From assembly GCA_007859745.1 (NCBI GenBank), contig SMLU01000001.1, forward strand, positions 2,480,001-2,544,000: a stretch of 64,000 nucleotides of DNA, written 5' to 3'. This DNA comes from Phycisphaerae bacterium RAS1. GTDB taxonomy: Bacteria > Planctomycetota > Phycisphaerae > UBA1845 > Fen-1342. Positions 1 through 64,000 of this stretch are shown in pieces. The number at the start of each line of letters is the position of its first letter. Position 1 is the first letter of the stretch. The position numbers were made by a program, and so were the translations under genes. The notes below the pieces were generated by a model. That model did no database searches, had not been told where the DNA came from, and was given only the letters and a program-made list of their open reading frames with translations.

Positions 1-827
1 GGAATGGGCGGGACTGCGGGAGGGCCGGTCCAATGAGCCTGGAATGCAACCCAGTCGTCGCAGTCCGTGTCGCCGTCTGCGTCAAAATCCGCAAACCGGC
101 AGCCGGGGCCGCTCGGAACCCCCTCGCCCAGCAGGCATTCTGAGAAGAAATACAGATCGCTCTCGTCCACGTCGCCGTCGCTGTCATAGTCGCCGCTGGC
201 GTCGGCGGGGATCGTGCCGTAGCGGATGTAATCCCAGCGTGTCGTGTTGGCCTGCCACGCAGCCTTGGCCCGCCAACTGATTTCGGGATTGGCACCTGGG
301 AATGCCGCAACCGGAACGCCCGAATCGGCGACCTGGCCATCGACGTACCAGACGTAGAGCGCCGCGCCGCGGACCTCGAGGCGGTAAGTATGGGGGGTGC
401 CGGGCACGATGTCCACGAAGATGATCGGCAGCGAGTTACTTCTGTTGAGTTTCGCCTGATCGCGAGCGATGTAAAAACTGTAGCCGGAGCCGTCGTCCGC
501 CGCTGCGATTATGGCTCCTCCGCCCCACGGAATCTCGCTTCGCGCTGCGTCAGTCTCCACACGCCACTCAACGTACGAATCTGTCGCTCCCGCGAGTTCG
601 GCCAGCAGTCGCCGATAGACGCCCTGCTGCCCGCCAGGAGGCGGATACCCGGGACACAGCTCGACGTGCTGGTTGAACCACCCGGCGTCGATCCACTGGC
701 GTGGATCGCACCATATCTGGACGACCTGCCATCCGGCTTCAGGTGGGGGTTGCGCGCACTCGTACACGAAAACGTCGCCCACCGATTGGGTAGACACGAA
801 AACCAAAAAAAAAGCGGCACGAAGCAT
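1..827 (-). CDS. secreted dockerin-type protein, module copy 1 (3' end outside window)
   Basis: Reading the reverse complement from the ATG at 827 gives an open frame of 275 codons that runs off the left edge. It starts with a signal peptide (MLRAAFFLVFVSTQS) and continues with a domain matching its full-length paralogue at 22274-23311 almost throughout, including HVELCPGYPPPGGQQ, WRAKAAWQANTT and SGDYDSDGDVDESDLYFF. The last phrase is an EF-hand-like calcium loop of dockerin type; a second loop (DADGDTDCDDW) follows. The middle part resembles a concanavalin-like (LamG-type) sandwich, but this is inference. It faces the plus-strand gene at 924 across a 96-base divergent region. A secreted, calcium-binding surface protein is likely; the ligand is unknown. 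Confidence 0.85.
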   Translation of the reverse strand, partial: MLRAAFFLVFVSTQSVGDVFVYECAQPPPEAGWQVVQIWCDPRQWIDAGWFNQHVELCPGYPPPGGQQGVYRRLLAELAGATDSYVEWRVETDAARSEIPWGGGAIIAAADDGSGYSFYIARDQAKLNRSNSLPIIFVDIVPGTPHTYRLEVRGAALYVWYVDGQVADSGVPVAAFPGANPEISWRAKAAWQANTTRWDYIRYGTIPADASGDYDSDGDVDESDLYFFSECLLGEGVPSGPGCRFADFDADGDTDCDDWVAFQAHWTGPPAVPPI

Positions 828-923
828 CACTTGGCACGCCGATTGCGAGGAAGCTGTCGGCGCTTGGACGCGCCGTCGGCCGGCGCGACCAGGCTGCACG
901 TATCCTAGCCAAAGGAGTGGAAC

Positions 924-1850
924 ATGACAACGCAATTCAAGAACTCGCTTTGCCTGCTGAGGATTCTCGCGCTCGGGTGCGCGATTTCACACAGTCGCGC
1001 GTGTTGGGCGGGCGGCTCCGCCTGCGTGCCCGGGGCGAGCGCGCGGGTGTGCGTGGCCTGGGACCAGGGCCCCGACCCGGTGCCGAATCAGGACTTCACC
1101 GTCTCGTTCGCCGACGCCTCCAATCCCGCGATCGAGCTACGGACCGGCGCGAACTGGATCATCTCGTCCGAGCAGCTCGTCAATGGTCAGCCCACGGACG
1201 AACCGGCCAACATCGGGTCGCTAACGATCGACCCCAGCTCGTCGGCAGAAATCTTCAGCGTGACGATCGCCCGCGACGGCGGGCCCGGCGCCGCCAACGT
1301 CGGCACGATCACCCTCGACGCAGCAAGCTGGGCCGGGCACTCGTCGATCGCCCAAGGCTCGCACATCACCGGCGACCTGACCGGCCCGCTGACGCTCAAG
1401 AGCGACGCCAACGGCGACGGCGGGGAGCTGACATTGACGATTGACGGCGACCTCACCTCCGCCGGCGTCATCGACGTGCCCGAAATCCGCGCGCTGACGA
1501 TTGGCTCAGACGTTCACGGCGATGTCAGCACCAACCTGCTCACGGGTTCGTTCGTTATCCTCGGAGAACTGATCTCAAGCGATGCGAACATTCACGTCGG
1601 CGACTTCGCCGACGGACTCGCGGGCGCCGAGTTGCTCTGCCTGGGATCTTACTCCGGAGAGTTTGCCGGGCATCTCGTTGTCGGCGGTCTCGGCCTCGAC
1701 CAAGCCGGGGCGTGCGATGTTCCAGGGCAGAGCGTACTGATCATCCCAAAACTCACCGGCGACATCGACCTGAACGGTCAGGATCTCGGAGGATACTTGC
1801 GATTCTGGGGTAGCGGCGACGTGTCGAATATCGGCCTCGTGCTCGATTGA
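924..1850 (+). CDS. secreted glycine-rich repeat protein, module copy 1, 5' part (cut by in-frame TGA)
   Basis: A signal peptide (MTTQFKNSLCLLRILALGC, then AGGSACVPG) is followed by a beta-rich region with recurring GSL-I, GD-T and ITGDLTG phrases, typical of solenoid-like planctomycete surface proteins. A ribosome site AAAGGAG lies just before the ATG. The frame ends at TGA 1848-1850, but the same frame continues for eight codons and then through the fragment listed at 1875. The two pieces were almost certainly one gene of 656 codons. The 5' half aligns with the first fragment of copy 2 at 23407, sharing GGSACVPG, PANIG-LTI, GAANVGTI-LDAASW and GSHITGDLTG. Whether the stop is a real mutation or a base-call error cannot be told from the sequence. 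Confidence 0.75.
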   Translation: MTTQFKNSLCLLRILALGCAISHSRACWAGGSACVPGASARVCVAWDQGPDPVPNQDFTVSFADASNPAIELRTGANWIISSEQLVNGQPTDEPANIGSLTIDPSSSAEIFSVTIARDGGPGAANVGTITLDAASWAGHSSIAQGSHITGDLTGPLTLKSDANGDGGELTLTIDGDLTSAGVIDVPEIRALTIGSDVHGDVSTNLLTGSFVILGELISSDANIHVGDFADGLAGAELLCLGSYSGEFAGHLVVGGLGLDQAGACDVPGQSVLIIPKLTGDIDLNGQDLGGYLRFWGSGDVSNIGLVLD

Positions 1851-1874
1851 GGTCTGGTTGAGATTCAGGGCTTC

Positions 1875-2894
1875 GTGGATTACTTTGTCACTCACTCGGG
1901 GACGATTACAATCGATGGAATTGCGGCGGGGAGCCGTGGCCTCAAGATGGAGCGTTCATACCTCGCGGGAACTGTTCATGTACTCGGAGACGTTGCCGGG
2001 CAGATTCAGACTGGCGGGACCGACATTCTCGATACCGGTCGCATTCTGATCGACGGGTCACTGGCCGACTCGGGAGTGATTGGATACGGCACGGGCATTG
2101 AACCGACGCCGACCAATGACATCGCGGGCCTCGTCTTGATCGGCGGCGACTGTGCGGGCGTGATTCGACTCGGCGGCGAGCTCAGCGGGCGAATTCGTAT
2201 CAATGGCTCGCTCGCAAGCGGCGCGCAGTTGGAGTTCGGCGGCGGAATGAGCGAGTCGGGCGCCGTCACGATCGACGACGACGGCTGGGACGCTGGCAAC
2301 GACTGGGAAGTCGGCGCTTCGATACTCGTGGGGCATACGGAGTACACCGGACCATCGACTGACCCCGAAATCCGGCTTTGGGAAACCAGCGCGTGCGTCG
2401 GCGACATGACCAATGACGGGTCGGTCGATATTCTGGATATCAACCCGTTCATTCTCGCCGTCGCGGGCGGCACGGCGTATGAGCAGGCGTGGCCCGGGCT
2501 GGGACACTGGGAGAACGATCACTTTGTTGCAAACGCGCTATTCCACGCCGACGCCACTTGTGACGGCAGCGTGAACATTCTCGACATTAATCCGTTCACC
2601 GCCTTGGTCGCAAACTGCTGTTGCGACGCGACATGCGACCACTGCGGAGAACAGAACATGTGCAGCAGCGGCGGCGGCGAAGGCCTATTCGGCGGCGCAG
2701 GCGGCGCCAACGGTAATGGCGTGAGCGTGCCGCCGGCCGGCGACGCTGCGTCTGTCGCGGCGTGGTGGTTCGACAATGTCGCGCCGGAAAACTACGACGC
2801 CCTCCTCGCCGTCGCGGCGGCGATGGTGGACTACTACCAGAACCAGCCGGAAGCGGAGGCGTGGATTCTCATCCTGCAGGCGCTGGACGATTAA
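1875..2894 (+). CDS. secreted repeat protein, module copy 1, 3' part with two dockerin repeats
   Basis: This is the in-frame continuation of the gene at 924 after its TGA stop; the first usable start is GTG at 1875, with only a weak ribosome site. It carries more beta-solenoid-like repeats (SGTITIDG, AGLVLIGGDCAG, SGRIRINGSL). About residues 175-245 hold two dockerin type I motifs, GDMTNDGSVDILDINPF and ATCDGSVNILDINPF, each with a calcium-loop pattern. A cysteine-rich CCCDATCDHC stretch and a glycine-rich linker lead to a C-terminal helix. Copy 2 of the module lacks this dockerin tail. Alone the fragment has no signal peptide, so it would not be exported unless the stop is read through. Confidence 0.7.
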   Translation: MDYFVTHSGTITIDGIAAGSRGLKMERSYLAGTVHVLGDVAGQIQTGGTDILDTGRILIDGSLADSGVIGYGTGIEPTPTNDIAGLVLIGGDCAGVIRLGGELSGRIRINGSLASGAQLEFGGGMSESGAVTIDDDGWDAGNDWEVGASILVGHTEYTGPSTDPEIRLWETSACVGDMTNDGSVDILDINPFILAVAGGTAYEQAWPGLGHWENDHFVANALFHADATCDGSVNILDINPFTALVANCCCDATCDHCGEQNMCSSGGGEGLFGGAGGANGNGVSVPPAGDAASVAAWWFDNVAPENYDALLAVAAAMVDYYQNQPEAEAWILILQALDD

Positions 2895-2950
2895 GGCCGG
2901 GCCGCGCGGGGCGGCTGTGATTGAATATGACCCAACCCGTTGAAAAACGG

Positions 2951-3120
2951 CTGTAGCGTCGGACCTCTGTGTCCGACGATGTAAGAAACCGCGGAAAAAC
3001 ACCGTCGGACGCGGAGGTCCGACGCTGCCGTCGGTCAAGCGGCGGGTTGACGTCCCCGGCCTTTGTGGCGCCACTCGCTCACGATCGTCAACCCGCCGCT
3101 TGGCGCGGCGGGTTCGGACA
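2951..3120. repeat. REPIN-like hairpin pair plus second palindromic element
   Basis: From 2953 a GTAGCGTCGGACCTC arm and its inverted counterpart ending near 3029 face each other across about 25 bases; each arm also folds on itself (GTCGGAC against GTCCGAC). The right foot is degenerate (GCTGC instead of GCTAC). From about 3035 to 3117 a different inverted repeat follows, with arms CAAGCGGCGGGTTGACG and CGTCAACCCGCCGCTTG. That second family recurs at 11544-11705 and 18697-18856. No gene is seen between 2895 and 3195. Confidence 0.8.
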
Positions 3121-3195
3121 GGCAGCCCCCGGCGCTCCGTGCGCGCGTTGACGATCGCGAGCCGTGGCGGCATTCTGCGCTCTGCCGGAGTCGCC

Positions 3196-4608
3196 ATGAA
3201 CGGAATGCCCGTCCGCCGTCCAGCCCATTGTGCTCGCCTCGCGGCGCTGCTGTTGCTGATCGCGCCCGCAGCGCACAGCCCCGGCCAGGCGCCCGCTCCC
3301 GCTCCGCCGGCCACGTCGCCGGTCGTGACGCCCTACGCCGATCCGAGTTTCGGCTTCGAGCTTCAGCTTCCCGCGGGGTGGGAGCTGGACCGCTCGCGCT
3401 TCCGCGGCGCCGGCGACTCGATCGGCCTGCTGCGCGGCCGCCAGCCCGCCGGGCGGCAGTCACTCGAAATAGTCGTGTTCCGCTCATTCGGCATGCCCTG
3501 GTTCACCGACTGGATCAAGGAATTTGAAAAGCAGCTCGCCGCATCGAGCAACGTCACGAAAATCGCCAGCCGCAACTACGCCCGCCTCGATCGTCCGGCG
3601 GCGGTCATCAACCTGGAAGCCCGCGTGGGCGGTCAGCGGACGCTGTCGTCTTACTTATGCGTCCTCTTCGATCCGAGCACGGTGTGGGTGTTTCTGCTGA
3701 CGAGCGTGGTTCCGACGCCGGAATCGGACGCCGCGGTTGGGGCGCAGTTCGAGGAGATCGTCGGCACGCTGGTGGTGCAGTACGCCCCCGAGCAGGGTGA
3801 GCAACTGGCCGAGGCGTTTAAGCGCGGCCGGGCGCTGCTGGCGGCGCTGCGCGGCCGGGCGGAGAGCGTGTCTATCGATGAATCGGCGCGCTTCTACCTG
3901 ATCCTGGTCAAGGACAAACCGATCGGCTACTTCACGCGCAAGCTGACGCGCGAGGAGCGGGCGCTGGACGCGTCTTCGCCCGGCGCGCGGCGCAAGGCGG
4001 GGTTGCGCGTGCGCGAGGAATCGTGGCGCTTCGGAGATGACGGCGCCGGGCGCTATGCGCGGCTGGACCTGTTCTGCAGCTTCGATCTCCGCAGCGAACT
4101 GATCGAGCAGCAGCAGACGCAGTTTGCGCGGCCCGAGGCGGGCGGCCGGCCGCTGGTCACGCTGGACCAGTGCATCCGCGAGGATGACATCCTGTTTTCG
4201 AGCTTCTCAACCAGCGTGGATCGGAATTTGCCCGAGCCGCGCCAACCGCTGCGTCTGGGGCCGGAGTATCTCGGGCTGGCGTGGCTCAATCTGCTGCCGG
4301 GCTTTCTCTCGACCGGGCCGCAGGAGCTGCACGCCTTCGCCGTTTACGACTCGCCCACGCGGGCCCTGATGGCGTCGCTGATCAAGCCGCTGGGCAAGCA
4401 ACCGCTGCCCGGCGATCCGCAGACGCCGGCCAACGCGTTCGAGGTGCGCGAAGGGTACGTGGCGCGGCCGAGCAAGCTCTACAGCACGGACGCAGGCGCC
4501 ATGTTGCGGCTGGAGGCGGGCGAGCTGGTGCTGGAACAGACGACGCGGGAGAAGGTCGAGGAGCTTTTCGCCGCGAAGCGCAGCGCGCTCGAGCACCGCG
4601 CCCGGTAG
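3196..4608 (+). CDS. secreted protein of unknown function
   Basis: This is a 470-residue protein with an N-terminal signal peptide (RLAALLLLIAPAAHSPGQA). A proline/alanine linker follows, then a domain opening YADPSFGFELQLPAGWELD, which recalls the PsbP/MOG1-like fold in which a conserved GF-F-LP-GW begins the domain; that is only a resemblance. The rest is mixed alpha/beta with no motif I recognise. ATG 3196 was chosen because the frame upstream of it (to 3100) is made of palindromic repeat sequence and would bury the signal peptide. It precedes the small membrane protein at 4684 by 75 bases and may share its transcript. The likely location is periplasm or surface. Confidence 0.75.
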   Translation: MNGMPVRRPAHCARLAALLLLIAPAAHSPGQAPAPAPPATSPVVTPYADPSFGFELQLPAGWELDRSRFRGAGDSIGLLRGRQPAGRQSLEIVVFRSFGMPWFTDWIKEFEKQLAASSNVTKIASRNYARLDRPAAVINLEARVGGQRTLSSYLCVLFDPSTVWVFLLTSVVPTPESDAAVGAQFEEIVGTLVVQYAPEQGEQLAEAFKRGRALLAALRGRAESVSIDESARFYLILVKDKPIGYFTRKLTREERALDASSPGARRKAGLRVREESWRFGDDGAGRYARLDLFCSFDLRSELIEQQQTQFARPEAGGRPLVTLDQCIREDDILFSSFSTSVDRNLPEPRQPLRLGPEYLGLAWLNLLPGFLSTGPQELHAFAVYDSPTRALMASLIKPLGKQPLPGDPQTPANAFEVREGYVARPSKLYSTDAGAMLRLEAGELVLEQTTREKVEELFAAKRSALEHRAR

Positions 4609-4683
4609 ACGAGGCGACGATGGCCGGCCGCGAACCGCGCCGCATCGGCGGGCGTAGAATGCCGGGCGGATGGACGTGGACGG

Positions 4684-5253
4684 ATGACCCAGCTCGTGGC
4701 GCGGCTCGTGCTTTCGATGCTTCTGCTGCCGCTCACGGGCACGCTCATCGTCCTCAGCATGCTGGCGCTGGCGGCGACCGGGGCGGGCCAGCCGCCGATC
4801 CTCGGACTGGCGGCCATGTGGGTCGTGGTGTATTCGTTCATCGGCGCGTACTGGATCGGCGTCTGGCGGGCCGTCGTCCGCTGGACCGACTCACGTCGCC
4901 GACAGACGGCGGGGGCCGCGGCGCTGGCGCTGGCCGCGGGAACGCTGCTGGCGACGATAATCGCTTCCGCGGGTGCGCCGGTCCAATTCGGGATGCTGAT
5001 CGGCGGGGCTGTTCCGCCGACACTGTGGGTGCTGGCGACCGTTCTCGCGTGGCGGGAAACGAAGCAGGAGCGAATCGAGCGGCTGCGTGCGATCGGCACG
5101 GGCGGAGTCGCGTGTCCGCTGTGCGGCTACAACATGACCGGGCTGCGTGAGGCGCGCTGCCCCGAGTGCGGGGCGTCTTTCACGCTTGATGAATTCGCCC
5201 TGATGTGCAGTGAAAACCGGGCGGAGGCGGCGCGCAGCGGCGGGGGCGTATAG
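4684..5253 (+). CDS. small membrane protein with C-terminal zinc ribbon
   Basis: In 189 residues there are about four hydrophobic segments (near residues 5-30, 35-60, 75-97 and 102-122), then a cytoplasmic tail with CPLCGYNMTGL and CPECGASF, a four-cysteine zinc ribbon. The same C..CGY..-GL......CPECG ribbon occurs at the N-terminus of the protein at 54129, so it looks like a shared module in this genome. Function is unknown; a role in membrane complex assembly or nucleic-acid contact would be guesswork. The gene ends about 27 bases before a tandem repeat cluster. Confidence 0.7.
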   Translation: MTQLVARLVLSMLLLPLTGTLIVLSMLALAATGAGQPPILGLAAMWVVVYSFIGAYWIGVWRAVVRWTDSRRRQTAGAAALALAAGTLLATIIASAGAPVQFGMLIGGAVPPTLWVLATVLAWRETKQERIERLRAIGTGGVACPLCGYNMTGLREARCPECGASFTLDEFALMCSENRAEAARSGGGV

Positions 5254-5279
5254 ACACAAACCCGGTGCGGGCGAGAGCC

Positions 5280-5460
5280 TGTGAGTTTTTTCGGGTGGAA
5301 GAGGTATCTTGCCCGTTCCAGAGACCGCGGGGACGGGCGAGACGCCCGTCCCACCCGAGCATCTGTGAGTTGTTTCGGGTGGAACGGGCATCTTGCCCGT
5401 TCCTGGGGCCGCGGGGACGGGCGAGACGCCCGTCCCACCCAAGCGGAGGTCCGACGCTAC
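5280..5460. repeat. two tandem copies of an ~83-bp palindrome-bearing unit, then a half REP
   Basis: Units start at TGTGAGTT, at 5280 and 5364. Each has a first hairpin of the GGAACGGGC/GCCCGTTCC type and a second hairpin GACGGGCGAGACGCCCGTC followed by CCACCC. The second hairpin is the same unit that forms the array at 9574-9806. From about 5444 a half REP (GGAGGTCCGACGCTAC) runs into the stop codon of the minus-strand gene at 5457. No gene is seen between 5254 and 5456. Confidence 0.8.
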
Positions 5461-7685
5461 GGGCGAAGCGCCGCACGCAGCTTCTCCGGCTGCGTGAGCG
5501 GCAGCCGGCAGACGTAGTTGCGGCAGATGTAGACCGCGGGGGCGCCGTCCACGAGCGACCGGCCTTCCAGCAGCGGGGACTTCGGCGCCGCCGCGAGGTC
5601 TTTCGGATTCAGCAGCATGATGACGCGATTCGGCAGGTACGCCGCGCGGACTTCGGCCAGCAGAAGCCGCGTGCGCGCGTCGGCCGGGTCGCCGACGATC
5701 GCGATCTCGGCCGGCGCCCCATGCGCGAAATCGATCGCCGCCAGAAATCGCTCGGAGGACCAGGGTGATTCGCTCACGGCGGCGGCGAACGCGGCCAGGC
5801 AGCGATCCGCCTGCGTCCGCAGTTTCTCTTCTCCCGTGAGCGCCGCAAGCCGCAGCAGATTCATGGCCTGGACCGAATTGCCGGAGGGCACGGCGCCGTC
5901 GCGCAGGTCTTTGCTGCGGGTGATGAGCGGCTCATGCTCGTGCGGCGTGAAGAAATACCCGCCCGCGGCCTCGTCGGCGAAGTCGCGGAGGACCGTTTCG
6001 TTGAGCCGCAAGGCGGCGTCGAGCCAGCGACTCTCAAAGGTCGCCTCGTACAGCTCGATCAGGCCGTCGATCATGGCGGCGTAGTCGCTCAGGAACGCCA
6101 TGCTCAGCGTTCGGCCGTCGCGGTAGGAGCGCAGCAGCCGGCCGTCGCGAAACTGGTTCTTCAGGATGAAATCGGCCGCTCTCCCGGCTGCCGCGACGTA
6201 TTTCGGCTCGGCCAGCACCGCTCCGCCGCGGGCCAGCGACGAAATCATCAGGCCGTTCCATTCGCACAGGATTTTGTCGTCCAGAGCGGGCGCAACGCGT
6301 CGACCGCGTATGTCGAGCAGCTTCCGCCGCGCCGCCGCCAGCCGCCGCTCCGCATCAGCCGGCTCGATACGATGCGATTGGGCGACGATATCCAGATCGC
6401 GCAGCACGCGCAGGACATTCTTGGGCGTGCCTGGCTCGTGCGGGTCGTCCCAGTTCCCGCCATCGCGGACGTCGTAGTAGCCGCAGAACAATTCTCCATC
6501 GTCGCGGCCCAGGGCTGCGACGATCTGCGGTTTTGTCCAGACGTAGTACTCTCCCTCCTTCCCTTCGCTGTCGGCGTCGCGCGTGCTGTAGAAGCCGCCG
6601 CCGGGCGACTGCAGGTCGCCGATCGTGTAATCGAAGATCTCCCGCGCCACGCGGGCGTAGAGCGGCTCGCCGGCGAACTGAAACGCGTCCACGTAACAAC
6701 GGCTGACCAGGGCCTGGTCGTAGAGCATCTTCTCGAAGTGCGGTACATGCCACTCGACATCGGTGCTGTAGCGGCAGATGCCGCCGCCCAGGTGATCGTA
6801 AATGCCGCCCGCCGCCATCCTGTCGAGCGTCAGCGTCAGCAGGTCGTGCAGCTTCTTTCGCAGCGGCCGGTCGGGCGGCATGCGCTGCATGGTCCGCATG
6901 AACAGGTCGAGCGCCATCGTCGGCGGGAACTTGTTCGTCCCGCCGCCGCTCAATCCGCCGTGCGCCCCGTCGAAGGCCTGTGCAAGCTTCTCGACCGTGG
7001 CGTCGATCAGGTCGAGCGTGAGTTTGCTTTCCGGGTCGTGCGTGACCGCGAGCATTTCGCCGACGGCGCCGCTGAGCTGGTCGGCCTGCTCCAGCAGCGT
7101 GCTGCGCTCGCTACGCCACAACTCGCCGATCCGCTCGCAAATCTGGCGAAAGCCCGGGCGGCCGTAGCGTGCGTCGGGCGGGAAGTAGGTGCCGGCCATG
7201 AAGGGTTTGCGATCGGGCGTGAGCCAGACGCTCATCGGCCAGCCGCCCTGACCGCGGTTCATGGCCATGGTGGCCTGCATGTAGATGTCGTCGATGTCGG
7301 GCCGCTCTTCGCGATCGACCTTGATGTTGACGAACAGCCGGTTCATGGCCGCCGCGATCTCTGGGTTCTCAAAGCTCTCATGGGCCATCACATGGCACCA
7401 GTGGCAGGCGGCGTAGCCGATGCTGAGGAAGACCGGCTTGTCCTCGCGGCGCGCTTTTTCAAACGCCTCCTCGCCCCACTCGTGCCAGTCGACCGGGTTG
7501 TGCTGGTGCTGGCGCAGATAGGGCGACGTCGCGTGGGCAAGGCGATTGTTGCGCGTCGGCTGCGAGCCGGGTTGCGAGGCGGGCGGCTGGGCGGAATTCA
7601 CGGAGGCATCCTTTCCGTCGCCGCCGACGATGGCGGGCGTAAGCATGACCAGGGCGAGCAACACGGGTAGGGACGGTTGAGACAT
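5457..7685 (-). CDS. DUF255/YyaL-type thioredoxin-domain protein with signal peptide
   Basis: At 742 residues it has the usual length of the family (bacterial YyaL, animal SPATA20) plus a signal peptide ([22 protein letters not shown]). The thioredoxin-like domain carries the hallmark CHWCH in [16 protein letters not shown], preceded by [22 protein letters not shown]. The rest is the (alpha/alpha)6-barrel part ([42 protein letters not shown]). The biochemical role of the family is unsettled; nucleotide-sugar epimerase-like folds have been noted. I chose ATG 7685 because the signal peptide begins there. The stop TAG at 5457-5459 lies in the foot of a GTAG repeat. Confidence 0.9.
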
Positions 7686-7823
7686 TGCAGGATGGTAGCG
7701 GACGGCCGCCGAGCGAGCTGTGGCGGAGCCGCGCAACGGAAGTTCCCGCGCGAGGCGATCGCCCCAGGTTTGACGCTATCGTTCCAGCCGTAACATGTTG
7801 ATGCGAAAAGTGTTACGTAATGC

Positions 7824-7850
7824 AAAAAAAACAAAAACAAAAACAAAAAC
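7824..7850. repeat. A-rich simple repeat (ACAAAA)n
   Basis: A short run of A with C every six bases lies in the divergent region between the DUF255 gene and the cysteine-rich protein at 7920. It is strikingly A-rich for this genome and could be part of a promoter region, but no clear -35/-10 pair was found. Confidence 0.6.
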
Positions 7851-7919
7851 GCTTGAATTGCTGCACCAGCGCGTCCATACTGCTAGTGACGCTGCTACCA
7901 CGCCCGGGAGGATGTAGAC

Positions 7920-8324
7920 GTGAAACTGACAGCGCTCATTTCCATCGCAATCAAGAGTGGGGTCTTCCTGGCGGCAATCGCCTTGCCCCGTGAGGCGAAA
8001 GCACAGCCGTTCAGCAACATGCGATGTCACGTAGAGGAGCTGACCTGCGCAGGGTTCAGTCAGATTTGTGTCGGGACTACCGCTTGCGTCACGTGCACGT
8101 CGATAAGCACAACGACCTACCCCGGCGCGTGTGTACATTGCCCCAACCGAACGTGTACAGTCGCCGGGCAGATAGACTGCGGCACGAGCAAGCAGGGGGT
8201 CTGCCTCAATGGCATTTGCTCGGCCCCGTTTGTGCCGCTCGGAACTCCCTGCTCGATTGGCCAGTGTACCGGCGGCTCGTCACAGGAGAAATGCGACGGG
8301 GAAGAGGATCCGCCGTTGCCCTAA
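7920..8324 (+). CDS. small cysteine-rich secreted protein
   Basis: This 134-residue protein has a signal peptide (KLTALISIAIKSGVFLAAIALP, cleavage near AKAQP). The mature part has about 17 cysteines in pairs (CHVEELTC, CVTC, CVHCPNRTC, CLNGIC), as in disulfide-stabilised extracellular domains. The start is GTG 7920, supported by GGGAGGA eight to ten bases upstream. The end is acidic and proline-rich (CDGEEDPPLP). I do not recognise a named family. It is followed by a palindromic repeat and then another secreted protein at 8428. Confidence 0.65.
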   Translation: MKLTALISIAIKSGVFLAAIALPREAKAQPFSNMRCHVEELTCAGFSQICVGTTACVTCTSISTTTYPGACVHCPNRTCTVAGQIDCGTSKQGVCLNGICSAPFVPLGTPCSIGQCTGGSSQEKCDGEEDPPLP

Positions 8325-8334
8325 GAGCGCCTAA

Positions 8335-8403
8335 CAGAACCCGCCACGGAAGTGGCGGGCGATCAGGCCGCGCACGTCCGTGCGGGGTTCTGATAGGAGT
8401 TCT
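8335..8403. repeat. double-hairpin element, family shared with 40006-40071
   Basis: Outer arms CAGAACCCGCC and GGGGTTCTG enclose two hairpins, CCGCCACggaaGTGGCGG and GCACGtcCGTGC. A copy in the opposite orientation lies at 40006-40071, including the flanking ATAGGAGTTCT. It sits between two genes and may act as a transcript-end hairpin. Confidence 0.75.
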
Positions 8404-8427
8404 AAGTTACCATTGAAGGGTGTTCTC

Positions 8428-9351
8428 ATGATCGCCACGCTTCTAATCCTCCAGTTGGCTGCGTCAACGGACCCCGTGGCGCCCATGCGAGCGCAATACC
8501 GGGAGCGCCTTGCCCGGCACGACGGACTGGCGCTCCAAGTACGCACAAACACGTATACCGCCCCGCTGAATGCCTCGCCGCTGGATCGAAGCGCATGGAC
8601 GAACTGCTCGGCGACGCCCGACGTGATTCATCGCGTGCAGCGCCGCGGCGGAATTGTCGCCTGCGACACGTATGCGGAGGACCACGCCGCACCCGACGGC
8701 GTGCGTCTGATTCGCACGAGCTTTGACGGACGGACCGCGGTGCAGGGGCCGTTCACGTCGAGCGACGGCCGGCGCGCGATCTACGAGACGTCCGACGGCG
8801 CGACGCGTGGGGCCTTCGAGGAGGGCGGCCTCTGCCAGGCGCTGGAAGTTCAGCTTTGGGACCCCACCCTTCCGGCGGGGTACAACATTGCGGACGTGCT
8901 TTCCGAGCCGGATTGCAAGCTGGTTCGTCGAGTCGGCGGCGTCGCGACGTTCGTTGCGAGCCGGGTGAACCCGAACCGGACGCTGCATTTCGAGGTTGAT
9001 CTTCTGGCCGATGCGACGCCGGCGCGGGTCAAGATTACGTTCGAGCTGCCGACCGAAACCGTGACGTCGGAGCAGTTCATTGTCGCTACGCGGTGGATCA
9101 ACGGCGTGCACGTGGCGACTGAATCGGTCATTGTGAATCATGGTTTCAAGCGCGTGGCGCATAGGGGGATCTATCACGCCGTGGCGGAGTCGGTCGAGCG
9201 CAGCGACGCGTCCGCCGAACAGCTACGGAATCCAATCCCGTCGCGCAATGTCATCGTCCGAAGGGTGGAGCTCCAATCCGCCACGCCCGGAACCTACACG
9301 GACGAGTACGACGCCGAGGGGCGGCTCATGCGGTCTACGAAACGCCCCTAG
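8428..9351 (+). CDS. secreted protein of unknown function
   Basis: The 307-residue protein begins with a short signal peptide (MIATLLILQLAAS, cleavage near STD). ATG 8428 has GAAGGG eight bases upstream; the frame extends further upstream only into repeat sequence. The mature part is mixed beta/alpha with phrases such as RLIRTSFDGRTAVQGPF and the closing YTDEYDAEGRLMRS, which resembles the N-terminal half of outer-membrane lipoprotein-sorting proteins of the LolA-like fold; this is weak. No catalytic motif was found. Confidence 0.65.
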   Translation: MIATLLILQLAASTDPVAPMRAQYRERLARHDGLALQVRTNTYTAPLNASPLDRSAWTNCSATPDVIHRVQRRGGIVACDTYAEDHAAPDGVRLIRTSFDGRTAVQGPFTSSDGRRAIYETSDGATRGAFEEGGLCQALEVQLWDPTLPAGYNIADVLSEPDCKLVRRVGGVATFVASRVNPNRTLHFEVDLLADATPARVKITFELPTETVTSEQFIVATRWINGVHVATESVIVNHGFKRVAHRGIYHAVAESVERSDASAEQLRNPIPSRNVIVRRVELQSATPGTYTDEYDAEGRLMRSTKRP

Positions 9352-9573
9352 ATCGACTGAATTGTCAAGTTCCGCTCTGCGTGCACCCGAGCCGCGGCAT
9401 TCGTGCCGCGCGCCGCACGTTCGCCGGCTGAAGCCGGCCGCTCCGGAGCCACGCGACCCGTCGGTTCAAGCGTGACGGAGCACTCGTGCAGCAAGCTCCG
9501 ACGCGGGCGGCGTGAGCGTTCCGGGGGGTGCGGGCGTCTCGTCCGCACTAGGATCGGGCATCTTGCCCGCGAG

Positions 9574-9806
9574 GACGGGCGAGACGCCCGTCCCACCCCG
9601 ACGGGCGAGACGCCCGTCCCACCCCGACGGGCGAGACGCCCGTCCCACCCCGACGGGCGAGACGCCCGTCCCACCCCGACGGGCGAGACGCCCGTCCCAC
9701 CCCGACGGGCGAGACGCCCGTCCCACCCCGACGGGCGAGACGCCCGTCCCACCCCGACGGGCGAGACGCCCGTCCCACCCCGGCGGGCGAGGCGCCCGCA
9801 CTCCCC
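9574..9806. repeat. 26-bp hairpin tandem array, 8 perfect units plus 1 degenerate
   Basis: Eight identical units start at 9574, 9600, 9626, 9652, 9678, 9704, 9730 and 9756, followed by a diverged ninth at 9782-9806. Each is the hairpin GACGGGCG-AGA-CGCCCGTC (8-bp stem, 3-base loop) followed by CCACCCC. There are no unique spacers, so it is not a CRISPR array. The same hairpin occurs singly near 5331, 5414, 42304, 43660 and 50950. The 26-bp unit is not a multiple of three, so frames through it repeat only every 78 bases. The rest of the 9352-9911 gap holds no gene I can support. Confidence 0.9.
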
Positions 9807-9911
9807 GTGGCGAAGCATGGGTTCGCCAGCTCCGCAGGACGAAGCGGAGTATCGTTTGGACGTTTCGCCCGGTAGCATGAGCCGGCAGATCGCACCCGCT
9901 GCGGAGCCGCC

Positions 9912-11507
9912 GTGCCTGACGAAGCCTCCAGCTACAGCCGCTATTGCCCCGGCGAGGAGCACATCCACATTTCGGACGCCGTGTGCCTCGGCCGGCGGCG
10001 GGCCAACTTCACCAAGTGCCCCGGCTGCCCGTTCAACGACGACGAGCGCGGCAAGGCGTCGCACGAGGCCGGGCTGCCGAGTTCACGGGCCGCGCTCACC
10101 CCGATCGACCCGCGTCACGAGGGAAACATGATCGAGAAGGTGTTCAAGGCGTATGACGTCCGCGCCATCTACCCCGACCCGCTGAGCGAAGACGTCGCCT
10201 GGCGCATCGGCAACGCCACCGCGCAGTTCCTGCGCACGATCCTGAGCGGCTACGACCGCAGCGACCCGCGGATGAACACGCTCATCGTCGGACGCGACAT
10301 GCGCAAGCACAGCCCGACCCTCCAGCGTGCGTTCATCGAAGGCGCCGCCAGCATCGGCACGCCCGTGGTCGATATCGGCCTGATCGACACCTCGCAGATT
10401 TACTTCGCGGTCAATCACATGCCCTGCTGCGGCGGCGTGCAGACGACCGCCAGCCACAATCCGGCCAACTACAACGGCTTCAAGATCTGCGGCCCGAAAG
10501 GCAAGCCGATCGGGGCCGAGAGCGGACTGAAGGAGATCGAGCGCATCGCCAAGGCCATCGCGCGGCACAAGGTGCCCGACCTCAGCAGCGTGCGGCAGAT
10601 GGACCTGTCCGAGCCGTACCGCAACTTCCACCGGCGCTTTCTGACAGACGTGCGGCCGCTGAAAATGGTCGTGGACGCGTCGAACGGGATGGCGGGGCGC
10701 TGGTTTCCGATCCTGTTCGACGGCATCGCGAACCTGACGGTCATCAAGCTGAACTTCGAGCATGACGGGGAGTTCGTGCATCCGCCCAATCCGCTGGTGC
10801 CGGCGAACCTGGCGCAACTGCGGGCGGCCGTGCGCGAGCACAACGCGGACTTCGGAGCCTGTTTTGACGGCGACGCCGATCGCTGCATGTTCGTGGACGA
10901 GAATGCGGAAATCGTGCGCTGCGACCTGGTGACCGCGCTCTTGGCGGGCGAATACCTGCGCGACAAGCCGGGCGCGACGGTGGTCTACGACTTGCGCTCC
11001 AGCCGCATCGTGGCCGACACCGTCCGCAAGCTGGGCGGCGTGCCGAAGCGCGAGCGCGTCGGGCACGTGTTCATGAAGCGGGCCATGGCTGAGAGCGACG
11101 GCATCTTCGGCGGCGAGCTGAGCGGGCACTTTTATTTCAAGGATTTCTGGTACTGCGACAGCGGCATGATGACGTTCATCCAGGTGGTGAACGTGATGAG
11201 CCGCACCGGCCGGCGCCTGGGCGAGCTGCTGGCGCCGCTGAACGTCTACGTCGCCAGCGGCGAACGGAACTTCGAGAACGAGGACAAGTCCGGCACGATC
11301 AAGACGCTGGCCGCCCGCTATCACGACGCGGACGTGGATTATCTGGACGGAATCACGGTGCAGTACCGCGACTGGTGGTTCAACGTGCGGGCCTCGAACA
11401 CGGAGCCGCTGCTGCGGCTGAACATGGAGGCGGCGACGGGGGAGGTGCTGAGAGAGAAGCTGTCGGAGCTGACGCCGCTGCTGGGGCATGCGGCGGAGGG
11501 GCACTAG
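9912..11507 (+). CDS. phosphomannomutase/phosphoglucomutase with N-terminal cysteine cluster
   Basis: An alpha-D-phosphohexomutase interconverting hexose 6- and 1-phosphates. All four signatures are present: phosphoserine loop TTASHNP (Ser181), metal loop DGDADR, sugar loop GELSGH and phosphate-binding RASNTEP near the C-terminus. The usual protein would begin at ATG 10128 (MIEKVFKAYDVRAIYPD), which has its own GAGGG ribosome site. The open frame continues upstream to GTG 9912, adding 72 residues with cysteines at 12, 25, 36 and 39 (YCPGEEHIHISDAVC, KCPGC). That looks like a metal or iron-sulfur site rather than noise, so I kept the longer form; 10128 is the alternative. The glycogen phosphorylase downstream makes glucose 1-phosphate, a natural substrate. 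Confidence 0.88.
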   Translation: MPDEASSYSRYCPGEEHIHISDAVCLGRRRANFTKCPGCPFNDDERGKASHEAGLPSSRAALTPIDPRHEGNMIEKVFKAYDVRAIYPDPLSEDVAWRIGNATAQFLRTILSGYDRSDPRMNTLIVGRDMRKHSPTLQRAFIEGAASIGTPVVDIGLIDTSQIYFAVNHMPCCGGVQTTASHNPANYNGFKICGPKGKPIGAESGLKEIERIAKAIARHKVPDLSSVRQMDLSEPYRNFHRRFLTDVRPLKMVVDASNGMAGRWFPILFDGIANLTVIKLNFEHDGEFVHPPNPLVPANLAQLRAAVREHNADFGACFDGDADRCMFVDENAEIVRCDLVTALLAGEYLRDKPGATVVYDLRSSRIVADTVRKLGGVPKRERVGHVFMKRAMAESDGIFGGELSGHFYFKDFWYCDSGMMTFIQVVNVMSRTGRRLGELLAPLNVYVASGERNFENEDKSGTIKTLAARYHDADVDYLDGITVQYRDWWFNVRASNTEPLLRLNMEAATGEVLREKLSELTPLLGHAAEGH

Positions 11508-11543
11508 ACGGTTAATCCTGGGCTCCGGTCGGCGCCGGCGCCG

Positions 11544-11705
11544 CATCCCGATTGAGGTTGCGATCGGCGGCGTCTTCCCGAACCCGCCGCGCCAAGCGGC
11601 GGGTTGACGATCGTTAGCGATCGGCGCCCCACAGGCCGCGGACGCCACCCCGCCGCTTGGCGCGGCGGGTTCGGACGGGTCGCCACTTGAAACCCGATGC
11701 GCGGC
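11544..11705. repeat. long palindromic element, inverted relative to 18697-18856
   Basis: The core 11579-11674 has arms CGAACCCGCCGCGCCAAGCG and its complement around a variable centre. Flanks of about 30 bases on each side (CGCATCCCGATTGAGG on the left, ACTTGAAACCCGATGCGC on the right) also match the copy at 18697-18856 read on the other strand. A shorter version lies at 3035-3117. No gene is seen between 11508 and 11791. Confidence 0.8.
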
Positions 11706-11791
11706 TCCAGTCGCCTCGGCTTTCTGAATTTCCGCGACGCCCCGCCGACACGCTATACTCCCGCTCCGTTTTTTCCCCACCGGGAGTTGCC

Positions 11792-13930
11792 ATGCACGCC
11801 ACAGCCGGCAGAAAAAGACCCGCTCGCCGCACGGAAATAACCGCCGCGTCGATTCGGCATCGCGTCGAGTCGCTCGCGCGCAACCTCTGGTGGGGGTGGA
11901 ACGCCGAAGCGCAGCGCCTGTTCGCCGGGCTGGATCCGCTGGCGTGGGAGGCCGCCGGCCACAACCCGATCCGGACCCTGTCGCTTCTGACGCCCGAGCG
12001 CTGGCAGACGTTGCTCGCCGAGCCGGAATTCCTGGCGCAGCTCGAAACGTGCGAATCGCGGCTGGCGGATTACCTGGCCGCCCGCCCGTGGTTTGCGCGC
12101 ACCAGCGGTGTGCGGCAGAGGCGCATGCTCGTGGCCTACTTCTCAGCCGAGTTCGCCATACACGAGTGCCTGCAGCAGTACGCCGGCGGCCTGGGAGTGC
12201 TCGCCGGCGACCACCTGAAATCCGCCTCCGACCTGGGCGTTCCGCTGGTCGGCGTCGGCCTGCTGTACCGCAGCGGTTACTACGTCCAGCGCCTGCGGGC
12301 CGACGGCACGACCAACCCCGTCTATCCGACCTATGACTTTGCGCATCTGCCGATCAGCGATACCGGCGTGAAGATCGCCGTTCCGCTGGCTGACCAGCGC
12401 GTCCTGGTCCGCGTGTGGAAAACAACCGTCGGCCGCATCGCGCTTTACCAACTCGACACCGACCTTCGCGACAACCCTCCGGCGCTGCGGAAAATCACGC
12501 AGCGGCTTTACGGGGGCGACAGCGATACGCGAATCGCGCAGGAAATCGTGCTCGGCGTGGGCGGCGCGATGGCGCTCGAAGCCCTCGGGCTGTGGCCGAC
12601 CGTCTTCCATCTGAACGAGGGCCACGCCGCGTTCTGCGTGCTGGAGCGCCTGCGCCGGCTGCGCGTCGCCAGAATGCCCGTCGGCAAGGCGACCGAGAAC
12701 ATCCGCGGCTCCACGGTTTTCACAACGCACACGCCCGTCCCTGCCGGACATGACCGCTTTTCGGCCGAAATGATGGAGCGCTATCTCGGCGGGCTGCGGC
12801 GCCAGCTCGGCATGAGCCCGCCTGAGTTTCTCGGCCTGGGCCGCGAAAACACAGCCGACGCCGCCGAGCCGTTCTGCATGACGGTGCTGGCGCTGCGGCT
12901 GGCGAAATTCGTGAACGGCGTTTCGGCGCTGCACGGCGCCGTCTCGCGCGAGATGTGGATGAAGGTGTACGGGGCGAAGTCCGCGGAGCGCGTGCCCATC
13001 GGCCACATCACCAACGGCGTGCACGCGCAGACCTGGCTGGCGCCCGAGATGACGCCGCTCTACGAACATTATCTCAAGCCCAACTGGGTCGATCCGGCTC
13101 CCAAGGACAACTGCTGGAGGCGGGCGGAGCGGATTGAGCCGCACGACCTGTGGGCGATGCGCAGCATTCTGCGGGCACGGCTGATCAACTTCATCCGCCG
13201 GCGGCTGGTGGAGCAGATCGATCGCCGCAGCGGTCCGGTCGACGAATTGTGGGCGGCCCACAGCATGTTCGACGAGCACCTGCTGACGATCGGCTTTGCG
13301 CGGCGTTTTGCGACGTACAAGCGCGCGCCGCTGATTTTCCACGACGTGCGGCGGCTGGCGAGAATCCTCGACCATGGCGAGCGACCGGTGCAGATCGTCT
13401 TCGCCGGCAAGGCCCACCCGCGCGACGCCGCCGGTCAGGCCTTCGCCCAGGAGGTCTACCGCATGGCGGCCGGCGAGGGCTTCCTGGGGCGGATCGTGCT
13501 GCTCGAAAACTACGACATGGAGGCGGGCCGCATCCTGACCAGCGGCTGCGACGTATGGCTGAACAACCCGCTTCGCCCGCAGGAGGCCAGCGGGACCAGC
13601 GGCATGAAGCCGCCGCTGCACGGCGGGCTGAACTGTTCGATCCTCGACGGCTGGTGGCCGGAGAGTTTCAATCGCAGGAACGGCTGGGCGATCGGCGACG
13701 GCCGCGCGATCACCGATCCGCGCAAGCAGGACGCCTATGACGCGCGCTGCATTTATGACCTGCTGGAGAAGGAGATCGCCCCCGCGTTTTACGATCGCGG
13801 CCGCGACGGTCTGCCGCGGCGCTGGGTCAAGCTGATGATTGAATCGATGAAGACGGTGTGCGCGACGTTCAATACGCACCGCATGGTCGGAGAGTACGTG
13901 AAGAAATACTACCTGAAGGCGCACGGCTGA
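11792..13930 (+). CDS. glgP: alpha-glucan (glycogen/maltodextrin) phosphorylase
   Basis: A GT35 family enzyme that releases glucose 1-phosphate from alpha-1,4-glucans with pyridoxal phosphate. The 712-residue length fits the short bacterial TIGR02094-type phosphorylases. Visible motifs are YFSAEFAIHECLQQYAGGLG, HLNEGHAAF, FTTHTPVPAGHDRF, HITNGVH, FARRFATYKRA, and the PLP-lysine region EASGTSGMKPPLHGGLN with Lys606. ATG 11792 has CGGGAG five bases upstream; frame upstream of it lies in the palindromic repeat. Its stop overlaps the start of the aminopeptidase gene by one base (TGATG), so the two are translationally coupled. Confidence 0.93.
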   Translation: MHATAGRKRPARRTEITAASIRHRVESLARNLWWGWNAEAQRLFAGLDPLAWEAAGHNPIRTLSLLTPERWQTLLAEPEFLAQLETCESRLADYLAARPWFARTSGVRQRRMLVAYFSAEFAIHECLQQYAGGLGVLAGDHLKSASDLGVPLVGVGLLYRSGYYVQRLRADGTTNPVYPTYDFAHLPISDTGVKIAVPLADQRVLVRVWKTTVGRIALYQLDTDLRDNPPALRKITQRLYGGDSDTRIAQEIVLGVGGAMALEALGLWPTVFHLNEGHAAFCVLERLRRLRVARMPVGKATENIRGSTVFTTHTPVPAGHDRFSAEMMERYLGGLRRQLGMSPPEFLGLGRENTADAAEPFCMTVLALRLAKFVNGVSALHGAVSREMWMKVYGAKSAERVPIGHITNGVHAQTWLAPEMTPLYEHYLKPNWVDPAPKDNCWRRAERIEPHDLWAMRSILRARLINFIRRRLVEQIDRRSGPVDELWAAHSMFDEHLLTIGFARRFATYKRAPLIFHDVRRLARILDHGERPVQIVFAGKAHPRDAAGQAFAQEVYRMAAGEGFLGRIVLLENYDMEAGRILTSGCDVWLNNPLRPQEASGTSGMKPPLHGGLNCSILDGWWPESFNRRNGWAIGDGRAITDPRKQDAYDARCIYDLLEKEIAPAFYDRGRDGLPRRWVKLMIESMKTVCATFNTHRMVGEYVKKYYLKAHG

Positions 13931-15432
13931 TGGCAGAAAACGGCACCACGTTCGAATTCACCCGCGGCCAGGCCGAAGCGGGCGATGTGCTCATCGCCGC
14001 GTTGCCGATGAAGCCCGCGCCGCTGGAGCTGGTCGCGCGGGTGGACAAGCACTGCGATGGGGCGGTCAGCGCGCTGACCGCCGCCAAGGCGGTTCCTGAA
14101 GAGCTCGGCAGCCTGGCGCACACCACCAGCCGCGGGGCGTTTCGCCGCGTACTGGTTGTCAGCCTGGGCGATTCGGCGAAGCTCGACGCGGACAAACTTC
14201 GGCGGGCGGCGGCGGCGGCGGCGCGTTGGCTGGTTTCACAGAAGCTCAGGAGCGCAGCGCTATGGTTCGACGGCCTGGCCGCGCTGGCGCTCGATCAGCC
14301 GGCCGCCGAGTGGGCTGGGGGGATGATGCTGGCGGGCTTTCGCTTCACGGCGTACAAGTCGGAGCCGGACAAAGCCCCGGCCAGGATCCGTATCAATCTG
14401 ATCGCGGATGACGCGAATCGCGCCGGTCTCGCGCTGCGCGACATCCGCGAGACGACGGCCCTGATCGACGCGGTGAACTACGCGCGCGGCCTGGCCCATG
14501 AGCCGCCCAACGCGATCAACCCGGAGACGCTGGCCGAGCAGGCCCAGCGCCTGGCGCGGAAATTCAGGCTGCGCTGCACTGTGCTGACGCCCGACCGGAT
14601 CAAGCGCATGGGCATGGGCGGGCTCCTGGCGGTCGGCGGCGGGGCGCTGCACGGACCGCGGCTGATCGTGCTCGAGTATCGCGGCGCGCCGCGTGCGAAA
14701 GCGGTGAACGCCATCGTCGGGAAAGCGGTGACCTTCGACACCGGCGGATACAGCATCAAGCCGGCCGCCAACATGGAGGACATGAAATTCGACAAGTCGG
14801 GCGGCATGACCGTGCTGGGCGTGCTGCGCGCGGCGGCGGCGCTGAAGCTGAACTGCAACGTGACCGGCATCATCGCGGCGGCCGAGAACGCCGTGTCCGA
14901 CCGCGCCTATCGGCCGGCCGACATTCTGCACATGGCCAGCGGGAAGACGGTCGAGATCACCAATACGGACGCCGAGGGGCGGCTGGTTCTGGCCGATGCA
15001 CTCTGGTACGCACAGGAGCACGCCAATGCGACGGCGATCATCGACCTGGCGACGCTCACCGGCGGGGTGCGCGTGGCGCTGGGCGCGGCGTGCGCGGGAT
15101 TGATGAGCAACGACGACAAGCTGGCGGCGGACCTGGAGGAGTGCGGTCAGAAGACGCACGAACGTCTCTGGCGCCTGCCGCTCTGGAGCGACTACCGCGA
15201 GCTGATCACGAGCACGGAGGCGGACATCAAGAATGCTTCCAACAAGCGCGACGCGCATCCGATCGTCGGCGGGATGTTTCTGAAGGAGTTTGTGAAGGAG
15301 CGCGTGCCGTGGGCGCACCTGGATATTGCGGCGGTCGCCGGCAGCGAGGATGCGAAATCGCCCGTCGGAAAGGGCTCGGCCGGGTTCGGCGTGCGGTTGC
15401 TGATAGAATATCTCCGGCGGCAGCAGAGGTAG
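13930..15432 (+). CDS. pepA: leucyl aminopeptidase (M17 family)
   Basis: A cytosolic two-metal exopeptidase that removes N-terminal residues. The C-terminal catalytic domain has the family signature NTDAEGRL (residues 345-352), and GKAVTFDTGGYSIKPAANMEDMKFDKSGG with the metal ligands. The N-terminal domain is divergent, as is usual. The length of 500 is typical. The start overlaps the stop of glgP by one base. In the common motif VGKGITFDSGG the isoleucine and serine are replaced by V and T here, which is within family variation. Confidence 0.93.
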   Translation: MAENGTTFEFTRGQAEAGDVLIAALPMKPAPLELVARVDKHCDGAVSALTAAKAVPEELGSLAHTTSRGAFRRVLVVSLGDSAKLDADKLRRAAAAAARWLVSQKLRSAALWFDGLAALALDQPAAEWAGGMMLAGFRFTAYKSEPDKAPARIRINLIADDANRAGLALRDIRETTALIDAVNYARGLAHEPPNAINPETLAEQAQRLARKFRLRCTVLTPDRIKRMGMGGLLAVGGGALHGPRLIVLEYRGAPRAKAVNAIVGKAVTFDTGGYSIKPAANMEDMKFDKSGGMTVLGVLRAAAALKLNCNVTGIIAAAENAVSDRAYRPADILHMASGKTVEITNTDAEGRLVLADALWYAQEHANATAIIDLATLTGGVRVALGAACAGLMSNDDKLAADLEECGQKTHERLWRLPLWSDYRELITSTEADIKNASNKRDAHPIVGGMFLKEFVKERVPWAHLDIAAVAGSEDAKSPVGKGSAGFGVRLLIEYLRRQQR

Positions 15433-15468
15433 AGCCGGCTGCGCCGGGCGGCTGCCGGCAGGTGATGG

Positions 15469-16143
15469 ATGAAGAGCAAGCTCGAATCGAAATCCCGCTT
15501 TCACGCCTCCGCTTCGACGGCGCCGTCGGGAGACGGCGACGCGCCGCGCGGCGTCGCGCTGTCGCAGCCGGCGCCCGCCCCGGTCGATCAGCCGCGCATC
15601 GAGCGGGCGGTGCGCGAAATCCTGCTGGCGATCGGGGAAGACCCGCAGCGCGAGGGGCTGCGCAAGACGCCGGCGCGCGTGGCACGGATGTACGCCGAGC
15701 TTTTCTCAGGCTTGCAGGAGGATCCGGAACGGCACCTGGAGGCCACATTTGACGAGGGGCACCACGAGATGGTGGTGCTGCGCGAGGTCGCGTTCAACAG
15801 CATGTGCGAGCACCACCTCATGCCCTTCGAGGGCCACGCGCACATCGCTTACATCCCCGGCGGGCGCGTGCTGGGCCTGTCCAAGCTGGCCCGCATCGTG
15901 GATGCGTACTCGCGGCGGCCGCAGGTGCAGGAGCGGCTCACCTCGCAGATCGCCGACCTGCTGGCTCACAAGCTGCAGGTCAAGGGCTGCGCCGTGGTGC
16001 TCGAAGCCGTGCATACCTGCATGACCTGCCGCGGCGTCAAGAAATCGGGCAGCGTGATGGTGACTTCGGCGCTGCGAGGATTGATGCAGACGAACCAGAG
16101 CACGCGCTCGGAGGCTCTGTCGCTCCTGCACCGGCGGGCGTAG
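15469..16143 (+). CDS. folE: GTP cyclohydrolase I
   Basis: It converts GTP to 7,8-dihydroneopterin triphosphate, the first step of folate or pterin synthesis. The 224-residue protein has an extra ~40-residue low-complexity N-terminus, then the conserved core: zinc ligands Cys113 and His115/116 in [19 protein letters not shown] and Cys184 in [13 protein letters not shown], plus [28 protein letters not shown]. It follows pepA by 36 bases and may be cotranscribed. A REPIN follows it. Confidence 0.95.
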
Positions 16144-16161
16144 CAGCGCGCTGGGAATACC

Positions 16162-16239
16162 GTAGCGTCGGCACTCCGTGGCCGACGATGGGAGAAAGCC
16201 CCGGAAAAACAACGTCGGCCACCGAGGGCCGACGCTACC
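16162..16239. repeat. REPIN (GTAG...CTAC inverted pair)
   Basis: The left REP GTAGCGTCGGCACTCCGTGG and the right REP ending GGGCCGACGCTAC face each other across about 25 bases. Both feet are intact. The right foot provides the TAG stop codon of the minus-strand methyltransferase gene (16235-16237). Confidence 0.85.
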
Positions 16240-16921
16240 GATCGGCGATGTTTACCAGCAGCGGGGCGAATACGTTTAACTTACGCTGCCGCAGACCCGC
16301 GAAACCGGCCTGCTCGATCATGCCGCGGAGCGCCGACCAACTGGCGTGATGCACCTGCCCTTCGGCCAGAGTCACGCCCACGTCGAAAACGAACCAGCCG
16401 ATCACGTTGTCCCGGAATCCGTCGACCAGGATGAGCCGTCCGCCGGGCCGCAGAACGCGGTGAAACTCGCGAACCGCCGCGCGCTGCTGCGGATAATGAT
16501 GAAATGAGTTGCAGCAGGTCACGATGTCAAACGCGCCGTCGGCAAAGGGCAACCGTTCGGCATCGCCGTTGACGACGTGCAGCTTGTCCGCGCCGTCGGC
16601 GGCGATCTTCTCCGCCGCACGGCCGACCATCGCGGCCGAAAAATCAAGGCCGACGAGCCGCTCCGCCGCCGAATCGCGGGCCAGCAGCGTGATGAGCGAA
16701 GCCGTGCCGCAACCGACGTCGAGCAGGCGGTAGCGCGTCGAACCGCGGCGGGACTTCCAGCGCGCGATTTCCTCCATGCAGATGCGGATGGATGGGAAGA
16801 AAACCAGCTCGTTCAGCCACGAGCGATCGTAGGAATGGGCCCAGTGGTCAAACTGGCGGCGAGCGGAATCTTTGGCGGCCGGCTGGGGCATGTCCGTCAA
16901 GGTCTCGTTTTCGGGGACCAT
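16235..16921 (-). CDS. class I SAM-dependent methyltransferase
   Basis: The methyltransferase-11 type Rossmann domain is clear: motif I LLDVGCGTASLI, then LVGLDFSAAMV, VNGDAERLPFADGAFDIVTCCNSFHHY and HRVLRPGGRLILVDGFRD, as in UbiE-like enzymes. The 228-residue length is normal. The substrate is unknown. The start is uncertain: ATG 16921 is used here, while ATG 16891 (MPQPAAKDS) is possible; the frame also extends to 16993, but that part is palindromic repeat. The stop codon lies in a REP element. Confidence 0.85.
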   Translation of the reverse strand: MVPENETLTDMPQPAAKDSARRQFDHWAHSYDRSWLNELVFFPSIRICMEEIARWKSRRGSTRYRLLDVGCGTASLITLLARDSAAERLVGLDFSAAMVGRAAEKIAADGADKLHVVNGDAERLPFADGAFDIVTCCNSFHHYPQQRAAVREFHRVLRPGGRLILVDGFRDNVIGWFVFDVGVTLAEGQVHHASWSALRGMIEQAGFAGLRQRKLNVFAPLLVNIADR

Positions 16922-17013
16922 CGGCGTCCCGCCGATGCGCACCGGCGGGACGCGGATGCTCCCCGCGCGAAAACTGAAATCGCCGTCGGACACGCAGGTC
17001 CGACGCTACAGGT
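16917..17013. repeat. palindrome (family of 35698) plus single REP
   Basis: The palindrome at 16917-16964 has arms ATCGGCGTCCCGCC and GGCGGGACGCGGAT around a GTGC/GCAC-like centre. The same element lies at 35698-35746. A single inverted REP (GGTCCGACGCTAC) ends near 17010. Confidence 0.75.
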
Positions 17014-17025
17014 TCGGTGAAACCG

Positions 17026-18027
17026 CTAGCGATTGTCCCCATCCAGAATGTTCCCCAATCCGCCGAGGAGGCTGCCTTCATCGCGGCGGCGTCCGGTGCC
17101 CGCGGCGGTCGCATGGATGCGGTCCGCCAGCCGGCTGAACGGCAGCGACTGCAGCCACACGTCGCCCGGCCCGGTCAGCGTGGCGAAAAACAGCCCCTCG
17201 CCGCCGAACAACGTGTTCTTGATCCCGCCGACGAACTTGATGTCGTACTCGACCGACGGCTGGAACGCGACGATGCAACCGGTGTCGACCCGCAGCGTTT
17301 CTCCCGCGCTCAGCCTCCGATGGCACAGCGTTCCGCCGGCATGCACGAAAGCCATCCCATCCCCCGTGAGGCGCTGCAGAATAAATCCCTCGCCGCCGAA
17401 AAGGCCGACTCCAATGCGCTTGGTGAAGGCGATGCCGATGCTGACGCCCTTCGCGGCGCACAGAAACGACTCCTTCTGGCAGAGCAACTCGCCGCCGAGC
17501 TGCGTCAGGTCCATCGGGACGAGCTTGCCCGGATAAGGAGCGGCGAACGCGACGCGGTGCTTGCCGGCGCCCTGGCCGGTGAAGGTGGTCATGAAGAGCG
17601 ACTCGCCGGTCAGCAGCCGCTTGCCCGCATTGAGCATCTTTCCGAAAAATCCCTGGTCGTCGGCGCTGGGATCGCCCAAACGCGTCTGCATCTCGATCCC
17701 GCTGGTCATGTACATCATCGCGCCGGCTTCGGCGATGACCGTCTCGCCCGGGTCCAGCTCGATCTCCACGAACTGCATGTCGTCGCCGGTGATCTGGTAG
17801 TCGATCTCATCGGCGCGACGCCGCGGTGGCGGCGGGACGTCGGAGGCGGCGGCCGCCCCAACCGAACGAAGCTCGGCCACGTGGCGGGCTTCGGTCCACG
17901 TGGAAAGGCCGGGGCCGAACACCAGCGCCTTGTCACCGCCCAGTTGCGGCAGGCGCGCGCGGATTTCCTCGGCCGTCACCGGCCCGACCGACTTGCCATC
18001 CTGAACGTAGAACCACTCGCCGGCCAT
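17026..18027 (-). CDS. GYF_2-domain plus AIM24/TIGR00266-family protein
   Basis: The first ~50 residues are a GYF_2 domain ([22 protein letters not shown]), a small module expected to bind proline-rich peptides. From about residue 80 the TIGR00266/AIM24 fold follows ([31 protein letters not shown], then [36 protein letters not shown]). The bacterial role of AIM24-like proteins is unknown. Length is 333 residues. The start at 18027 lies one base after the stop of the lipoprotein gene at 18029-18574, so the two form an operon. Confidence 0.85.
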
Positions 18028-18028
18028 G

Positions 18029-18574
18029 TTACTTGTCCCCGATCTCGTCGTCGGAAGCCGGCGGTTCGTCCGCGGCCGGTTCGTCTGCGGCGGGTTCATC
18101 CACCGGCGGCTTCCAGGGCGGCGACGAAGTCGGCTGTTTCGAGCCGCCGGCCGGCGCGGCGCCGGCCGGGGCGGGGCGCGCCCCTGCATCGCCCGGTGCG
18201 GGCAGCGTCTCGATCGGCTGCAGGTGCAATTCGTGCATCGGCGGCGGGCGGCGAACCACCTGGTTGCGGCCGACCGACGTCGTCCGCAGGATCAGGTACT
18301 CCGGAATGCTCACGCTGTTGCCGTTGCCCCAGAATTCAATCACGCGGCAGGTCACGCCCTCTTCGACGTGAACGGTGTTGTTGTTACCCGCGATCGACAG
18401 CTTGTCGAGCTTCGAGCCGCGCTCCACGAGGTACGTGTTGCCGTCGCCGGTGATTCCGAAGTCGCCGTAAAACGTCCCGCGCCGCGAGCTGGCGTGCGAC
18501 ACGCCGCTCCAGCTTGCACAGCCGCTGACGCCGATGAGCGTCAGGCCGGCGAAGATCCAGGTTGCGAGTTTCAT
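18029..18574 (-). CDS. lipoprotein with DUF3060-like NNN repeats
   Basis: A lipobox (LIGVSGC) follows an N-terminal hydrophobic stretch, so the protein should be lipid-anchored. Short repeats [23 protein letters not shown] and [10 protein letters not shown] are the periodic G-NN-V pattern of DUF3060-type beta-solenoids. The C-terminus is a proline/alanine/acidic linker with a repeated [16 protein letters not shown] 18574 has GTGAGGTG upstream; a GTG nine bases earlier is possible. It is the first gene of a two-gene unit with the AIM24-like protein. Confidence 0.75.
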
Positions 18575-18696
18575 GTGCGGCACCTCACCAGACTGTGTTG
18601 TTCGTACCGTCCGCGCCTACGGACGACGATCCGAAGCATCATATCCGCCGCCGCAGGCGCGACAAGCCGGAACGGCTGCGACACTTGTGCGGGGTG

Positions 18697-18856
18697 CATC
18701 CGGTTTCCGGTGGCGATCCGTGCGAACCCGCCGCGCCAAGCGGCCGGGGTGACGTCCGCGGCCGGTGGAGCGCCGCTCGTTGACGATCGTCACCCCGCCG
18801 CTTGGCGCGGCGGGTTCGGAAAGACGCCGCCAGTCGCAGCCTCTATCGGGATGCGC
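18697..18856. repeat. long palindromic element, inverted copy of 11544-11705
   Basis: The core 18723-18819 has arms CGAACCCGCCGCGCCAAGCG and its complement; the flanks match those of the 11544 copy on the opposite strand. It fills most of the 335-base gap between the lipoprotein and the CAAX-type protease. No gene is visible in the gap. Confidence 0.8.
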
Positions 18857-18909
18857 CCCTTGTGTGGCCACGCCGGCCGTCGGCCGGTAACGTGCCACGC
18901 ACTTGATCC

Positions 18910-19764
18910 ATGTCAACCGACGTCGTGCAGGGTGTTCGGTACGGCTTGATCGGCGGCGGCGGCCTGGCCGCGGTCGCTTTGGCGCTCTTGGCGTGGCGAC
19001 GTGGCCTGCGATCGGTGCTGCCCCGCGCGGCGCCCGCCGCCGGCCCGACGTTGCTGCATGCCAGTGCCCTGATGTTGGCGTTTTTTCTGCTGCTGCAATT
19101 CGCTGTTCAACTCGTCGTCGCCGGATATGGGGCGAAAGCCGTGTCGCAGGCCGGGTCGCACGCGTTTCACGTGCTGCACGCCTGCGACGCCGGCGTGAAG
19201 ATCGGGTTGTCGGTCGTCATGGCCATGATGCTTCACCGCCATTCGGGATTCAACTTCGAACGGCTTCGTCAATCGCCCGTAGTCCTTATCGGCGCCGGCT
19301 TGCTGGGCGGATTTGTCATGACCAGCGTCGTCGAAGCGCTGCTGTGGATCAGTCAGCACCTCGTGCAACTCTGGCGCCCGGACGTGCCCCATCCGGATCA
19401 TCCCATCCTGATCGCGCTGAAAAGCAGCGCCTGGGGCCGGTGGGGCGTTGTGCAGCTCGTGCTCGCCGCCGTCGTGGTCGCGCCGATCGCCGAAGAGCTC
19501 TTCTTCCGCGGCGTGCTGCTTTCGGCCTTGCGGCCGTGCTTCCACTCCGGCTGGCCGGCCGTGCTCATTTCCTCGCTGGCGTTCGGATTCGTGCATGCGG
19601 CCGCGCAGCCGCAGGCCGTGCTGCCGCTGACCGCGATGGGCCTGGCGCTGGTGTATCTGCGGCTGCGCTATGCGTCGCTGGCTCCCTGCATGGTCCTGCA
19701 CGCCTATTTCAACGCACAAAACGTCGCGCTGGTGCTGCTCTGCCCCGATCTGGTGCGAAGCTGA
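18910..19764 (+). CDS. CPBP-family intramembrane glutamic endopeptidase (CAAX protease-like)
   Basis: An integral membrane protein of 284 residues with about seven hydrophobic segments. The C-terminal half has the conserved CPBP motifs: EELFFRG (paired glutamates), FGFVHAA and HAYFN, which build the active site of Rce1-like proteases. Bacterial members process membrane peptides or have other roles; the substrate here is unknown. It lies 50 bases before the glycosylphosphotransferase gene and may share its transcript. Confidence 0.88.
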   Translation: MSTDVVQGVRYGLIGGGGLAAVALALLAWRRGLRSVLPRAAPAAGPTLLHASALMLAFFLLLQFAVQLVVAGYGAKAVSQAGSHAFHVLHACDAGVKIGLSVVMAMMLHRHSGFNFERLRQSPVVLIGAGLLGGFVMTSVVEALLWISQHLVQLWRPDVPHPDHPILIALKSSAWGRWGVVQLVLAAVVVAPIAEELFFRGVLLSALRPCFHSGWPAVLISSLAFGFVHAAAQPQAVLPLTAMGLALVYLRLRYASLAPCMVLHAYFNAQNVALVLLCPDLVRS

Positions 19765-19814
19765 CCGGCTTCCGCGATGGAAAATCCCGCCGCGCCGCTC
19801 GATAATCCCCTGGC

Positions 19815-21224
19815 ATGCTGAAGCAGCACAACCAGCTCGCCGTCGGTTTCGTCGTCCTGGCGGACGGCGCCGCCATCGCGATCGCGTGGCTGGTGAGCTA
19901 CTGGCTGCGATTCACCTTTCTGCACGTCGACGCCGCGAAAGGCGTGCCCGACCTGGGCGACAAGTACCTGCCCATGCTGCCGCTGGTCGTCCTGGCGCAC
20001 CTGGCGATCTTCTACAAGCTGCGCCTCTACCGCCCGCGCCGCAGCGAAAACCTGCTCCGCGAGACGCGCGATGTCATTCAGGCCTTCGTCGTCGCGGTCG
20101 TGGTCGTGGTCCTGATCGACTACGCCATGCCCGCCTCGCACAAGATCTCGCGCCAGTTCGTTGCCACGTACGCCGTCGTCGGTACGACCTGCTTTGCCCT
20201 TTTCCGCGGGGTCGTGCGGCTGCTGACGCGCCTGCTGCGTGCCCGCGGCTGGAACCAGCGCTACGCCGCCATCGTCGGCAGCGGGCGAAACGCCCAGCGG
20301 CTGATGCACGCCTTGCACCGCAACGCCTGGACCGGCATCCGCGTGGCATACTTCGTTGACGACGTGGACGATGAAAAGGAAGCCCCCGTTCGCGGCCTGC
20401 CGGTCTACGGCCCGCTTGGCCGCACGCGCCAGATCATCGAAAGCCGCCCGGTCGATTCGGTCTTCATCGCCCTGCCCGCGGCCCAGTCGCACCGCTCCAA
20501 CGATGTGCTTACCGCCCTCGAAACCGTGATGGCCGACGTTCGCGTCGTCCCCGAGATCGACCCGGCCTACGCTCTGCGACCCAACGTCAGCGAGCTCGAT
20601 GGCGTGCCGGTGCTCTCGCTGCGCCAGACGCCGCTTTACGGCTGGAATGCGCTCGCCAAGCGCTCGTTCGATCTGGTCGTCGGCGCGGCCTGCCTGGTGA
20701 TCGGCGCGATTCCCATGCTGCTCATCGCCGCCGCCATCAAGCTCGGCAGCCGCGGGCCGGTCTTCTATCGCCAGCGGCGCATGAGCCTCGACGGCTCGCA
20801 ATTCGACATGTTCAAGTTCCGCACGATGGTTGAGAACGCCGAAGCCGGCTCCGGCCCGAAATGGGCCGACCGCGATGACCCGCGCCGCACGCGCGTCGGC
20901 GCCTTCCTCCGCCGCACGAGCCTCGATGAGCTGCCGAACCTGTTCAACGTCCTGGCCGGCGACATGTCGCTGGTCGGCCCGCGGCCGGAGCGGCCCGAGT
21001 TCATCGAGCAGTTCAAGGACGAAATCCCGCGCTACATGCTTCGCCACCGCATGAAAGCCGGCATGACCGGGTACGCGCAGGTCAAGGGCCTCCGCGGCCA
21101 GAGCTCGCTGAAAAAACGCATTCAGCACGACGTGCACTACATCCGCAACTGGAGCCTGATGCTCGACGTGCGCATCCTGTTGCGCACGGTCTTCGGCGTC
21201 TGGTTCAGCAAGCACGAGGCCTGA
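19815..21224 (+). CDS. polyprenyl glycosylphosphotransferase (exopolysaccharide initiation)
   Basis: The 469-residue protein has the WcaJ/WbaP layout: about four N-terminal membrane helices, a central Rossmann-like CoA-binding-type domain (YAAIVGSGRNAQRLMHAL, VDSVFIALP), a fifth hydrophobic segment (VVGAACLVIGAIPMLLIAAAIKL), and the catalytic C-terminal sugar transferase domain (FYRQRRMSLDGSQFDMFKFRTM, LRRTSLDELPNLFNVLAGDMSLVGPRPERPEF). It should transfer a sugar phosphate to undecaprenyl phosphate. No other polysaccharide genes are adjacent in this window. Confidence 0.92.
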   Translation: MLKQHNQLAVGFVVLADGAAIAIAWLVSYWLRFTFLHVDAAKGVPDLGDKYLPMLPLVVLAHLAIFYKLRLYRPRRSENLLRETRDVIQAFVVAVVVVVLIDYAMPASHKISRQFVATYAVVGTTCFALFRGVVRLLTRLLRARGWNQRYAAIVGSGRNAQRLMHALHRNAWTGIRVAYFVDDVDDEKEAPVRGLPVYGPLGRTRQIIESRPVDSVFIALPAAQSHRSNDVLTALETVMADVRVVPEIDPAYALRPNVSELDGVPVLSLRQTPLYGWNALAKRSFDLVVGAACLVIGAIPMLLIAAAIKLGSRGPVFYRQRRMSLDGSQFDMFKFRTMVENAEAGSGPKWADRDDPRRTRVGAFLRRTSLDELPNLFNVLAGDMSLVGPRPERPEFIEQFKDEIPRYMLRHRMKAGMTGYAQVKGLRGQSSLKKRIQHDVHYIRNWSLMLDVRILLRTVFGVWFSKHEA

Positions 21225-21259
21225 GGTCGCGGGGCCAGGCTCCCGCGTCGGACCGCCGT

Positions 21260-22207
21260 ATGCAAGCGATTGTCGCCAAACCCCGCGGCTTCTGTGCCGG
21301 AGTCGAGCGCGCCGTGCGCGTGGTTGAGCTGGCGCTGGAGGAGCACGGGCCGCCCGTCTATGTCCGCAAGGAAATCGTCCACAACGTGCACGTGGTCGAA
21401 CGGCTGCGCAGCCTCGGCGCCGTCTTCGTCGACGAGCTGGACGCCGTCCCCAAGGGCGCCGTGACGGTGCTTTCCGCCCACGGCTCTCCGCCGCAGGTCT
21501 TCGAGCAGGCGCGGCAGCGCCGCCTGCGGCTGATTGACGCCACTTGTCCGCTGGTCACGAAAGTGCACATGGAGGTGCGCCGCTTCGTCCGCAAGGGCTA
21601 TCGCATCATCCTGATCGGCCATGCCGGCCACGACGAGGTCGTCGGCACGATGGGACAGGCGCCCGAGCGGACCCTGCTGATCGAGGACGTGGCTGACGCG
21701 CAGCGGCTCGACCTGCCGCCGGGTGAGAAGGGCGTCATTCTGACGCAGACCACGCTCAGCCAGGATGACACACACGAGATCGTCGCGACGCTGCGCGGGC
21801 GTTTTCCAGCGCTGGAACTGCCGCCCAGCGACGACATCTGCTACGCCACGCAGAATCGCCAGAATGCGGTCAAGCAGATCGCGGGGCAGGTCGATCTGCT
21901 GCTGGTGGTCGGGTCGCAGAACTCCTCGAACTCGCAGCGGCTCAAGGACGTGGCCCGCGCCCGCGGCGTTGAGTCGTACCTGATCGACAGCGCCGCCGAC
22001 ATCCGCCCGGAGTGGCTGGCTTCCCGAAAGCGCATCGGCGTCACCTCCGGCGCGAGCGCCCCGGAAGACGTCGTGCAGGGCGTGCTGGAGTTCCTGCGCC
22101 GCAGCGGCGTTGAGCGATTCGAGCACGTCGATGCGCCGGACGAGAATGTCGTGTTCACACTCCCGCCTTTTACGCAGCTCACGGCGCACGGTGAAAACGA
22201 ACTGTAG
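21260..22207 (+). CDS. ispH: 4-hydroxy-3-methylbut-2-enyl diphosphate reductase
   Basis: The last enzyme of the MEP isoprenoid pathway, using a [4Fe-4S] cluster. All three cluster cysteines are visible: Cys12 (PRGFCAGVERAV), Cys96 (IDATCPLV) and Cys194 (DICYATQNRQ). HAGHDEVVGTMGQ and VVGSQNSSNSQRL are also typical. The length of 315 is normal. The TAG stop at 22205-22207 is the foot of a GTAG repeat. Isoprenoid supply fits the neighbouring polyprenyl-phosphate-dependent transferase. Confidence 0.96.
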   Translation: MQAIVAKPRGFCAGVERAVRVVELALEEHGPPVYVRKEIVHNVHVVERLRSLGAVFVDELDAVPKGAVTVLSAHGSPPQVFEQARQRRLRLIDATCPLVTKVHMEVRRFVRKGYRIILIGHAGHDEVVGTMGQAPERTLLIEDVADAQRLDLPPGEKGVILTQTTLSQDDTHEIVATLRGRFPALELPPSDDICYATQNRQNAVKQIAGQVDLLLVVGSQNSSNSQRLKDVARARGVESYLIDSAADIRPEWLASRKRIGVTSGASAPEDVVQGVLEFLRRSGVERFEHVDAPDENVVFTLPPFTQLTAHGENEL

Positions 22208-22276
22208 CGTCGGCACTCCGTGGCCGACGAATGCGAGAAGACTCCCGAGAAACACTGTCGGCCGCGAGGGCGGTCA
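22204..22276. repeat. REPIN with degenerate right half
   Basis: The left REP starts GTAGCGTCGGCACTCCGTGG at 22204 and supplies the ispH stop. The right half (CTGTCGGCCGCGAGGGCGG) has lost the CTAC foot where the minus-strand dockerin gene ends. Confidence 0.75.
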
Positions 22277-23311
22277 TCGACCCGACAAGATCGCGACAAG
22301 TGCATTGATATCGAGAATGTCCACTTCGCCGTCGCCATTGGCGTCGGCGGTGGCAATGGGGCAATTGGGGAACTTCGCCGCGTAGACACTTGGATCGGAA
22401 AGCGCCATGACGAATGGGTTAATGTCAAGGACATTGACGGCCCCGTCGCAATTGGTATCGCCGACTGCGGCGCAGGCCGGCGGCATCGGCGGCACTGCGG
22501 GAGGGCCGGTCCAATGAGCGGCAAATGCGGCCCAGTCGTCGCAGTCCGTGTCCCCGTCTACGTCAAAATCCGCAAACCGGCAGCCGGGTCCGCTCGGAAC
22601 CCCCTCTCCCAGCAGGCATTCGGAGAAGAAGTAGAGATCGCCTTCGTCCACGTCACCGTCGCTGTCGTAGTCGCCGCTGGCGTCGGCGGGAATCAGGCCG
22701 TACCGAATGTAGTCCCACTGAGTGGTGTTGGCCTGCCACGCGGCCTTGGCACGCCAGACCATAGTTGGAGAACTCGACGGATACGGACCCTGCGGCGCGC
22801 CGGAGTCTTGAAGCTGTCCGTCGATGTACCAGATGTACGACTCGGTTCCGTAGAGCTCGACGCGATAGGTGTGCGGCACGTCCGGCGCGATGTCCACTTC
22901 GATGACCGGCAGCAGGTTGCTGCGCCAGAATTCGGCCTTGTCGCGGGCCATCTCGCAGATGTAGGCCGCGGCGCCCGTACCGCCGGCTGAGATGACGCAT
23001 CCGCCGCCCCAGGGAAGCTCCGAGCGATCGGCGTCGGTCTGGACGCGAAATTCGAAAAAGAAGGTCGGGACGCCGAGGAACGCGTCCAGGGATCGGCGAT
23101 ACGCCGCTTGCTGCCCGCCCGGGGGCGGGTAGCCCGGACAAAGCTCAACATGTTGAAAGAAACGCCCCTGATCCAGCCAGAGTTTCGGGTCGCACCAGAT
23201 TTGCACAATCTGCCAGCCGGCGATTTCGGGGAGCGCCTCGCATTCGTACGCAACCGCCTGTGCAGCCGCTCCCGACGGGCAAAGAATGATCAGAAGTAAC
23301 GCGCTCCGCAT
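22274..23311 (-). CDS. secreted dockerin-type protein, module copy 2
   Basis: The 345-residue protein has signal peptide MRSALLLIILCPSGAAA. The first ~190 residues form a beta-rich domain (HVELCPGYPPPGGQQ, RVELYGTESYIWYIDGQL) like a concanavalin-type sandwich. Calcium loops follow: DYDSDGDVDEGDLYFF, DFDVDGDTDCDDW, then two dockerin type I repeats GDTNCDGAVNVLDINPF and ADANGDGEVDILDINAL. It is a close paralogue of the partial gene at 1-827 and likewise faces a plus-strand repeat protein. No cohesin is seen, so the dockerins probably work as calcium-stabilised surface modules. Confidence 0.85.
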   Translation of the reverse strand: MRSALLLIILCPSGAAAQAVAYECEALPEIAGWQIVQIWCDPKLWLDQGRFFQHVELCPGYPPPGGQQAAYRRSLDAFLGVPTFFFEFRVQTDADRSELPWGGGCVISAGGTGAAAYICEMARDKAEFWRSNLLPVIEVDIAPDVPHTYRVELYGTESYIWYIDGQLQDSGAPQGPYPSSSPTMVWRAKAAWQANTTQWDYIRYGLIPADASGDYDSDGDVDEGDLYFFSECLLGEGVPSGPGCRFADFDVDGDTDCDDWAAFAAHWTGPPAVPPMPPACAAVGDTNCDGAVNVLDINPFVMALSDPSVYAAKFPNCPIATADANGDGEVDILDINALVAILSGR

Positions 23312-23406
23312 GATCTGGTACGCCGCGTGCCAGCCTTACTGCGTGAGGGCGTGCCGGCGGTCGGCATGCCATCAACACTGGTCAGTCTAGCCTGTGGAGG
23401 CCGATC

Positions 23407-24003
23407 ATGACAACCGTTTTCGAACGTCGATTCGGTTCGGTGGGGATTTTCACGCTCGGGTGCGTGATATTCCTCAGCGATCGGTGCCTTGCCGGGGGCT
23501 CTGCGTGCGTTCCCGGTAGTAGCGTCAACGTGTGCGTGGAGTGGAGCCAGGGACCGAATCCGGTTCCGGAAGTCGATTTCCGAGTCTCCTTCGACGCGCC
23601 CTTCGACAACCTCAACCCGCTTATTCAGCTTCGCGAAGGCGACGCCGGCTGGAAGGTTTACGCCGAACTTGTCGCATCGCCCGGCACGCCGGCCAACATC
23701 GGGGCGCTGACCATCGCGCCGAACGCGCCAACCGACAACTTTGTCGTGACGATCGTCCGGCCCACGCAGCAGGGCGACCAGCCCGGCGCGGCAAACGTCG
23801 GCACGATCAACCTCGACGCGGCAAGCTGGACCGGTCACTCGTCGATGGGGACAGGCTCGCACATCACCGGCGACCTCACCGGCTCCATCGTGGTCAAGGC
23901 CGACGCGAACGATGCCGGCGGCGAGTTCAGCCTGAGACTCGACGGTGGCGTGCCGAACGCCGGTAGCCTGATTCAGGCGCCCGTGGTCAGGAACTGTTCA
24001 TGA
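23407..24003 (+). CDS. secreted repeat protein, module copy 2, 5' part (before frameshift)
   Basis: It begins with a signal peptide (SVGIFTLGCVIFLSDRCLAGG) and matches the first part of the copy 1 gene at 924 (GGSACVPG, GAANVGTINLDAASW, GSHITGDLTG). The frame fails at 23989-24003: re-reading one base at the GG of 23990-23991 restores the alignment, which continues as VREL-FMTGDLAGDIV in the next frame. One lost G in the ancestral GGG would explain it. The stop overlaps the ATG of the next fragment as ATGA. Confidence 0.7.
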   Translation: MTTVFERRFGSVGIFTLGCVIFLSDRCLAGGSACVPGSSVNVCVEWSQGPNPVPEVDFRVSFDAPFDNLNPLIQLREGDAGWKVYAELVASPGTPANIGALTIAPNAPTDNFVVTIVRPTQQGDQPGAANVGTINLDAASWTGHSSMGTGSHITGDLTGSIVVKADANDAGGEFSLRLDGGVPNAGSLIQAPVVRNCS

Positions 24004-24605
24004 CCGGCGACCTGGCGGGCGACATTGTCGTAAGTGAGCTGCTCCTCGACGCGACGATTGAGACCAGCGGCGCAATGCTCGCCAGTTCCAGCGTCGAAAT
24101 CGCCAGAACCAGCGGCACGGGCGGATTCTATGCCGACGACGGACTGGCCGGTTCCGTCACCATCTACCCGGACCCGGCGGACAATGTGAGCCTGCACAAG
24201 GGCGGAACCGTCTCGGCGGGCGGCATATTCTCCGGCAGCGTCGATCTCGCCGGGGGCGACATTTTCGGCGGCATGTCATTCGCCGAAACCGCCGCCACGT
24301 GCAGCATCAGCGCCGGACGCGTGTTCGGCATCGTCGGATTGGCGCAGACGCTGTCCGGCCCTGTTCCGACGGCGAAGTTCTCGGGGACCGCGGCATTTGA
24401 ATCGTGCGAGGATGGCGCGGAGATCACGACGGAGGGCGCCCATATCGACGGTACATTGACCATCAGCGGCGACAGTCAATGGTTCGGTGAGTACAGACCC
24501 CGGCGGGTTGCTGGCGTCCGGTCACATTGTCATCGACGGCAGCGTCGGATCGAGCGGCCGGGTGGACATCCTCGAATGCCACTACGGCAGTTGCCCGGCG
24601 GGTGA
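24000..24605 (+). CDS. secreted repeat protein, module copy 2, middle part
   Basis: This frame continues the repeat protein from about 23991 with GDLAGDIVVSELLLDATIETSGAML and SGSVDLAGGDIFGG-type repeats. Meaningful sequence ends near 24480 (ISGDSQWFG). Beyond that it becomes arginine-rich shadow sequence until a stop at 24605, because the true frame shifts back. It is therefore a fragment, not an independent gene, although an ATGA overlap could in principle couple its translation to the first part. Confidence 0.5.
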   Translation: MTGDLAGDIVVSELLLDATIETSGAMLASSSVEIARTSGTGGFYADDGLAGSVTIYPDPADNVSLHKGGTVSAGGIFSGSVDLAGGDIFGGMSFAETAATCSISAGRVFGIVGLAQTLSGPVPTAKFSGTAAFESCEDGAEITTEGAHIDGTLTISGDSQWFGEYRPRRVAGVRSHCHRRQRRIERPGGHPRMPLRQLPGG

Positions 24606-25293
24606 CAGCGGAGACCTTTTGGGCCACATCAGCGTCGGTCAGCACGTGCGCGGCGTGCTGCGGGTTGAGAATACGCTTAGCGGTAGCATCAGCATTGGCG
24701 GCGATTGCTCCGGGAGTGTACTTGTTCAGGATGACCTGGCTGGCGCCTGCGACATCAGCGGGAGTCTGAACGGCGCCGTCACCGTTAATGACAATCTCAG
24801 CGGAATGCTCGCCGTCGACGGCGCATGCACGGGCGACGTAGCGGTACATGGCGATGTTACCGGGTCCGTTACGATGGGCGGGCAGTTGACCAGCACCGGC
24901 CGCATTCTGGTGGACGAGACTTGCAGCGGCCTGATCAATGTCCGCAATGCAACAGCCATCCTATCCACCATCCGCATTAGCAATGGCCTGACCAGCACTG
25001 GTGAAATCCGCGTCAGCGACATCCCCGGCCTGTCGTCGCCGTCGCGAGGGACGATTCACGTCGGTTCGACCGCGCCGAGCTTCCCGCTGCCGCCGGTGGT
25101 CTTCGACGGCCGCATTCGCATTGATCCAACCGGTACCAACGAATGGGAGGGCACGATCAATGTCGTCGGTTGCCACGAGACATTCGAGCCCCTCGACATC
25201 TGCATCTGCGGCGCCGACCGCGGGACGATCATTCTGATCCAGGACGACTGCACGCAGCCGGTGACGGTTGCCTGCGGCGGGACGTGTCCATGA
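24487..25293 (+). CDS. secreted repeat protein, module copy 2, 3' part
   Basis: After the second frameshift the original frame returns with GLLASGHIVIDGSVGSSGRVDI and many repeats of the form SGSISIGGDCSGSVLV and LAGACDISGSLNGAVTVNDNLSG. This 15-20 residue GD-SG-I-I periodicity points to a right-handed beta-solenoid similar to polymer-forming (bactofilin-like) surface folds; that is inference. The end is cysteine-bearing (CICGADRGT, CTQPVTVACGGTCP). No dockerin tail is present, unlike copy 1. Confidence 0.65.
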   Translation: MSTDPGGLLASGHIVIDGSVGSSGRVDILECHYGSCPAGDSGDLLGHISVGQHVRGVLRVENTLSGSISIGGDCSGSVLVQDDLAGACDISGSLNGAVTVNDNLSGMLAVDGACTGDVAVHGDVTGSVTMGGQLTSTGRILVDETCSGLINVRNATAILSTIRISNGLTSTGEIRVSDIPGLSSPSRGTIHVGSTAPSFPLPPVVFDGRIRIDPTGTNEWEGTINVVGCHETFEPLDICICGADRGTIILIQDDCTQPVTVACGGTCP

Positions 25294-25318
25294 AGGGGTG
25301 AACGAGGGAATTCGTCGC

Positions 25319-25421
25319 CCGTAGCGTGGGAGCACCGTGTCCGACGGTGCGTGCCAAGTCGAGACCGGCCGGTAGCCGGTCCCCCACACCATGCCGTCGG
25401 CCACAAAGGGCCGACGGACTA
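25319..25421. repeat. REP cluster interrupted by the IS element
   Basis: A REP starts GTAGCGTGGGAGCACCGTG at 25321; a second hairpin ACCGGCCGG-TAG-CCGGT lies near 25365; an inverted REP (GTCGGCCACAAAGGGCCGAC) ends at 25416. The IS element begins at 25422, directly after TA. Confidence 0.75.
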
Positions 25422-26251
25422 GAACCTATCCCAAAACCAGACACCTGTGGAATCCGTATAATGCTACATGTTGATACTCACGGATGAGCAATTGGACTGG
25501 ATTGCGGCGCAGATACCCGATCCGCCGGCGCGACCGAAGGGCGGACGTCCAATTGCGGACAAACGCAGGACGCTGCGCGGCATCTTCTGGATTCTGGACA
25601 ATGGCGCGAAGTGGAAAGACTTGCCGTCGCAGTTTGGCTCGAAGAGCACCGTGCACCGCTGGTTCGCCCGGTGGGTCGCCGAAGGTGTCTTCGAGCGCCT
25701 GTTGCAATTGGCTGGCCGGCTCGTCGAGACGCGGGGCGGCTACCGTCTGTACGAATGCTACATTGACGGGACGTTTGCGAAGGCCAAGAGCGGCGGCGAC
25801 GGCGTTGGACTGACGAAAGTCGGAAAAGGCGTGAAAATCATGGTCCTGGTCGATGCACGCGGGTTGCCGGTGGCGGTCGAGACCATGTCCGCCGGTCCGC
25901 ACGAGAGCAAGCTGGTCCAGCGCCTGTTCGATTTCATGTTGACCCGCGAGATGCCGCCGCGCGTGATTGGCGACAAGGCGTATGACTGTGACGAACTGGA
26001 CGCGGAGCTGGCCGAGCGCGGCATTGAATTGATCGCTCCGCACCGCAGCAATCGCAGCCCGGACAACGTGACGCAGGATCGCCGTCCATTGCAGCGTTAC
26101 CGGCGGCGCTGGACGGTCGAACGCAGCATTGCCTGGATTCAGAACTTCCGGAGACTGTGCATTCGCTGGGAGAAGTCCACAAAGCTGTTTCAGGGCTTCC
26201 TGCATCTCGGCTGCACGCTCCTGTTGCTTAGACCGGTTTTGGGATAGGTTC
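25422..26251 (+). mobile_element. IS5-like insertion sequence, about 830 bp
   Basis: Both ends carry GAACCTATCCCAAAACC (25422-25438) and its exact complement (26235-26251), 17-bp perfect terminal inverted repeats. TA flanks both sides (25420-25421 and 26252-26253), consistent with the short TA-centred target duplication known for several IS5 subgroups. One transposase gene fills the element. It landed between two REP hairpins. Confidence 0.92.
25468..26247 (+). CDS. IS5-family transposase
   Basis: The 259-residue DDE transposase is intact in a single frame, with no need for the frameshift used by many IS427-type relatives. The N-terminal DUF4096-like part reads LTDEQLDWIAAQIPDPP and WILDNGAKWKDLPSQFG. 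Catalytic candidates are Asp in CYIDGTFAKAK, Asp in VIGDKAYDCDELD and Glu in RRWTVERSIAWIQNFRRL. Intact termini and frame suggest recent activity. Confidence 0.92.
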   Translation: MLILTDEQLDWIAAQIPDPPARPKGGRPIADKRRTLRGIFWILDNGAKWKDLPSQFGSKSTVHRWFARWVAEGVFERLLQLAGRLVETRGGYRLYECYIDGTFAKAKSGGDGVGLTKVGKGVKIMVLVDARGLPVAVETMSAGPHESKLVQRLFDFMLTREMPPRVIGDKAYDCDELDAELAERGIELIAPHRSNRSPDNVTQDRRPLQRYRRRWTVERSIAWIQNFRRLCIRWEKSTKLFQGFLHLGCTLLLLRPVLG

Positions 26252-26281
26252 TACGGCCGGCACGGGGGCCGGCCGCTACGC
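26252..26281. repeat. inverted REP at the IS right flank
   Basis: A TACGGCCGGCAC arm and a GGCCGGCCGCTAC arm fold into one hairpin. Its CTAC foot supplies the TAG stop (26276-26278) of the minus-strand acyl-CoA synthetase gene. Confidence 0.75.
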
Positions 26282-28588
26282 TCCAGAAACGCGATGATCC
26301 AGATAGTGCCCCAGCGAGCGAATCGCCTGGTCTGAGCTGCGAAATACGGGGATACCCGCCGCGCGGACTGCCAGCGCCAGCGGATCGTAGAGCGGGCCGC
26401 AGTCCACCACGAACACCAGCGGCTTGCGATGCTCGCGCAGCAGGCGCGGCAGGCGCTGCGGCAGGGCCGCGGAATCGGCCAGCTCCGCCGCGGTCGACTT
26501 CAGCGCCGGCGTGAGCGGCACGACGCAGACGACCAGCGCGTCGACCTCATCGCAATCCAGCAGCACGCGGGCGCAGGATTCGTAGGCGTCCTCGCCGGCC
26601 ATCGGGGTGAGATCGAGCGGATTGGCCGGATTGACCAGGTGGCTCAGCTTCAGCCCCGCGAGGATTTCCGCCAGTCGCTCGCGCGGCCCTTCGCTCAGCG
26701 GCGCCATCTGCACCTGGTAGCGCGGGCCGCGAATGGTGTCCGCCATTCCGACGGCCTCGTAGCCGGCGTTCGTAACGGCCCCGATGCGTCGGCCGCGGAC
26801 CGGGACGCGATGAAACGCCGCCGCCAGCTCCAGCACCTGCTCGAATTCCTTGAACGTGTCCACCACCAGCACGCCGACTTCCGCCGCCGCCGCCTGGCAC
26901 ACGTCGTAGTCGCCGGCGATCGCCGCCGTGTGCCCGGCGGCGGCCGAGCGGCCGGCCTGCGTGCGGCCGGCCTTGTACAGGATCACCAGCTTGCCGGCCT
27001 TCGTGGCGGCCGCCGCCGCGCGGATGAATGCGGCGCCATCCAGCGGGCAGAAGCCCTCGGCGTAAACGGCGATGACGTCGAGGTCTTCCCGCGGCGTGAG
27101 CACGTGGACGAAATCCGAGAGGGTCAGATCGGCCTGGTTGCCGACTGAAATCGCCAGGGCCGGCCGCAGCACTTCGAGGTTGCTGAGCCGCGTGATGATG
27201 AACGCGCCGCTCTGCGAGAGCAGCGCCACGCGCGCCACCGGCCGGGCCGCCGTCACGTCCGGTGCGGGCAGCTTGTGGCGGGGGACGAAAAACGTGTCAT
27301 ACCGGCCCGGCTCGGAGCGTACGCCGAGGCAATTGGGCCCCAGAAACACCGGCCCACCTTCAGGTCGCGTGCGGGCCGAGCGGATCGCGTCCGCGACGGC
27401 CGCGCGCAGTCCCTCGCTGCCGGTCGTCTCGCCCGCGCCGCCGGGAATCAGGATCGCCGAGCGAACGCGGCCGCTGTCGGCTGTTTCGCGGATCAGCGCG
27501 GGGAGCTGCGGCGCCGGCGCGGCGACCACGAGCAGATCGAGCGGTCGCGTCAGCTTCGCCAGGCCGGCGACGCACGCGACCCCGTCGATCGCGTCGCAGC
27601 CTTCCTTGATCACGGCCAGCCGCTCGCGCGGGAATCCGCAAGCCAGGATGTTGCCGAGCACCACGCGGCCCAGGTTCATTGACGTCGCCGATACGCCCAG
27701 CACGGCGATCGACTCCGGCTCGAGCAGGGCGGGAATGCGCGCCAGGGGGCGCGGCGCGGAGGACCGCGCGACGGACCCGAGTCGCCCGCGCCCGTCGAGC
27801 GGCACCAGCCGATCGTCGCGAAACGCGAACGGATTGACTTCCAGCTCGGCCAGCCGCGGCTCGCCGCTCCCGCTCTCTGTGCAGAAACGCCGCGCCAGCG
27901 ACAGAAACGCCTCGAAACAGCGGCGAAGCTCCTCATCCGAGACGATCCGCCGGTGCCCGCGCGCTTCGCCCGAGAGGATGGCGTAGGCGGCCGTTCGGCG
28001 AAACAGCGACAGAAACTCGTCGACGCTGATTTCGCCGGCGACGGCTTTGGCGGCGGAGAGTCCCGGGCGCATCGCCTGGGCCAGATACTCGGTATCGACG
28101 CCGCCCAGCCCCGCCGCGATCACCGGGCCGAACTCGCGCGTGGAGCGGATACCGACAAACAATTCGTGGCCGAAACCCGGCGAGGCGCCCTCGACAAACT
28201 CGACCAGTAAGACGCCCTCGACGCGGGCTGTCCGCTCATGCTCCGCGATCAGCCGCCGCGCTTCCTGCTGCGCGTCGCCCGCCTCGCGGGAAACGATCCG
28301 CACCGCGTCGGCCTCGGTCTTGTGGATGACATCGGGCGAGACGAGCTTGAGAACGGACTTGCGGCCGGGAAGCTGAGCGGCGGCCTCCCTGGGCCAATCG
28401 GTATGGGCCGACCAGAAGACGTGCCGTGGCGGGTCGATGCCGCCGGCGCGCTCGATAACGGCGTAGACTTCATGTTCAAAGAGCCGCGATCGGCCCTGGT
28501 TGCGAATCGTGTCGAGCAGGGCCGCGACGGCGTCTAGGCGCGACTCGCTGCTGGGTGCGTTGGAACGGGGCTCGGAGGAGGCGTGCAT
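26276..28588 (-). CDS. acetate--CoA ligase (ADP-forming) family protein
   Basis: The 770-residue fusion of both subunit types has the ATP-grasp domain first (residues ~20-220, with GRKSVLKLVSPDVIHKTEADAV), then a CoA-binding Rossmann domain (LLEPESIAVLGVSATSMNLGRVVLGNI) and succinyl-CoA-ligase-like domains. The phosphorylatable histidine is probably in SAAAGHTAAIAGDYDV. The family makes ATP from acyl-CoA, ADP and phosphate; some members are protein acetyltransferases, but no GNAT domain is visible here. ATG 28588 follows a GTG that could also start. The ATP-grasp-first domain order is less common than the reverse. Confidence 0.85.
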   Translation of the reverse strand: MHASSEPRSNAPSSESRLDAVAALLDTIRNQGRSRLFEHEVYAVIERAGGIDPPRHVFWSAHTDWPREAAAQLPGRKSVLKLVSPDVIHKTEADAVRIVSREAGDAQQEARRLIAEHERTARVEGVLLVEFVEGASPGFGHELFVGIRSTREFGPVIAAGLGGVDTEYLAQAMRPGLSAAKAVAGEISVDEFLSLFRRTAAYAILSGEARGHRRIVSDEELRRCFEAFLSLARRFCTESGSGEPRLAELEVNPFAFRDDRLVPLDGRGRLGSVARSSAPRPLARIPALLEPESIAVLGVSATSMNLGRVVLGNILACGFPRERLAVIKEGCDAIDGVACVAGLAKLTRPLDLLVVAAPAPQLPALIRETADSGRVRSAILIPGGAGETTGSEGLRAAVADAIRSARTRPEGGPVFLGPNCLGVRSEPGRYDTFFVPRHKLPAPDVTAARPVARVALLSQSGAFIITRLSNLEVLRPALAISVGNQADLTLSDFVHVLTPREDLDVIAVYAEGFCPLDGAAFIRAAAAATKAGKLVILYKAGRTQAGRSAAAGHTAAIAGDYDVCQAAAAEVGVLVVDTFKEFEQVLELAAAFHRVPVRGRRIGAVTNAGYEAVGMADTIRGPRYQVQMAPLSEGPRERLAEILAGLKLSHLVNPANPLDLTPMAGEDAYESCARVLLDCDEVDALVVCVVPLTPALKSTAAELADSAALPQRLPRLLREHRKPLVFVVDCGPLYDPLALAVRAAGIPVFRSSDQAIRSLGHYLDHRVSGA

Positions 28589-28660
28589 CACTCACCGCAT
28601 GCGATCATCGCCGCGGTTGGGTTCCGGATGCAAGGGGGCGACTTCGCGTGCGGGTTTCGG

Positions 28661-29770
28661 CTACGGCTGGCGCTCCGCCTGGACGGCGGCCCCCTGCGTC
28701 GTCGGGTGGCGCTGTGCGGCTTCGCGGCGCTGCCGGCGGGTGGGCAGGTCTTCGAGCCGGTCCTTAAGCGTGGCGTAGTAGCGTTCGACCGGCGCGTTGA
28801 TGCGCTCCAGCTCGGACTTGGCTGATTCACGCTGCTCAGGTGTTTCGGCGTTATTGAGCAGCTTCTCGATGCGCTTGATTTTCGGCATCTTGTCGGCCAG
28901 GTACTTGTCGCGCTGCTCCTGAGCGTCGCGCAGCGCTCCGCGGGCCTTGTTCTGCTGCTCCTCGTTCAGGTCGTAGCGGCGAATGAAGGCTTCGACGTAG
29001 ATCGCCCACTCGTCGGCCGGCCGGCTGGCCGCTGAGGCGGGCCTGGCGGAGCGGGCCGGCGCAGCCGGCGCGGCGCGCGTGGTGGCCCCGGCTGCCTCGC
29101 CGGCCGCCGCGGCTTCCTCAGCGGCTCGCTGCGCGGCGGCCTGTGCGTTCGCTTCTTCAACCGCGTGCTGCATTTCGGCGTCTTTGCGCTGCTGCGCCTC
29201 CTCGAATCGCTCGGAAAACGGCCATTCGGTTTCCGGGTCGTAGCCGCCCTCCACCCACGTGTGCAGGCGGTTGTTGAAGAAGTTCATTCCGACCCGGAAA
29301 GCGACCAGATGCCCCTCGAGCGTCTCGCGCTGCTCGTCGGTCATGTACTCGCGCATGTCGCCGGCGGTCTTCTCAAATACGTCGCCGAACTCGTTGGCGA
29401 TCGGCAGAACCCGCGAAGCCCACTTGGCCACCTCGCCCGGCGTCGGCGGATGGCCGGCGGACAGCACTTCGAAATACTGCATCAGCAGGTCCTGGATGTC
29501 CTCGCGATGGCTTTCCGCCCACTGCGGAAAGTGCTTCTTGAGCGCCGTCTTGGTCTGCTCGATCTGGTCCTCATCAAATCCGTATTCACGGCCGATCTCG
29601 TCAGACCAGCGGTCCAGCAGGTTGCTGAGCAGCCTCTCTGACGGCCAGAAGAACCCCGCGCCCGGATCGCGCGGGGGCGGCGGCGGCTCGTCGGCGCTGT
29701 TCTGCGCGATCGCAGGTGCAGCCAGAACGAGAACCATGACGGGAAGGCCCCGAACAATCTGATGGAACAT
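28661..29770 (-). CDS. periplasmic helical/coiled-coil protein of unknown function
   Basis: The 369-residue protein has signal peptide FHQIVRGLPVMVLVLAAPAIAQ. ATG 29770 has GGAGG five bases upstream. The mature protein is almost wholly helical and charged. An alanine-rich coiled coil (near residues 185-245, AAAQRAAEEAAAAGEAAG) splits two helical parts, the second reading RYDLNEEQQNKARGALRDAQEQRDKYL, similar to LTXXQ/CpxP-like helical hairpins. No enzyme motif is seen. Confidence 0.7.
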   Translation of the reverse strand: MFHQIVRGLPVMVLVLAAPAIAQNSADEPPPPPRDPGAGFFWPSERLLSNLLDRWSDEIGREYGFDEDQIEQTKTALKKHFPQWAESHREDIQDLLMQYFEVLSAGHPPTPGEVAKWASRVLPIANEFGDVFEKTAGDMREYMTDEQRETLEGHLVAFRVGMNFFNNRLHTWVEGGYDPETEWPFSERFEEAQQRKDAEMQHAVEEANAQAAAQRAAEEAAAAGEAAGATTRAAPAAPARSARPASAASRPADEWAIYVEAFIRRYDLNEEQQNKARGALRDAQEQRDKYLADKMPKIKRIEKLLNNAETPEQRESAKSELERINAPVERYYATLKDRLEDLPTRRQRREAAQRHPTTQGAAVQAERQP

Positions 29771-29787
29771 GCGACCTCCGATCGGCA

Positions 29788-29848
29788 TGGCAGGCGGGCG
29801 AGACGCCCGCACTACCCTGGCCGGGCGCCCGCGGCCGGACGCCCGTGC
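29788..29848. repeat. hairpins of the GGCGGGCGAGACGCCCGC type
   Basis: A variant of the 26-bp array hairpin (GGCGGGCG-AGA-CGCCCGC) at 29791-29808 is followed by a GCCGGGCGCCCGC hairpin. They sit between the helical protein and the VanZ-like gene. Confidence 0.6.
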
Positions 29849-30304
29849 TTACGCAACGATTTTACGGTCCGAGCCGCCATTGGTTTGTGCGAATTGGTCG
29901 GAATTCGCACGCCGGGCCGGCGCCGCAGCCGGCGACGCGGGCTTCCGTCGTCGGCGATACTCAAGCGCCGCCAGCGCGATCGCCGCACCGGCCACGTCAA
30001 AAAGCCAGTCGCGCAGGTCGCCGCTGCGGTTGAAGAAGGGTTGCGTGTACTCATCGAGCGCGGCGTAAGCGGCCAGCGTCGCGGCGGCGATCCACACGAA
30101 CGCGGGCGAAAGCCGACCGTAGATCGACTGAGCACAGCGCCAGAACAGAAACGCAAGCAGCGCGAACGCCAGGGCGTGAGCAATCTTGTCTTCCTGCGGG
30201 ACGCGCGTCTCCAGCCGCAACTTCGGCAGGTGCGTCGAGCAGGCGAGGAAGGCCCAGTAGGCTGGCAGAATGCGGCGGTACCAGTGGCGCCAGCGGGCGG
30301 TCAC
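29849..30304 (-). CDS. VanZ-like membrane protein
   Basis: This 151-residue membrane protein has hydrophobic segments and the VanZ-family pattern DKIAHALAFALLAFLF and ALDEYTQPFFNRSGDLRDWLFDVAGAAIAL. VanZ relatives are linked to teicoplanin resistance in Gram-positives, but most family members have no known role. The start is GTG 30304, six bases after the stop of parA, so both genes are probably one unit. Confidence 0.8.
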   Translation of the reverse strand: MTARWRHWYRRILPAYWAFLACSTHLPKLRLETRVPQEDKIAHALAFALLAFLFWRCAQSIYGRLSPAFVWIAAATLAAYAALDEYTQPFFNRSGDLRDWLFDVAGAAIALAALEYRRRRKPASPAAAPARRANSDQFAQTNGGSDRKIVA

Positions 30305-30310
30305 AACAAC

Positions 30311-31216
30311 CTAGGATGAGGTTGCAATCGGGACGGCATCGGTCGCTCCGGCCGGCGCGGCCGCCTCGCGGAGTTCCGCGTCCGGCGCAACGGCGACGCG
30401 CGGTTCGACGGTTTCAGCCGACAGGCTGCGCGGCCCGGCCGCGAGCACGTCGCGGGCCAGCTCCAGATAGTCCTCCGCCCCGTGACTGGCGCCGGCGTAG
30501 TCGAAGATCGTCTTGCCGAAGCTGGGGCACTCGGCCAGTTTCACATTTCGGCGAATCGCGGTTTTGAACAGGCACGCCCCGAACCACGGATCGTCGGGGC
30601 CGGCCTGCGCCAGAAACGCCGCCACGTCGTCGCTGACTTCCTGGGCCAGCCGCGTGCCGCGCTCGAACATGCACAGCAGCACGCCGGCGACGCGCAGCGC
30701 CGGGTTGGACGTCTGCCGCACGAGCGAGACCGTTTCCAGCAGCCGCCCGAGTCCCTGGAGCGCCAGAAAGTGCGCCTGGAGCGGGATCACGACCTCGTGC
30801 ACGGCGGTCAGGGCGTTGATCGTCAGCAGGCCCAGCGAGGGGGGGCAGTCGATGATGCAGAAATCGAAGGCTTCGCGGTAGCGGGCCAGAGCCTCGGCCA
30901 GGATGCGCTCGCGGCCGGGATGTTCGAGCAGCTCGATTTCAGCGGCAACCAGGTCGATGGTTGATCCGGCGACGCTGAGGCAGTCGCTGACGTCGCGCGC
31001 CACCTCCGCCAGCGCCGCCGACCCGATCAGCACCTCGTACATGCCGGGCTGGCCAGGCTCGATCTGCACGCCGACGTGCAGACTCGCGTGGGATTGTGGG
31101 TCAAGATCGACCAGCAGCACGCGACGGCTGAGCCGCGCCAGGCCGGCGGCGAGATTGACGGCCGTGGTCGTTTTGCCCACGCCGCCTTTCTGGTTGATGA
31201 TGGCCAGCGATCGCAT
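30311..31216 (-). CDS. ParA/Soj-family ATPase
   Basis: The deviant Walker A box KGGVGKTT sits at residues 10-17 in AIINQKGGVGKTTTAVNLAAGLA; Walker B region FDFCIIDCPPSLGLLT and the PQSHASLHVGV switch are present. Length is 301, with a ~40-residue alanine/proline tail. Such ATPases move DNA or protein cargo by ATP-dependent surface dimerisation. No parB is next to it, so an orphan positioning ATPase is as likely as a chromosome-partition ParA. Confidence 0.88.
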   Translation of the reverse strand: MRSLAIINQKGGVGKTTTAVNLAAGLARLSRRVLLVDLDPQSHASLHVGVQIEPGQPGMYEVLIGSAALAEVARDVSDCLSVAGSTIDLVAAEIELLEHPGRERILAEALARYREAFDFCIIDCPPSLGLLTINALTAVHEVVIPLQAHFLALQGLGRLLETVSLVRQTSNPALRVAGVLLCMFERGTRLAQEVSDDVAAFLAQAGPDDPWFGACLFKTAIRRNVKLAECPSFGKTIFDYAGASHGAEDYLELARDVLAAGPRSLSAETVEPRVAVAPDAELREAAAPAGATDAVPIATSS

Positions 31217-31248
31217 GGGTCGCAGTATAGCGGGGAAGTAGCGAGTTC

Positions 31249-31305
31249 AGAGTAGCGAGTAGCGAGTTAGGGATACCCGGATTCCAACTCGCTACTCGCT
31301 ACTCT
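31249..31305. repeat. perfect 20-bp inverted repeat, possible bidirectional terminator
   Basis: Arms AGAGTAGCGAGTAGCGAGTT (31249-31268) and its exact complement (31286-31305) are separated by 17 bases. It lies upstream of parA and just after the stop of the histidine kinase gene (both minus strand). Each arm contains GTAGCGAGT twice. No T-run follows, so intrinsic termination is only possible. Confidence 0.8.
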
Positions 31306-31311
31306 GCACTC

Positions 31312-32904
31312 TCACACCAGCGACACCAGCGGGCGATCGCGCGGGGTCGGGGCGCGCGTCGGCAGTTGCAGCCAGAACGTGGCGCCCTTGCCCAGCTCGC
31401 TTTGCACGCCGATCTCGCCGCCCAGCAGATAGGTCAGCTCCTTCGCGATCGCCAGGCCCAGGCCGGTGCCGCCCTGTTCGCGCGTGTGCGATTGATCGAT
31501 CTGGCGGAATTTCTCGAAGATGATGGCGTGGTGCTCGGGCGCGATGCCCGGGCCGGCGTCGACCACCTCAAAGCGCACGCCCGCCTCGCCTTCCGGGCGC
31601 ACGATGAGGCTGACCACGCCGCCCTCGGGACTGAACTTGATCGCATTGGAGAGCAGATTGAAGAGCACCTGTCGCACTTTCCCGCGGTCAGACTGAAGCG
31701 CCGGCAGGTTCCCATCGGCCTCCAGGTGCAGGTGGATGCGGCGCTTGTCGGCGATCGGCCGCATGAAGTCGACCAGCGGACCGCACACATCCACGGGCGC
31801 CAGCCGTTCGATCTTCATCTCGACTTTTCCGGCCTCGATCTTCGCCAGGTCCAGCAGGTCGTTGATGATTTCCAGCAGGATGCGCCCGGAGATCAGGATG
31901 TTCTCGGCGTAGCGCGACTGCTTGGAGCCCTCGTCGTTGGCGCCCTCGCGCAGCAGCTCGGCGAAGCCGATGATGCTGGTCAGCGGCGTGCGCAGCTCGT
32001 GCGAGACGTTGGCGATGAATTCGCTCTTGACGCGGTTGGCCTCGAACAGGGCCACGTTCGTCTCGGCGATTTCGCCCAGCTTCTGATCCAGCGAGCGGTT
32101 GGCGGTCTTCAGCTCCTCCTGTGACGCCCGCAGCCGCTCGAGCATCGCGTTCAGGTTGTCGGAGAGCTGCTCAAATTCGTCGCCGGTGTGAACATTCGAG
32201 CGAACGTCGAGGTCGCCGGCGGTGACGCGCAAGGCCACCGCCCGCAACTCCTCGATCGGCGCCAGGATGAACTTGTGGGTGATGACGTAGAACACCACGA
32301 TCGCCAGCACGCCCGCCAGCAGCCCGGCGGCGATGATCACCGCGCGGTTCCAGTTCAGCCCCAGCGTGCTCACATCCGCCGGCAGATCAACCGTGATGAT
32401 CCCGGCCAGTTGGTTCTCGCGGTAAGGCGTGGCCATCTTGTCTTCATCGTGGCACGCCAGGCAGCGCTTGCTGACCCGCACCGCGTGGGCGTACTGGAAG
32501 CGGCGGCCCGCCGGCGTGCTCGTGATGACGTGCCAGACATTGTAGTTCGGGTGCAGCACGAACCGCCGCAGGGCTTCGCTGATGAATGCATCTTTCGCCG
32601 CGTCGGCCGCGCCGTCAGCGGCCGGGACGCGCAGCGGCAAAAAACGCACCTTCTGCTCGAAGGTTTGCGGCAGCAGACTGAACTCCGCTCCGTGGATTCC
32701 GCCCGGCGGCGCCGCGTCGGGCTCGGGCATGACCAGGCGGAAGTGGTCGTCGGCGACGCGCTGCGCCTCGCGAAACGCCTGCGCCTCCACCAGGCGTTCC
32801 ATGCGATAGCCGGGGACATAGAGCGCGGCGCCGATGATCAGCAGCACGGCCAGACCGAAGAGGATCCGGTACTTGGCGGCCAGCGATACTCGCACCAGGC
32901 GCAT
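31312..32904 (-). CDS. membrane histidine kinase with DUF3365 c-haem sensor domain
   Basis: It has 530 residues in the order: TM1 (14-31), periplasmic DUF3365/Tll0287-like domain with a c-type haem motif CLACH (Cys148, Cys151, His152), TM2 (185-207), HAMP, HisKA with the phosphorylated His in NVSHELRTPLTSIIGF, and HATPase (NLLSNAIKFSPEGG, DAGPGIAPEH, QGGTGLGLAI). Haem or redox/gas sensing is inferred from the CxxCH site. No response regulator is adjacent, so the output is unknown; the orphan HPt protein at 58493 could belong to a related relay. Confidence 0.9.
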   Translation of the reverse strand: MRLVRVSLAAKYRILFGLAVLLIIGAALYVPGYRMERLVEAQAFREAQRVADDHFRLVMPEPDAAPPGGIHGAEFSLLPQTFEQKVRFLPLRVPAADGAADAAKDAFISEALRRFVLHPNYNVWHVITSTPAGRRFQYAHAVRVSKRCLACHDEDKMATPYRENQLAGIITVDLPADVSTLGLNWNRAVIIAAGLLAGVLAIVVFYVITHKFILAPIEELRAVALRVTAGDLDVRSNVHTGDEFEQLSDNLNAMLERLRASQEELKTANRSLDQKLGEIAETNVALFEANRVKSEFIANVSHELRTPLTSIIGFAELLREGANDEGSKQSRYAENILISGRILLEIINDLLDLAKIEAGKVEMKIERLAPVDVCGPLVDFMRPIADKRRIHLHLEADGNLPALQSDRGKVRQVLFNLLSNAIKFSPEGGVVSLIVRPEGEAGVRFEVVDAGPGIAPEHHAIIFEKFRQIDQSHTREQGGTGLGLAIAKELTYLLGGEIGVQSELGKGATFWLQLPTRAPTPRDRPLVSLV

Positions 32905-32933
32905 GCAGGCTATCCGTGCCGCTGAGGCCGACT

Positions 32934-33896
32934 CTACTTGCCCGCGGCATTCGCGGCCGCGTTCTGTTTCTTCATCTCTTCGTACTTCTTCTTCAGGTCG
33001 GCGTCGAGCACGCGCACGTCGGCCTTGTCCAGCAGCTCGGTCAGGAGCTTTCCGCGCAGCTCGTCGGTCACGCGCTCGCGCATGCCCGCCAGCACCTGCT
33101 CGCGGACATCCTCGAAACGCACGTCCGCCGGCGAAATCCGCCGCTCAAGCCGCAGAATATGCACCATGTTCCCGGTGCGGATCGGCGGCGAGACCTCGCC
33201 CGCCTGAAGCGCGAACGCCGCCTCGCGCAGCGCGGCCGGCAGCGACTCGTCCTTAAAACTGAAGGGCGCCATCAGCCCGCCGCCGGCGGCGTCCGGATTC
33301 TGACTGTAGCGCTGGACCACCGTTGCAAAGTCCACCTGATTCGCCAGGGCGTCCACCGCTTTCTGGAGCGTTGCGGCGTCGCTGGCGGCCACCTGCACAT
33401 GCCGCACCTCGGCCTTCTCGCCCAGCGTGCGCGCGAACTCCTCGCGCAGCGTCTTGTCGTCGACGCGAAAGTCGGCCTCGGCGACCTTCCGCAGGTGCGC
33501 GTTGCGCTCCATTCCCACGCGGAATTCGGCCATCGAGATGTTTCTTTGCTCCAGCAGCATGGTCAGCGCCCGCTGTTTCTCATCGGCGTTCAAATCGACG
33601 CCGGCGGCGTCGCGCTGCGGCGAGATCTTCTTCACCGCCCGGTCAAACTCGAGCTGAATATCGGCTTCGGTGACCGCCAGTCCGCGCCGTCCCGATTCCT
33701 GGCGGGCCAGCTCCAGCGCCACCAGTTGCTGCAGGGCCGCGTACCCGTGCGCCTGCATGACCAGGTCCACCACCTGCTGCCGGGTGATGGGGCGTCCATT
33801 GATCAGGGCGATGGCATCGCCGTCGGCCTTGGCGCAGGGGCAGGCAACCGCGGCAAGCAGCGTTTGCGACACGACGATGATCCTGAGCCAGTTCAT
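32934..33896 (-). CDS. parvulin-type peptidyl-prolyl cis-trans isomerase
   Basis: A 320-residue exported protein with signal peptide (MNWLRIIVVSQTLLAAVACPCAKA), a helical SurA_N-like part, and a PpiC rotamase domain (EVRHVQVAASDAATLQKAVDAL, FATVVQRYSQNPDAAGGGLMAPFS, REAAFALQAGEVSPPIRTGNMVHILRLE). It probably helps fold periplasmic or outer-membrane proteins. ATG 33896 has GGAG eight bases upstream; an in-frame ATG two codons earlier is too close to that site. It is divergent from the signal peptidase genes, a sensible export-related neighbourhood. Confidence 0.88.
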   Translation of the reverse strand: MNWLRIIVVSQTLLAAVACPCAKADGDAIALINGRPITRQQVVDLVMQAHGYAALQQLVALELARQESGRRGLAVTEADIQLEFDRAVKKISPQRDAAGVDLNADEKQRALTMLLEQRNISMAEFRVGMERNAHLRKVAEADFRVDDKTLREEFARTLGEKAEVRHVQVAASDAATLQKAVDALANQVDFATVVQRYSQNPDAAGGGLMAPFSFKDESLPAALREAAFALQAGEVSPPIRTGNMVHILRLERRISPADVRFEDVREQVLAGMRERVTDELRGKLLTELLDKADVRVLDADLKKKYEEMKKQNAAANAAGK

Positions 33897-34020
33897 GCTC
33901 ATCACTCCGGGCCGCCTTGAGGGTCCTGGGCCGCGCCGATAGTCTAATGACTGACGCCCGCGTTTGGGGGGCCGATCCCCGGCCCGTCCCGCGGCGCCAG
34001 CGTTTGAACGAAGGACCCGC

Positions 34021-35667
34021 GTGAGCCAGCTTTCCACCCCCGCCGCCGGGCGAAGCCCGACCCGCAAGGAGAGCATCTACGAGCAGATTGCCTCATTCGT
34101 GATCTTCTTCATTCACCTGCTCGTGCTGAAGACCTATTTCCTGCCACTGTTTGTGATTCCCACCGGCTCGATGGCCGAGACGCTTCGCGGCGTCCACATC
34201 TGCACCACGTGCAAGAACTGCGGCACCGACTACGCCGTCGGCGCCCGCGACCCGTCGCTCAACCGCCAGCGCAGCGGCGACCTGATGTTCTTCGGCGACC
34301 CGCCCTGGGCCATGAGTTGTCCCAATTGTCGCTGGCTGCAATTCCTGCCGCGGGCCATGCCGCAGGCGCCGCGCGGCAACACGCTCGAGGCCATCCCGGC
34401 CGTCCGCGCCGGCGACCGGATCGTGGCGCACGCGTGGCCTTATGACTTCGGCGGAGCGATCGGCCCGCAGCGCTGGGACGTGGTCGTCTTCAAGGTCCCC
34501 AAGGACGGCACGACCAACTACATCAAGCGGCTGATCGGAATGCCGAATGAGAAGATCGAGCTCATCGACGGCGATCTTTTCGTCAACGACGGCATTCAGC
34601 ACAAGACCGCTGAAGCTCAGCGATCGCTCTGGTTTCCCTACTACCGGCACGATTTCCCCGCGCGCGAGGCGTCCGGGCCAAACAACTTTCATCCGCGCTG
34701 GGCCGCGCGCGGCGCCGCGTGGAAGGATGTTGCGACACGCGTCGTGCGATTCGATGGAGCGCAGTCCGACCGCGGCGAGATCGAATTCGTCACGACGCCC
34801 GGAAGCGACCAGGGGCCCGGGCTGATCGAAGACGTCTACGGCTACAACGACCCGTCCGCCGAGACGCAGGGCGGCCGCGTGCTGCTGCCGGAGACCGCGA
34901 TCGGCCGCTGCATCGTGACCGACACGCGGCTCTCATGCGACGTGCTCTTCGAAGACGGCGACGGTTATGTTGAATTGCTCACGAGCAAGTACGACCTGAC
35001 GCTCGCCGGGCGGATCTATCGCGACGGCCGCGTCGTGCTCAGCGCGCAGCGCGAAAGCGCAGCGCCCGTGACCTGGGACGAAGGGCGCGTCAGCGTGGGA
35101 AGTAGGCCGCTGCGCGTCGCGCTGGCAAATGTCGACTACGTTGCATCGCTGAGCGTCGACGGGCGCGAGATCGTAGTGTCGACTGCCGAGCAGTTCTCGA
35201 TCACGCCTGGCGCGGCCCGAGAGCGGCTCACGTCCAAGGTCTCGCCGCGAATCCGCATCGCCGCGGAAAAAGTGCGCGCCGCCTGCTCGCACTTGCTCAT
35301 CGAGCGTGACGTGTTCTATGCCTCCTCCAGCCCCTTTGCCCCCGGCCAGCTCTTCAACGGAGTCGCGGGCAATCCGATCACGCTTTCCAAAGACCAGTAT
35401 TTCGTCTGCGGCGACAACAGCCCCAACAGCGTGGACAGCCGTTGGTGGGGAACGGCCGTGGGCGGCGTCCCCGGCGCCCACCTTCAGCCGGCGCTGCATC
35501 GCAATGATTACCAGGTGGGAACCGTGCCGGCCGACCAGATGGTGGGCCGGGCGTTTTTTGTCTACTGGCCGGGATTTCTGCCCGCCGTTCAGGAAAGCGG
35601 CAATCAGCCGTTGCCCTGGTGGCTGACGATTCTCCCCGACGTGGGGCGCATCCGCTGGATACACTAG
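34021..35667 (+). CDS. lepB: enlarged signal peptidase I with zinc-ribbon insert (paralogue 1)
   Basis: The S26 serine protease core is present: one N-terminal membrane helix (~23-45), catalytic Ser50 in IPTGSMAETL, Lys169 in TNYIKRLIGMPNE, and the late GDNSPNSVDSRWW. At 548 residues it is about twice the E. coli-like core. Extra sequence between helix and lysine holds CTTCKNC and CPNC, a probable zinc ribbon, and ~250 residues of beta-rich insertion lie before the GDNS box. GTG 34021 was chosen for the AAGGA seven bases upstream. The gene is followed by a second paralogue 124 bases on. Confidence 0.9.
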   Translation: MSQLSTPAAGRSPTRKESIYEQIASFVIFFIHLLVLKTYFLPLFVIPTGSMAETLRGVHICTTCKNCGTDYAVGARDPSLNRQRSGDLMFFGDPPWAMSCPNCRWLQFLPRAMPQAPRGNTLEAIPAVRAGDRIVAHAWPYDFGGAIGPQRWDVVVFKVPKDGTTNYIKRLIGMPNEKIELIDGDLFVNDGIQHKTAEAQRSLWFPYYRHDFPAREASGPNNFHPRWAARGAAWKDVATRVVRFDGAQSDRGEIEFVTTPGSDQGPGLIEDVYGYNDPSAETQGGRVLLPETAIGRCIVTDTRLSCDVLFEDGDGYVELLTSKYDLTLAGRIYRDGRVVLSAQRESAAPVTWDEGRVSVGSRPLRVALANVDYVASLSVDGREIVVSTAEQFSITPGAARERLTSKVSPRIRIAAEKVRAACSHLLIERDVFYASSSPFAPGQLFNGVAGNPITLSKDQYFVCGDNSPNSVDSRWWGTAVGGVPGAHLQPALHRNDYQVGTVPADQMVGRAFFVYWPGFLPAVQESGNQPLPWWLTILPDVGRIRWIH

Positions 35668-35697
35668 TAGTGCATCACGCGCTCGCTCTCGCACCGG

Positions 35698-35746
35698 GAG
35701 CATCGGCGTCCCGCCGGTGCGCACCGGCGAGACGCCGATGCTCCCC
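35698..35746. repeat. palindromic element, same family as 16917-16964
   Basis: GAGCATCGGCGTCCCGCC pairs with GGCGAGACGCCGATGCTC around GGTGCGCACC. It lies between the two signal peptidase genes. Confidence 0.75.
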
Positions 35747-35791
35747 GAAATCCCGATCGCGACGAGGCGCCAGGACCGTCGCGGCTCCGCG

Positions 35792-37381
35792 ATGGCAGAC
35801 TCGAAACAAGCACCGCGCTTCGTGACACCCGACCTTCCCTCTCATCCCGACGACCCGACCCCGGACAGCGCTGGAGAATTGTGCGCTGCGGAGCCAAATG
35901 CGTCCGGCGCTGCCGAAGCGCGCGAGTCGCCGGCCCGGACGCTCGCCCGAATTGTCGAAACATCGCAGACTGTCCTCACCGGGCTGATCCTGGCGTTCGT
36001 CTTTCGCGCTTATCAGATTGAACCCTTTATGATCCCCACCGGGTCCATGGCCGAGGCGCTGTGCGGCTCACATACCACCCAGCTCTGCCGCGCGTGCGGC
36101 TGGGAGTACAACTCGGACGTGATCAGCGCCGACCGCGAATCGCGCCGCCGCATGGCGCCGGATCAGCTTTTCTGTCCGAACTGCCACCTGCGCGTCTCAG
36201 CGGAAGAGGCCGCCCCGACGCTCAAGGCCGGCGACCGGATCGTCGTCCACAAGTGGTGCTATGATCTGCCCTTTTTCTCCCCGCAGCCGTGGGATGTGAT
36301 CGTCTTCCGCGATCCGGCCAATTCGCAGCAGAACTACATCAAGCGCGTCGTCGGATTGCCGGGCGAGACGGTCGAGATCGTCGATGGCGACGTGTTCGTC
36401 GATGGGCGGATTCGCCGAAAGACCCGCGCGGCGCAGGCGGCGCTCTGGTCGGTGGTCTTCGATCAGTCCTTCGCGCCATCGCCCGAGGCCCAGTCGGGCA
36501 AGGCGCCCCGCTGGGTCAGCGACGCCCAGCCCGCCGGCGGCGCGGATTCGGCGTGGACCGGGTTGGACTCACGCGTCATCCGCTTTCAGCCCACGGACGG
36601 CGCGGCGCACGCCATTCGCTTCAACGCCGAGGCCAGCCGCGAGTACCTGCTGGATGTGTGCGGCTACGACCGCGGCTCGTCGGGCACGCCGGTCTCGGAC
36701 GTGCGTCTCAGCGCCGCTCTCACGCGCAATCCACAGAGCAGCCTCGAGTTCGAGTTGACGCGCGGCGAGCACGTGTTTGTTCTGGCGTTGACCGAAGATC
36801 ATGCGACGTTGCGGCACAGGCGCACCGACGTCGATCCCGCCGTTGACGAGACGCTCGCGGAGTGCCGCGTCCCGTTTTCCCTCTCCGCGACGCGCCAAGT
36901 CGAGTTCGAGCACGTCGATTACCGCGTCGCCGCCCGCATCGATGGCCGCGAGTTGCTGGCGTCGCGCGACGAGCACTACGCGCCGGACCTCGCCGGGCTG
37001 CGGCGCGAGAGCGGCGGAAAGGCCGTCGCCTTGTGCATTCGCGCCGAGGGCGGCCGCGCCCGGCTGGAGCGCCTGCGGCTGGATCGCGACGTTCACTACA
37101 CGTACACGCCCGGCCGCACGCGCCGCGCTCACGCCGGCAATCCGTTCGTCCTGGCGGCTGGCGAGTTCTTCGTGCTGGGCGATAACAGCGCCGACAGCCA
37201 CGACGGCCGCGAGTGGTTCGAACGCTCGGTGAATCTGAATGATGGCTATCGCCTCGGGACCGTGCGGCGCGATCAGATTGTCGGGCAGGCAGCGCTCGTG
37301 TATCTTCCGGGACTGACGCCCGTGGTTTCCGGCGGCACGGCGCGAATGCCGGACCTTGGTCGTGTCCGGTTCATCCGCTGA
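35792..37381 (+). CDS. lepB: enlarged signal peptidase I with zinc-ribbon insert (paralogue 2)
   Basis: The 529-residue paralogue of the preceding gene has an ~50-residue acidic N-terminus before the membrane helix (TSQTVLTGLILAFVFRAYQI), then Ser85 in IPTGSMAEAL, LCRACGWEY and FCPNCHL (ribbon cysteines), Lys184 in QNYIKRVVGLPGE and the GDNSADSHDGREW box. The inserted beta-rich region matches paralogue 1 in outline (RVIRFQPTD, REYLLDVCGYDRGSSG, VEFEHVDYRVAARIDGRELL) but is diverged. ATG 35792 avoids the palindrome upstream. Two different processing specificities are plausible. Confidence 0.9.
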   Translation: MADSKQAPRFVTPDLPSHPDDPTPDSAGELCAAEPNASGAAEARESPARTLARIVETSQTVLTGLILAFVFRAYQIEPFMIPTGSMAEALCGSHTTQLCRACGWEYNSDVISADRESRRRMAPDQLFCPNCHLRVSAEEAAPTLKAGDRIVVHKWCYDLPFFSPQPWDVIVFRDPANSQQNYIKRVVGLPGETVEIVDGDVFVDGRIRRKTRAAQAALWSVVFDQSFAPSPEAQSGKAPRWVSDAQPAGGADSAWTGLDSRVIRFQPTDGAAHAIRFNAEASREYLLDVCGYDRGSSGTPVSDVRLSAALTRNPQSSLEFELTRGEHVFVLALTEDHATLRHRRTDVDPAVDETLAECRVPFSLSATRQVEFEHVDYRVAARIDGRELLASRDEHYAPDLAGLRRESGGKAVALCIRAEGGRARLERLRLDRDVHYTYTPGRTRRAHAGNPFVLAAGEFFVLGDNSADSHDGREWFERSVNLNDGYRLGTVRRDQIVGQAALVYLPGLTPVVSGGTARMPDLGRVRFIR

Positions 37382-37667
37382 TGGCGCGGGCCGAAATCGG
37401 GCCGCTTGTCAACACGGCGGCGCGTACTCTGCTTCGCGCCCGCCCGTGTGCCGGTCGTGCGTCAAATTCGCGGTTGACGTTCTCTTCGCAGTCCCTTGAC
37501 AGTACGTAAGCCTATACCTGAAAGATAGTTATATGAAAATGAGGGCGAATCCACGGCCTTCCCGGGTCCGCCGCTGCGGTCCACAGGCTCCGTGGCCGTC
37601 CCGCTCGCGCCACCCACAAGGCGGCCTTGTGAACATGTTGTCCACAAACCCTGTCGATTCCGTCTAG
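37382..37667. other. intergenic region before lptB, no gene seen
   Basis: The first half contains an unusually AT-rich stretch (37495-37545) with TTGACA at 37496, TATACC further on and GATAGTTATATG; spacing does not give a convincing -35/-10 pair. A hairpin-prone GC-rich stretch (CGGCCTTCCC...) and repeated TCCACA follow. It probably holds the lptB promoter. Confidence 0.35.
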
Positions 37668-38426
37668 ATGCTCTTGGAAGCACAGAATCTCGTCAAAGCA
37701 TACAACGGCCGGACGGTCGTCAGTGATGTCTGCTTTTCCGTGAATGAGCGCGAGATCGTCGGGCTGCTCGGACCCAACGGGGCTGGAAAAACCACGAGCT
37801 TTCGCATTACCGTGGGCATGGTGACGCCCGAGGGTGGCTCGATTCGCTTCGACGGACGCGACATCACCGAGCTGCCCATGTACAAACGCGCCCGCCGCGG
37901 CATGGGCTATCTCACGCAGGAGCCGAGCGTCTTTCAACGCCTCTCCGTTGAAGAGAACCTGATGGCCATCTGCGAAACGCTGCGGCTCAGCCGAGCGGCG
38001 CGGCGCAAGAAGGTTGACGAGCTGCTCGAGCAATTCGGCCTGACGCACATCCGCAAGAGCCCGGCGCGGGTCGTCTCGGGCGGCGAGCGGCGGCGGGTCG
38101 AGATCGCCCGCTCGCTGGTGACCAGCCCGCGGCTGATCCTCCTCGACGAACCCTTCAGCGGGCTGGATCCGCGCATCGTCGAAGATCTCCGCACGGAAAT
38201 CGTCAAGCTGCGCGACCGGGGAATCGCGATTCTGCTGACCGATCACAACGTTCATGAAACTCTGAAGGTCACCGACCGCAGTTACGTCATCGACCAGGGC
38301 CGCGTCATCAGCGACGGCACGCCGGCTAAACTGATCAACGACCCGCTCGTCCGCCAGCGCTACCTCGGCAACACGTTCCGGGGCGACGAGTTCGGCCCGG
38401 ACGGCGGAACGCGCGCCGCGGGATGA
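37668..38426 (+). CDS. lptB: LptB-like ABC transporter ATP-binding protein
   Basis: The cytoplasmic ATPase of the lipopolysaccharide export complex. Walker A GPNGAGKTT, Q-loop LTQEPSVFQRLSVEENL, ABC signature VSGGERRRVEIARSL, Walker B LILLDEPFSGLDP and the H-switch DHNVHETL are all present, with the LptB-typical order. Length is 252. No lptF/G/C neighbours are in this window. A generic branched-chain-type ABC ATPase is the alternative, but the SVEENLMAICE segment favours LptB. Confidence 0.88.
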   Translation: MLLEAQNLVKAYNGRTVVSDVCFSVNEREIVGLLGPNGAGKTTSFRITVGMVTPEGGSIRFDGRDITELPMYKRARRGMGYLTQEPSVFQRLSVEENLMAICETLRLSRAARRKKVDELLEQFGLTHIRKSPARVVSGGERRRVEIARSLVTSPRLILLDEPFSGLDPRIVEDLRTEIVKLRDRGIAILLTDHNVHETLKVTDRSYVIDQGRVISDGTPAKLINDPLVRQRYLGNTFRGDEFGPDGGTRAAG

Positions 38427-38430
38427 TCCT

Positions 38431-38526
38431 GTAGCGTTGGACCTCTGTGTCCGACGGTGAGGGTAGCGTCGGACCTCTGTGTCCGACTGTGATTTCAGCG
38501 TCGGACGCGGAGTACCGACGCTACCA
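38431..38526. repeat. three REPs: two direct, one inverted
   Basis: GTAGCGTTGGACCTCTGTG (38432), GTAGCGTCGGACCTCTGTG (38463) and an inverted REP ending CCGACGCTAC (38524). The last foot provides the stop codon of dtd. Confidence 0.85.
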
Positions 38527-38970
38527 CAACCGTCGCGAATCAAGCGGAATGCAGATCGGTCCGTCGTTGACAGACTCAACCTGCATCTCCCCCGCAAACC
38601 GGCCCGTTTCCACGCGCACGCCGTGAGCGCGAATCGCCTCGGCCAACCGCGCGATCAACGGTTCGGCCACCGGGCCGGGCGCCGCCCCCAGAAATGCCGG
38701 CCGGCGGCCCTTGCGCGCGTCGGCCAGCAGCGTGAAGGCGCTGACGAGCAGCACGGCCCCGCCCGTTTCCAGCACGCCGCGGTTCATCTTGCCCGCCTCG
38801 TCGTGGAAGATTCGAAGCTGACTGACCTTGTCGGCGATGTAGGAGATGTCGTCGGGGCCGTCATCGGCGACCGCCGCGGCGTACACCAGCAGGCCGGCAT
38901 CGATCCGGCCGACAACCTGGCCGGCGACGGTCACCGACGCGCGACTGACACGTTGAACGATGGCGCGCAT
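38521..38970 (-). CDS. dtd: D-aminoacyl-tRNA deacylase
   Basis: It removes D-amino acids (and glycine) mischarged on tRNA. The 149-residue length is exact for the family. MRAIVQRVSRASVTVAGQVVG and FTLLADARKGRRPAFLGAAP are classical. Two active-site motifs deviate: the usual SQFTL reads SAFTL and the usual NxGPVT reads NDGPIC; the Gly-Pro pair is kept. The stop TAG lies in a REP foot. Confidence 0.92.
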   Translation of the reverse strand: MRAIVQRVSRASVTVAGQVVGRIDAGLLVYAAAVADDGPDDISYIADKVSQLRIFHDEAGKMNRGVLETGGAVLLVSAFTLLADARKGRRPAFLGAAPGPVAEPLIARLAEAIRAHGVRVETGRFAGEMQVESVNDGPICIPLDSRRLW

Positions 38971-38999
38971 GTCGCCGGACTCCGTCGTGACGCGCGTGG

Positions 39000-39902
39000 C
39001 TACGGGATCGTCGCCTGGTGATCCTGCGTGTTGATGTTAATCGGCCCGTCCAGGTTGAAGTTGGCCTCTCGCACAAGTTGCTCCTGGGCCGTCACGCGGT
39101 CCGTGGATTGCGCCCAGGCTTCGCGGGTCTCGGGGTCGGTCGCGTTCAGGAGCGTCGCCCGTCGAACCTCGAGGAATGTGGAGAGCCACTCGGTTTCATC
39201 CACGCCGTCGGCGGGGGCGCCGCCGGCGCGCTGGCTGGTCCGTGCGATCATCGCCGGCACGCCGTCGGGGTCGTCGCCGGCGCCATGCTGAATATTGGCG
39301 TCGTAAAGCGCCAGAACGCCCAGGGCCGTCGTCAGCCCGAGCTCGCGCGCAAACTGCAGGGCCGGATCGAAGTACTCCTCCGCCACGACCGCATCCTGAA
39401 TGTCGCGAAAACGCGCGTCTTCTGCGGCCTGCTCCCACGCCGGCGGCAAGCCGGCCAGTCCGTCCAGCGACCCACTGTGCGCCGCGGCCAATTCACGCAG
39501 TCGCGGCAGAAACGCGGCCAGCGCGCTCTGCGGCTCCGCCGCGACGTAGCGCTCGACGACGACCAGCATGTCGCCGGTCGCCGACGTGAAACCGGCCCGG
39601 CCGGCGGTGTAGCCGCGGCCGTCCTCGATGGCGCCGATATAGGCGTACTGCAGCTCCAGCGTGTCGTTTTCGAAGATGCTGATGAACTGGTCCGCCCGCA
39701 GGCGTTGCGCCGGCGTGAGGCCGGTTTCAACCACATCGGACGGTTGATCTCCCGATTGCGAGTCCGCAGGGTCGCCGTCCGTGGAGGCGGAAGACCCGAC
39801 GGTTGTGTCCGTTTCGGGGCAACCCGCCAGAAGCGCGGCGGCCAGCAGCGCGACGAGGGTCGCCAGCGGTCTTTGTCCGGCTCGAAAGATGGCGTCATTC
39901 AT
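39000..39902 (-). CDS. lipoprotein chitosanase, GH46-like
   Basis: The lipobox LAGC (Cys28) is followed by an acidic/serine linker and, from residue ~60, a domain that matches GH46 chitosanases in order: ISIFENDTLELQYAYIGAIEDGRGYTAGRAGFTSATGD (split here across motifs), then LYDANIQHGAGDDPDG, GGAPADGVDETEWLSTFLEVR and REANFNLDGPI. Known catalytic residues of GH46 correspond to Glu78 and Asp94. The enzyme would cleave chitosan (beta-1,4-glucosamine) outside the cytoplasm while lipid-anchored. ATG 39902 has GGAG upstream. The match is from memory of the Streptomyces N174 enzyme pattern; the spacing between the two acids is two residues shorter here. Confidence 0.82.
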   Translation of the reverse strand: MNDAIFRAGQRPLATLVALLAAALLAGCPETDTTVGSSASTDGDPADSQSGDQPSDVVETGLTPAQRLRADQFISIFENDTLELQYAYIGAIEDGRGYTAGRAGFTSATGDMLVVVERYVAAEPQSALAAFLPRLRELAAAHSGSLDGLAGLPPAWEQAAEDARFRDIQDAVVAEEYFDPALQFARELGLTTALGVLALYDANIQHGAGDDPDGVPAMIARTSQRAGGAPADGVDETEWLSTFLEVRRATLLNATDPETREAWAQSTDRVTAQEQLVREANFNLDGPININTQDHQATIP

Positions 39903-40005
39903 CGCAGGCTCCATTGGTACTCTATGAGCGAGGACAACCGGCGACCTTAACGGCCTGTTTCTAACGCGGGCCATGCCGGAGAGCCAACCGCGATGGCCGG
40001 ATCCA

Positions 40006-40071
40006 AGAACTCCTATCAGAACCCCGCACGGAAGTGCGGGGCCTCGCCCGCCACTTCCGTGGCGGGTTCTG
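40006..40071. repeat. double-hairpin element, inverted copy of 8335-8403
   Basis: Hairpins CCGCACggaaGTGCGG and CCGCCACttccGTGGCGG lie inside outer arms CAGAACCCC and GGGTTCTG; it includes AGAACTCCTAT, the complement of the 8335 flank. Nothing else is seen in the 318-base gap 39903-40220. Confidence 0.75.
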
Positions 40072-40220
40072 TTCGGCCGTCTAAATCAACAAGATCTGAC
40101 ACAAACGCTGTGGGGCCGGCGACCGTGGCGCGTTTAGGCTGGCGTTCGAACGAGGTCGAAGGCACGCCGCCCCAGGCCACGGGCTTCTACGAGCTGAGCT
40201 TGTCTTCTGTCGCGAGCATC

Positions 40221-40784
40221 ATGGCGATTCACGCGGACGCTGCGGTGCGGCCCGTTCCGGCGCTTGATCGAGCGCTGGAGCGACACCGCGCCAGCCTCCA
40301 TCGCTACTTCGCCGTCCGCCTCGGGGCCGATGGCGCGACGGCCGACGACCTCATGCAGCAGCTCTGGCTGCTCGTCTCGCGCAGCACGGCGGCGGTGCCG
40401 GAGGCGGACCTGGAGGCGTGGATCCGCGGAATCGCACGCAACCTGATCCGCACGCACTGGCGCGTCGTCCGTCGGCGCCCGCCGCAGGCCCCGCTGCCTG
40501 ACGCGCGAACCGCCGGCGAGCTGTCGCAGCGGCTCGTGACTCAGGAACTGCCCGCGGCCGACCTGGAACGCCGCGAAGTGCGCGACCAGTTGCTTCTGGC
40601 GCTCACCGCGATGCCCAGCGAGCCGCAGCAGATGTTAATCGAGCACTACTTCCACGGCCGGTCTCACGCTGATCTATCCGCGGAGCTGGGCGTGAGCGAG
40701 CGGGCGGTGGAAGGCCGGCTCTATCGGGCGCGGCAGGCGCTGCGGCAGGCGCTTCTGCACCTGGCCCACGACGGCGACCTGTAG
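40221..40784 (+). CDS. ECF-like RNA polymerase sigma factor
   Basis: The 187-residue protein has region 2 (LHRYFAVRLGADGATADDLMQQLWLLVSRS, WIRGIARNLIRTHWR) and region 4 (LTAMPSEPQQMLIEHYFHGRSHADLSAELGVSERAVEGRLYRARQALRQAL). ATG 40221 was chosen because upstream frame runs through repeat sequence. The TAG stop (40782-40784) is the foot of a REP. The next gene, 159 bases on, is the likely anti-sigma partner. Confidence 0.88.
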   Translation: MAIHADAAVRPVPALDRALERHRASLHRYFAVRLGADGATADDLMQQLWLLVSRSTAAVPEADLEAWIRGIARNLIRTHWRVVRRRPPQAPLPDARTAGELSQRLVTQELPAADLERREVRDQLLLALTAMPSEPQQMLIEHYFHGRSHADLSAELGVSERAVEGRLYRARQALRQALLHLAHDGDL

Positions 40785-40926
40785 CGTCGGACCTCCGCGT
40801 CCAACGGTGTGTCGGACACCGACGGACTTCGGATGTCTGAGATTGTGAAGACCGGCCGGAGGCCGGTCCCCCAGGAGCCGGTCCCCCAGGAACCGGCCGC
40901 CTCAGACAGGCCGGTCCGACAAGACT
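40781..40926. repeat. REP and GGCCGGTCCCCC hairpin cluster
   Basis: A REP begins GTAGCGTCGGACCTCCGCG at 40781; ACCGGCCGGAGGCCGGT, followed by two GGTCCCCCAGGA-type direct repeats (40866-40895), fills the rest. A related ACCGGCCGG hairpin occurs near 25365. Confidence 0.7.
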
Positions 40927-40943
40927 GAAAGGAGCGCGGCGTC

Positions 40944-42269
40944 ATGTACGACCCGCATGAAACGCAGCAACCCCGCGATTCCGGCGACGAAATGCTGGAT
41001 CGAAACCTGCGCCTCATCGCCCGGCGGCTGACTTTGCCGGACGAATCGACTCCGCACGTGTTCAAGACGATTAACCTCTCCGCCGGCGCCGACGGCGCTG
41101 CGCGGCATTCATCTGGAGTATCGCGTATGCACCGCACGCGCCTGTATACCTGGACCAGCACCGCCGTCGCCGCCAGCATCGCGCTGGCCGCGTTCTTCTA
41201 CCTGCCGACGAGGCAGTCGATCGTCGAGGCGGCCACCATTCTGCGCAGCTTCCGTGAGAGTCTGCATCACGGCCTCGAAGTCCGCATGGAGAAGTTGAGC
41301 ATCGAGGGAATTCACGTGGACGGCGACGTGCTGATTCAGTTCAAGCAGCCGATCACGGTGCAGCAGATCTTCGGCGAGAAGAGCGATCTCGAAGCGCACA
41401 TGTCCGGCGTTTACGCCGACCTGCGGGTGCACGCCGCCGAGGATGCGGCGGAAGCGGACGTCGCCGGCCTGGATGTCGAGACGAAGCTGGCGTTCTCGCC
41501 GCAATCCAAGTGGGTGTTCCTGGACCTTCGTTCCTTGCCGACCAAGGTCGTTGAAGAGGAACCGATGGCGGCGCTCGTGACGAATTTCCTGCGCGGCGGA
41601 CTGCTGCTGGAGCTGGACGGCGTCATCGGCGACAAGGACATCTTCGGCGGTGACGATGACGACGACGACGACCCTGATGTGACGTCGGTCAAGCGCGACG
41701 TAAAGGTTGACGTTCGGAGCGGCGGTCAGCCGGCCGCCGCGGACAAGGACGAGGACGACGATTCGAGCACGCTGGCTCGCACGCGGATGAACTTCGACAT
41801 CAACGTCGATGACGACGCCGACAACTCCGATGAACAATTCGAGCAGCTTCTGGTGTCGCTGCTCTCGGGCCAGGCGGACGCCGCGCAGCTCGCTTCGCTG
41901 GTTCAGGAGATCGAGCAGCACGCGGAGACAGTGACGGTTTCCGAGGTCGAGCCGGGCGTGCATCTGCTGTCGATGAGCGGCTTCAAGCAGGACGCCGACG
42001 ACGCCCACCAAGCCTGGATCGCGAAGATGACCATCGAAATGCGCTATCGCGAAGGCGCCGGCGTCGAGTCGCTTACCTGTCTGCACGTCGGCGACGAGGA
42101 CGGGTCCGTGCGCATCGGTTTCGTTGACGCCACGCCGAACCTGTCTCGCTTCGACAAGCAGCAGTTGATCGACCAGGGCGTGCGGCGGCTGGATGTGGCT
42201 TCGCTGGGCAGGATGATCGAAGGACTCAGCGGTAGCAGCTCCAGCGGCGACAAAAGCGACGACAAATAG
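40944..42269 (+). CDS. membrane-anchored acidic protein, probable anti-sigma partner
   Basis: The 441-residue protein has a ~65-residue cytoplasmic part (DEMLDRNLRLIARRLTLPDESTP), one membrane segment (TSTAVAASIALAAFFYLP) and a long outer domain. The outer domain carries a run of aspartates (GDDDDDDDPD) and other acidic stretches. A ribosome site AAAGGAG lies before ATG 40944. Position right after an ECF-type sigma gene and the short-inside/long-outside layout suggest an anti-sigma role, but no zinc-binding HxxxCxxC motif is present. Confidence 0.65.
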   Translation: MYDPHETQQPRDSGDEMLDRNLRLIARRLTLPDESTPHVFKTINLSAGADGAARHSSGVSRMHRTRLYTWTSTAVAASIALAAFFYLPTRQSIVEAATILRSFRESLHHGLEVRMEKLSIEGIHVDGDVLIQFKQPITVQQIFGEKSDLEAHMSGVYADLRVHAAEDAAEADVAGLDVETKLAFSPQSKWVFLDLRSLPTKVVEEEPMAALVTNFLRGGLLLELDGVIGDKDIFGGDDDDDDDPDVTSVKRDVKVDVRSGGQPAAADKDEDDDSSTLARTRMNFDINVDDDADNSDEQFEQLLVSLLSGQADAAQLASLVQEIEQHAETVTVSEVEPGVHLLSMSGFKQDADDAHQAWIAKMTIEMRYREGAGVESLTCLHVGDEDGSVRIGFVDATPNLSRFDKQQLIDQGVRRLDVASLGRMIEGLSGSSSSGDKSDDK

Positions 42270-42299
42270 AGGCAATCCCAAGCCCGATCCGAGCCGCAT

Positions 42300-42366
42300 T
42301 TTGGGTGGGACGGGCGTCTCGCCCGTCCCGGCGATTTCAGAAACGGGCAGAATGCCCATTCCAGTC
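42300..42366. repeat. GACGGGCGTCTCGCCCGTC hairpin and relative
   Basis: This is the array hairpin in the opposite orientation (42308-42326), then a weaker GGGCAGAATGCCC hairpin near 42345. It resembles one unit of 5280-5445 read on the other strand. Confidence 0.7.
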
Positions 42367-42517
42367 GAAAAAGGTCGACAGGCTCGGACGGCCGCACTCA
42401 CCGCCATAATCCAATTATTATCAATCACTTAAGTGCTGTTCGGGAGGATTGAATAGAACGCGGGCTCCGTGCGTCCATACTGCCGTGATGGAACAAGGAC
42501 GCGAACTGGAGACCGCC

Positions 42518-42805
42518 ATGACGACCGCGATGAAGACCGCCCTGAAGAAAACGCTCTGCACGCTGGGACTTGCGACCGGGCTGATGATCGGAACCGGATG
42601 CGACGAATTCTCGATCGGCCTGTCCCCCTACGCCACCGGATTCGGCGGTTACTCAAGCGGCTACGGCTCGTACTACGCCCCGTCGCCGGTGTACACGCCG
42701 GTCTACACGACGCCGGTCGTGACGACCGACGAATACTACTACGAGGAAACCACCGACTACGGCTGGGGCGACTACGGCTGGGACGGCGGCGGCTGGGGCT
42801 GGTAA
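42518..42805 (+). CDS. small tyrosine/glycine-rich lipoprotein
   Basis: A 95-residue protein with a lipobox LMIGTGC and a mature part composed of Tyr, Gly, Thr and Pro (GGYSSGYGSYYAPSPVYTPVYTTPVV, here named by segments) ending in GWGDYGWDGGGWGW. ATG 42518 is preceded by GGAG at seven bases. Such low-complexity aromatic lipoproteins are common in planctomycetes and have no known role. Confidence 0.65.
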   Translation: MTTAMKTALKKTLCTLGLATGLMIGTGCDEFSIGLSPYATGFGGYSSGYGSYYAPSPVYTPVYTTPVVTTDEYYYEETTDYGWGDYGWDGGGWGW

Positions 42806-42982
42806 GCAGGGCGCCGAATTTTCAGGCCGACCCGCCGTGATGAGCGATCGCTCGCGGCGGGTCGCGTCGTTTTTGGAACGCTGCGCTGCGCGGCGTATAA
42901 TTCGCCCGGCAGGCCGGGTGGCGGCCTCCGAAATTTCGGGTCGCGGGACGAGAGGGCGTGGCGGGGCGTCGAGGAGCTGACC

Positions 42983-43423
42983 ATGGAACGGACCGAATTG
43001 CAGAAGCGCTGGGATGAGGCGTGGGAGAGCGGCCTGTGGGCGGCCCCGTGGAAGAAACTGCTCGAAGGCCTGTCGCCGGAGGACGCGGCCTGGTCGCCGC
43101 AGCCGCAGCGGCATTCGATCTGGCAGATTGTGAATCACATGATCTTCTGGCGGGAGGAGGCGATCAGGCGCTTCAACGCCGGGCAGCCGTCGACGGACGA
43201 GGAAATCGCCAGGCGGAACTTTGAATCGCCGGCGGCGCCGACGCAGGTGGCGTGGAGCGAGACGACGGCCCGCTTTTCTGCGTCGCAGCAGCGCGTGCGA
43301 AGCACGATGGCGGAGGCGAAGACCGACATCGACAAGATTCGCTACCTGCTGGCGCATGACATGTACCACCAGGGGCAGGTGGCATACCTGCGCGCCATGC
43401 GCGGCAAGCCGACGCCGGAATGA
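42983..43423 (+). CDS. DinB-family metalloprotein
   Basis: This 146-residue four-helix protein has the DinB/DUF664 metal-site histidines: His in IWQIVNHMIFWREEAI and the pair in LLAHDMYHQGQVAYLRAMRG. The family includes thiol S-transferases using bacillithiol or mycothiol, but most members are uncharacterised. ATG 42983 has GAGGAG upstream. Confidence 0.85.
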   Translation: MERTELQKRWDEAWESGLWAAPWKKLLEGLSPEDAAWSPQPQRHSIWQIVNHMIFWREEAIRRFNAGQPSTDEEIARRNFESPAAPTQVAWSETTARFSASQQRVRSTMAEAKTDIDKIRYLLAHDMYHQGQVAYLRAMRGKPTPE

Positions 43424-43430
43424 GGGACGA

Positions 43431-43710
43431 AATGTCGAATGGCGAATCGCGAATGACGAACAGGGTGTGCCCGCATTCGACATTCGCCATTCGGCATTCG
43501 CCATTCACCTGGTAGGTCCATTGCTGATTGTGAAGGTCGTAGGGTCCGCTGTGCGGACCACGGCAACCGACAGGGCAGGTGAAGCCGCGCGGCGATCGCC
43601 CGACCGCCGTGCCATGGTCCGCACAGCGGACCCTACGACTACGACTGACACCGCAGGCGGGCGAGGCGCCCGTCCCACCCAACGCCACGAGGCGGCGGGC
43701 GGGACGCCCG
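43431..43710. repeat. stacked repeats: ATTCGCC-type, GTAGGGTCC REPIN, GGCGGGCG hairpins
   Basis: GAATGGCGAAT-type short repeats (43431-43463) face their inverted version (43477-43507). A REPIN follows: GTAGGGTCCGCTGTGCGGACC (43541, first 20 bases noted) against GGTCCGCACAGCGGACCCTAC near 43637. Array-type GCGGGCG-AGG-CGCCCG hairpins finish the region. No gene is visible between 43424 and 43749. Confidence 0.75.
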
Positions 43711-43749
43711 TACGCCCCGATCACGCGCCCCCGGCTATGATGGGTAGAG

Positions 43750-45795
43750 ATGAATGAGGACTTTATTCTCGGAATAGACCTCGGCACGACCTTCTCGCTG
43801 GTCGCGTACGTTGATGCTGCGGGGCCGCACGTCATTCGCGACGGGCACGGGGATGGGCGCGTGCCGAGCGTCGTCGCTGTGACGCCGGACCGCGCGGTAG
43901 GAACGCCCGATCGTGCGGCCGGAACGCACGACGGCGCAGCAGCGGGCGGCGGCCTCAAGATCACCGTCGGCTGGGAAGCCCGGAATCACGCCATTGAGAA
44001 CGCCGAGACGACGGTCTATTCCGTGAAGCGCCTGATCGGCAAGGGGCCCGCCGATCTGGAGCGCGAGGCGCCCTACCTGGCGTATGCGATCGGCGCCGGG
44101 CCGCGCGAGAGCGTGCGCGTCTCGATCAACGGCCGGCTCTACAGCCCGGAGGAGATTTCGTCGGTCATCCTGCGCGAGCTGAAGGCCCGTGCGGAGGCGC
44201 ACCTCGGGCGACCGTGCCGAAAAGCGGTCATCACGGTGCCGGCGTACTTTGACGACGCGCAGCGGCAGGCGACGCGCGACGCGGGGCAGGCGGCGGGGCT
44301 GGAGGTCGTGCGGATCGTAAACGAGCCGACGGCGGCGGCGCTGGCGTATGGGATCGGGGCAGGGGACAGGGAGCAGGGAACAGGGAACGGGGAAGAGGGC
44401 GCAGGGCGCGGGGCGCAGGGCGCGGGAATCGGTCCGCAAGCGGAGCCGTCGCCGGTTAGTGCCGGGATGAAAACGAACGTCTCGCTGCCGATGCGGAAAT
44501 GCAGCGATGTTCCCGCCGACGCGGGTGGTTCGAAATCAGCGGCGGGCGGGACGCAGACGGTCGCCGTCTATGACCTCGGCGGCGGCACGTTCGATATTTC
44601 GATTCTGCGAATCGAAGACGGGGTGTTTCAGGTGCTCGCGACCGCAGGCGACACGCACCTGGGCGGCGATGATTTCGACCGCACGATCGTCCTGCTTGTT
44701 CAACGCGAGGTGCAGGAGCAGTTCGGCCTGTCAATCGACTCGCCCGCCACGCGCCAGGCGCTGCGCACACTGGCCGAAAATGTGAAGATTCGCCTAGGCG
44801 AGTCGCAGCGTGCCGAAATCGAACTGGACCTGGGCCCCGGCCGGGCCTATCGCCGAACAATTACGCGCGATGAATTCGAGCAGCGAACCGCCGAACTCAT
44901 GGATCGCACGCTCTTGCTGCTCGACGCGGCCCTGCGCGACGCAGGCGTGAGCGTCGAACAGCTTGACCAACTGATTCTGGTGGGCGGCTCGACGCGCATG
45001 CCGGTGGTGCGGCGGCGGGTGCAGGAGCGGCTCGGCCGGCCGCCTTACACGGCGCTGAACCCGGACGAGGTCGTCGCCATCGGGGCGGCGATTCAGGCGT
45101 CGATCCTGGGCGGGCGGCGGGCGGATCTGCTGCTGCTCGACGTGATTCCGCTGTCGCTGGGGATCGAGACGATGGGCGGCGCGATGGGGAAGCTGATCCT
45201 GCGGAACACGACCATCCCTTGCCGTGCGACCGAGATGTTCACGACGTTCGTCGATGGCCAGACGGCGATAAAGCTCAACGTGCTGCAAGGCGAGCGCGAG
45301 CTGGCCGGAGACTGCCGCAGCCTGGGGAGCTTCGAGCTGCGCGACGTGCCGCCCATGCCGGCGGGGATTCCGAAGGTTGAAGTGGAGTTTCTGGTCGACG
45401 CCAACGGCATTCTGAACGTCTCGGCCCGTGAGCAGCGTAGCGGCAAGCAGGCCGGCATTCAGGTGATCCCCAGCCACGGCCTGACGCGCGAGGAAGTGCA
45501 GCGCATGACCGAAGAGAGCATCGCGCACGGCAAGTCGGACATCGACGCCCATCGACGGATCGACTTGGTGAACCAGATCGAGTTCGACGTTCACAAGACG
45601 CGGCAGATGCTGGAGCGCGTGGGCGGGCTGCTTGACGCGGAAGAACGGGAGGCGATCGAAGCGGCGATGGCCGAGCTGCGACGGTTGGCTGGCACGGAGC
45701 GGGACCTGGACGCGCTGCACAAAGCGCTGGATGCGTTCGGGAAAAGGACGCTGCGGCTGGCGGAGCTTGGCATCGCCCAGGCGTTGAAATCGTGA
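43750..45795 (+). CDS. Hsp70-family chaperone (DnaK/HscA type) with low-complexity insertion
   Basis: At 681 residues it has the full ATPase domain ([70 protein letters not shown]) and substrate-binding domain ([45 protein letters not shown]). Two insertions stand out: a short one near residues 48-65 and about 65 residues (~204-268) between YGIGAG and TVAVYDLGG, rich in Gly/Glu/Gln. HscA, the Fe-S chaperone, is favoured over DnaK because a [2Fe-2S] ferredoxin lies downstream and there is no grpE or dnaJ nearby. Confidence 0.9.
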
Positions 45796-45836
45796 CCCGG
45801 TCGGCAGCGGGCCGCGGCGGACAGTAAGATACGGCC

Positions 45837-46250
45837 ATGAACCGGCGTGATCTTCGGCTGCTTGCGGAGCTCCGCGTGCGCGACGCGGAGTCGCTCCTTC
45901 GTGCTCGCTGTTCGGCGGGCGCCTATTATCTCGCAGGATACGCTGTGGAATGTGCGCTGAAGGCCTGTATCGCGAAACGTACGCGGCGGTTTGAGTTCCC
46001 GGACAAGAAGCGCGCGGGCGATGCATGGGTGCACGACCTTACGAAGCTTGTGGGAGTTGCCGGACTAATGAACGAACTCACGGCTACGGCCCGGCAGTCG
46101 CGCGCCTTCGGAGCGAACTGGGAAGTGGTGAAGAAGTGGGACGAGGAGTCGCGTTATAGGCAGCCCACGCGCCAGGATGCGCGCGAACTGCTGCGTGCGA
46201 TTTCCGACGCCGACGAGGGAGTGTTGTCATGGCTCAGGAAGCACTGGTAG
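45837..46250 (+). CDS. HEPN-domain protein
   Basis: This 137-residue all-helical protein has the HEPN pattern LRVRDAESLL, AGAYYLAGYAVECALKACIAKR and, later, RAGDAWVHDLTKLVG. The last segment contains an R-x6-H arrangement that fits the Rx4-6H RNase motif of HEPN toxins. It overlaps the next gene by 22 bases, suggesting a coupled pair. HEPN proteins act as ribonuclease toxins or nucleotide-binding partners in defence and toxin-antitoxin systems. Confidence 0.78.
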   Translation: MNRRDLRLLAELRVRDAESLLRARCSAGAYYLAGYAVECALKACIAKRTRRFEFPDKKRAGDAWVHDLTKLVGVAGLMNELTATARQSRAFGANWEVVKKWDEESRYRQPTRQDARELLRAISDADEGVLSWLRKHW

Positions 46251-46618
46251 ATAGCCTGATTGAGGGCGGTCGAAAGGTGCTGGAGGCGCTGGACCAGGCG
46301 AATCTGGCGATCTCGGTTGCGCTGTGGCTGTTTCACGAAGGGAGTGAGCAATACCGTTTGGTGCTCGCGTCACCTCTGGTGAACAAGCGCGGCGCTCGGG
46401 CGGCGTATCTCAAGATCGCCGAAATTCTGGACGCTGGCGGGCTTCGTGATGCGTTGCCCGTCGGACGCGTTCAGGCCGTTCGTACCGATGATCCGTTCGT
46501 CAAGGCACTGCGCCGCATCGTCCGCACGAAGAGCGGTGAAATCAGCGGTGTGCGTTTGGCGAACAACTATGTCAATGATGTGGCGATTTCGGATGCGTAC
46601 GTCTACAGGGCGGCGTAG
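46229..46618 (+). CDS. unknown protein coupled to the HEPN gene
   Basis: The 129-residue protein starts at ATG 46229 after GAGGGAG inside the end of the HEPN gene. It is soluble and alpha/beta in look: VDSLIEGGRKVLEALDQ, ISVALWLFHEGSEQYRLVLASP, NKRGARAAYLKIAEIL, then a beta-rich end. It lacks the GSxRxGD-like motif of the MNT nucleotidyltransferases that usually pair with HEPN toxins. I do not recognise it; an antitoxin or regulator role is inferred only from the overlap. Confidence 0.65.
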   Translation: MAQEALVDSLIEGGRKVLEALDQANLAISVALWLFHEGSEQYRLVLASPLVNKRGARAAYLKIAEILDAGGLRDALPVGRVQAVRTDDPFVKALRRIVRTKSGEISGVRLANNYVNDVAISDAYVYRAA

Positions 46619-46654
46619 CGCTGGAGTGGCTGCAGCCACCTAGAAGGATACAAA

Positions 46655-47080
46655 ATGCCTGGTCAGAACCCCTACATCGCCGGCGAGGTCAAGCCGCCGG
46701 TCAAGAAATACAAGCTCACCATCATCGATGAGCAGAAAAAAGAGCACACGCTCGAAATCGACCCCGCCAAGGTGCCCTACGAGGACCACGGCCTGCCCGG
46801 CAGCATCCTCGACGTCTGCATGGCCCACGGCATCGAGCTCGACCATGCCTGCGGCGGCGTGTGCGCGTGCAGCACCTGCCACGTCATCGTCCGCAAGGGC
46901 GGCCAGACCTGCAATGCTGCCAGCGAGGAAGAGGAAGACCAACTCGACGAGGCGTATGGCCTCACGGCCCAGTCGCGGCTCGGGTGCCAGTGCGTGCCCA
47001 GCGGCGAAGCGGATGTCGTCGTCGAGATTCCCAGTTGGAACCGCAACCTGGCCCGCGAGCCGCACGGGCCGCAGGAGTAG
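46655..47080 (+). CDS. fdx: [2Fe-2S] ferredoxin, Isc type
   Basis: The 141-residue ferredoxin has the cluster cysteines in ACGGVCACSTCHV and a distant CQC (SRLGCQC), the C-x5-C-x2-C...C pattern of Isc-type ferredoxins. It supplies electrons in iron-sulfur cluster assembly. AAGGA sits eight bases before ATG 46655. Its position downstream of the Hsp70 gene resembles the hscA-fdx end of isc operons, with the HEPN pair inserted between. Confidence 0.9.
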   Translation: MPGQNPYIAGEVKPPVKKYKLTIIDEQKKEHTLEIDPAKVPYEDHGLPGSILDVCMAHGIELDHACGGVCACSTCHVIVRKGGQTCNAASEEEEDQLDEAYGLTAQSRLGCQCVPSGEADVVVEIPSWNRNLAREPHGPQE

Positions 47081-47164
47081 CCCGCGCGATCGCCAACAGT
47101 GGAATCGTGAGGCCGTGACACCTGACGTCTTATCTCCGGAAATCGCGGAGCGTCGCGCGCGACA

Positions 47165-47365
47165 TTACGCCTTCCCGGCATCCTCGTGCGCAATCCCCAG
47201 AATCACCGCCGCCCCGACACCCATCACGGTCAGAATCGTCTCCTCGCGCAGCTCCAAACCCGCTTGCGCCGCGTACGCCACAATCACCGTCGCCACCGCC
47301 ACCTGCACCTTGCGGCTGGCCAGCGGCCACAGCCAGCGCTTCCATCCCGTCTGCACGTCGCTCAT
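47165..47365 (-). CDS. small membrane protein of unknown function
   Basis: The 66-residue protein has a charged N-terminus (MSDVQTGWKRWLWPLASRKVQ) and two hydrophobic stretches (VAVATVIVAYAAQAGL and ILTVMGVGAAVILGIA). GGGGGTG lies before ATG 47365. It is last in a three-gene minus-strand set. Size and topology are like a holin, but no other evidence supports this. Confidence 0.6.
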   Translation of the reverse strand: MSDVQTGWKRWLWPLASRKVQVAVATVIVAYAAQAGLELREETILTVMGVGAAVILGIAHEDAGKA

Positions 47366-47375
47366 TTTGCACCCC

Positions 47376-47879
47376 CTATTTGCGCACCTTGAGCTGATCC
47401 GCCGCGACCTCGCCGGCAGCATGCCCGGCGACCGCGGCCAGTCCCTGCTCCGCCCGCTGCGCCTTGGCCTGAATCGACCGAATCAACAGATCGACGATCG
47501 ACTGGTCGCTGTACAGCTTCGCGTCCACGCCGATCAGCCGCAGCGCCCGGCTGCGCTCGTTCTGAATCGCCCAGAACTCAATCAGGTCGCGCTCGTTCCA
47601 CGCTGCATTCAGCGCCGCCGCCCGCTCATCGTCCGTCCGGCAGCGTTCCAGCTTTCCAGACAGGTCGCGAAAGAGCAGCAACACTAGTCCCTCGTGCTGC
47701 CGCTCGAACACCGCCTGCTGCACCTCATCCGCCCGTCGCTGCGTCTCAATCGCCACGCGCGTCGATTCGGCCGTGCATCCGGTCAGGAGGGCGGCAATGC
47801 CAACGCCCGCCGCGCACAACCGCGCGGCACGTGCATTGTGGCTTTTGGCCTTCCGTCTTTGGCCTTCGGTCCGCACCAT
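47376..47879 (-). CDS. small lipoprotein, helical
   Basis: The lipobox LLTGC follows ARLCAAGVGIAA. The rest is helical and charged (STRVAIETQRRADEVQQAVFERQHEG, DDERAAALNAAWNERDLIEFWAIQ). The start is uncertain: ATG 47879 is used, and a TTG at 47900 lies in short repeat sequence. The gene ends ten bases before the start of the small membrane protein, so the two are probably cotranscribed. Confidence 0.6.
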   Translation of the reverse strand: MVRTEGQRRKAKSHNARAARLCAAGVGIAALLTGCTAESTRVAIETQRRADEVQQAVFERQHEGLVLLLFRDLSGKLERCRTDDERAAALNAAWNERDLIEFWAIQNERSRALRLIGVDAKLYSDQSIVDLLIRSIQAKAQRAEQGLAAVAGHAAGEVAADQLKVRK

Positions 47880-47911
47880 TCGATATTCGCTATTCAACAC
47901 TCGCTACTCCC

Positions 47912-48214
47912 TTACACCGCCCCGACTGCCGCCAGCGCCTTGACCGCAAACACCACGCCTTCGACCCACTTCTCCGCCGCGATGGCTTCGCTCATCTTGC
48001 GCGCCGTCGCGCGCAGCTCGATCTGTGAAATCCACCCACCGGAAGGCGCCGCCCGCGACAAGTTGGCCGCGTTGTAGTCGCGCGTTCCTGGCGTCTGCGT
48101 CTGCTCGATGCGCTCCGCCTCGATCAGCATCGCATCAATGACATTCGCCGCCGCCGTTACAAACGCCCGCGCCGCGTCGGGATCCAACCGCCGCGCAATC
48201 TCAAGCCAGTTCAT
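47912..48214 (-). CDS. small soluble protein of unknown function
   Basis: The 100-residue protein is helical (NWLEIARRLDPDAARAFVTAAANVIDAML) with a TPGTRDYNAANLSR segment. ATG 48214 is preceded by TGGAG six bases upstream; an in-frame ATG at 48226 lies in the ribosome site itself. It is first of the three-gene minus-strand set. I do not recognise it. Confidence 0.55.
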   Translation of the reverse strand: MNWLEIARRLDPDAARAFVTAAANVIDAMLIEAERIEQTQTPGTRDYNAANLSRAAPSGGWISQIELRATARKMSEAIAAEKWVEGVVFAVKALAAVGAV

Positions 48215-48226
48215 GGGCCGCTCCAT

Positions 48227-48480
48227 TTCTCATTTTCCATCTCCCATTTCCCATTTCTTGTTCCCACGGTATCCCTGCGCTTGTCGGTTTGTAGGGTGGG
48301 CCGTGCCCACCACACAACCAACTGACGCGCGCTCGATGGTGGGCACGGCTCACCCTACACTATTGCGCTGCCGCGCAGAAAGACGCTCAACTCACCGCTG
48401 CGCTTGCTTGCGCTGCGCGTTCTGACAGCAGGCGCTCGCCGCTGGCTCTCGCTGCGGGGTGGGCCGTGCCCACCATTCTC
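48227..48480. repeat. REPIN of GTAGGGTGGGC type and short TTTCCCA-type repeats
   Basis: CATTTTCCCAT-type short repeats fill 48227-48262. The REPIN spans 48291-48358: GTAGGGTGGGCCGTGCCCAC faces GTGGGCACGGCTCACCCTAC across 27 bases. A single GTGGGCCGTGCCCAC hairpin follows at 48459. No gene is seen up to 48676. Confidence 0.8.
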
Positions 48481-48676
48481 GCGCCCGGCGTTCCACGCGC
48501 CTCACTTCCCCCGCCGCAACTCCTGCCGGCGGAGCCGCCGCCGCTGCAGGTAGTATGGCGCAGGAATGCTCGGAAGTCTAGACAGTCTGGAAAAAATTTG
48601 AGAAATAGTAGGTATCGCCCGGACGACCGCGCGTGCGAAGCGCCGCCCGTGGCGCAAATCAGTCGGGCGACACTCG

Positions 48677-49768
48677 CTACGCGCTCCCCGAAATCCAGCG
48701 CCTCAGCATCTCCCCGTTCTGCACCAGCCAGCGCACCTTCCGCCGCACCATCTGCAGCACGCCGAACCCCGGCAACGCCCCCAGCGACCCGGTCGTCGCG
48801 ACCGGATGCACCGAGTTCGCAATCAGCGACTCGATCATCAGCTCCACCAGCGCCCCCTTCGGCGCCGCCCCGAGCGCCACCGCCGACTCATAGCCCATCA
48901 GGAACCGCCGCATCCGCGTCGAATCAAAGAAATCCGGCCACGATTCCGGCTGGTCCCCGGCGCGCAAGATCGAGAATTGCAGCATGCCCGTCGCCACGTC
49001 CAGCACCCGCGGCAGCCGTCCCACCGAGTCGAAATCCAGCACGGCGCACACGCGGTGATCCTTGAAGAGCATGTTGCCCGGATGCCAGTCGCCGTGCACG
49101 ATCTCCGCCGGCCAGCCCTCGCCCCCCGCGGCGCGGATCACGCCGGCCGCCTCTTCGTAACGCTCGTACAGCTCCTGCGTGCAGGAGAGCAGCTCGGCCT
49201 GTTTGCCGACCACCGAGTCGTGGCTGGAAATCGTCGTCGGAATCTCGTTCAGCTCACGCAGCACAAGCTGCTCCAGCGGCAGCCCGCGGCGACGCGGCTC
49301 ATGCACCGCGGAAAAATCGGCCAGCGCATGATGAAAGCCCGCCAGGAAGCGGCCCGCGCTCTGCGTCGATTCGAGCGTCGCGTCATAGTGCTCCCCGTCC
49401 ACAAACTCCAGCAGCTCATAGATGCGGTCGCCGCGGCGCACAAACGTGTCGCCGGCGTCGCGCGTCATGATCGGGGCCGGCGCGGGAAACTGCTTGCTGC
49501 GCAGGTGCATCAGCAGCTCGTGCGCGAAGGCGACCCGCGCCGGGTCGTCGCGGCCGGGCGCTCGCCGCTTCAGCAGGTACGCGCCCTCGGCCGTGCGAAT
49601 CAGCAGCTTCGCCGAGCGGCGCGAACCGCGGCGGAATTCTCGCGCGCTCAGGATGGCTTTCAAGTCGTAGTGATGCAGGACGTCAGACAGTTCGGCGGAA
49701 TCGAAATGGTCGCGGTCATTGGCCGTTCGCGGGTCGTTCCCCGGGTTGGCGGGTTCCTGGGCGCACAT
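48677..49768 (-). CDS. aminoglycoside phosphotransferase-family kinase
   Basis: The 363-residue protein kinase-like fold has the Brenner motif VHGDWHPGNMLF with catalytic Asp, then VLDFDSVGRLPRVLDVA with the metal-binding DFD. The N-lobe has YLLKRRAPGRDD. This matches the APH/choline kinase/homoserine kinase II group; the acceptor is unknown, and drug resistance should not be assumed. ATG 49768 is used. Confidence 0.83.
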   Translation of the reverse strand: MCAQEPANPGNDPRTANDRDHFDSAELSDVLHHYDLKAILSAREFRRGSRRSAKLLIRTAEGAYLLKRRAPGRDDPARVAFAHELLMHLRSKQFPAPAPIMTRDAGDTFVRRGDRIYELLEFVDGEHYDATLESTQSAGRFLAGFHHALADFSAVHEPRRRGLPLEQLVLRELNEIPTTISSHDSVVGKQAELLSCTQELYERYEEAAGVIRAAGGEGWPAEIVHGDWHPGNMLFKDHRVCAVLDFDSVGRLPRVLDVATGMLQFSILRAGDQPESWPDFFDSTRMRRFLMGYESAVALGAAPKGALVELMIESLIANSVHPVATTGSLGALPGFGVLQMVRRKVRWLVQNGEMLRRWISGSA

Positions 49769-49915
49769 CTCTGGTCCTGATCATAGCGGCGGCGGCACTT
49801 CGCCGGATGCGGAAACGCCGCGATCCGATCCGAGCCGCGCGCGTAAGCAAGCGGTTCTCCAGCCAGCCTCCCCTGCGGTCGTAGCCAGGAAAAAGATGCG
49901 ACGGGCGGCGCCGCG

Positions 49916-50812
49916 CTACTCCAGCCCCAGCGCCCTCTCCGGGTTGGCGAACACCGTGGCGTGACCCTGCGCATTCTCAAGCCGCACCTGCGCCGGGTCG
50001 TTTGTGCCGCCCAGGGAGCGCGGGAATGACTTGCCGGCCAGCCCCGACACATGCCCATCGGCAAACGCGATCTTCGCCAGTCCCCCGTCCCGGCCGGGGT
50101 GGCGGTAGCCGATGCGGCTGTTCACCATGCCGATCTGGTTGTCGCGCTGTCGCCCGGAGTAGAGACCGTCGGCCAGCGCGATCAACTCGGCCGGCCGCTT
50201 GAACGCGATGACGCGCGTCAGCCCGATGGTCTTTCCGTTCGTCCCCGGCCCGTACCCGACCGAGCCGGTGTAGAAGAGGTCCGGCGTGACGCTTGCCGCG
50301 GCGCCAATCGGGTTGTCGCCGTTGATCCAGTACGCGACGCGCAGGATCTTGAGAAAGTTCCGCTCAGGAATGGTCTGCGCGACATTCGAAGTGCCGGTTC
50401 GCAGGAAAGGCCAGTCGAGCCAGCCCTTCGGGTTTTCCGGGTCGGCGCCGGTCTGGCCGGTCGCGACGCCGGCAATATCAACCGTGTCTGGACAGTAGAG
50501 CACGGTGCGCCTTTCGCGTTGCGGTGTGACGATGAGCCGGTCGCGGTCGAGGATCGGCCCCCAGCCGTCGAGCGGGAAGTCGCCCATCACGCCGGTCATG
50601 TTGTAGGAGGGAATGACGTAGTCGCGGTTCTCGTTGTAGTACCCGGCCAGCCCCACGCCCGTCTGGTGCAGGTTCGAGGCGCACAGCGTGGCCCGGGCCG
50701 TCCGTCGCGCCTGCCGCAGCGACGGCAGCACCAGGCTCGCCAGCAGCGCGAGAATCGCGACCACGATCAGCAGTTCGATCAACGTGAATCCGCAGCGACG
50801 TGCAGGGCGCAT
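49916..50812 (-). CDS. prepilin-type protein with H-X9-DG-like end
   Basis: This 298-residue protein has a type IV prepilin N-terminus: GFTLIELLIVVAILALLASL with Glu at +5 after the Gly-Phe cleavage site. Near the C-terminus FADGHVSGLAGKSF is the ADGH motif of planctomycete prepilin-like (DUF1559-related) proteins. It would be processed by a prepilin peptidase and sit in a type II secretion-like or pilus-like structure. Planctomycetes carry many such genes. Confidence 0.85.
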   Translation of the reverse strand: MRPARRCGFTLIELLIVVAILALLASLVLPSLRQARRTARATLCASNLHQTGVGLAGYYNENRDYVIPSYNMTGVMGDFPLDGWGPILDRDRLIVTPQRERRTVLYCPDTVDIAGVATGQTGADPENPKGWLDWPFLRTGTSNVAQTIPERNFLKILRVAYWINGDNPIGAAASVTPDLFYTGSVGYGPGTNGKTIGLTRVIAFKRPAELIALADGLYSGRQRDNQIGMVNSRIGYRHPGRDGGLAKIAFADGHVSGLAGKSFPRSLGGTNDPAQVRLENAQGHATVFANPERALGLE

Positions 50813-50912
50813 GGCGATTCCCTTCGGCTCGGCGGGAGCATGCTAGCGGCGGTCGCCGCGCGACGCAGCCCGTCGCGACGTAATCCTACAAATGTAGGAG
50901 AGCGGATTCGAA

Positions 50913-51003
50913 TGGGTGGGACGGGCGTCTGAGGCTGTGAACAATTGGGTGGGACGGGCGTCTCGCCCGTCCCGCGCGACGGGCTAGACGCCCGTCCCAC
51001 CCT
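50913..51003. repeat. three GGGACGGGCGTC hairpin units
   Basis: A broken unit (GGGTGGGACGGGCGTCTGAGG, 50913 on) is followed by GACGGGCGTCTCGCCCGTC and GACGGGCTAGACGCCCGTC. They belong to the 9574 array family. Confidence 0.75.
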
Positions 51004-51099
51004 CCCCGACAAACATGTGCGCCGATCGCAACTGCGACCGGCGCACCGGGTTTCACGTCGTCTCCATACTGCCGTTAGACGGGGACTCGCTTCCAGCCG

Positions 51100-51816
51100 T
51101 CAGCGCTCAATCCGCACCATCGTCGAGCGGGCGTTGCTCCGGCCCCAGCGAACCGCGCGGCCTTCCGCGTACACGTTGGCACGCGACACACGCCACGGAT
51201 TACTGATGCTGACTCCGACGCCGTCCGCAACCGCCGAACCGTGCTGCCCGGCGTCGCTGATCGCGTCCACCTGGCTGTGCGAGCGGCCAAACCATGTGTT
51301 CGAGAACGAATCGCTCACGCTGGTCGCGTGCCCGCCCTGCCAGCCGCGGCTCACCGCCCGGCTGCCGCTGATCGCCTCGCCGTGATCGCTCAAGGCGATC
51401 GAGCTCGAGCGGCTCACCGCCGACCCGAAGATCACGCCGTCGGCCACCGCGTCGCTGTTGCTGATCGCCACGCCGCCGATCGTCGCCGCCAGGCTCTCGC
51501 TGTCGGCGATGGCCACGCCGCCATGCGCCGTATCTGCATCCGCGTTCGCATTGCTGATCGCCCGGCCGTGATCGGCGGTCGCGACCGAGCGGGCGTCGGC
51601 AAAGCCGTTCCGCGTGCCGATCGCACGGGCATTCGATTCCGCCCGCCCGCCGCGAGTCGCTCCGGCGATCGAGGTGGCGTTGGCGTTGCCGACGGCCGTG
51701 GCCGTCGCCGACGAACTGCCGCCGTTGCTCGCAACCGAGACGGCCCGCGCCTCGCCCGCAAAACTCGGAACGGCCATCAGGGCCAGTGCGGCGAAAATGG
51801 ACATCAGACGTTTCAT
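51100..51816 (-). CDS. secreted Ala/Ser/Gly repeat protein (YadA-head-like)
   Basis: A signal peptide (KRLMSIFAALALMAVPSFAGEARA) is followed by ~200 residues in which alanine or serine recurs at alternate positions: SSSATATAVGNANATSIAG, ISNANADADTAHGGVAIADS, GVAISNSDAVADG, AISGSRAVSRG. This short-period pattern suggests a beta-solenoid or roll similar to YadA-like heads or antifreeze-type sheets (inference). ATG 51816 has GAGGAG eight bases upstream. There is no anchor at the end, so it is probably released or bound by another protein. Confidence 0.7.
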   Translation of the reverse strand: MKRLMSIFAALALMAVPSFAGEARAVSVASNGGSSSATATAVGNANATSIAGATRGGRAESNARAIGTRNGFADARSVATADHGRAISNANADADTAHGGVAIADSESLAATIGGVAISNSDAVADGVIFGSAVSRSSSIALSDHGEAISGSRAVSRGWQGGHATSVSDSFSNTWFGRSHSQVDAISDAGQHGSAVADGVGVSISNPWRVSRANVYAEGRAVRWGRSNARSTMVRIER

Positions 51817-51936
51817 GACCAAGCTCCTCTTTTTTCGGCGCTGAGCGGCTTTCTCGCCGCGGGTACTCAGCTTCCGAATTGCAGACGGGCGAGCCGTGGC
51901 GGTTATTCAACGCGAATCGGAAGGATCGGCCAGCGA

Positions 51937-52086
51937 TTACCAGTTTTCCGGACTGTTCCAATGGCCGCTGGAGGCTCCGTTCGCTGTGAACGTGTAGCTG
52001 GTCGCGCCGTTTGCAACCGAGACGAGAAGGGACGCGCAGAGAAGCGCGCACATCCTCGCAAATGCACTCTTGCAGTGGGTTGACAT
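51937..52086 (-). CDS. truncated secreted protein, signal peptide plus module start
   Basis: The 49-residue frame starts at ATG 52086 after GAGGAG. A signal peptide (FARMCALLCASLLVSVANGA) is followed by SYTFTANGASSGHWNSPENW and a stop. That ending is how the repeat modules of planctomycete W...NW proteins begin, so this looks like the 5' stump of a longer gene. The neighbour at 53323 opens in a similar way (FEWTGQRGSTWTTCDNW). Confidence 0.5.
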   Translation of the reverse strand: MSTHCKSAFARMCALLCASLLVSVANGATSYTFTANGASSGHWNSPENW

Positions 52087-52118
52087 TGTGATTCTCCTCA
52101 ATGCTTGCTGCGACGCAG

Positions 52119-53300
52119 TCACCGCGTGAGCTGAGCGACGAACGGATTGATGTCGAGTACGTTCATCTGCCCGTCGCCATTGAAATCGGCAAGGTCTGCG
52201 TCGCAGGTTGGGTAGTTCAGTGAATACAAGTGTGGACTGATCAACACAAGAACAAATGCGTTGACGTCCAGCACATTGACACTTCCATCGCAGGTCAGGT
52301 CGCCGACAGCGTATCTCCGCAGGAATCGAATGTCCGTTTCGAACGGATCACGCGAGTGCCACGCGAAATCGCCGTTCTCCGCGAGATCACTGATCCAGTT
52401 CCAGTACGGATCGCTGGTCAACTGTTCAAAGGCGCCGTCGCGCCAGCGCCATACCTGCCACGTCTGCGTGCTTTCATGCCAGCGGTCGAAAAATATGTCA
52501 CCGCGAGCATTCAGCAGCACGCCGCCGCCGCCCGGCGCAAACGGCTCTATGACGCCATTACGCCAGATTTCGATCTCCCAGTCGTAGAGCGGCGGCTTTC
52601 TCTGCGCCCACGCGACGTCTCCATTACTGCACAGCGCCGGCACGCTTGGAGCGCTAAGACCATTCGACAGGCGTGAAATGACGCCGTCGCGGTAGCGGTA
52701 GATGTCGCCCGTGGGGGGCGAGTCGCAGAAATTAAAGCGCGTCCAGACGACATCGCCGAGGTCGTTGATGACGGGGCGCTGATTCGACCACCCGTCGCTG
52801 ACGAGGGTCGTGATGCGTTCGCCATCAAAGAGGCACACGTCCGCCATGACGCTGCCACAGCCCGCGTCGTAGATCTTGTGCCATACGACGTGACCGACGT
52901 TGTTGATACGAGGCGAGCTATCGCGGGGAGCGTCGTCCGTTAGCTGCACAAGAGAACCATTCTGCCACACAATGACCTCAAGCGTATCGCCAGGGCCTAC
53001 ACCGCGCGCCCATACGATTGTGCCGTCATCATTGATGTCCGGGAACTCGTCACGGACATTGTCACTCGTGAGCTGGGTCAACACGCCATGGTCCCAGAGC
53101 ATGATCTCCGTCGTGCGATCATCCGACGAAACCATGCGCCGAGAGAATACAATCTGGCCTTGGTTGTTGATATGAGCATCCCGCTCAAACCACTGCAGCG
53201 TGTTCGTGATGTCAATCAACTCGTAGCCCGGCAGCGACTGCCCGATCGCCGGCAGCGCGAGGAAAACTGCAAGGCTGACGAATCGCGCGTATTCCCGCAT
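52119..53300 (-). CDS. secreted beta-propeller-like protein with two dockerin repeats
   Basis: The 393-residue protein has signal peptide REYARFVSLAVFLALPAIGQS. Six or so repeats of ~45 residues (HINNQGQIVFSRR, DINDDGTIVWARG, RINNVGHVVWHK, VINDLGDVVWTRF) suggest a beta-propeller. The C-terminus has dockerin repeats GDLTCDGSVNVLDVNAF and ADFNGDGQMNVLDINPF. ATG 53300 has GGGAG eight bases upstream. It shares its dockerin style with the proteins at 1-2894 and 22274. Confidence 0.82.
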   Translation of the reverse strand: MREYARFVSLAVFLALPAIGQSLPGYELIDITNTLQWFERDAHINNQGQIVFSRRMVSSDDRTTEIMLWDHGVLTQLTSDNVRDEFPDINDDGTIVWARGVGPGDTLEVIVWQNGSLVQLTDDAPRDSSPRINNVGHVVWHKIYDAGCGSVMADVCLFDGERITTLVSDGWSNQRPVINDLGDVVWTRFNFCDSPPTGDIYRYRDGVISRLSNGLSAPSVPALCSNGDVAWAQRKPPLYDWEIEIWRNGVIEPFAPGGGGVLLNARGDIFFDRWHESTQTWQVWRWRDGAFEQLTSDPYWNWISDLAENGDFAWHSRDPFETDIRFLRRYAVGDLTCDGSVNVLDVNAFVLVLISPHLYSLNYPTCDADLADFNGDGQMNVLDINPFVAQLTR

Positions 53301-53322
53301 GTTCAGGCTCCCGTTTGCACAG

Positions 53323-53715
53323 CTACTCTTCGACAGTCTCGATCGTCACACCGCTGAACGTCACCTCGACCTGCGTCGCGGCAATCCCGGTCGAGATGGT
53401 CAGCGACGTGCACTTCAACGTCGGCGACCCGCTCGCCGCGCCGAATGTCACGTCGCCGTAGATGGTCACATCGTCGAGATGATCGATCGAAATGACGTTG
53501 ATCGTCCAGCCGCCATCCTCGTAGGGAATCTCAACATCATCCGAGTTTACGCTCGGATAGCACGCCGGCGGCAACCCACTGTACGTCCAGTTGTCGCACG
53601 TCGTCCACGTCGATCCCCGCTGCCCCGTCCACTCGAACGAGGCCGCTAGCGCCGTCGCGCCAAGCGCGGCGCCCAGCCCGGCCAATGTCCGTCTTCGCCA
53701 GTTTCGCGAATGCAT
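53323..53715 (-). CDS. small secreted beta-rich protein
   Basis: The 130-residue protein has a twin-arginine-like charged start (MHSRNWRRRTLAGLGAALGATALAASF), then EWTGQRGSTWTTCDNWTYSG and beta-rich sequence ending VTFSGVTIETVEE. ATG 53715 has GAGGAGG eight bases upstream. It begins like the first module of larger W...NW repeat proteins but stops after about 100 mature residues. It lies 22 bases upstream of the propeller gene, probably in one transcript. Confidence 0.65.
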   Translation of the reverse strand: MHSRNWRRRTLAGLGAALGATALAASFEWTGQRGSTWTTCDNWTYSGLPPACYPSVNSDDVEIPYEDGGWTINVISIDHLDDVTIYGDVTFGAASGSPTLKCTSLTISTGIAATQVEVTFSGVTIETVEE

Positions 53716-54128
53716 ACGCGCATCCTCCTCGTCCCCCGCAAGCCGTTTGTACATCGCACAACCGGCCGCCCCGGAGCATGCAACCCGCCGCGAAGAAGCG
53801 CCGCGCCGCGCACTCAAGCGCCGGCGCCACCCCGCCGAGCCGCGCGCCCGGCGCAGCCCGCAAAAACCAGCCATACATGAACTCAGTGAATCTCGCCGTC
53901 CCACACAGAAATGCCCGCACCCGGCGGCCCGTTGCCGCTCCCCGGAACAGCCCCTACAGGCGCTGTACCTGCCATCCGGTAGTATAACTGCGCCCCCGCC
54001 CTATGCAAAGTCAAGACCATTTTGTTTTCGGCAATCCCGACTACCCGTCCGCCGCCGCGCGACAACATCCGACTGGACTTTTCGTCCCCGCACCGCTTTG
54101 ATGAACCCAACAGGAGGCTCCCCCCGGC
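53716..54128. other. 413-base divergent intergenic region, no gene seen
   Basis: It separates the secreted-protein cluster (minus) from the zinc-ribbon/aldo-keto pair (plus). Long frames cross it but have no coding character. A patch with CGGTAGTATAACTGC around 53980 may hold a -10-like TATAAC for a promoter; nothing firmer can be said. Confidence 0.4.
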
Positions 54129-54860
54129 ATGCGCACCGATCCCTACTGCTCGAACTGCGGCTACACGCTGAAGGGGCTGACCGACTCGAGCAAGTGCCCC
54201 GAGTGCGGCAAGCCCATCGTCGACGTGCTCACACGCGACACCGCGTTTCCCGGCTGGGGCAAGCGCTATCGCTCGACCACCACCATCTTCGGCCTCCCGC
54301 TCCTGGATGTCGCCCTCGGACCCCACGGCGCAGAAAAACGCGGCCACGCCCGCGGAATCATCGCGTACGGCGATATCGCCACCGGCGTCATCGCCATCGG
54401 CGCGTTCGCCCGCGGCGTGATCGCCTTCGGCTCATTGGCAGTCGGAGTCGTGGCGATCGGCGCCATGAACCTGGGACTGCTGGCGCTCGGCGGAGTCGCG
54501 GTCGGGCTGCTCGGCGCCGTCGGTGGAGTCGCCGCAGGGGGAATCACCGCCGGCGGAATGACCGTCGGCGGCGTCGCCCAGGGCGGCTTGGCCATCGGAC
54601 ACTACGCCCGCGGCGGCATGGCCATCGGGACGCACACCATCAGCGGCGTCGGCGTCGGCAGCCCCGTCGCGCAGCAGTTCTTCAAAGACTATGCCTGGCT
54701 GCTCGGCGGGAACATGTCGCCGATGGCCCTCATGACCTTTCCCATCTGGCTGGGCTGCATGATCGCCATGATCCTTGTGATCATCGCCACGCTGCTCACC
54801 TTCGGCTATCTTGCCGGCGCGAGACGCGGGCCCGATACGTCGCAGGCGAGTGCACCATGA
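54129..54860 (+). CDS. zinc-ribbon protein with GVIAxG repeat region
   Basis: The 243-residue protein starts with a zinc ribbon (CSNCGYTLKGL and CPECGKPI), followed by about 15 short repeats of the kind GVIAIGAFARGVIAFGSLAVG, five- to six-residue periods of Gly and hydrophobics, as in left-handed solenoids or packed membrane helices. A final hydrophobic helix (FPIWLGCMIAMILVIIATLLTFGYL) is clear. AGGAGG precedes ATG 54129. The gene overlaps the aldo/keto reductase start by four bases (ATGA). Confidence 0.75.
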   Translation: MRTDPYCSNCGYTLKGLTDSSKCPECGKPIVDVLTRDTAFPGWGKRYRSTTTIFGLPLLDVALGPHGAEKRGHARGIIAYGDIATGVIAIGAFARGVIAFGSLAVGVVAIGAMNLGLLALGGVAVGLLGAVGGVAAGGITAGGMTVGGVAQGGLAIGHYARGGMAIGTHTISGVGVGSPVAQQFFKDYAWLLGGNMSPMALMTFPIWLGCMIAMILVIIATLLTFGYLAGARRGPDTSQASAP

Positions 54861-55816
54861 ATTACCGCCGACTCGGCAAAGCAGGCGTCAAGGTCTCCGA
54901 AATCGCGCTGGGCAATTGGCTCACGCACGGCAACGGCGTCGGCGACGACGTCGCCCGCGCCTGCATCCGCAAGGCCTACGACCTGGGCGTCAACTTCTTC
55001 GACACCGCCGACATCTACAACCGCGGCGCCGCCGAAGAGGTCTTCGGTCGCGAGCTGGCCGCCTTCCGTCGCCAGGATATCGTGCTCGCCACCAAACTCT
55101 TCTGGCCCATGAGCGACAACGTCAACGACAAGGGCCTGTCGCGCAAGCACACGTTCGAAGCCCTGCACAACTCGCTCCGACGACTGAAGACCGACTACAT
55201 CGATCTCTACCAGTGCCACCGTCACGATCCTGAAGTCGAGATGTTCGAGATCGTTCGCACCATGGACGACCTCACGCGACAGGGAAAAATCCTCTACTGG
55301 GGCGTGAGCGAGTGGCCGGCGATCGAAATCGCCAACGCCTGCGCCATCGCCCGGCAGATCAACGCCTATCCCCCCGTCTCCAGCCAGCCCGAGTACAGCT
55401 ACGCCGCCCGCCGCATCGAGACCAACGGCGTCATCAGCGCCTGCCGCCAGGAGGGCGTCGGCAACGTTGTCTGGAGCCCGCTCAAGCAGGGCCTGCTCTC
55501 CGGCAAGTACAGCGGCGGAAAGGTCCCCGCCGACAGCCGCGCCGCCAGCGACCGCATGAGCGGATTTCTCAAGGAGATCGACCGGCGCATCGTCGATCGC
55601 GTCGACCAGCTTCGCGGCGCGGCGCAGCGCTGCGGCGGCACGCCGGCGCAGCTCGCGCTGGCGTGGCTGCTGCGCCGCGAGACGGTCAGCAGCGTGATCA
55701 CCGGCGCGACGCGCGTGCCGCAGGTGGAAGAGAATTGCGCGGCGATCGACATGAAGCTCGACGATGCAGTGATGAAGCAGATCGACGAGCTCTTCCCCGC
55801 CCGCGACTTCCAGTAG
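54857..55816 (+). CDS. aldo/keto reductase
   Basis: This 319-residue NADPH-dependent TIM-barrel reductase has the catalytic tetrad region FFDTADIYNRGAAEEVFG (Asp, Tyr), Lys in VLATKLFWPMSDN and His in YQCHRHDPEV. It belongs to the Kv-beta/YajO-like group (LGNWLTHGNGVGDDVARACIRKAYDLGVN). The substrate is unknown. Its ATG overlaps the upstream stop, so it is translated with the zinc-ribbon protein. Confidence 0.9.
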   Translation: MNYRRLGKAGVKVSEIALGNWLTHGNGVGDDVARACIRKAYDLGVNFFDTADIYNRGAAEEVFGRELAAFRRQDIVLATKLFWPMSDNVNDKGLSRKHTFEALHNSLRRLKTDYIDLYQCHRHDPEVEMFEIVRTMDDLTRQGKILYWGVSEWPAIEIANACAIARQINAYPPVSSQPEYSYAARRIETNGVISACRQEGVGNVVWSPLKQGLLSGKYSGGKVPADSRAASDRMSGFLKEIDRRIVDRVDQLRGAAQRCGGTPAQLALAWLLRRETVSSVITGATRVPQVEENCAAIDMKLDDAVMKQIDELFPARDFQ

Positions 55817-55840
55817 GGCAGACCGCGCCCACCATCCTCG

Positions 55841-55869
55841 CGTAGGGTGTGCCGTGCCCACCATCTACC
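55841..55869. repeat. REP of GTAGGGTGTGCC type
   Basis: A GTAGGGTGTGCCGTGCCCACC hairpin (first base 55842) ends at CTAC 55865-55868. Its right foot overlaps the TAG stop of the O-methyltransferase gene. Confidence 0.65.
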
Positions 55870-56527
55870 GCTTTCGCGCCAGCAGCAGCCCATCTCCAAT
55901 CGGCACCAGGCTCGCGCTCACCCGCCCATCGCCGCACGCCTGTTCCACAACGCTCCGGATCGCCGCCGTATCCGCGTCGGTCACGGTCGGATCAGCGACC
56001 TTTCCGCTCCAAAGCGCGTTATCGATCGCCATCAGCCCGCCGCACCGCAGCAGCCTCAACCCCGCCTCGTAATAGCGCCCATAGTTCGATTTATCGGCGT
56101 CGATGAACATCATGTCGAACGTGCCCGCGCCGCCGTCGGCGATCAACCCGTCGAGCGTGCCGTCGGCCGGCCCAAGCCGCAGGTCGATTTTGTGTTCGAC
56201 GCCGGCTCGCTTCCAGTAGCGCCGCCCGATGTCGGTCCAGCGGCGGCTGACGTCGCACGCAATCAGCCGGCCGTCGTCCGGCATCGCACATGCGACACAA
56301 AGGGCGCTGTAGCCGGTGAAAACGCCCACCTCGATCGCCCGCCGGACGCCCAGCAGCTCCACCAGAAGCTGCATGAAACGGCCCTGCTCGGCGGATATCT
56401 GCATGCGCGCCTCGGGCAAGGCGGCTGTTTCTGCCCGCAGCTCGGCTAAGAGCGCCGGCTCGCGGACGGTCGTGCGAAGCAGCCAGGCGTGCAGGGCGTC
56501 GTCAAGTTGATGCGTCTTCACGGACAT
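55865..56527 (-). CDS. caffeoyl-CoA-type O-methyltransferase
   Basis: The 220-residue SAM-dependent enzyme has IEVGVFTGYSALCVACAMPDDGRLIACDVS, then FDMMFIDADKSNYGRYYEAGLRLLRCGGLMAIDNALWSGKV, the metal-dependent O-methyltransferase family-3 pattern. The substrate in bacteria is usually a catechol-like compound but cannot be told here. Confidence 0.9.
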   Translation of the reverse strand: MSVKTHQLDDALHAWLLRTTVREPALLAELRAETAALPEARMQISAEQGRFMQLLVELLGVRRAIEVGVFTGYSALCVACAMPDDGRLIACDVSRRWTDIGRRYWKRAGVEHKIDLRLGPADGTLDGLIADGGAGTFDMMFIDADKSNYGRYYEAGLRLLRCGGLMAIDNALWSGKVADPTVTDADTAAIRSVVEQACGDGRVSASLVPIGDGLLLARKR

Positions 56528-56666
56528 GGGCGCTCCAAAGGCCGAATGCCAAAGGTCGAATGCGGAATTCAGAATGCTGCCCGGCCGGGCGCCGACGGGT
56601 TCCTACAACCGCGCCTGTCGCCTTCGCGGGTACAATTCCATGCGCCCATGCGCAACGGAGTGCCGC

Positions 56667-57368
56667 ATGCGTTGGTTCCGAATCACGCTCGTCGCCGCCA
56701 TCATACTCATCAGCGGCGTCATTGCGTTCGAACTGACCGCCAATCGAATCGAGCAGGTTCGACTGCGGGCGCAACTGGCCGAGGTCGAAGAGGACCGCCG
56801 CCGACTGATCGAGTTCGCCGAGCGGCTCAGCGCCTCGCGCCGCGTGGCGCAGATCGACGTGCTCAGCCAGCGCCGCGATGACGCCGGCCGCTTGGTCAGT
56901 TCGCTGCTGTGGCAGGAGCTGGCCGCCGACGGCACGGTCGGCCGGCCGTTGACGTTCGAGACCCTCGGCGAGCAAGTCTACGTCGAGGCCCTGGTCATCA
57001 AGTTCGAGCACCATTTCGTGGGCCAGGCCGACCCGCAGCGCGGCCGCAGTCTGGCCATGTTCCGCCGTGTCTTCGGCGACCAGCAAATGTCCGCCGCCGT
57101 GCCGGAAATCGACCGCGGCGAGCGTCCCTCGGTCGATCTGCCGCTGGGGGCCGACGCACTGCATGACCGCCTGTGGGAGCTGTTCTGGCGGCTGGTGGAC
57201 GACTCCGCGTTAGCGAAGCATTACGGCGTTCGCGTGGCGCAGTGCGAGGCGCCGTCGGTGCCGATGCACGCAGGCGACCTCTGGGAGGTGTCGCTGGACG
57301 CGGCAGGGGGGTTGAATCTTCGAAAGCTGATCGCCGGAATATCGCCGTCCAGCGCCCCCGGACCCTGA
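56667..57368 (+). CDS. membrane-anchored protein of unknown function
   Basis: The 233-residue protein has an N-terminal membrane segment (FRITLVAAIILISGVIAFEL), then a heptad-rich helix (QVRLRAQLAEVEEDRRRLIEFAERLSASRR), a short coiled coil. The rest is mixed with EALVIKFEHHFVGQADPQRG and ends GLNLRKLIAG. ATG 56667 has GGAG six bases upstream. I do not recognise a family. Confidence 0.6.
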   Translation: MRWFRITLVAAIILISGVIAFELTANRIEQVRLRAQLAEVEEDRRRLIEFAERLSASRRVAQIDVLSQRRDDAGRLVSSLLWQELAADGTVGRPLTFETLGEQVYVEALVIKFEHHFVGQADPQRGRSLAMFRRVFGDQQMSAAVPEIDRGERPSVDLPLGADALHDRLWELFWRLVDDSALAKHYGVRVAQCEAPSVPMHAGDLWEVSLDAAGGLNLRKLIAGISPSSAPGP

Positions 57369-57457
57369 TCCGCCAGTTGACCGCAACCCGCGTCGCTTCA
57401 AGAATAGAGCAGCCGCCTGAGGCGGCCTTTGCCAATTGCCGGGCCCAGGAGCGTGTC

Positions 57458-58486
57458 ATGGCGATCGCGGTACGTCGCGCGGGGTATTCCAGCCTGATCA
57501 GTCTGGTTGTCTTGTCGGCAGCCGCCACCCGGGCTCAGCAGCCGTCGTCGGCCCCGGCGTCCGCGCCGGCCGCCGCCGCTCAGTCCATTACGGCCCGCGT
57601 GATCGACGTGAAGGGCGACGTGAAATACGCCCCGCTGGACTCGAAGGAGTACAAACCCTGCAAGGTCGGCGATGAATACCCCGAAATGACCAAGATACTG
57701 ACCGGCATCAACTCGTCCGTGAAGTTCCAGATCGGCGACGAGGAGCCTTACACCGCGATGGTGATCGACCGCGTCTCAAAGGTCACCCTCAGCGAACTAG
57801 CCAAGACCGGCGACTCCAAGCGCGTCCGCGTCGGCGTCGCCAACGGCTCGATCCGCGCCGGCGTGGCCGAGGGCGGCCTCAAGAGCGACTTCACGGTCGA
57901 CAGCCCGGTGGCGACTCTGTCGAAGAAAGGTACCTGGGGCTTCGGACTCTATTACGAGCGCGACACCGACAGCTTCGAAGTCTCGTTGCTCGACCAGGGA
58001 CTGGTCGAGGCGTTCAACAAAGTCACCGGCGGCAAGCGCATCGTCCTGCCGCGAGAGCTGGTGACCGAGACCATGAAGCGCTGGCTGGATCAGGTGCAGA
58101 CCGTGCGAAACGTCGCCATCGCCGACATCCTCGGCCAGGACGACATGACCGTCGCGTTCAATAAGTTCCGCTCCGACGGCCTCGGCGTGCTGAACCCCGG
58201 CGCGGGCAGCTCCGTGTTCGACCTTTCGAACAGCCAGGCGCGGCAGGACTTCGCCAACCTCATCCGCCGCACGTTGCCGAACAATCTGGCCAGTATCGAC
58301 GTGAACGACCTGATTATCACGCGCCGCGCCGAAGGCTTCTTTGGCACCGGCCGCGGCGATCAGCTCATCCCCCTCATCATCGAGCAGAACAGCCCGCTCA
58401 CGCAGCGCGGCGCCGCCCGCCCCGGCGAGTATCGCTTCCGCCGCGACGCGCTGGAAGGCTGGCTGCAGCAGCACGGCGGGAAGTAG
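57458..58486 (+). CDS. secreted FecR-domain-like protein
   Basis: A signal peptide (SSLISLVVLSAAATRAQQ) is followed by an alanine/proline linker and a FecR-like beta domain (VIDVKGDVKYAPLDSKEYKPCKVGDEYPEMTKILTGINSSVKF shown by its parts, then SDFTVDSPVATLSKKGTWGF). FecR domains sense or bind ligands in the envelope, but here there is no membrane anchor. ATG 57458 has AGGAG seven bases upstream. It lies 89 bases after the coiled-coil protein. Confidence 0.75.
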   Translation: MAIAVRRAGYSSLISLVVLSAAATRAQQPSSAPASAPAAAAQSITARVIDVKGDVKYAPLDSKEYKPCKVGDEYPEMTKILTGINSSVKFQIGDEEPYTAMVIDRVSKVTLSELAKTGDSKRVRVGVANGSIRAGVAEGGLKSDFTVDSPVATLSKKGTWGFGLYYERDTDSFEVSLLDQGLVEAFNKVTGGKRIVLPRELVTETMKRWLDQVQTVRNVAIADILGQDDMTVAFNKFRSDGLGVLNPGAGSSVFDLSNSQARQDFANLIRRTLPNNLASIDVNDLIITRRAEGFFGTGRGDQLIPLIIEQNSPLTQRGAARPGEYRFRRDALEGWLQQHGGK

Positions 58487-58492
58487 AGCGCG

Positions 58493-58828
58493 TTAGCGGA
58501 CGCTCAGCCCGGCGCGCGCCGCCCGGACCAGCTCATCCAGCTCGGCGATCGCCGCGCCGAAGTTGTCGCCGCGACGCACGCGGAAATCCGCTTCCAGCGC
58601 CGCCCCGATCCGCCCGATGTCCGGATAGCCGTACGACCCGCCCGCCCCCTTCAAGCGGTGCGCGAACATCGCCAGGTTATCCCAGTCAAGCCGGTCGTAC
58701 GCTGCCCGCAGCTCCGCCACGCGCGCGTCCAGCCCGGCGACGAATTCCTCAACGATATCGCGCATGTCCGCATCTTCAGCAAGAAGCTGTGAAACAAGCA
58801 CGCGCTTCGCGGCGACGGCACTATTCAT
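58493..58828 (-). CDS. HPt-domain phosphotransfer protein
   Basis: The 111-residue helical protein has the HPt motif MFAHRLKGAGGSYGYPDIGRIGAALE with the phospho-accepting His. Such proteins pass phosphate between hybrid kinases and response regulators. No kinase or regulator is adjacent. It is convergent with the FecR-like gene (7 bases apart). Confidence 0.85.
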   Translation of the reverse strand: MNSAVAAKRVLVSQLLAEDADMRDIVEEFVAGLDARVAELRAAYDRLDWDNLAMFAHRLKGAGGSYGYPDIGRIGAALEADFRVRRGDNFGAAIAELDELVRAARAGLSVR

Positions 58829-59088
58829 GTCGAGAGTCTCTCAGGTCGGGCGCCCATTATCAGACGGTCGCCGCGCACGCCCGCGCGATCGCGACCCGGC
58901 GCAATCTGCCCGATGGAAGGAGTATCGGATTGGAGTCGGGCCGCGCTTGCTATGCCGCACGGCGGCGCAACTTCCGCCCTGGAAGCGCCGTCGCTCGCCG
59001 CACCGGACTGCCGGGAGCGTCGTATTGCGTGTAGAATCCTGCCTGCTCGCGGTTGGACAGGGCATCGAGTGATTGTCGGAGACCCCCC

Positions 59089-60915
59089 ATGTGCGGAATT
59101 GTCGCATACATCGGTGAAAAAGACGCTTGCCCGGTCCTGCTCGAAGGCCTGAAGCGCCTCGAATACCGCGGCTACGACTCGGCCGGAATCGTCGTCATCC
59201 GCAATGGCCAGTTCATCATCCATCGCGCCGTCGGGCGCATCTCAAACCTGGAAGCGAAAGTCGGCGCCTCGCTCGACGGCGCCCGCATCGGCATGTCCCA
59301 CACCCGCTGGGCCACGCACGGCGCCCCGACCGAGCTAAACGCCCACCCCCACCGCGACGCCAGCGGCAAGCTCGCCCTGGTCCACAACGGCATCATCGAG
59401 AACTACCGCGTGCTGGCCGCTTTCTTGAAAGGCCACGGCGTCGAGCTGGTCAGCCAGACCGATACCGAAGTCCTCGCCCAGTTGGTCGGCCATTTCTACG
59501 ACGGTTGCCTCGAAGAGGCCGTCCGCCGCGCGCTGCGCGAGGTCCGCGGCACCTTCGGCATCGCCGTCATGCACACCGACGAGCCCGACACGATCGTCGC
59601 CGCCCGTCGCGGCAGCCCGCTGATCGTCGGCGTCGGCAAGGACGAGTACATCGTCGCCTCCGATGCCGCGGCGATCATCCAGCACACCTCCCAGGTGATC
59701 TACCTCTCGGACAACGAGGTCGCCGTCGTGGGTCGCGACGGCTTCCGCACCACCACGCTCGACGCCGCCCCGGTCAGCAAGGAAGTCGAAGAAGTCGAGA
59801 TGACGCTCGAGCAGCTCGAGCTCGGCGGACATCAGCACTTCATGCTCAAGGAAATCAACGAGCAGCCCGAGGCCCTGCGCAACTGCATGCGCGGCCGAGT
59901 GGACGTCGACAACGGCCGCGTCGTGCTGGGCGGCCTGTCCGGCGTGCTGCGCGAGCTGGTCCGCGCCAAACGCATCATCATCACCGGCTGCGGAACCGCC
60001 TGGCACTCGGGGCTGATCGGCGAGTATCTCTTTGAATCCCTCGCCCGCATCCCCTGCGAAACCGAATACGCCAGCGAGTTCCGCTACCGCAACCCGGTCA
60101 TCGAAGACGGAACCGTCGTCATCGCGATCTCACAGAGCGGCGAAACGGCCGACACGCTCGCGGCCCTGCGCGAGGCGCGCGACAAGGGCGCCCTCGGTCT
60201 GGGAATCGTCAACGTGGTCGGATCGACCATCGCCCGCGAAACCGACGCCGGCGTCTACCTCCACGTCGGACCCGAAATCGGCGTCGCCTCAACCAAGGCC
60301 TTCGTCGGCCAGGTCACCGTCCTGACGATGATCGCCGCCATGCTCGGCCGCCGCCGCCATCTCAGCCACGCCGAGTGCCTCGACGTGCTTCAGAAGCTCC
60401 AGCAGATTCCCAGCCTGATCGAGCAGACGCTGAACCTCTCGGACCAGACGCGCGAGATCGCCTCGCGATACATCGACGAGCTGAACTGGCTCTACCTCGG
60501 CCGCGGCCTGCAATATCCGATCGCGCTCGAGGGCGCGCTCAAACTGAAGGAAATCAGCTACATCCACGCCGAGGGACTGCCCGCCGCCGAAATGAAGCAC
60601 GGCCCCATCGCCCTCATCCACGACGACATGCCGGTCGTCGTCATCGCCCCGCGTGGCGTCTGGTACGAGAAGATCGTCAGCAACATGGAAGAAGTCCGCG
60701 CCCGCGGCGGACACATCATCGCCGTCGCGACCGAAGGCGATAAGCACATCCGCGAGCTGGCCGAGCACGTGCTCTACGTGCCCGACGTGCCGGAAGTGCT
60801 CGCCCCGCTGCTCACCGTCGTGCCGCTGCAGATGCTCGCCTATCACGCCGCCGTGCTCCGCGGCTGCGACGTGGACAAGCCGCGAAATCTCGCCAAGTCG
60901 GTGACGGTTGAATAG
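59089..60915 (+). CDS. glmS: glutamine--fructose-6-phosphate aminotransferase
   Basis: It makes glucosamine 6-phosphate, the entry to amino-sugar and envelope synthesis. The N-terminal nucleophile Cys follows Met directly (MCGIVAYIGEKDA), with LEYRGYDSAGI, SHTRWATHG and HNGIIEN of the glutaminase domain, then two SIS domains (GCGTAWHSGLIGEYLFE, ISQSGETADTLAAL, GRGLQYPIALEGALKLKEISYIHAEG). It is 608 residues. ATG 59089 has GGAG upstream. The 260-base gap upstream shows no glmS-ribozyme-like core by eye. Confidence 0.96.
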   Translation: MCGIVAYIGEKDACPVLLEGLKRLEYRGYDSAGIVVIRNGQFIIHRAVGRISNLEAKVGASLDGARIGMSHTRWATHGAPTELNAHPHRDASGKLALVHNGIIENYRVLAAFLKGHGVELVSQTDTEVLAQLVGHFYDGCLEEAVRRALREVRGTFGIAVMHTDEPDTIVAARRGSPLIVGVGKDEYIVASDAAAIIQHTSQVIYLSDNEVAVVGRDGFRTTTLDAAPVSKEVEEVEMTLEQLELGGHQHFMLKEINEQPEALRNCMRGRVDVDNGRVVLGGLSGVLRELVRAKRIIITGCGTAWHSGLIGEYLFESLARIPCETEYASEFRYRNPVIEDGTVVIAISQSGETADTLAALREARDKGALGLGIVNVVGSTIARETDAGVYLHVGPEIGVASTKAFVGQVTVLTMIAAMLGRRRHLSHAECLDVLQKLQQIPSLIEQTLNLSDQTREIASRYIDELNWLYLGRGLQYPIALEGALKLKEISYIHAEGLPAAEMKHGPIALIHDDMPVVVIAPRGVWYEKIVSNMEEVRARGGHIIAVATEGDKHIRELAEHVLYVPDVPEVLAPLLTVVPLQMLAYHAAVLRGCDVDKPRNLAKSVTVE

Positions 60916-60919
60916 CGCC

Positions 60920-62368
60920 ATGTTTGCGGCCGGCCCCCTGCGCGCCGTAGCGGCCGGCCTCCGTGCCGGCCGTAGTGAGCAAACGCCCCCCCCGCACTCA
61001 ACGGCCGGCACGGGGGCCGGCCTCTACGGCGCGCAGGGGACCGGCCGCTACCGCGCGTCGATCCGCGGCGAAGCCTCGCTCCGCATCCTGACGGCAATCG
61101 GTATTGCGTTCCCGCCGTTCGCTTTCTCCCAAACGCCCGCATCTGCGCCCGCGTCACGCCCCGTGTCCCCGTCTGCCAGCGCCGCCGCCGGCCCCGCCGC
61201 GGACGAATCCAACTGGCCGACTTTTCGCGGCGACGCCCTTCACACCGGCGAGTCCCCCGCGACGCTCCCCGAAAAACTGGCCCTCCGCTGGCGATTCTCG
61301 TCCAAGGAAGGCTTCAACTCATCTGCCGCGATCGTCGGCGGAGTCGTCTACGTCGGCAACGACGACGGAAACCTCTACGCGCTCGCGTTGTCAGACGGCA
61401 AGCCGCGCTGGACCTATGCCGCCAAGGGCCCAATCGAGTCATCGCCCACCGTCGCGGATGGCGCCGTCTACTTCGGCGACGATGAAGGCATCTTCCACGC
61501 GGTTCGCGCGACGGACGGCACGCCGCTCTGGACCTTTCAAACCGGAACACAAATCATCGCTTCCGCTTGCGTCGTCGGCGACTCCGTGCTCTGTGGCTCA
61601 TATGACGGCGGCCTCTATTGCCTGACGCGCGTGCGCGGCGATCTACGCTGGAAGTACACCATCGAAGACAAGATTCACGCCACACCCGCAATCGTCGACG
61701 GCCTGGCGCTGCTCTCCGGCTGCGACGGGAACCTGCACGTTGTACGGCTCGCCGATGGCTCGCCGCAGCGCGTCATTCCGCTCGGCACCGCCAGCGGCTC
61801 CTCGGCCTCCATCCTCGGCGACATCGCGGTCGCAGGAACATACGGTAACCAGGTGCTCGCCGTGAACTGGCGCGACGGCGCCATCGCGTGGACTTACGAG
61901 CATCCTGAAAAACAGTTCCCCTTCCTCTGCTCACCGGCTGTCGCCCGGCCCAGTGTCGCCCGGCCGCCCCCGGCCGGGAACGTAGCCCGGCCGCCCCCGG
62001 CCGGGAACGTAGCATCCGGCCCGTCCCCCGTTGCCCCGGCCGGTGGACCGGCCTCGACGCCCCCAAGCCCGTCCGCAACCATCATCATCGGCGGCCGCGA
62101 CAAGCTGCTCCGTGCCCTCGACGCGGCCGACGGAAAAACGCGCTGGGAATTCGCCACCCGCGGCCGAATCGACTCCTCGCCGGTAATCTGCGGCGGCCGC
62201 GTCTACGTCGGCTCCAACGACGGCAATCTGTACATCGTCGACGTGGCGACCGGCAAGGAACTCGGCCGTTTCGAAGCCGGCGGCGCGATCACCGCCTCCC
62301 CCGCCATCGCCGCCGGCCGCGTCGTGATCGGCACCGCGGATGGAGTGCTCTACTGCCTGGGTGGATGA
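60920..62368 (+). CDS. PQQ-type beta-propeller protein (BamB-like)
   Basis: Repeated blades of the PQQ/BamB type are clear: SSAAIVGGVVYVGNDDGNLYALALSDGKPRW, SSPTVADGAVYFGDDEGIFHAV, SSPVICGGRVYVGSNDGNLYIVDVATGKEL, each with a YALDA-G-W-like tryptophan docking end. A secretion signal is plausible only at about residues 50-70 (LRILTAIGIAFPPFAFSQ). The first ATG choices (60908, 60920) lie before a REPIN, so the first ~45 residues are repeat-encoded or the real start was displaced. A second repeat-like insertion (27-bp unit twice, giving ARPPPAGNV twice) sits in frame near 61958-62011. Confidence 0.75.
   Translation: MFAAGPLRAVAAGLRAGRSEQTPPPHSTAGTGAGLYGAQGTGRYRASIRGEASLRILTAIGIAFPPFAFSQTPASAPASRPVSPSASAAAGPAADESNWPTFRGDALHTGESPATLPEKLALRWRFSSKEGFNSSAAIVGGVVYVGNDDGNLYALALSDGKPRWTYAAKGPIESSPTVADGAVYFGDDEGIFHAVRATDGTPLWTFQTGTQIIASACVVGDSVLCGSYDGGLYCLTRVRGDLRWKYTIEDKIHATPAIVDGLALLSGCDGNLHVVRLADGSPQRVIPLGTASGSSASILGDIAVAGTYGNQVLAVNWRDGAIAWTYEHPEKQFPFLCSPAVARPSVARPPPAGNVARPPPAGNVASGPSPVAPAGGPASTPPSPSATIIIGGRDKLLRALDAADGKTRWEFATRGRIDSSPVICGGRVYVGSNDGNLYIVDVATGKELGRFEAGGAITASPAIAAGRVVIGTADGVLYCLGG
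60929..61050. repeat. large REPIN over the 5' end of the beta-propeller gene
   Basis: Inner arms GTAGCGGCCGGCC and GGCCGGCCTCTAC, plus outer arms CCCCTGCGCGCCG and CGGCGCGCAGGGG, make a long two-layer hairpin around a C-rich loop. It lies between the glmS stop and the signal-peptide-coding part of the next gene. Confidence 0.85.
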
Positions 62369-62465
62369 CGCTGCCTGCCCGACTGGCGTGTGGGGTGCCT
62401 AAGTGGAGTCCATCCAAGTTGTTATAATCTAGCAGGCGTTATGACTCCGAGCTGAGGGTCGTCTG

Positions 62466-62699
62466 ATGGAAAACTCCCGTATCACATTCGATCCAGCTCG
62501 CATGCGCGGACAGGCGTGCATTCGCAACCTGCGTATCCCCGTCGCGACCGTCGTGCGCTGCGTCGCGAGCCGCATGACCATGCCCGAAATCCTGGCGGCC
62601 TATCCCGAACTCGAGGAAGCCGACATAGATGCCGCCCTGCAGTACGCGGCGACACTGACCGAAGACCGCGTTATTCCACTCGTGCAGACGCCATCGTGA
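62466..62699 (+). CDS. DUF433 antitoxin (VapB45-like)
   Basis: The 77-residue protein reads RMRGQACIRNLRIPVATVVRCVASRMTMPEILAAYPELEEADIDAALQYAA, the full DUF433 winged-helix pattern with GxxCIRxxRIPV. DUF433 genes usually precede a DUF5615 toxin, as here. Its stop overlaps the toxin GTG as GTGA. GAGGG lies upstream of ATG 62466. Confidence 0.88.
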   Translation: MENSRITFDPARMRGQACIRNLRIPVATVVRCVASRMTMPEILAAYPELEEADIDAALQYAATLTEDRVIPLVQTPS

Positions 62700-63082
62700 T
62701 TCGGCTACTGCTCGACGCTTCCCTATCCCATCTCATTGCCACACCGCTGACGTCGGCCGGATACGACGTAGTCCACATCGGTCAGCTTGGAATGTTGACG
62801 GCCGATGACCGAAGCATCATGCAGCGTGCGGCGGCTGACGGACGCGTCGTTCTCGCACAAGAGACGGACTTTGGAACGCTGCTGGCCCAGCAGCGCGCCT
62901 TGAGGCCGTCTGTGGTCCTGCTTCGCGTACGGAACGGACGCCCGGCGCATCAAGCGCGTTTGCTCCTCGAAGCGCTCCCGCAGATCAGCAGCGATCTGGA
63001 GCGGGGCGCGATCGCGGTGGTCACGGACGCCGCAATTCGGGTTAGACAACTGCCGGTCGAGCGAGGATCCGCCGAGCCGTAG
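62696..63082 (+). CDS. DUF5615 PIN-like toxin
   Basis: The 128-residue protein starts at GTG 62696 inside the antitoxin stop. LLLDASLSHLIATPL, GYDVVHIGQLGMLTADDRSIMQRAAADGRVVLAQETDFGTLLA is the Mut7-C/DUF5615 PIN-like fold with acidic residues in LLLDAS and ETDFG; the canonical DxxxP-opening Asp is kept. It should be a nuclease held in check by the DUF433 partner. Confidence 0.87.
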   Translation: MIRLLLDASLSHLIATPLTSAGYDVVHIGQLGMLTADDRSIMQRAAADGRVVLAQETDFGTLLAQQRALRPSVVLLRVRNGRPAHQARLLLEALPQISSDLERGAIAVVTDAAIRVRQLPVERGSAEP

Positions 63083-63218
63083 AACGCAGACCAGACCGGC
63101 GTTCATGAGATTACCGCCGTCTTGGGCGATCGCTCAACCGGGAGCAATCAGCCGCACCAGCGCCAGTTTCGCGAACCAAATCACCCCGCCGCGCGTCTAA
63201 TCTCCGAACGAGGACGCG

Positions 63219-63815
63219 ATGACTCGCCCGACCGCAAGCGATGAAGAGCTTCTGGCTTCGTTTCGCAACGGGCAGCGCAGTGCGCTCGACGCGCTCGCGC
63301 GCCGCTACGAGCCGCCCATGCTGGGCCTGGCCCGCGGCCTCCTGAGCGGCCGGACCGACCTTGCCTGCGACGCCGTGCAGGAAACCTGGCTGCGCGTCAT
63401 CCGCTTCCGTGACACGTTCAACGGACGCAGCAGCGTGAAAACCTGGGTCTATCGCATCCTGATCAACCAATGCCACAGCCTGCGGCGGATGACCGGGCCG
63501 GAAGCGTGCGGCGCCGCGACGATGTGGCGAGACGATGAACCTTCCCAAGCCGCGAAGGCCGCCGCACGCGGACCCGCAGCTCCCGCCGAGCCGCATGCCG
63601 CCGCAGAGCGCGCCGAGACGCGCGCCGGCTTGCGCGACGCGCTGGAGCGGCTGCCGTCGGACCGCCGCGGCGTGCTGCTGCTGTGCTACCACGAAGGCCT
63701 GACGCACGAAGCCGTGGCCGAGATCCTCCATATTCCGCTGGGAACTCTGAAATCCCGACTGCACGCCGCCCTCGAAGAGTTGCGCGGCCTGCTCTGTTCG
63801 GAGGACCGAACATGA
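63219..63815 (+). CDS. ECF RNA polymerase sigma factor
   Basis: The 198-residue sigma factor has region 2 (DACDAVQETWLRVIRFRDTF region, VKTWVYRILINQCHSLRR) and region 4 (LERLPSDRRGVLLLCYHEGLTHEAVAEILHIPLGTLKSRLHAALEEL). GAGGAC precedes ATG 63219. The stop overlaps the next start by four bases (ATGA), so the partner gene is coupled. Confidence 0.92.
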   Translation: MTRPTASDEELLASFRNGQRSALDALARRYEPPMLGLARGLLSGRTDLACDAVQETWLRVIRFRDTFNGRSSVKTWVYRILINQCHSLRRMTGPEACGAATMWRDDEPSQAAKAAARGPAAPAEPHAAAERAETRAGLRDALERLPSDRRGVLLLCYHEGLTHEAVAEILHIPLGTLKSRLHAALEELRGLLCSEDRT

Positions 63816-64000
63816 CTCCGACGCCGCCGGATGAACTCGAGCGCGGCTTGCGCGAATTGACGGCCTGGGTAGAACCGGCGCCTCAGCTCTGGAAGGCAGC
63901 GCTGCGCGCCGCGGACGCGACGCGCGCTCGCTCCGGCAGAATCTGGACGCTGAGGCCCTCCCGTCGTCAGTTCGACGTCGCGCTCGTCGGCGTGGTCGCG
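63812..64000 (+). CDS. probable anti-sigma factor, 3' end outside window
   Basis: A 63-codon partial frame starts at ATG 63812 inside the sigma stop: TPTPPDELERGLRELTAWVEPAPQLW, then basic residues and the beginning of a hydrophobic segment (FDVALVGVVA) at the edge. Coupling to an ECF sigma gene and the coming membrane helix suggest an anti-sigma factor. Confidence 0.65.
   Translation, partial: MTPTPPDELERGLRELTAWVEPAPQLWKAALRAADATRARSGRIWTLRPSRRQFDVALVGVVA

Follow-up and report, generated by a model that had tools for sequence, protein, structure and literature searches.

What are the two adjacent signal peptidase genes in the window, a 64,000-nucleotide stretch of the Phycisphaerae bacterium RAS1 genome, and what do the segments added to their catalytic domains contribute? 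Signal peptidase I, which trims exported proteins, is as a rule an essential enzyme and is the target of the arylomycin antibiotics.

The catalytic core of the tandem pair

ORF A (34021..35667, plus strand) encodes 548 amino acids from a GTG start with AAGGA shortly upstream, and ORF B (35792..37381, plus strand) encodes 529 amino acids from an ATG; residues of B are numbered here from 35795, that is, without the methionine. Both proteins score far above the curated cut-offs of the Pfam family PF10502 Peptidase_S26 (A 88.8 and B 108.1 bits, cut-off 22.9) and of TIGR02227 signal peptidase I (A 88.3 and B 100.2 bits, cut-off 47), and in each the Peptidase_S26 match is broken into more than one stretch by an insert. 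The Ser/Lys dyad and boxes B to E can be read in both sequences and aligned. The catalytic serine lies in a PTGSM motif (box B; Ser50 of A, 34168..34170; Ser84 of B, 36044..36046) and the catalytic lysine in YIKR (box D; Lys169 of A, 34525..34527; Lys183 of B, 36341..36343), all on the plus strand. Sequence and alignments place the GDN of box E at residues 464–466 of A (35410..35418, plus strand), and it occupies residues 462–464 of B. The preliminary description of tandem type I signal peptidase paralogues with an intact dyad is thus borne out by motifs and family scores alike, and the scores together with conservation rule out a chance or frame artefact.

Conservation was followed in two sets of homologues. 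Alignment A1, in which A and B are 33% identical, comprises the window pair and 62 of the 80 extracted ORFs, and in all 80 the 120 residues that follow the serine box contain at least two CxxC motifs. The second set holds 94 ORFs from 78 of the 80 loci and leaves out L106 and L133, both of which have both cysteine pairs. The ORF filters demanded the serine box and GDN (in the second set also the lysine motif) and the genome-contig scan used the serine box, so part of the apparent invariance of these residues stems from the selection itself; cysteines were never demanded by the ORF filters. The contig scan returned no match with protein A alone as query and gave matches with an alignment query.

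AlphaFold2 models of A and B are both confident, and their cores match Escherichia coli LepB (MEROPS S26A; PDB 3s04, 1t7d) in the dyad, boxes B to E and the catalytic β-fold (VIA-align with the predicted models: A, Z 15.4, 33% identity, 158 aligned residues, r.m.s.d. 2.7; B, Z 16.3, 31%, 156 aligned, r.m.s.d. 2.4). The core of A likewise shares the catalytic fold of Staphylococcus aureus SpsB (PDB 4wvj; Z 13.8, 141 aligned, 31% identity). Unlike LepB, each protein is predicted to have a single N-terminal helix: the models place one long helix before box B, hydrophobic by sequence and resembling a transmembrane helix, at about residues 19–40 of A and 46–74 of B. SpsB also has a single membrane anchor and is not known to carry a lectin-fold insert or a ribbon; nor is a ribbon known between boxes B and C of LepB.

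In the 5.5-Mb, 99%-complete genome no Peptidase_S26 gene was found besides A and B, so the idea of a special paralogue accompanying an ordinary LepB is rejected. PF00717 has two matches at other places in the genome, in frames of 226 and 271 amino acids.

A lectin-fold insert between boxes D and E

The larger insert, as modelled, is a concanavalin-A-like jelly roll with one fold for both copies. It spans residues 206–433 of A (34636..35319, plus strand) and 36449..37099 (plus strand) in B, both placed by structure matches of the predicted models. The best matches are a carbohydrate-binding module, CBM66 of Bacillus subtilis, and an L-type lectin, the ERGIC-53 carbohydrate-recognition domain, and they cover nearly the whole jelly-roll sandwich (A: CBM66 4azz, Z 16.5, r.m.s.d. 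2.9, 153 of 165 residues aligned; ERGIC-53 4ygb, Z 15.6, r.m.s.d. 2.9, 163 aligned. B: 4ygb, Z 14.9, r.m.s.d. 3.0, 165 aligned; CBM66 4b1m, Z 14.2, r.m.s.d. 3.2, 149 aligned). The insert, predicted to share their fold, differs from both in its sequence, about 10% identical, and in being spliced into a protease. A β-rich insertion of about 250 residues had been described earlier; the predicted structure is mostly β in both proteins, and its length is nearer 225. In LepB an insertion, domain II, sits between boxes D and E, the site at which A and B carry the jelly roll instead.

These fold matches raise the possibility of a functional carbohydrate-binding module, through which the enzyme would be tethered to a glycan of the envelope (lipopolysaccharide, S-layer or capsule) or would pick out clients linked to sugars. 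Such a role would suit the frequent presence of lptB, the lipopolysaccharide-export ABC ATPase gene, beside the peptidases: it lies at 37668..38426 (plus strand; TIGR04406, 327.6 bits, cut-off 240) in the window, and 26 of 80 loci, including 9 of 11 in the family, have it downstream of the peptidase gene. It would also suit two large homologues that lack dyad residues and still carry the insert, L234 (Gly for Ser and Gln for Lys, with box E, insert region and ribbon kept) and L224 (Ser for Lys, with box E and insert region kept), which hint that these additions may be of use even in a protein that does not cleave; both fall outside the sets selected by the ORF filters. However, the concanavalin-A-like fold is common to many domains that do not bind sugar. 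Among the 25 shown of the 33 Pfam families matched by the 64 members, there is no CBM family, and the lone lectin-type family, Laminin_G_3, matches a single one of the 64 members (E 0.044). Conservation is also concentrated away from the body of the domain, with 11 of the 24 columns more than 70% identical (residues 196–451) falling in 200–214 and 424–433, the two insert junctions, a pattern that fits a scaffold better than a fixed sugar site. We therefore consider a working sugar-binding module unlikely and a scaffold or docking role for the insert most likely, on the strength of column conservation in the alignment.

Distribution and divergence of the pair

Of 199 genomes sampled across the phylum, at least 125 encode a homologue spanning the insert; we use this count in place of a broader one (179 of 199 at E ≤ 1e-20) that may take in ordinary short peptidases. 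The preliminary description had named an ordinary form throughout the phylum, with known function, as evidence against it; by this spread the architecture is largely ordinary there and not peculiar to the locus. Each of the 24 other family genomes searched has both genes, whole or partial, and B had no match in 4 of 120 class genomes. In a tree of 209 of 231 rows, SH-aLRT support is 99 for the A clade, 98 for the B clade and 86 for A and B together, a grouping with moderate support. The pair most likely arose once. The 22 rows dropped from this tree (less than 70% of core columns filled) include most of the ribbon-less ones, and it consequently says little on ribbon gain or loss. No inference is drawn from a second, motif-based tree, which is weak: it holds 77 rows, its patterns failed for 148 of 262 rows including A of the window, and it scored L151, which has its cysteines, as cysteine-less.

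A and B are real paralogues of old origin, and their specialization is likely. The preliminary description placed the difference in the inserts, whose divergence was taken to give the two enzymes different substrates or anchoring. Besides the keeping of both copies and their 33% identity, this proposal can draw on the faster evolution of the insert (mean pair identity 0.40 in A and 0.37 in B, vs 0.66 and 0.69 in the core). Against it, the same fold is predicted in both models, and the columns that tell the A clade cleanly from the B clade, ten in all, fall outside ribbon and insert alike. That test counts only columns at least 80% conserved in each clade, a bias against the insert with its faster evolution; the insert argument is weakened by it but not eliminated. 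We judge insert-driven divergence to be rather improbable; the clade-separating columns point instead to the membrane segment and the active-site entrance.

The gene adjoining the pair, a divergent parvulin/SurA-like foldase gene (32937..33902, minus strand), is real as first described (Rotamase_2, E 7.1e-13; Rotamase, E 1.6e-10). As a conserved neighbour it is ruled out: of 25 family loci, tblastn at E ≤ 1e-3 detected it in the window alone and beside 0 of the 24 others (flanks of about 1.5 kb, some cut by contig ends), and it was beside 0 of 80 named loci (flanks up to 4 kb). Seven hand-picked upstream frames from seven family loci contained no parvulin domain and encode a lipid kinase, a diguanylate cyclase, two methyltransferases, a PKD-domain protein, a topoisomerase and an ABC ATPase. 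From gene order, the parvulin neighbour looks incidental. The spacer between A and B holds a palindrome of 25 + 25 nucleotides (35696..35745), one copy of an interspersed repeat found genome-wide.

The ribbon-like cysteine insert and the proposed role of the added parts

The smaller insert lies after the nucleophile. In A it spans residues 59–128 (34195..34404, plus strand), as placed by alignment rows and the model, with Cys64, Cys67, Cys100 and Cys103; it starts 9 residues past the catalytic serine, and its first cysteine lies 14 past. In B the cysteines are 98, 101, 127 and 130 (CRAC ... CPNC; 36086..36184, plus strand). The CxxC pairs noted earlier after the serine hold up as ribbon-like in both models, where each pair sits in a predicted strand-turn-strand knuckle (A, strands 59–63/70–74 and 97–99/106–108; B, 93–97/104–108 and 124–126/133–135). 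All four cysteines are kept in 64 of 64 rows of one alignment and 96 of 96 of another. Matches to zinc-ribbon Pfam families are weak (at E ≤ 0.1, Zn_ribbon_4 in 10 and Zn_ribbon_9 in 9 of the 64 members). A ribbon is unusual in the periplasm, and disulfides between the cysteines are a possible alternative, given the VKOR and DsbA-like proteins that the genome encodes.

One could suppose that the four cysteines act as a periplasmic redox or metal switch, with the mouth of the active site shutting upon oxidation or when zinc is lost. The knuckles begin 14 residues from the nucleophile, oxidative folding enzymes are present, and CxxC motifs track the long B–C segment: among the 65 phylum ORFs in which boxes B and C could be read (8 further ORFs were unreadable), 39 of 42 with a long segment have at least two CxxC, vs 0 of 23 with any among those with a short one. 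Yet several lineages of the phylum do without the ribbon and three long segments have lost CxxC pairs; every class-level protein read has the ribbon, and of 35 other families read, 17 have it, 13 do not and three have lost cysteines. There is, moreover, no sign of regulation, and we hold a switch to be distinctly unlikely. A phylum-wide coupling of signal-peptide cleavage to envelope sugars and zinc or redox state, with a working lectin domain, a gating metal ribbon, client-specialized paralogues and some dyad-less receptors, is very unlikely.

The reading that we favour, and regard as probably correct, is that A and B are housekeeping type I signal peptidases with lineage-wide added parts, an insert serving as scaffold or docking surface, and a pair that is partly specialized. 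It builds on what was computed: the catalytic motifs, the predicted folds, no other S26 gene found, the distribution and the age of the pair. Each protein would be anchored by its single N-terminal helix (N-in), leaving the lectin-fold domain, the ribbon and the catalytic domain on the periplasmic side, and there A and B would use the standard Ser-Lys mechanism to cleave signal peptides. The ribbon most likely acts close to the membrane, at the mouth of the substrate groove, which it would stabilize or narrow, a role that, like the metal itself, we infer. The lectin-fold domain, spliced between boxes D and E, would most likely act as the scaffold or docking element, and a family-wide duplication would have yielded two partly specialized enzymes.

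Among the matches listed on signal peptidases, titles and abstract openings include no paper describing this architecture, and the passages of PMC2881027, PMC11131199 and PMC1586193 contain no description of it. PMC2881027 lists a single signal peptidase I for Kuenenia stuttgartiensis, and its passages make no mention of extra domains in that enzyme. The generic annotation 'signal peptidase I' conceals the rebuilt architecture. In much of this phylum, whose envelope is unusual, the signal peptidase in use appears to be a version rebuilt with a lectin-fold domain, and many lineages also appear to add a metal-ribbon-like loop at the active-site mouth. If either added part is functional, it would show how the phylum re-engineered export processing.

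Domain anatomy and predicted fold

The two signal peptidase genes, A (34021-35667, + strand, 548 aa) and B (35792-37381, + strand, 529 aa), lie head to tail, 124 nt apart, and both proteins score well over the curated cut-offs of the type I signal peptidase profiles in Pfam and NCBIfam, with matches that inserts split into separate stretches. A PDB sequence search with A matched only signal peptidases, nine distinct sequences of which two are fusions to maltose-binding protein; the two alignments displayed have matched stretches on both sides of the larger insert. Both proteins comprise a predicted long N-terminal helix (one per model), box B with the catalytic serine, a segment of 73 (A) or 54 (B) residues carrying two CxxC pairs (the putative ribbon), boxes C and D, the latter with the lysine, the large insert, box E (GDN) and the C terminus. 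The catalytic residues are retained in both copies. The preliminary description's observation on the tandem peptidases is real and correct.

AlphaFold2 models built from 96-row alignments were of high confidence, reaching a mean pLDDT of 88.2 and pTM of 0.89 for A, with low-confidence loops at residues 85-90 (within the ribbon) and 290-293, and 87.1 and 0.85 for B; the alignment for B held the same 96 proteins, so the two models are not wholly independent. A Foldseek search of the PDB with model A ranked CBM66 carbohydrate-binding modules first (E 1.1e-7) and E. coli signal peptidase next. Alignment with VIA-align gave Z 16.5 and rmsd 2.9 against CBM66 (153 of 165 residues aligned, model range 208-432), Z 15.6 and rmsd 2.9 against ERGIC-53 (163 aligned) and Z 15.4 and rmsd 2.7 against E. 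coli LepB (33% identity across 158 residues); the corresponding Z scores for model B were 14.2, 14.9 and 16.3. On the basis of the CBM66 and ERGIC-53 matches, both inserts are predicted to be ConA-like jelly rolls. The beta-rich insertion put earlier at about 250 residues measures about 225, predominantly beta in both models. In E. coli LepB, domain II sits between boxes D and E, the position that the predicted jelly roll occupies in A and B. Likeness of fold to lectins or CBM66 is by itself no proof of binding. The cysteine pairs of A are modelled at the turns joining strands 59-63/70-74 and 97-99/106-108, the usual appearance of a zinc ribbon.

Spread of ribbon and insert in Planctomycetota

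Among named relatives, the nearest belong to Phycisphaerae and other Planctomycetota, so the window probably derives from the class Phycisphaerae. All four ribbon cysteines are retained throughout a 64-row alignment (64/64) and a 96-row alignment (96/96), and at least two CxxC motifs follow the serine box in 80/80 ORFs of a first extracted set, 94/94 of a second, and two loci missed by the ORF filter (L106 and L133). Outside the class, we surveyed ORFs from 35 families, a non-random choice among the reported matches. At least two CxxC motifs lie between boxes B and C in 17 families (segments of 47-123 residues), while 13 have short segments (9-21 residues) with none; in three (f51, f69 and f71) the segment is long but cysteines have been lost from it, f11 has an apparently short one whose box C was not matched by the pattern, and f56 was unreadable. 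Among 73 phylum ORFs, the segment is long in 42, of which 39 carry at least two CxxC, and short in 23, none with CxxC; the remaining 8 were unreadable.

Individual loci vary further. Family f48 (L202, L222, L228) has four CxxC in the B-C interval and two more in the C-D interval, and L204 (f76) has two pairs in each. L203 (f71) has kept a ribbon-sized insert of 62 residues and lost all four cysteines. No B-C ribbon occurs in L193, L191 and L181, whose cysteine pairs lie between boxes C and D or within the large insert, as if ribbons had been added repeatedly.

Every genome of a 199-genome phylum sample contains Peptidase_S26. The architecture profile matches 179 of the 199 at E<=1e-20, perhaps in part through ordinary short peptidases, and at least 125 have a match spanning the insert (starting at profile position 147 or lower and ending at 456 or higher). 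Many of the matches listed outside the class start after the ribbon, at about profile position 113; the lectin-fold insert is therefore homologous beyond the class and more widespread than the ribbon, the fold itself having been modelled for the two window proteins. With insert-spanning matches this frequent, the architecture is largely the ordinary form in the phylum, and we regard it as a variant of signal peptidase I at the level of the phylum, ordinary for the lineage. We found no description of it in the literature searched.

Proposed roles of the added parts

Judged by their motifs, A and B would cleave signal peptides through ordinary Ser/Lys catalysis, on the outer side of the cytoplasmic membrane. 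The lectin-fold domain most likely serves as a scaffold: of 24 strongly conserved columns in the range 196-451, 11 fall at the two points where it joins the catalytic domain, and its mean pair identity is 0.26 versus 0.59 for the core.

For the ribbon, the probable role is to stiffen the loop next to the nucleophile. The compartment that the ribbon cysteines would face is one that VKOR/DsbA-like enzymes of the same genome would serve, which makes disulfides a real alternative to zinc. VKOR and DsbA-type domains, matched in frames of the same length (653 and 446 aa), lie at C1:2761442-2763220 and C4:89728-90897 (C1 and C4 being contigs); they appear to belong to fused proteins of oxidative folding.

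In two large homologues, residues of the dyad have been replaced. In L234, encoded by an additional gene in a genome of the same class (G198), PTGSM has become PTGGM and YIKR has become FVQR (Ser to Gly, Lys to Gln), with the CxxC pairs, the insert region and GDN all retained. L224 (f71) keeps the serine box, has YVSR in place of YIKR (Lys to Ser) and shows a degenerate cysteine segment. Both carry several hydrophobic segments ahead of box B. Possibly non-catalytic receptors, they speak against the added parts being mere decoration of an active site, and they shift the balance very slightly from the main reading toward less likely ones, a sugar-binding lectin domain among them.

Neighbourhood, duplication and divergence of the pair

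The parvulin-like foldase gene singled out in the preliminary description (32937-33902, - strand) does lie upstream of A in the window; it is not conserved as a neighbour in the family and named loci compared. Downstream of B lies lptB (37668-38426; TIGR04406, 327.6 bits, cut-off 240). An lptB-like gene (at least 60% identity) comes after the peptidase in the same orientation in at least 26 of 80 loci, 9 of the 11 family loci included; several of the other loci end soon after the peptidase. The two remaining family loci are L099, where A is followed by neither B nor lptB within 2.9 kb, and L104, which ends early. The peptidase-to-lptB gap is often 300-500 nt. Between A and B, at 35696-35745, lies a palindrome of 25+25 nt with head-to-head arms of the repeat GCATCGGCGTCYCGCCGGTGC, which has a second site at 16918-16959 (4 arms in the window versus 0.05 expected). 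Genome-wide, the arm has 143 and 137 matches on the two strands at up to 2 mismatches, versus 0 for its reversed control. The repeat is REP/BIME-like, and the genome's 20 Y1-transposase matches (19 above cut-off) are possible RAYT partners.

In this genome (5.50 Mb, 7 contigs, 99.18% complete), all four Peptidase_S26 matches fall in A and B, two per gene, and two Peptidase_S24 matches elsewhere, in frames 226 and 271 aa long, are probably LexA-like regulators. The Peptidase_S26 search thus found no type I signal peptidase besides A and B. Both genes occur, at least in part, in all 24 other genomes of the family, adjacent on one contig in 23 and separated in one (G214); of the 16 genomes searched that represent other families of the order, most have a single large gene, and G226 has two adjacent ones.

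A tree built on core columns groups the A copies in one clade (35 rows, SH-aLRT 99) and the B copies in another (19 rows, SH-aLRT 98). As the two clades join with SH-aLRT 86, the pair most likely stems from a single duplication at the base of the family. Side-by-side pairs of other families (f7-like, f30 and f24) take other positions in the tree, which suggests that duplication happened more than once. In f30 (L197, L198, L200, L223, L231, L232, L235), a second, deeply split paralogue lies close to the usual copy, its box B reading ISTGSM or ITTGSM versus IPTGSM.

Comparing 26 A and 15 B distinct rows at >80% conservation in each clade, we found ten separating columns (residues 26, 30, 33, 36, 37, 41, 42, 138, 516 and 519, numbered in A), located in the membrane segment, box C and the VYWP region near the C terminus, with none in the ribbon or insert. 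Their absence from the insert is a weak argument, as few insert columns can attain such conservation. Relative to 16 single-copy relatives from the order, the derived state is in A at 33, 36, 37, 42 (E to P) and 138 (K to G), and in B at 516 (W to L). Because both copies have been retained together, some specialisation of A versus B is likely.
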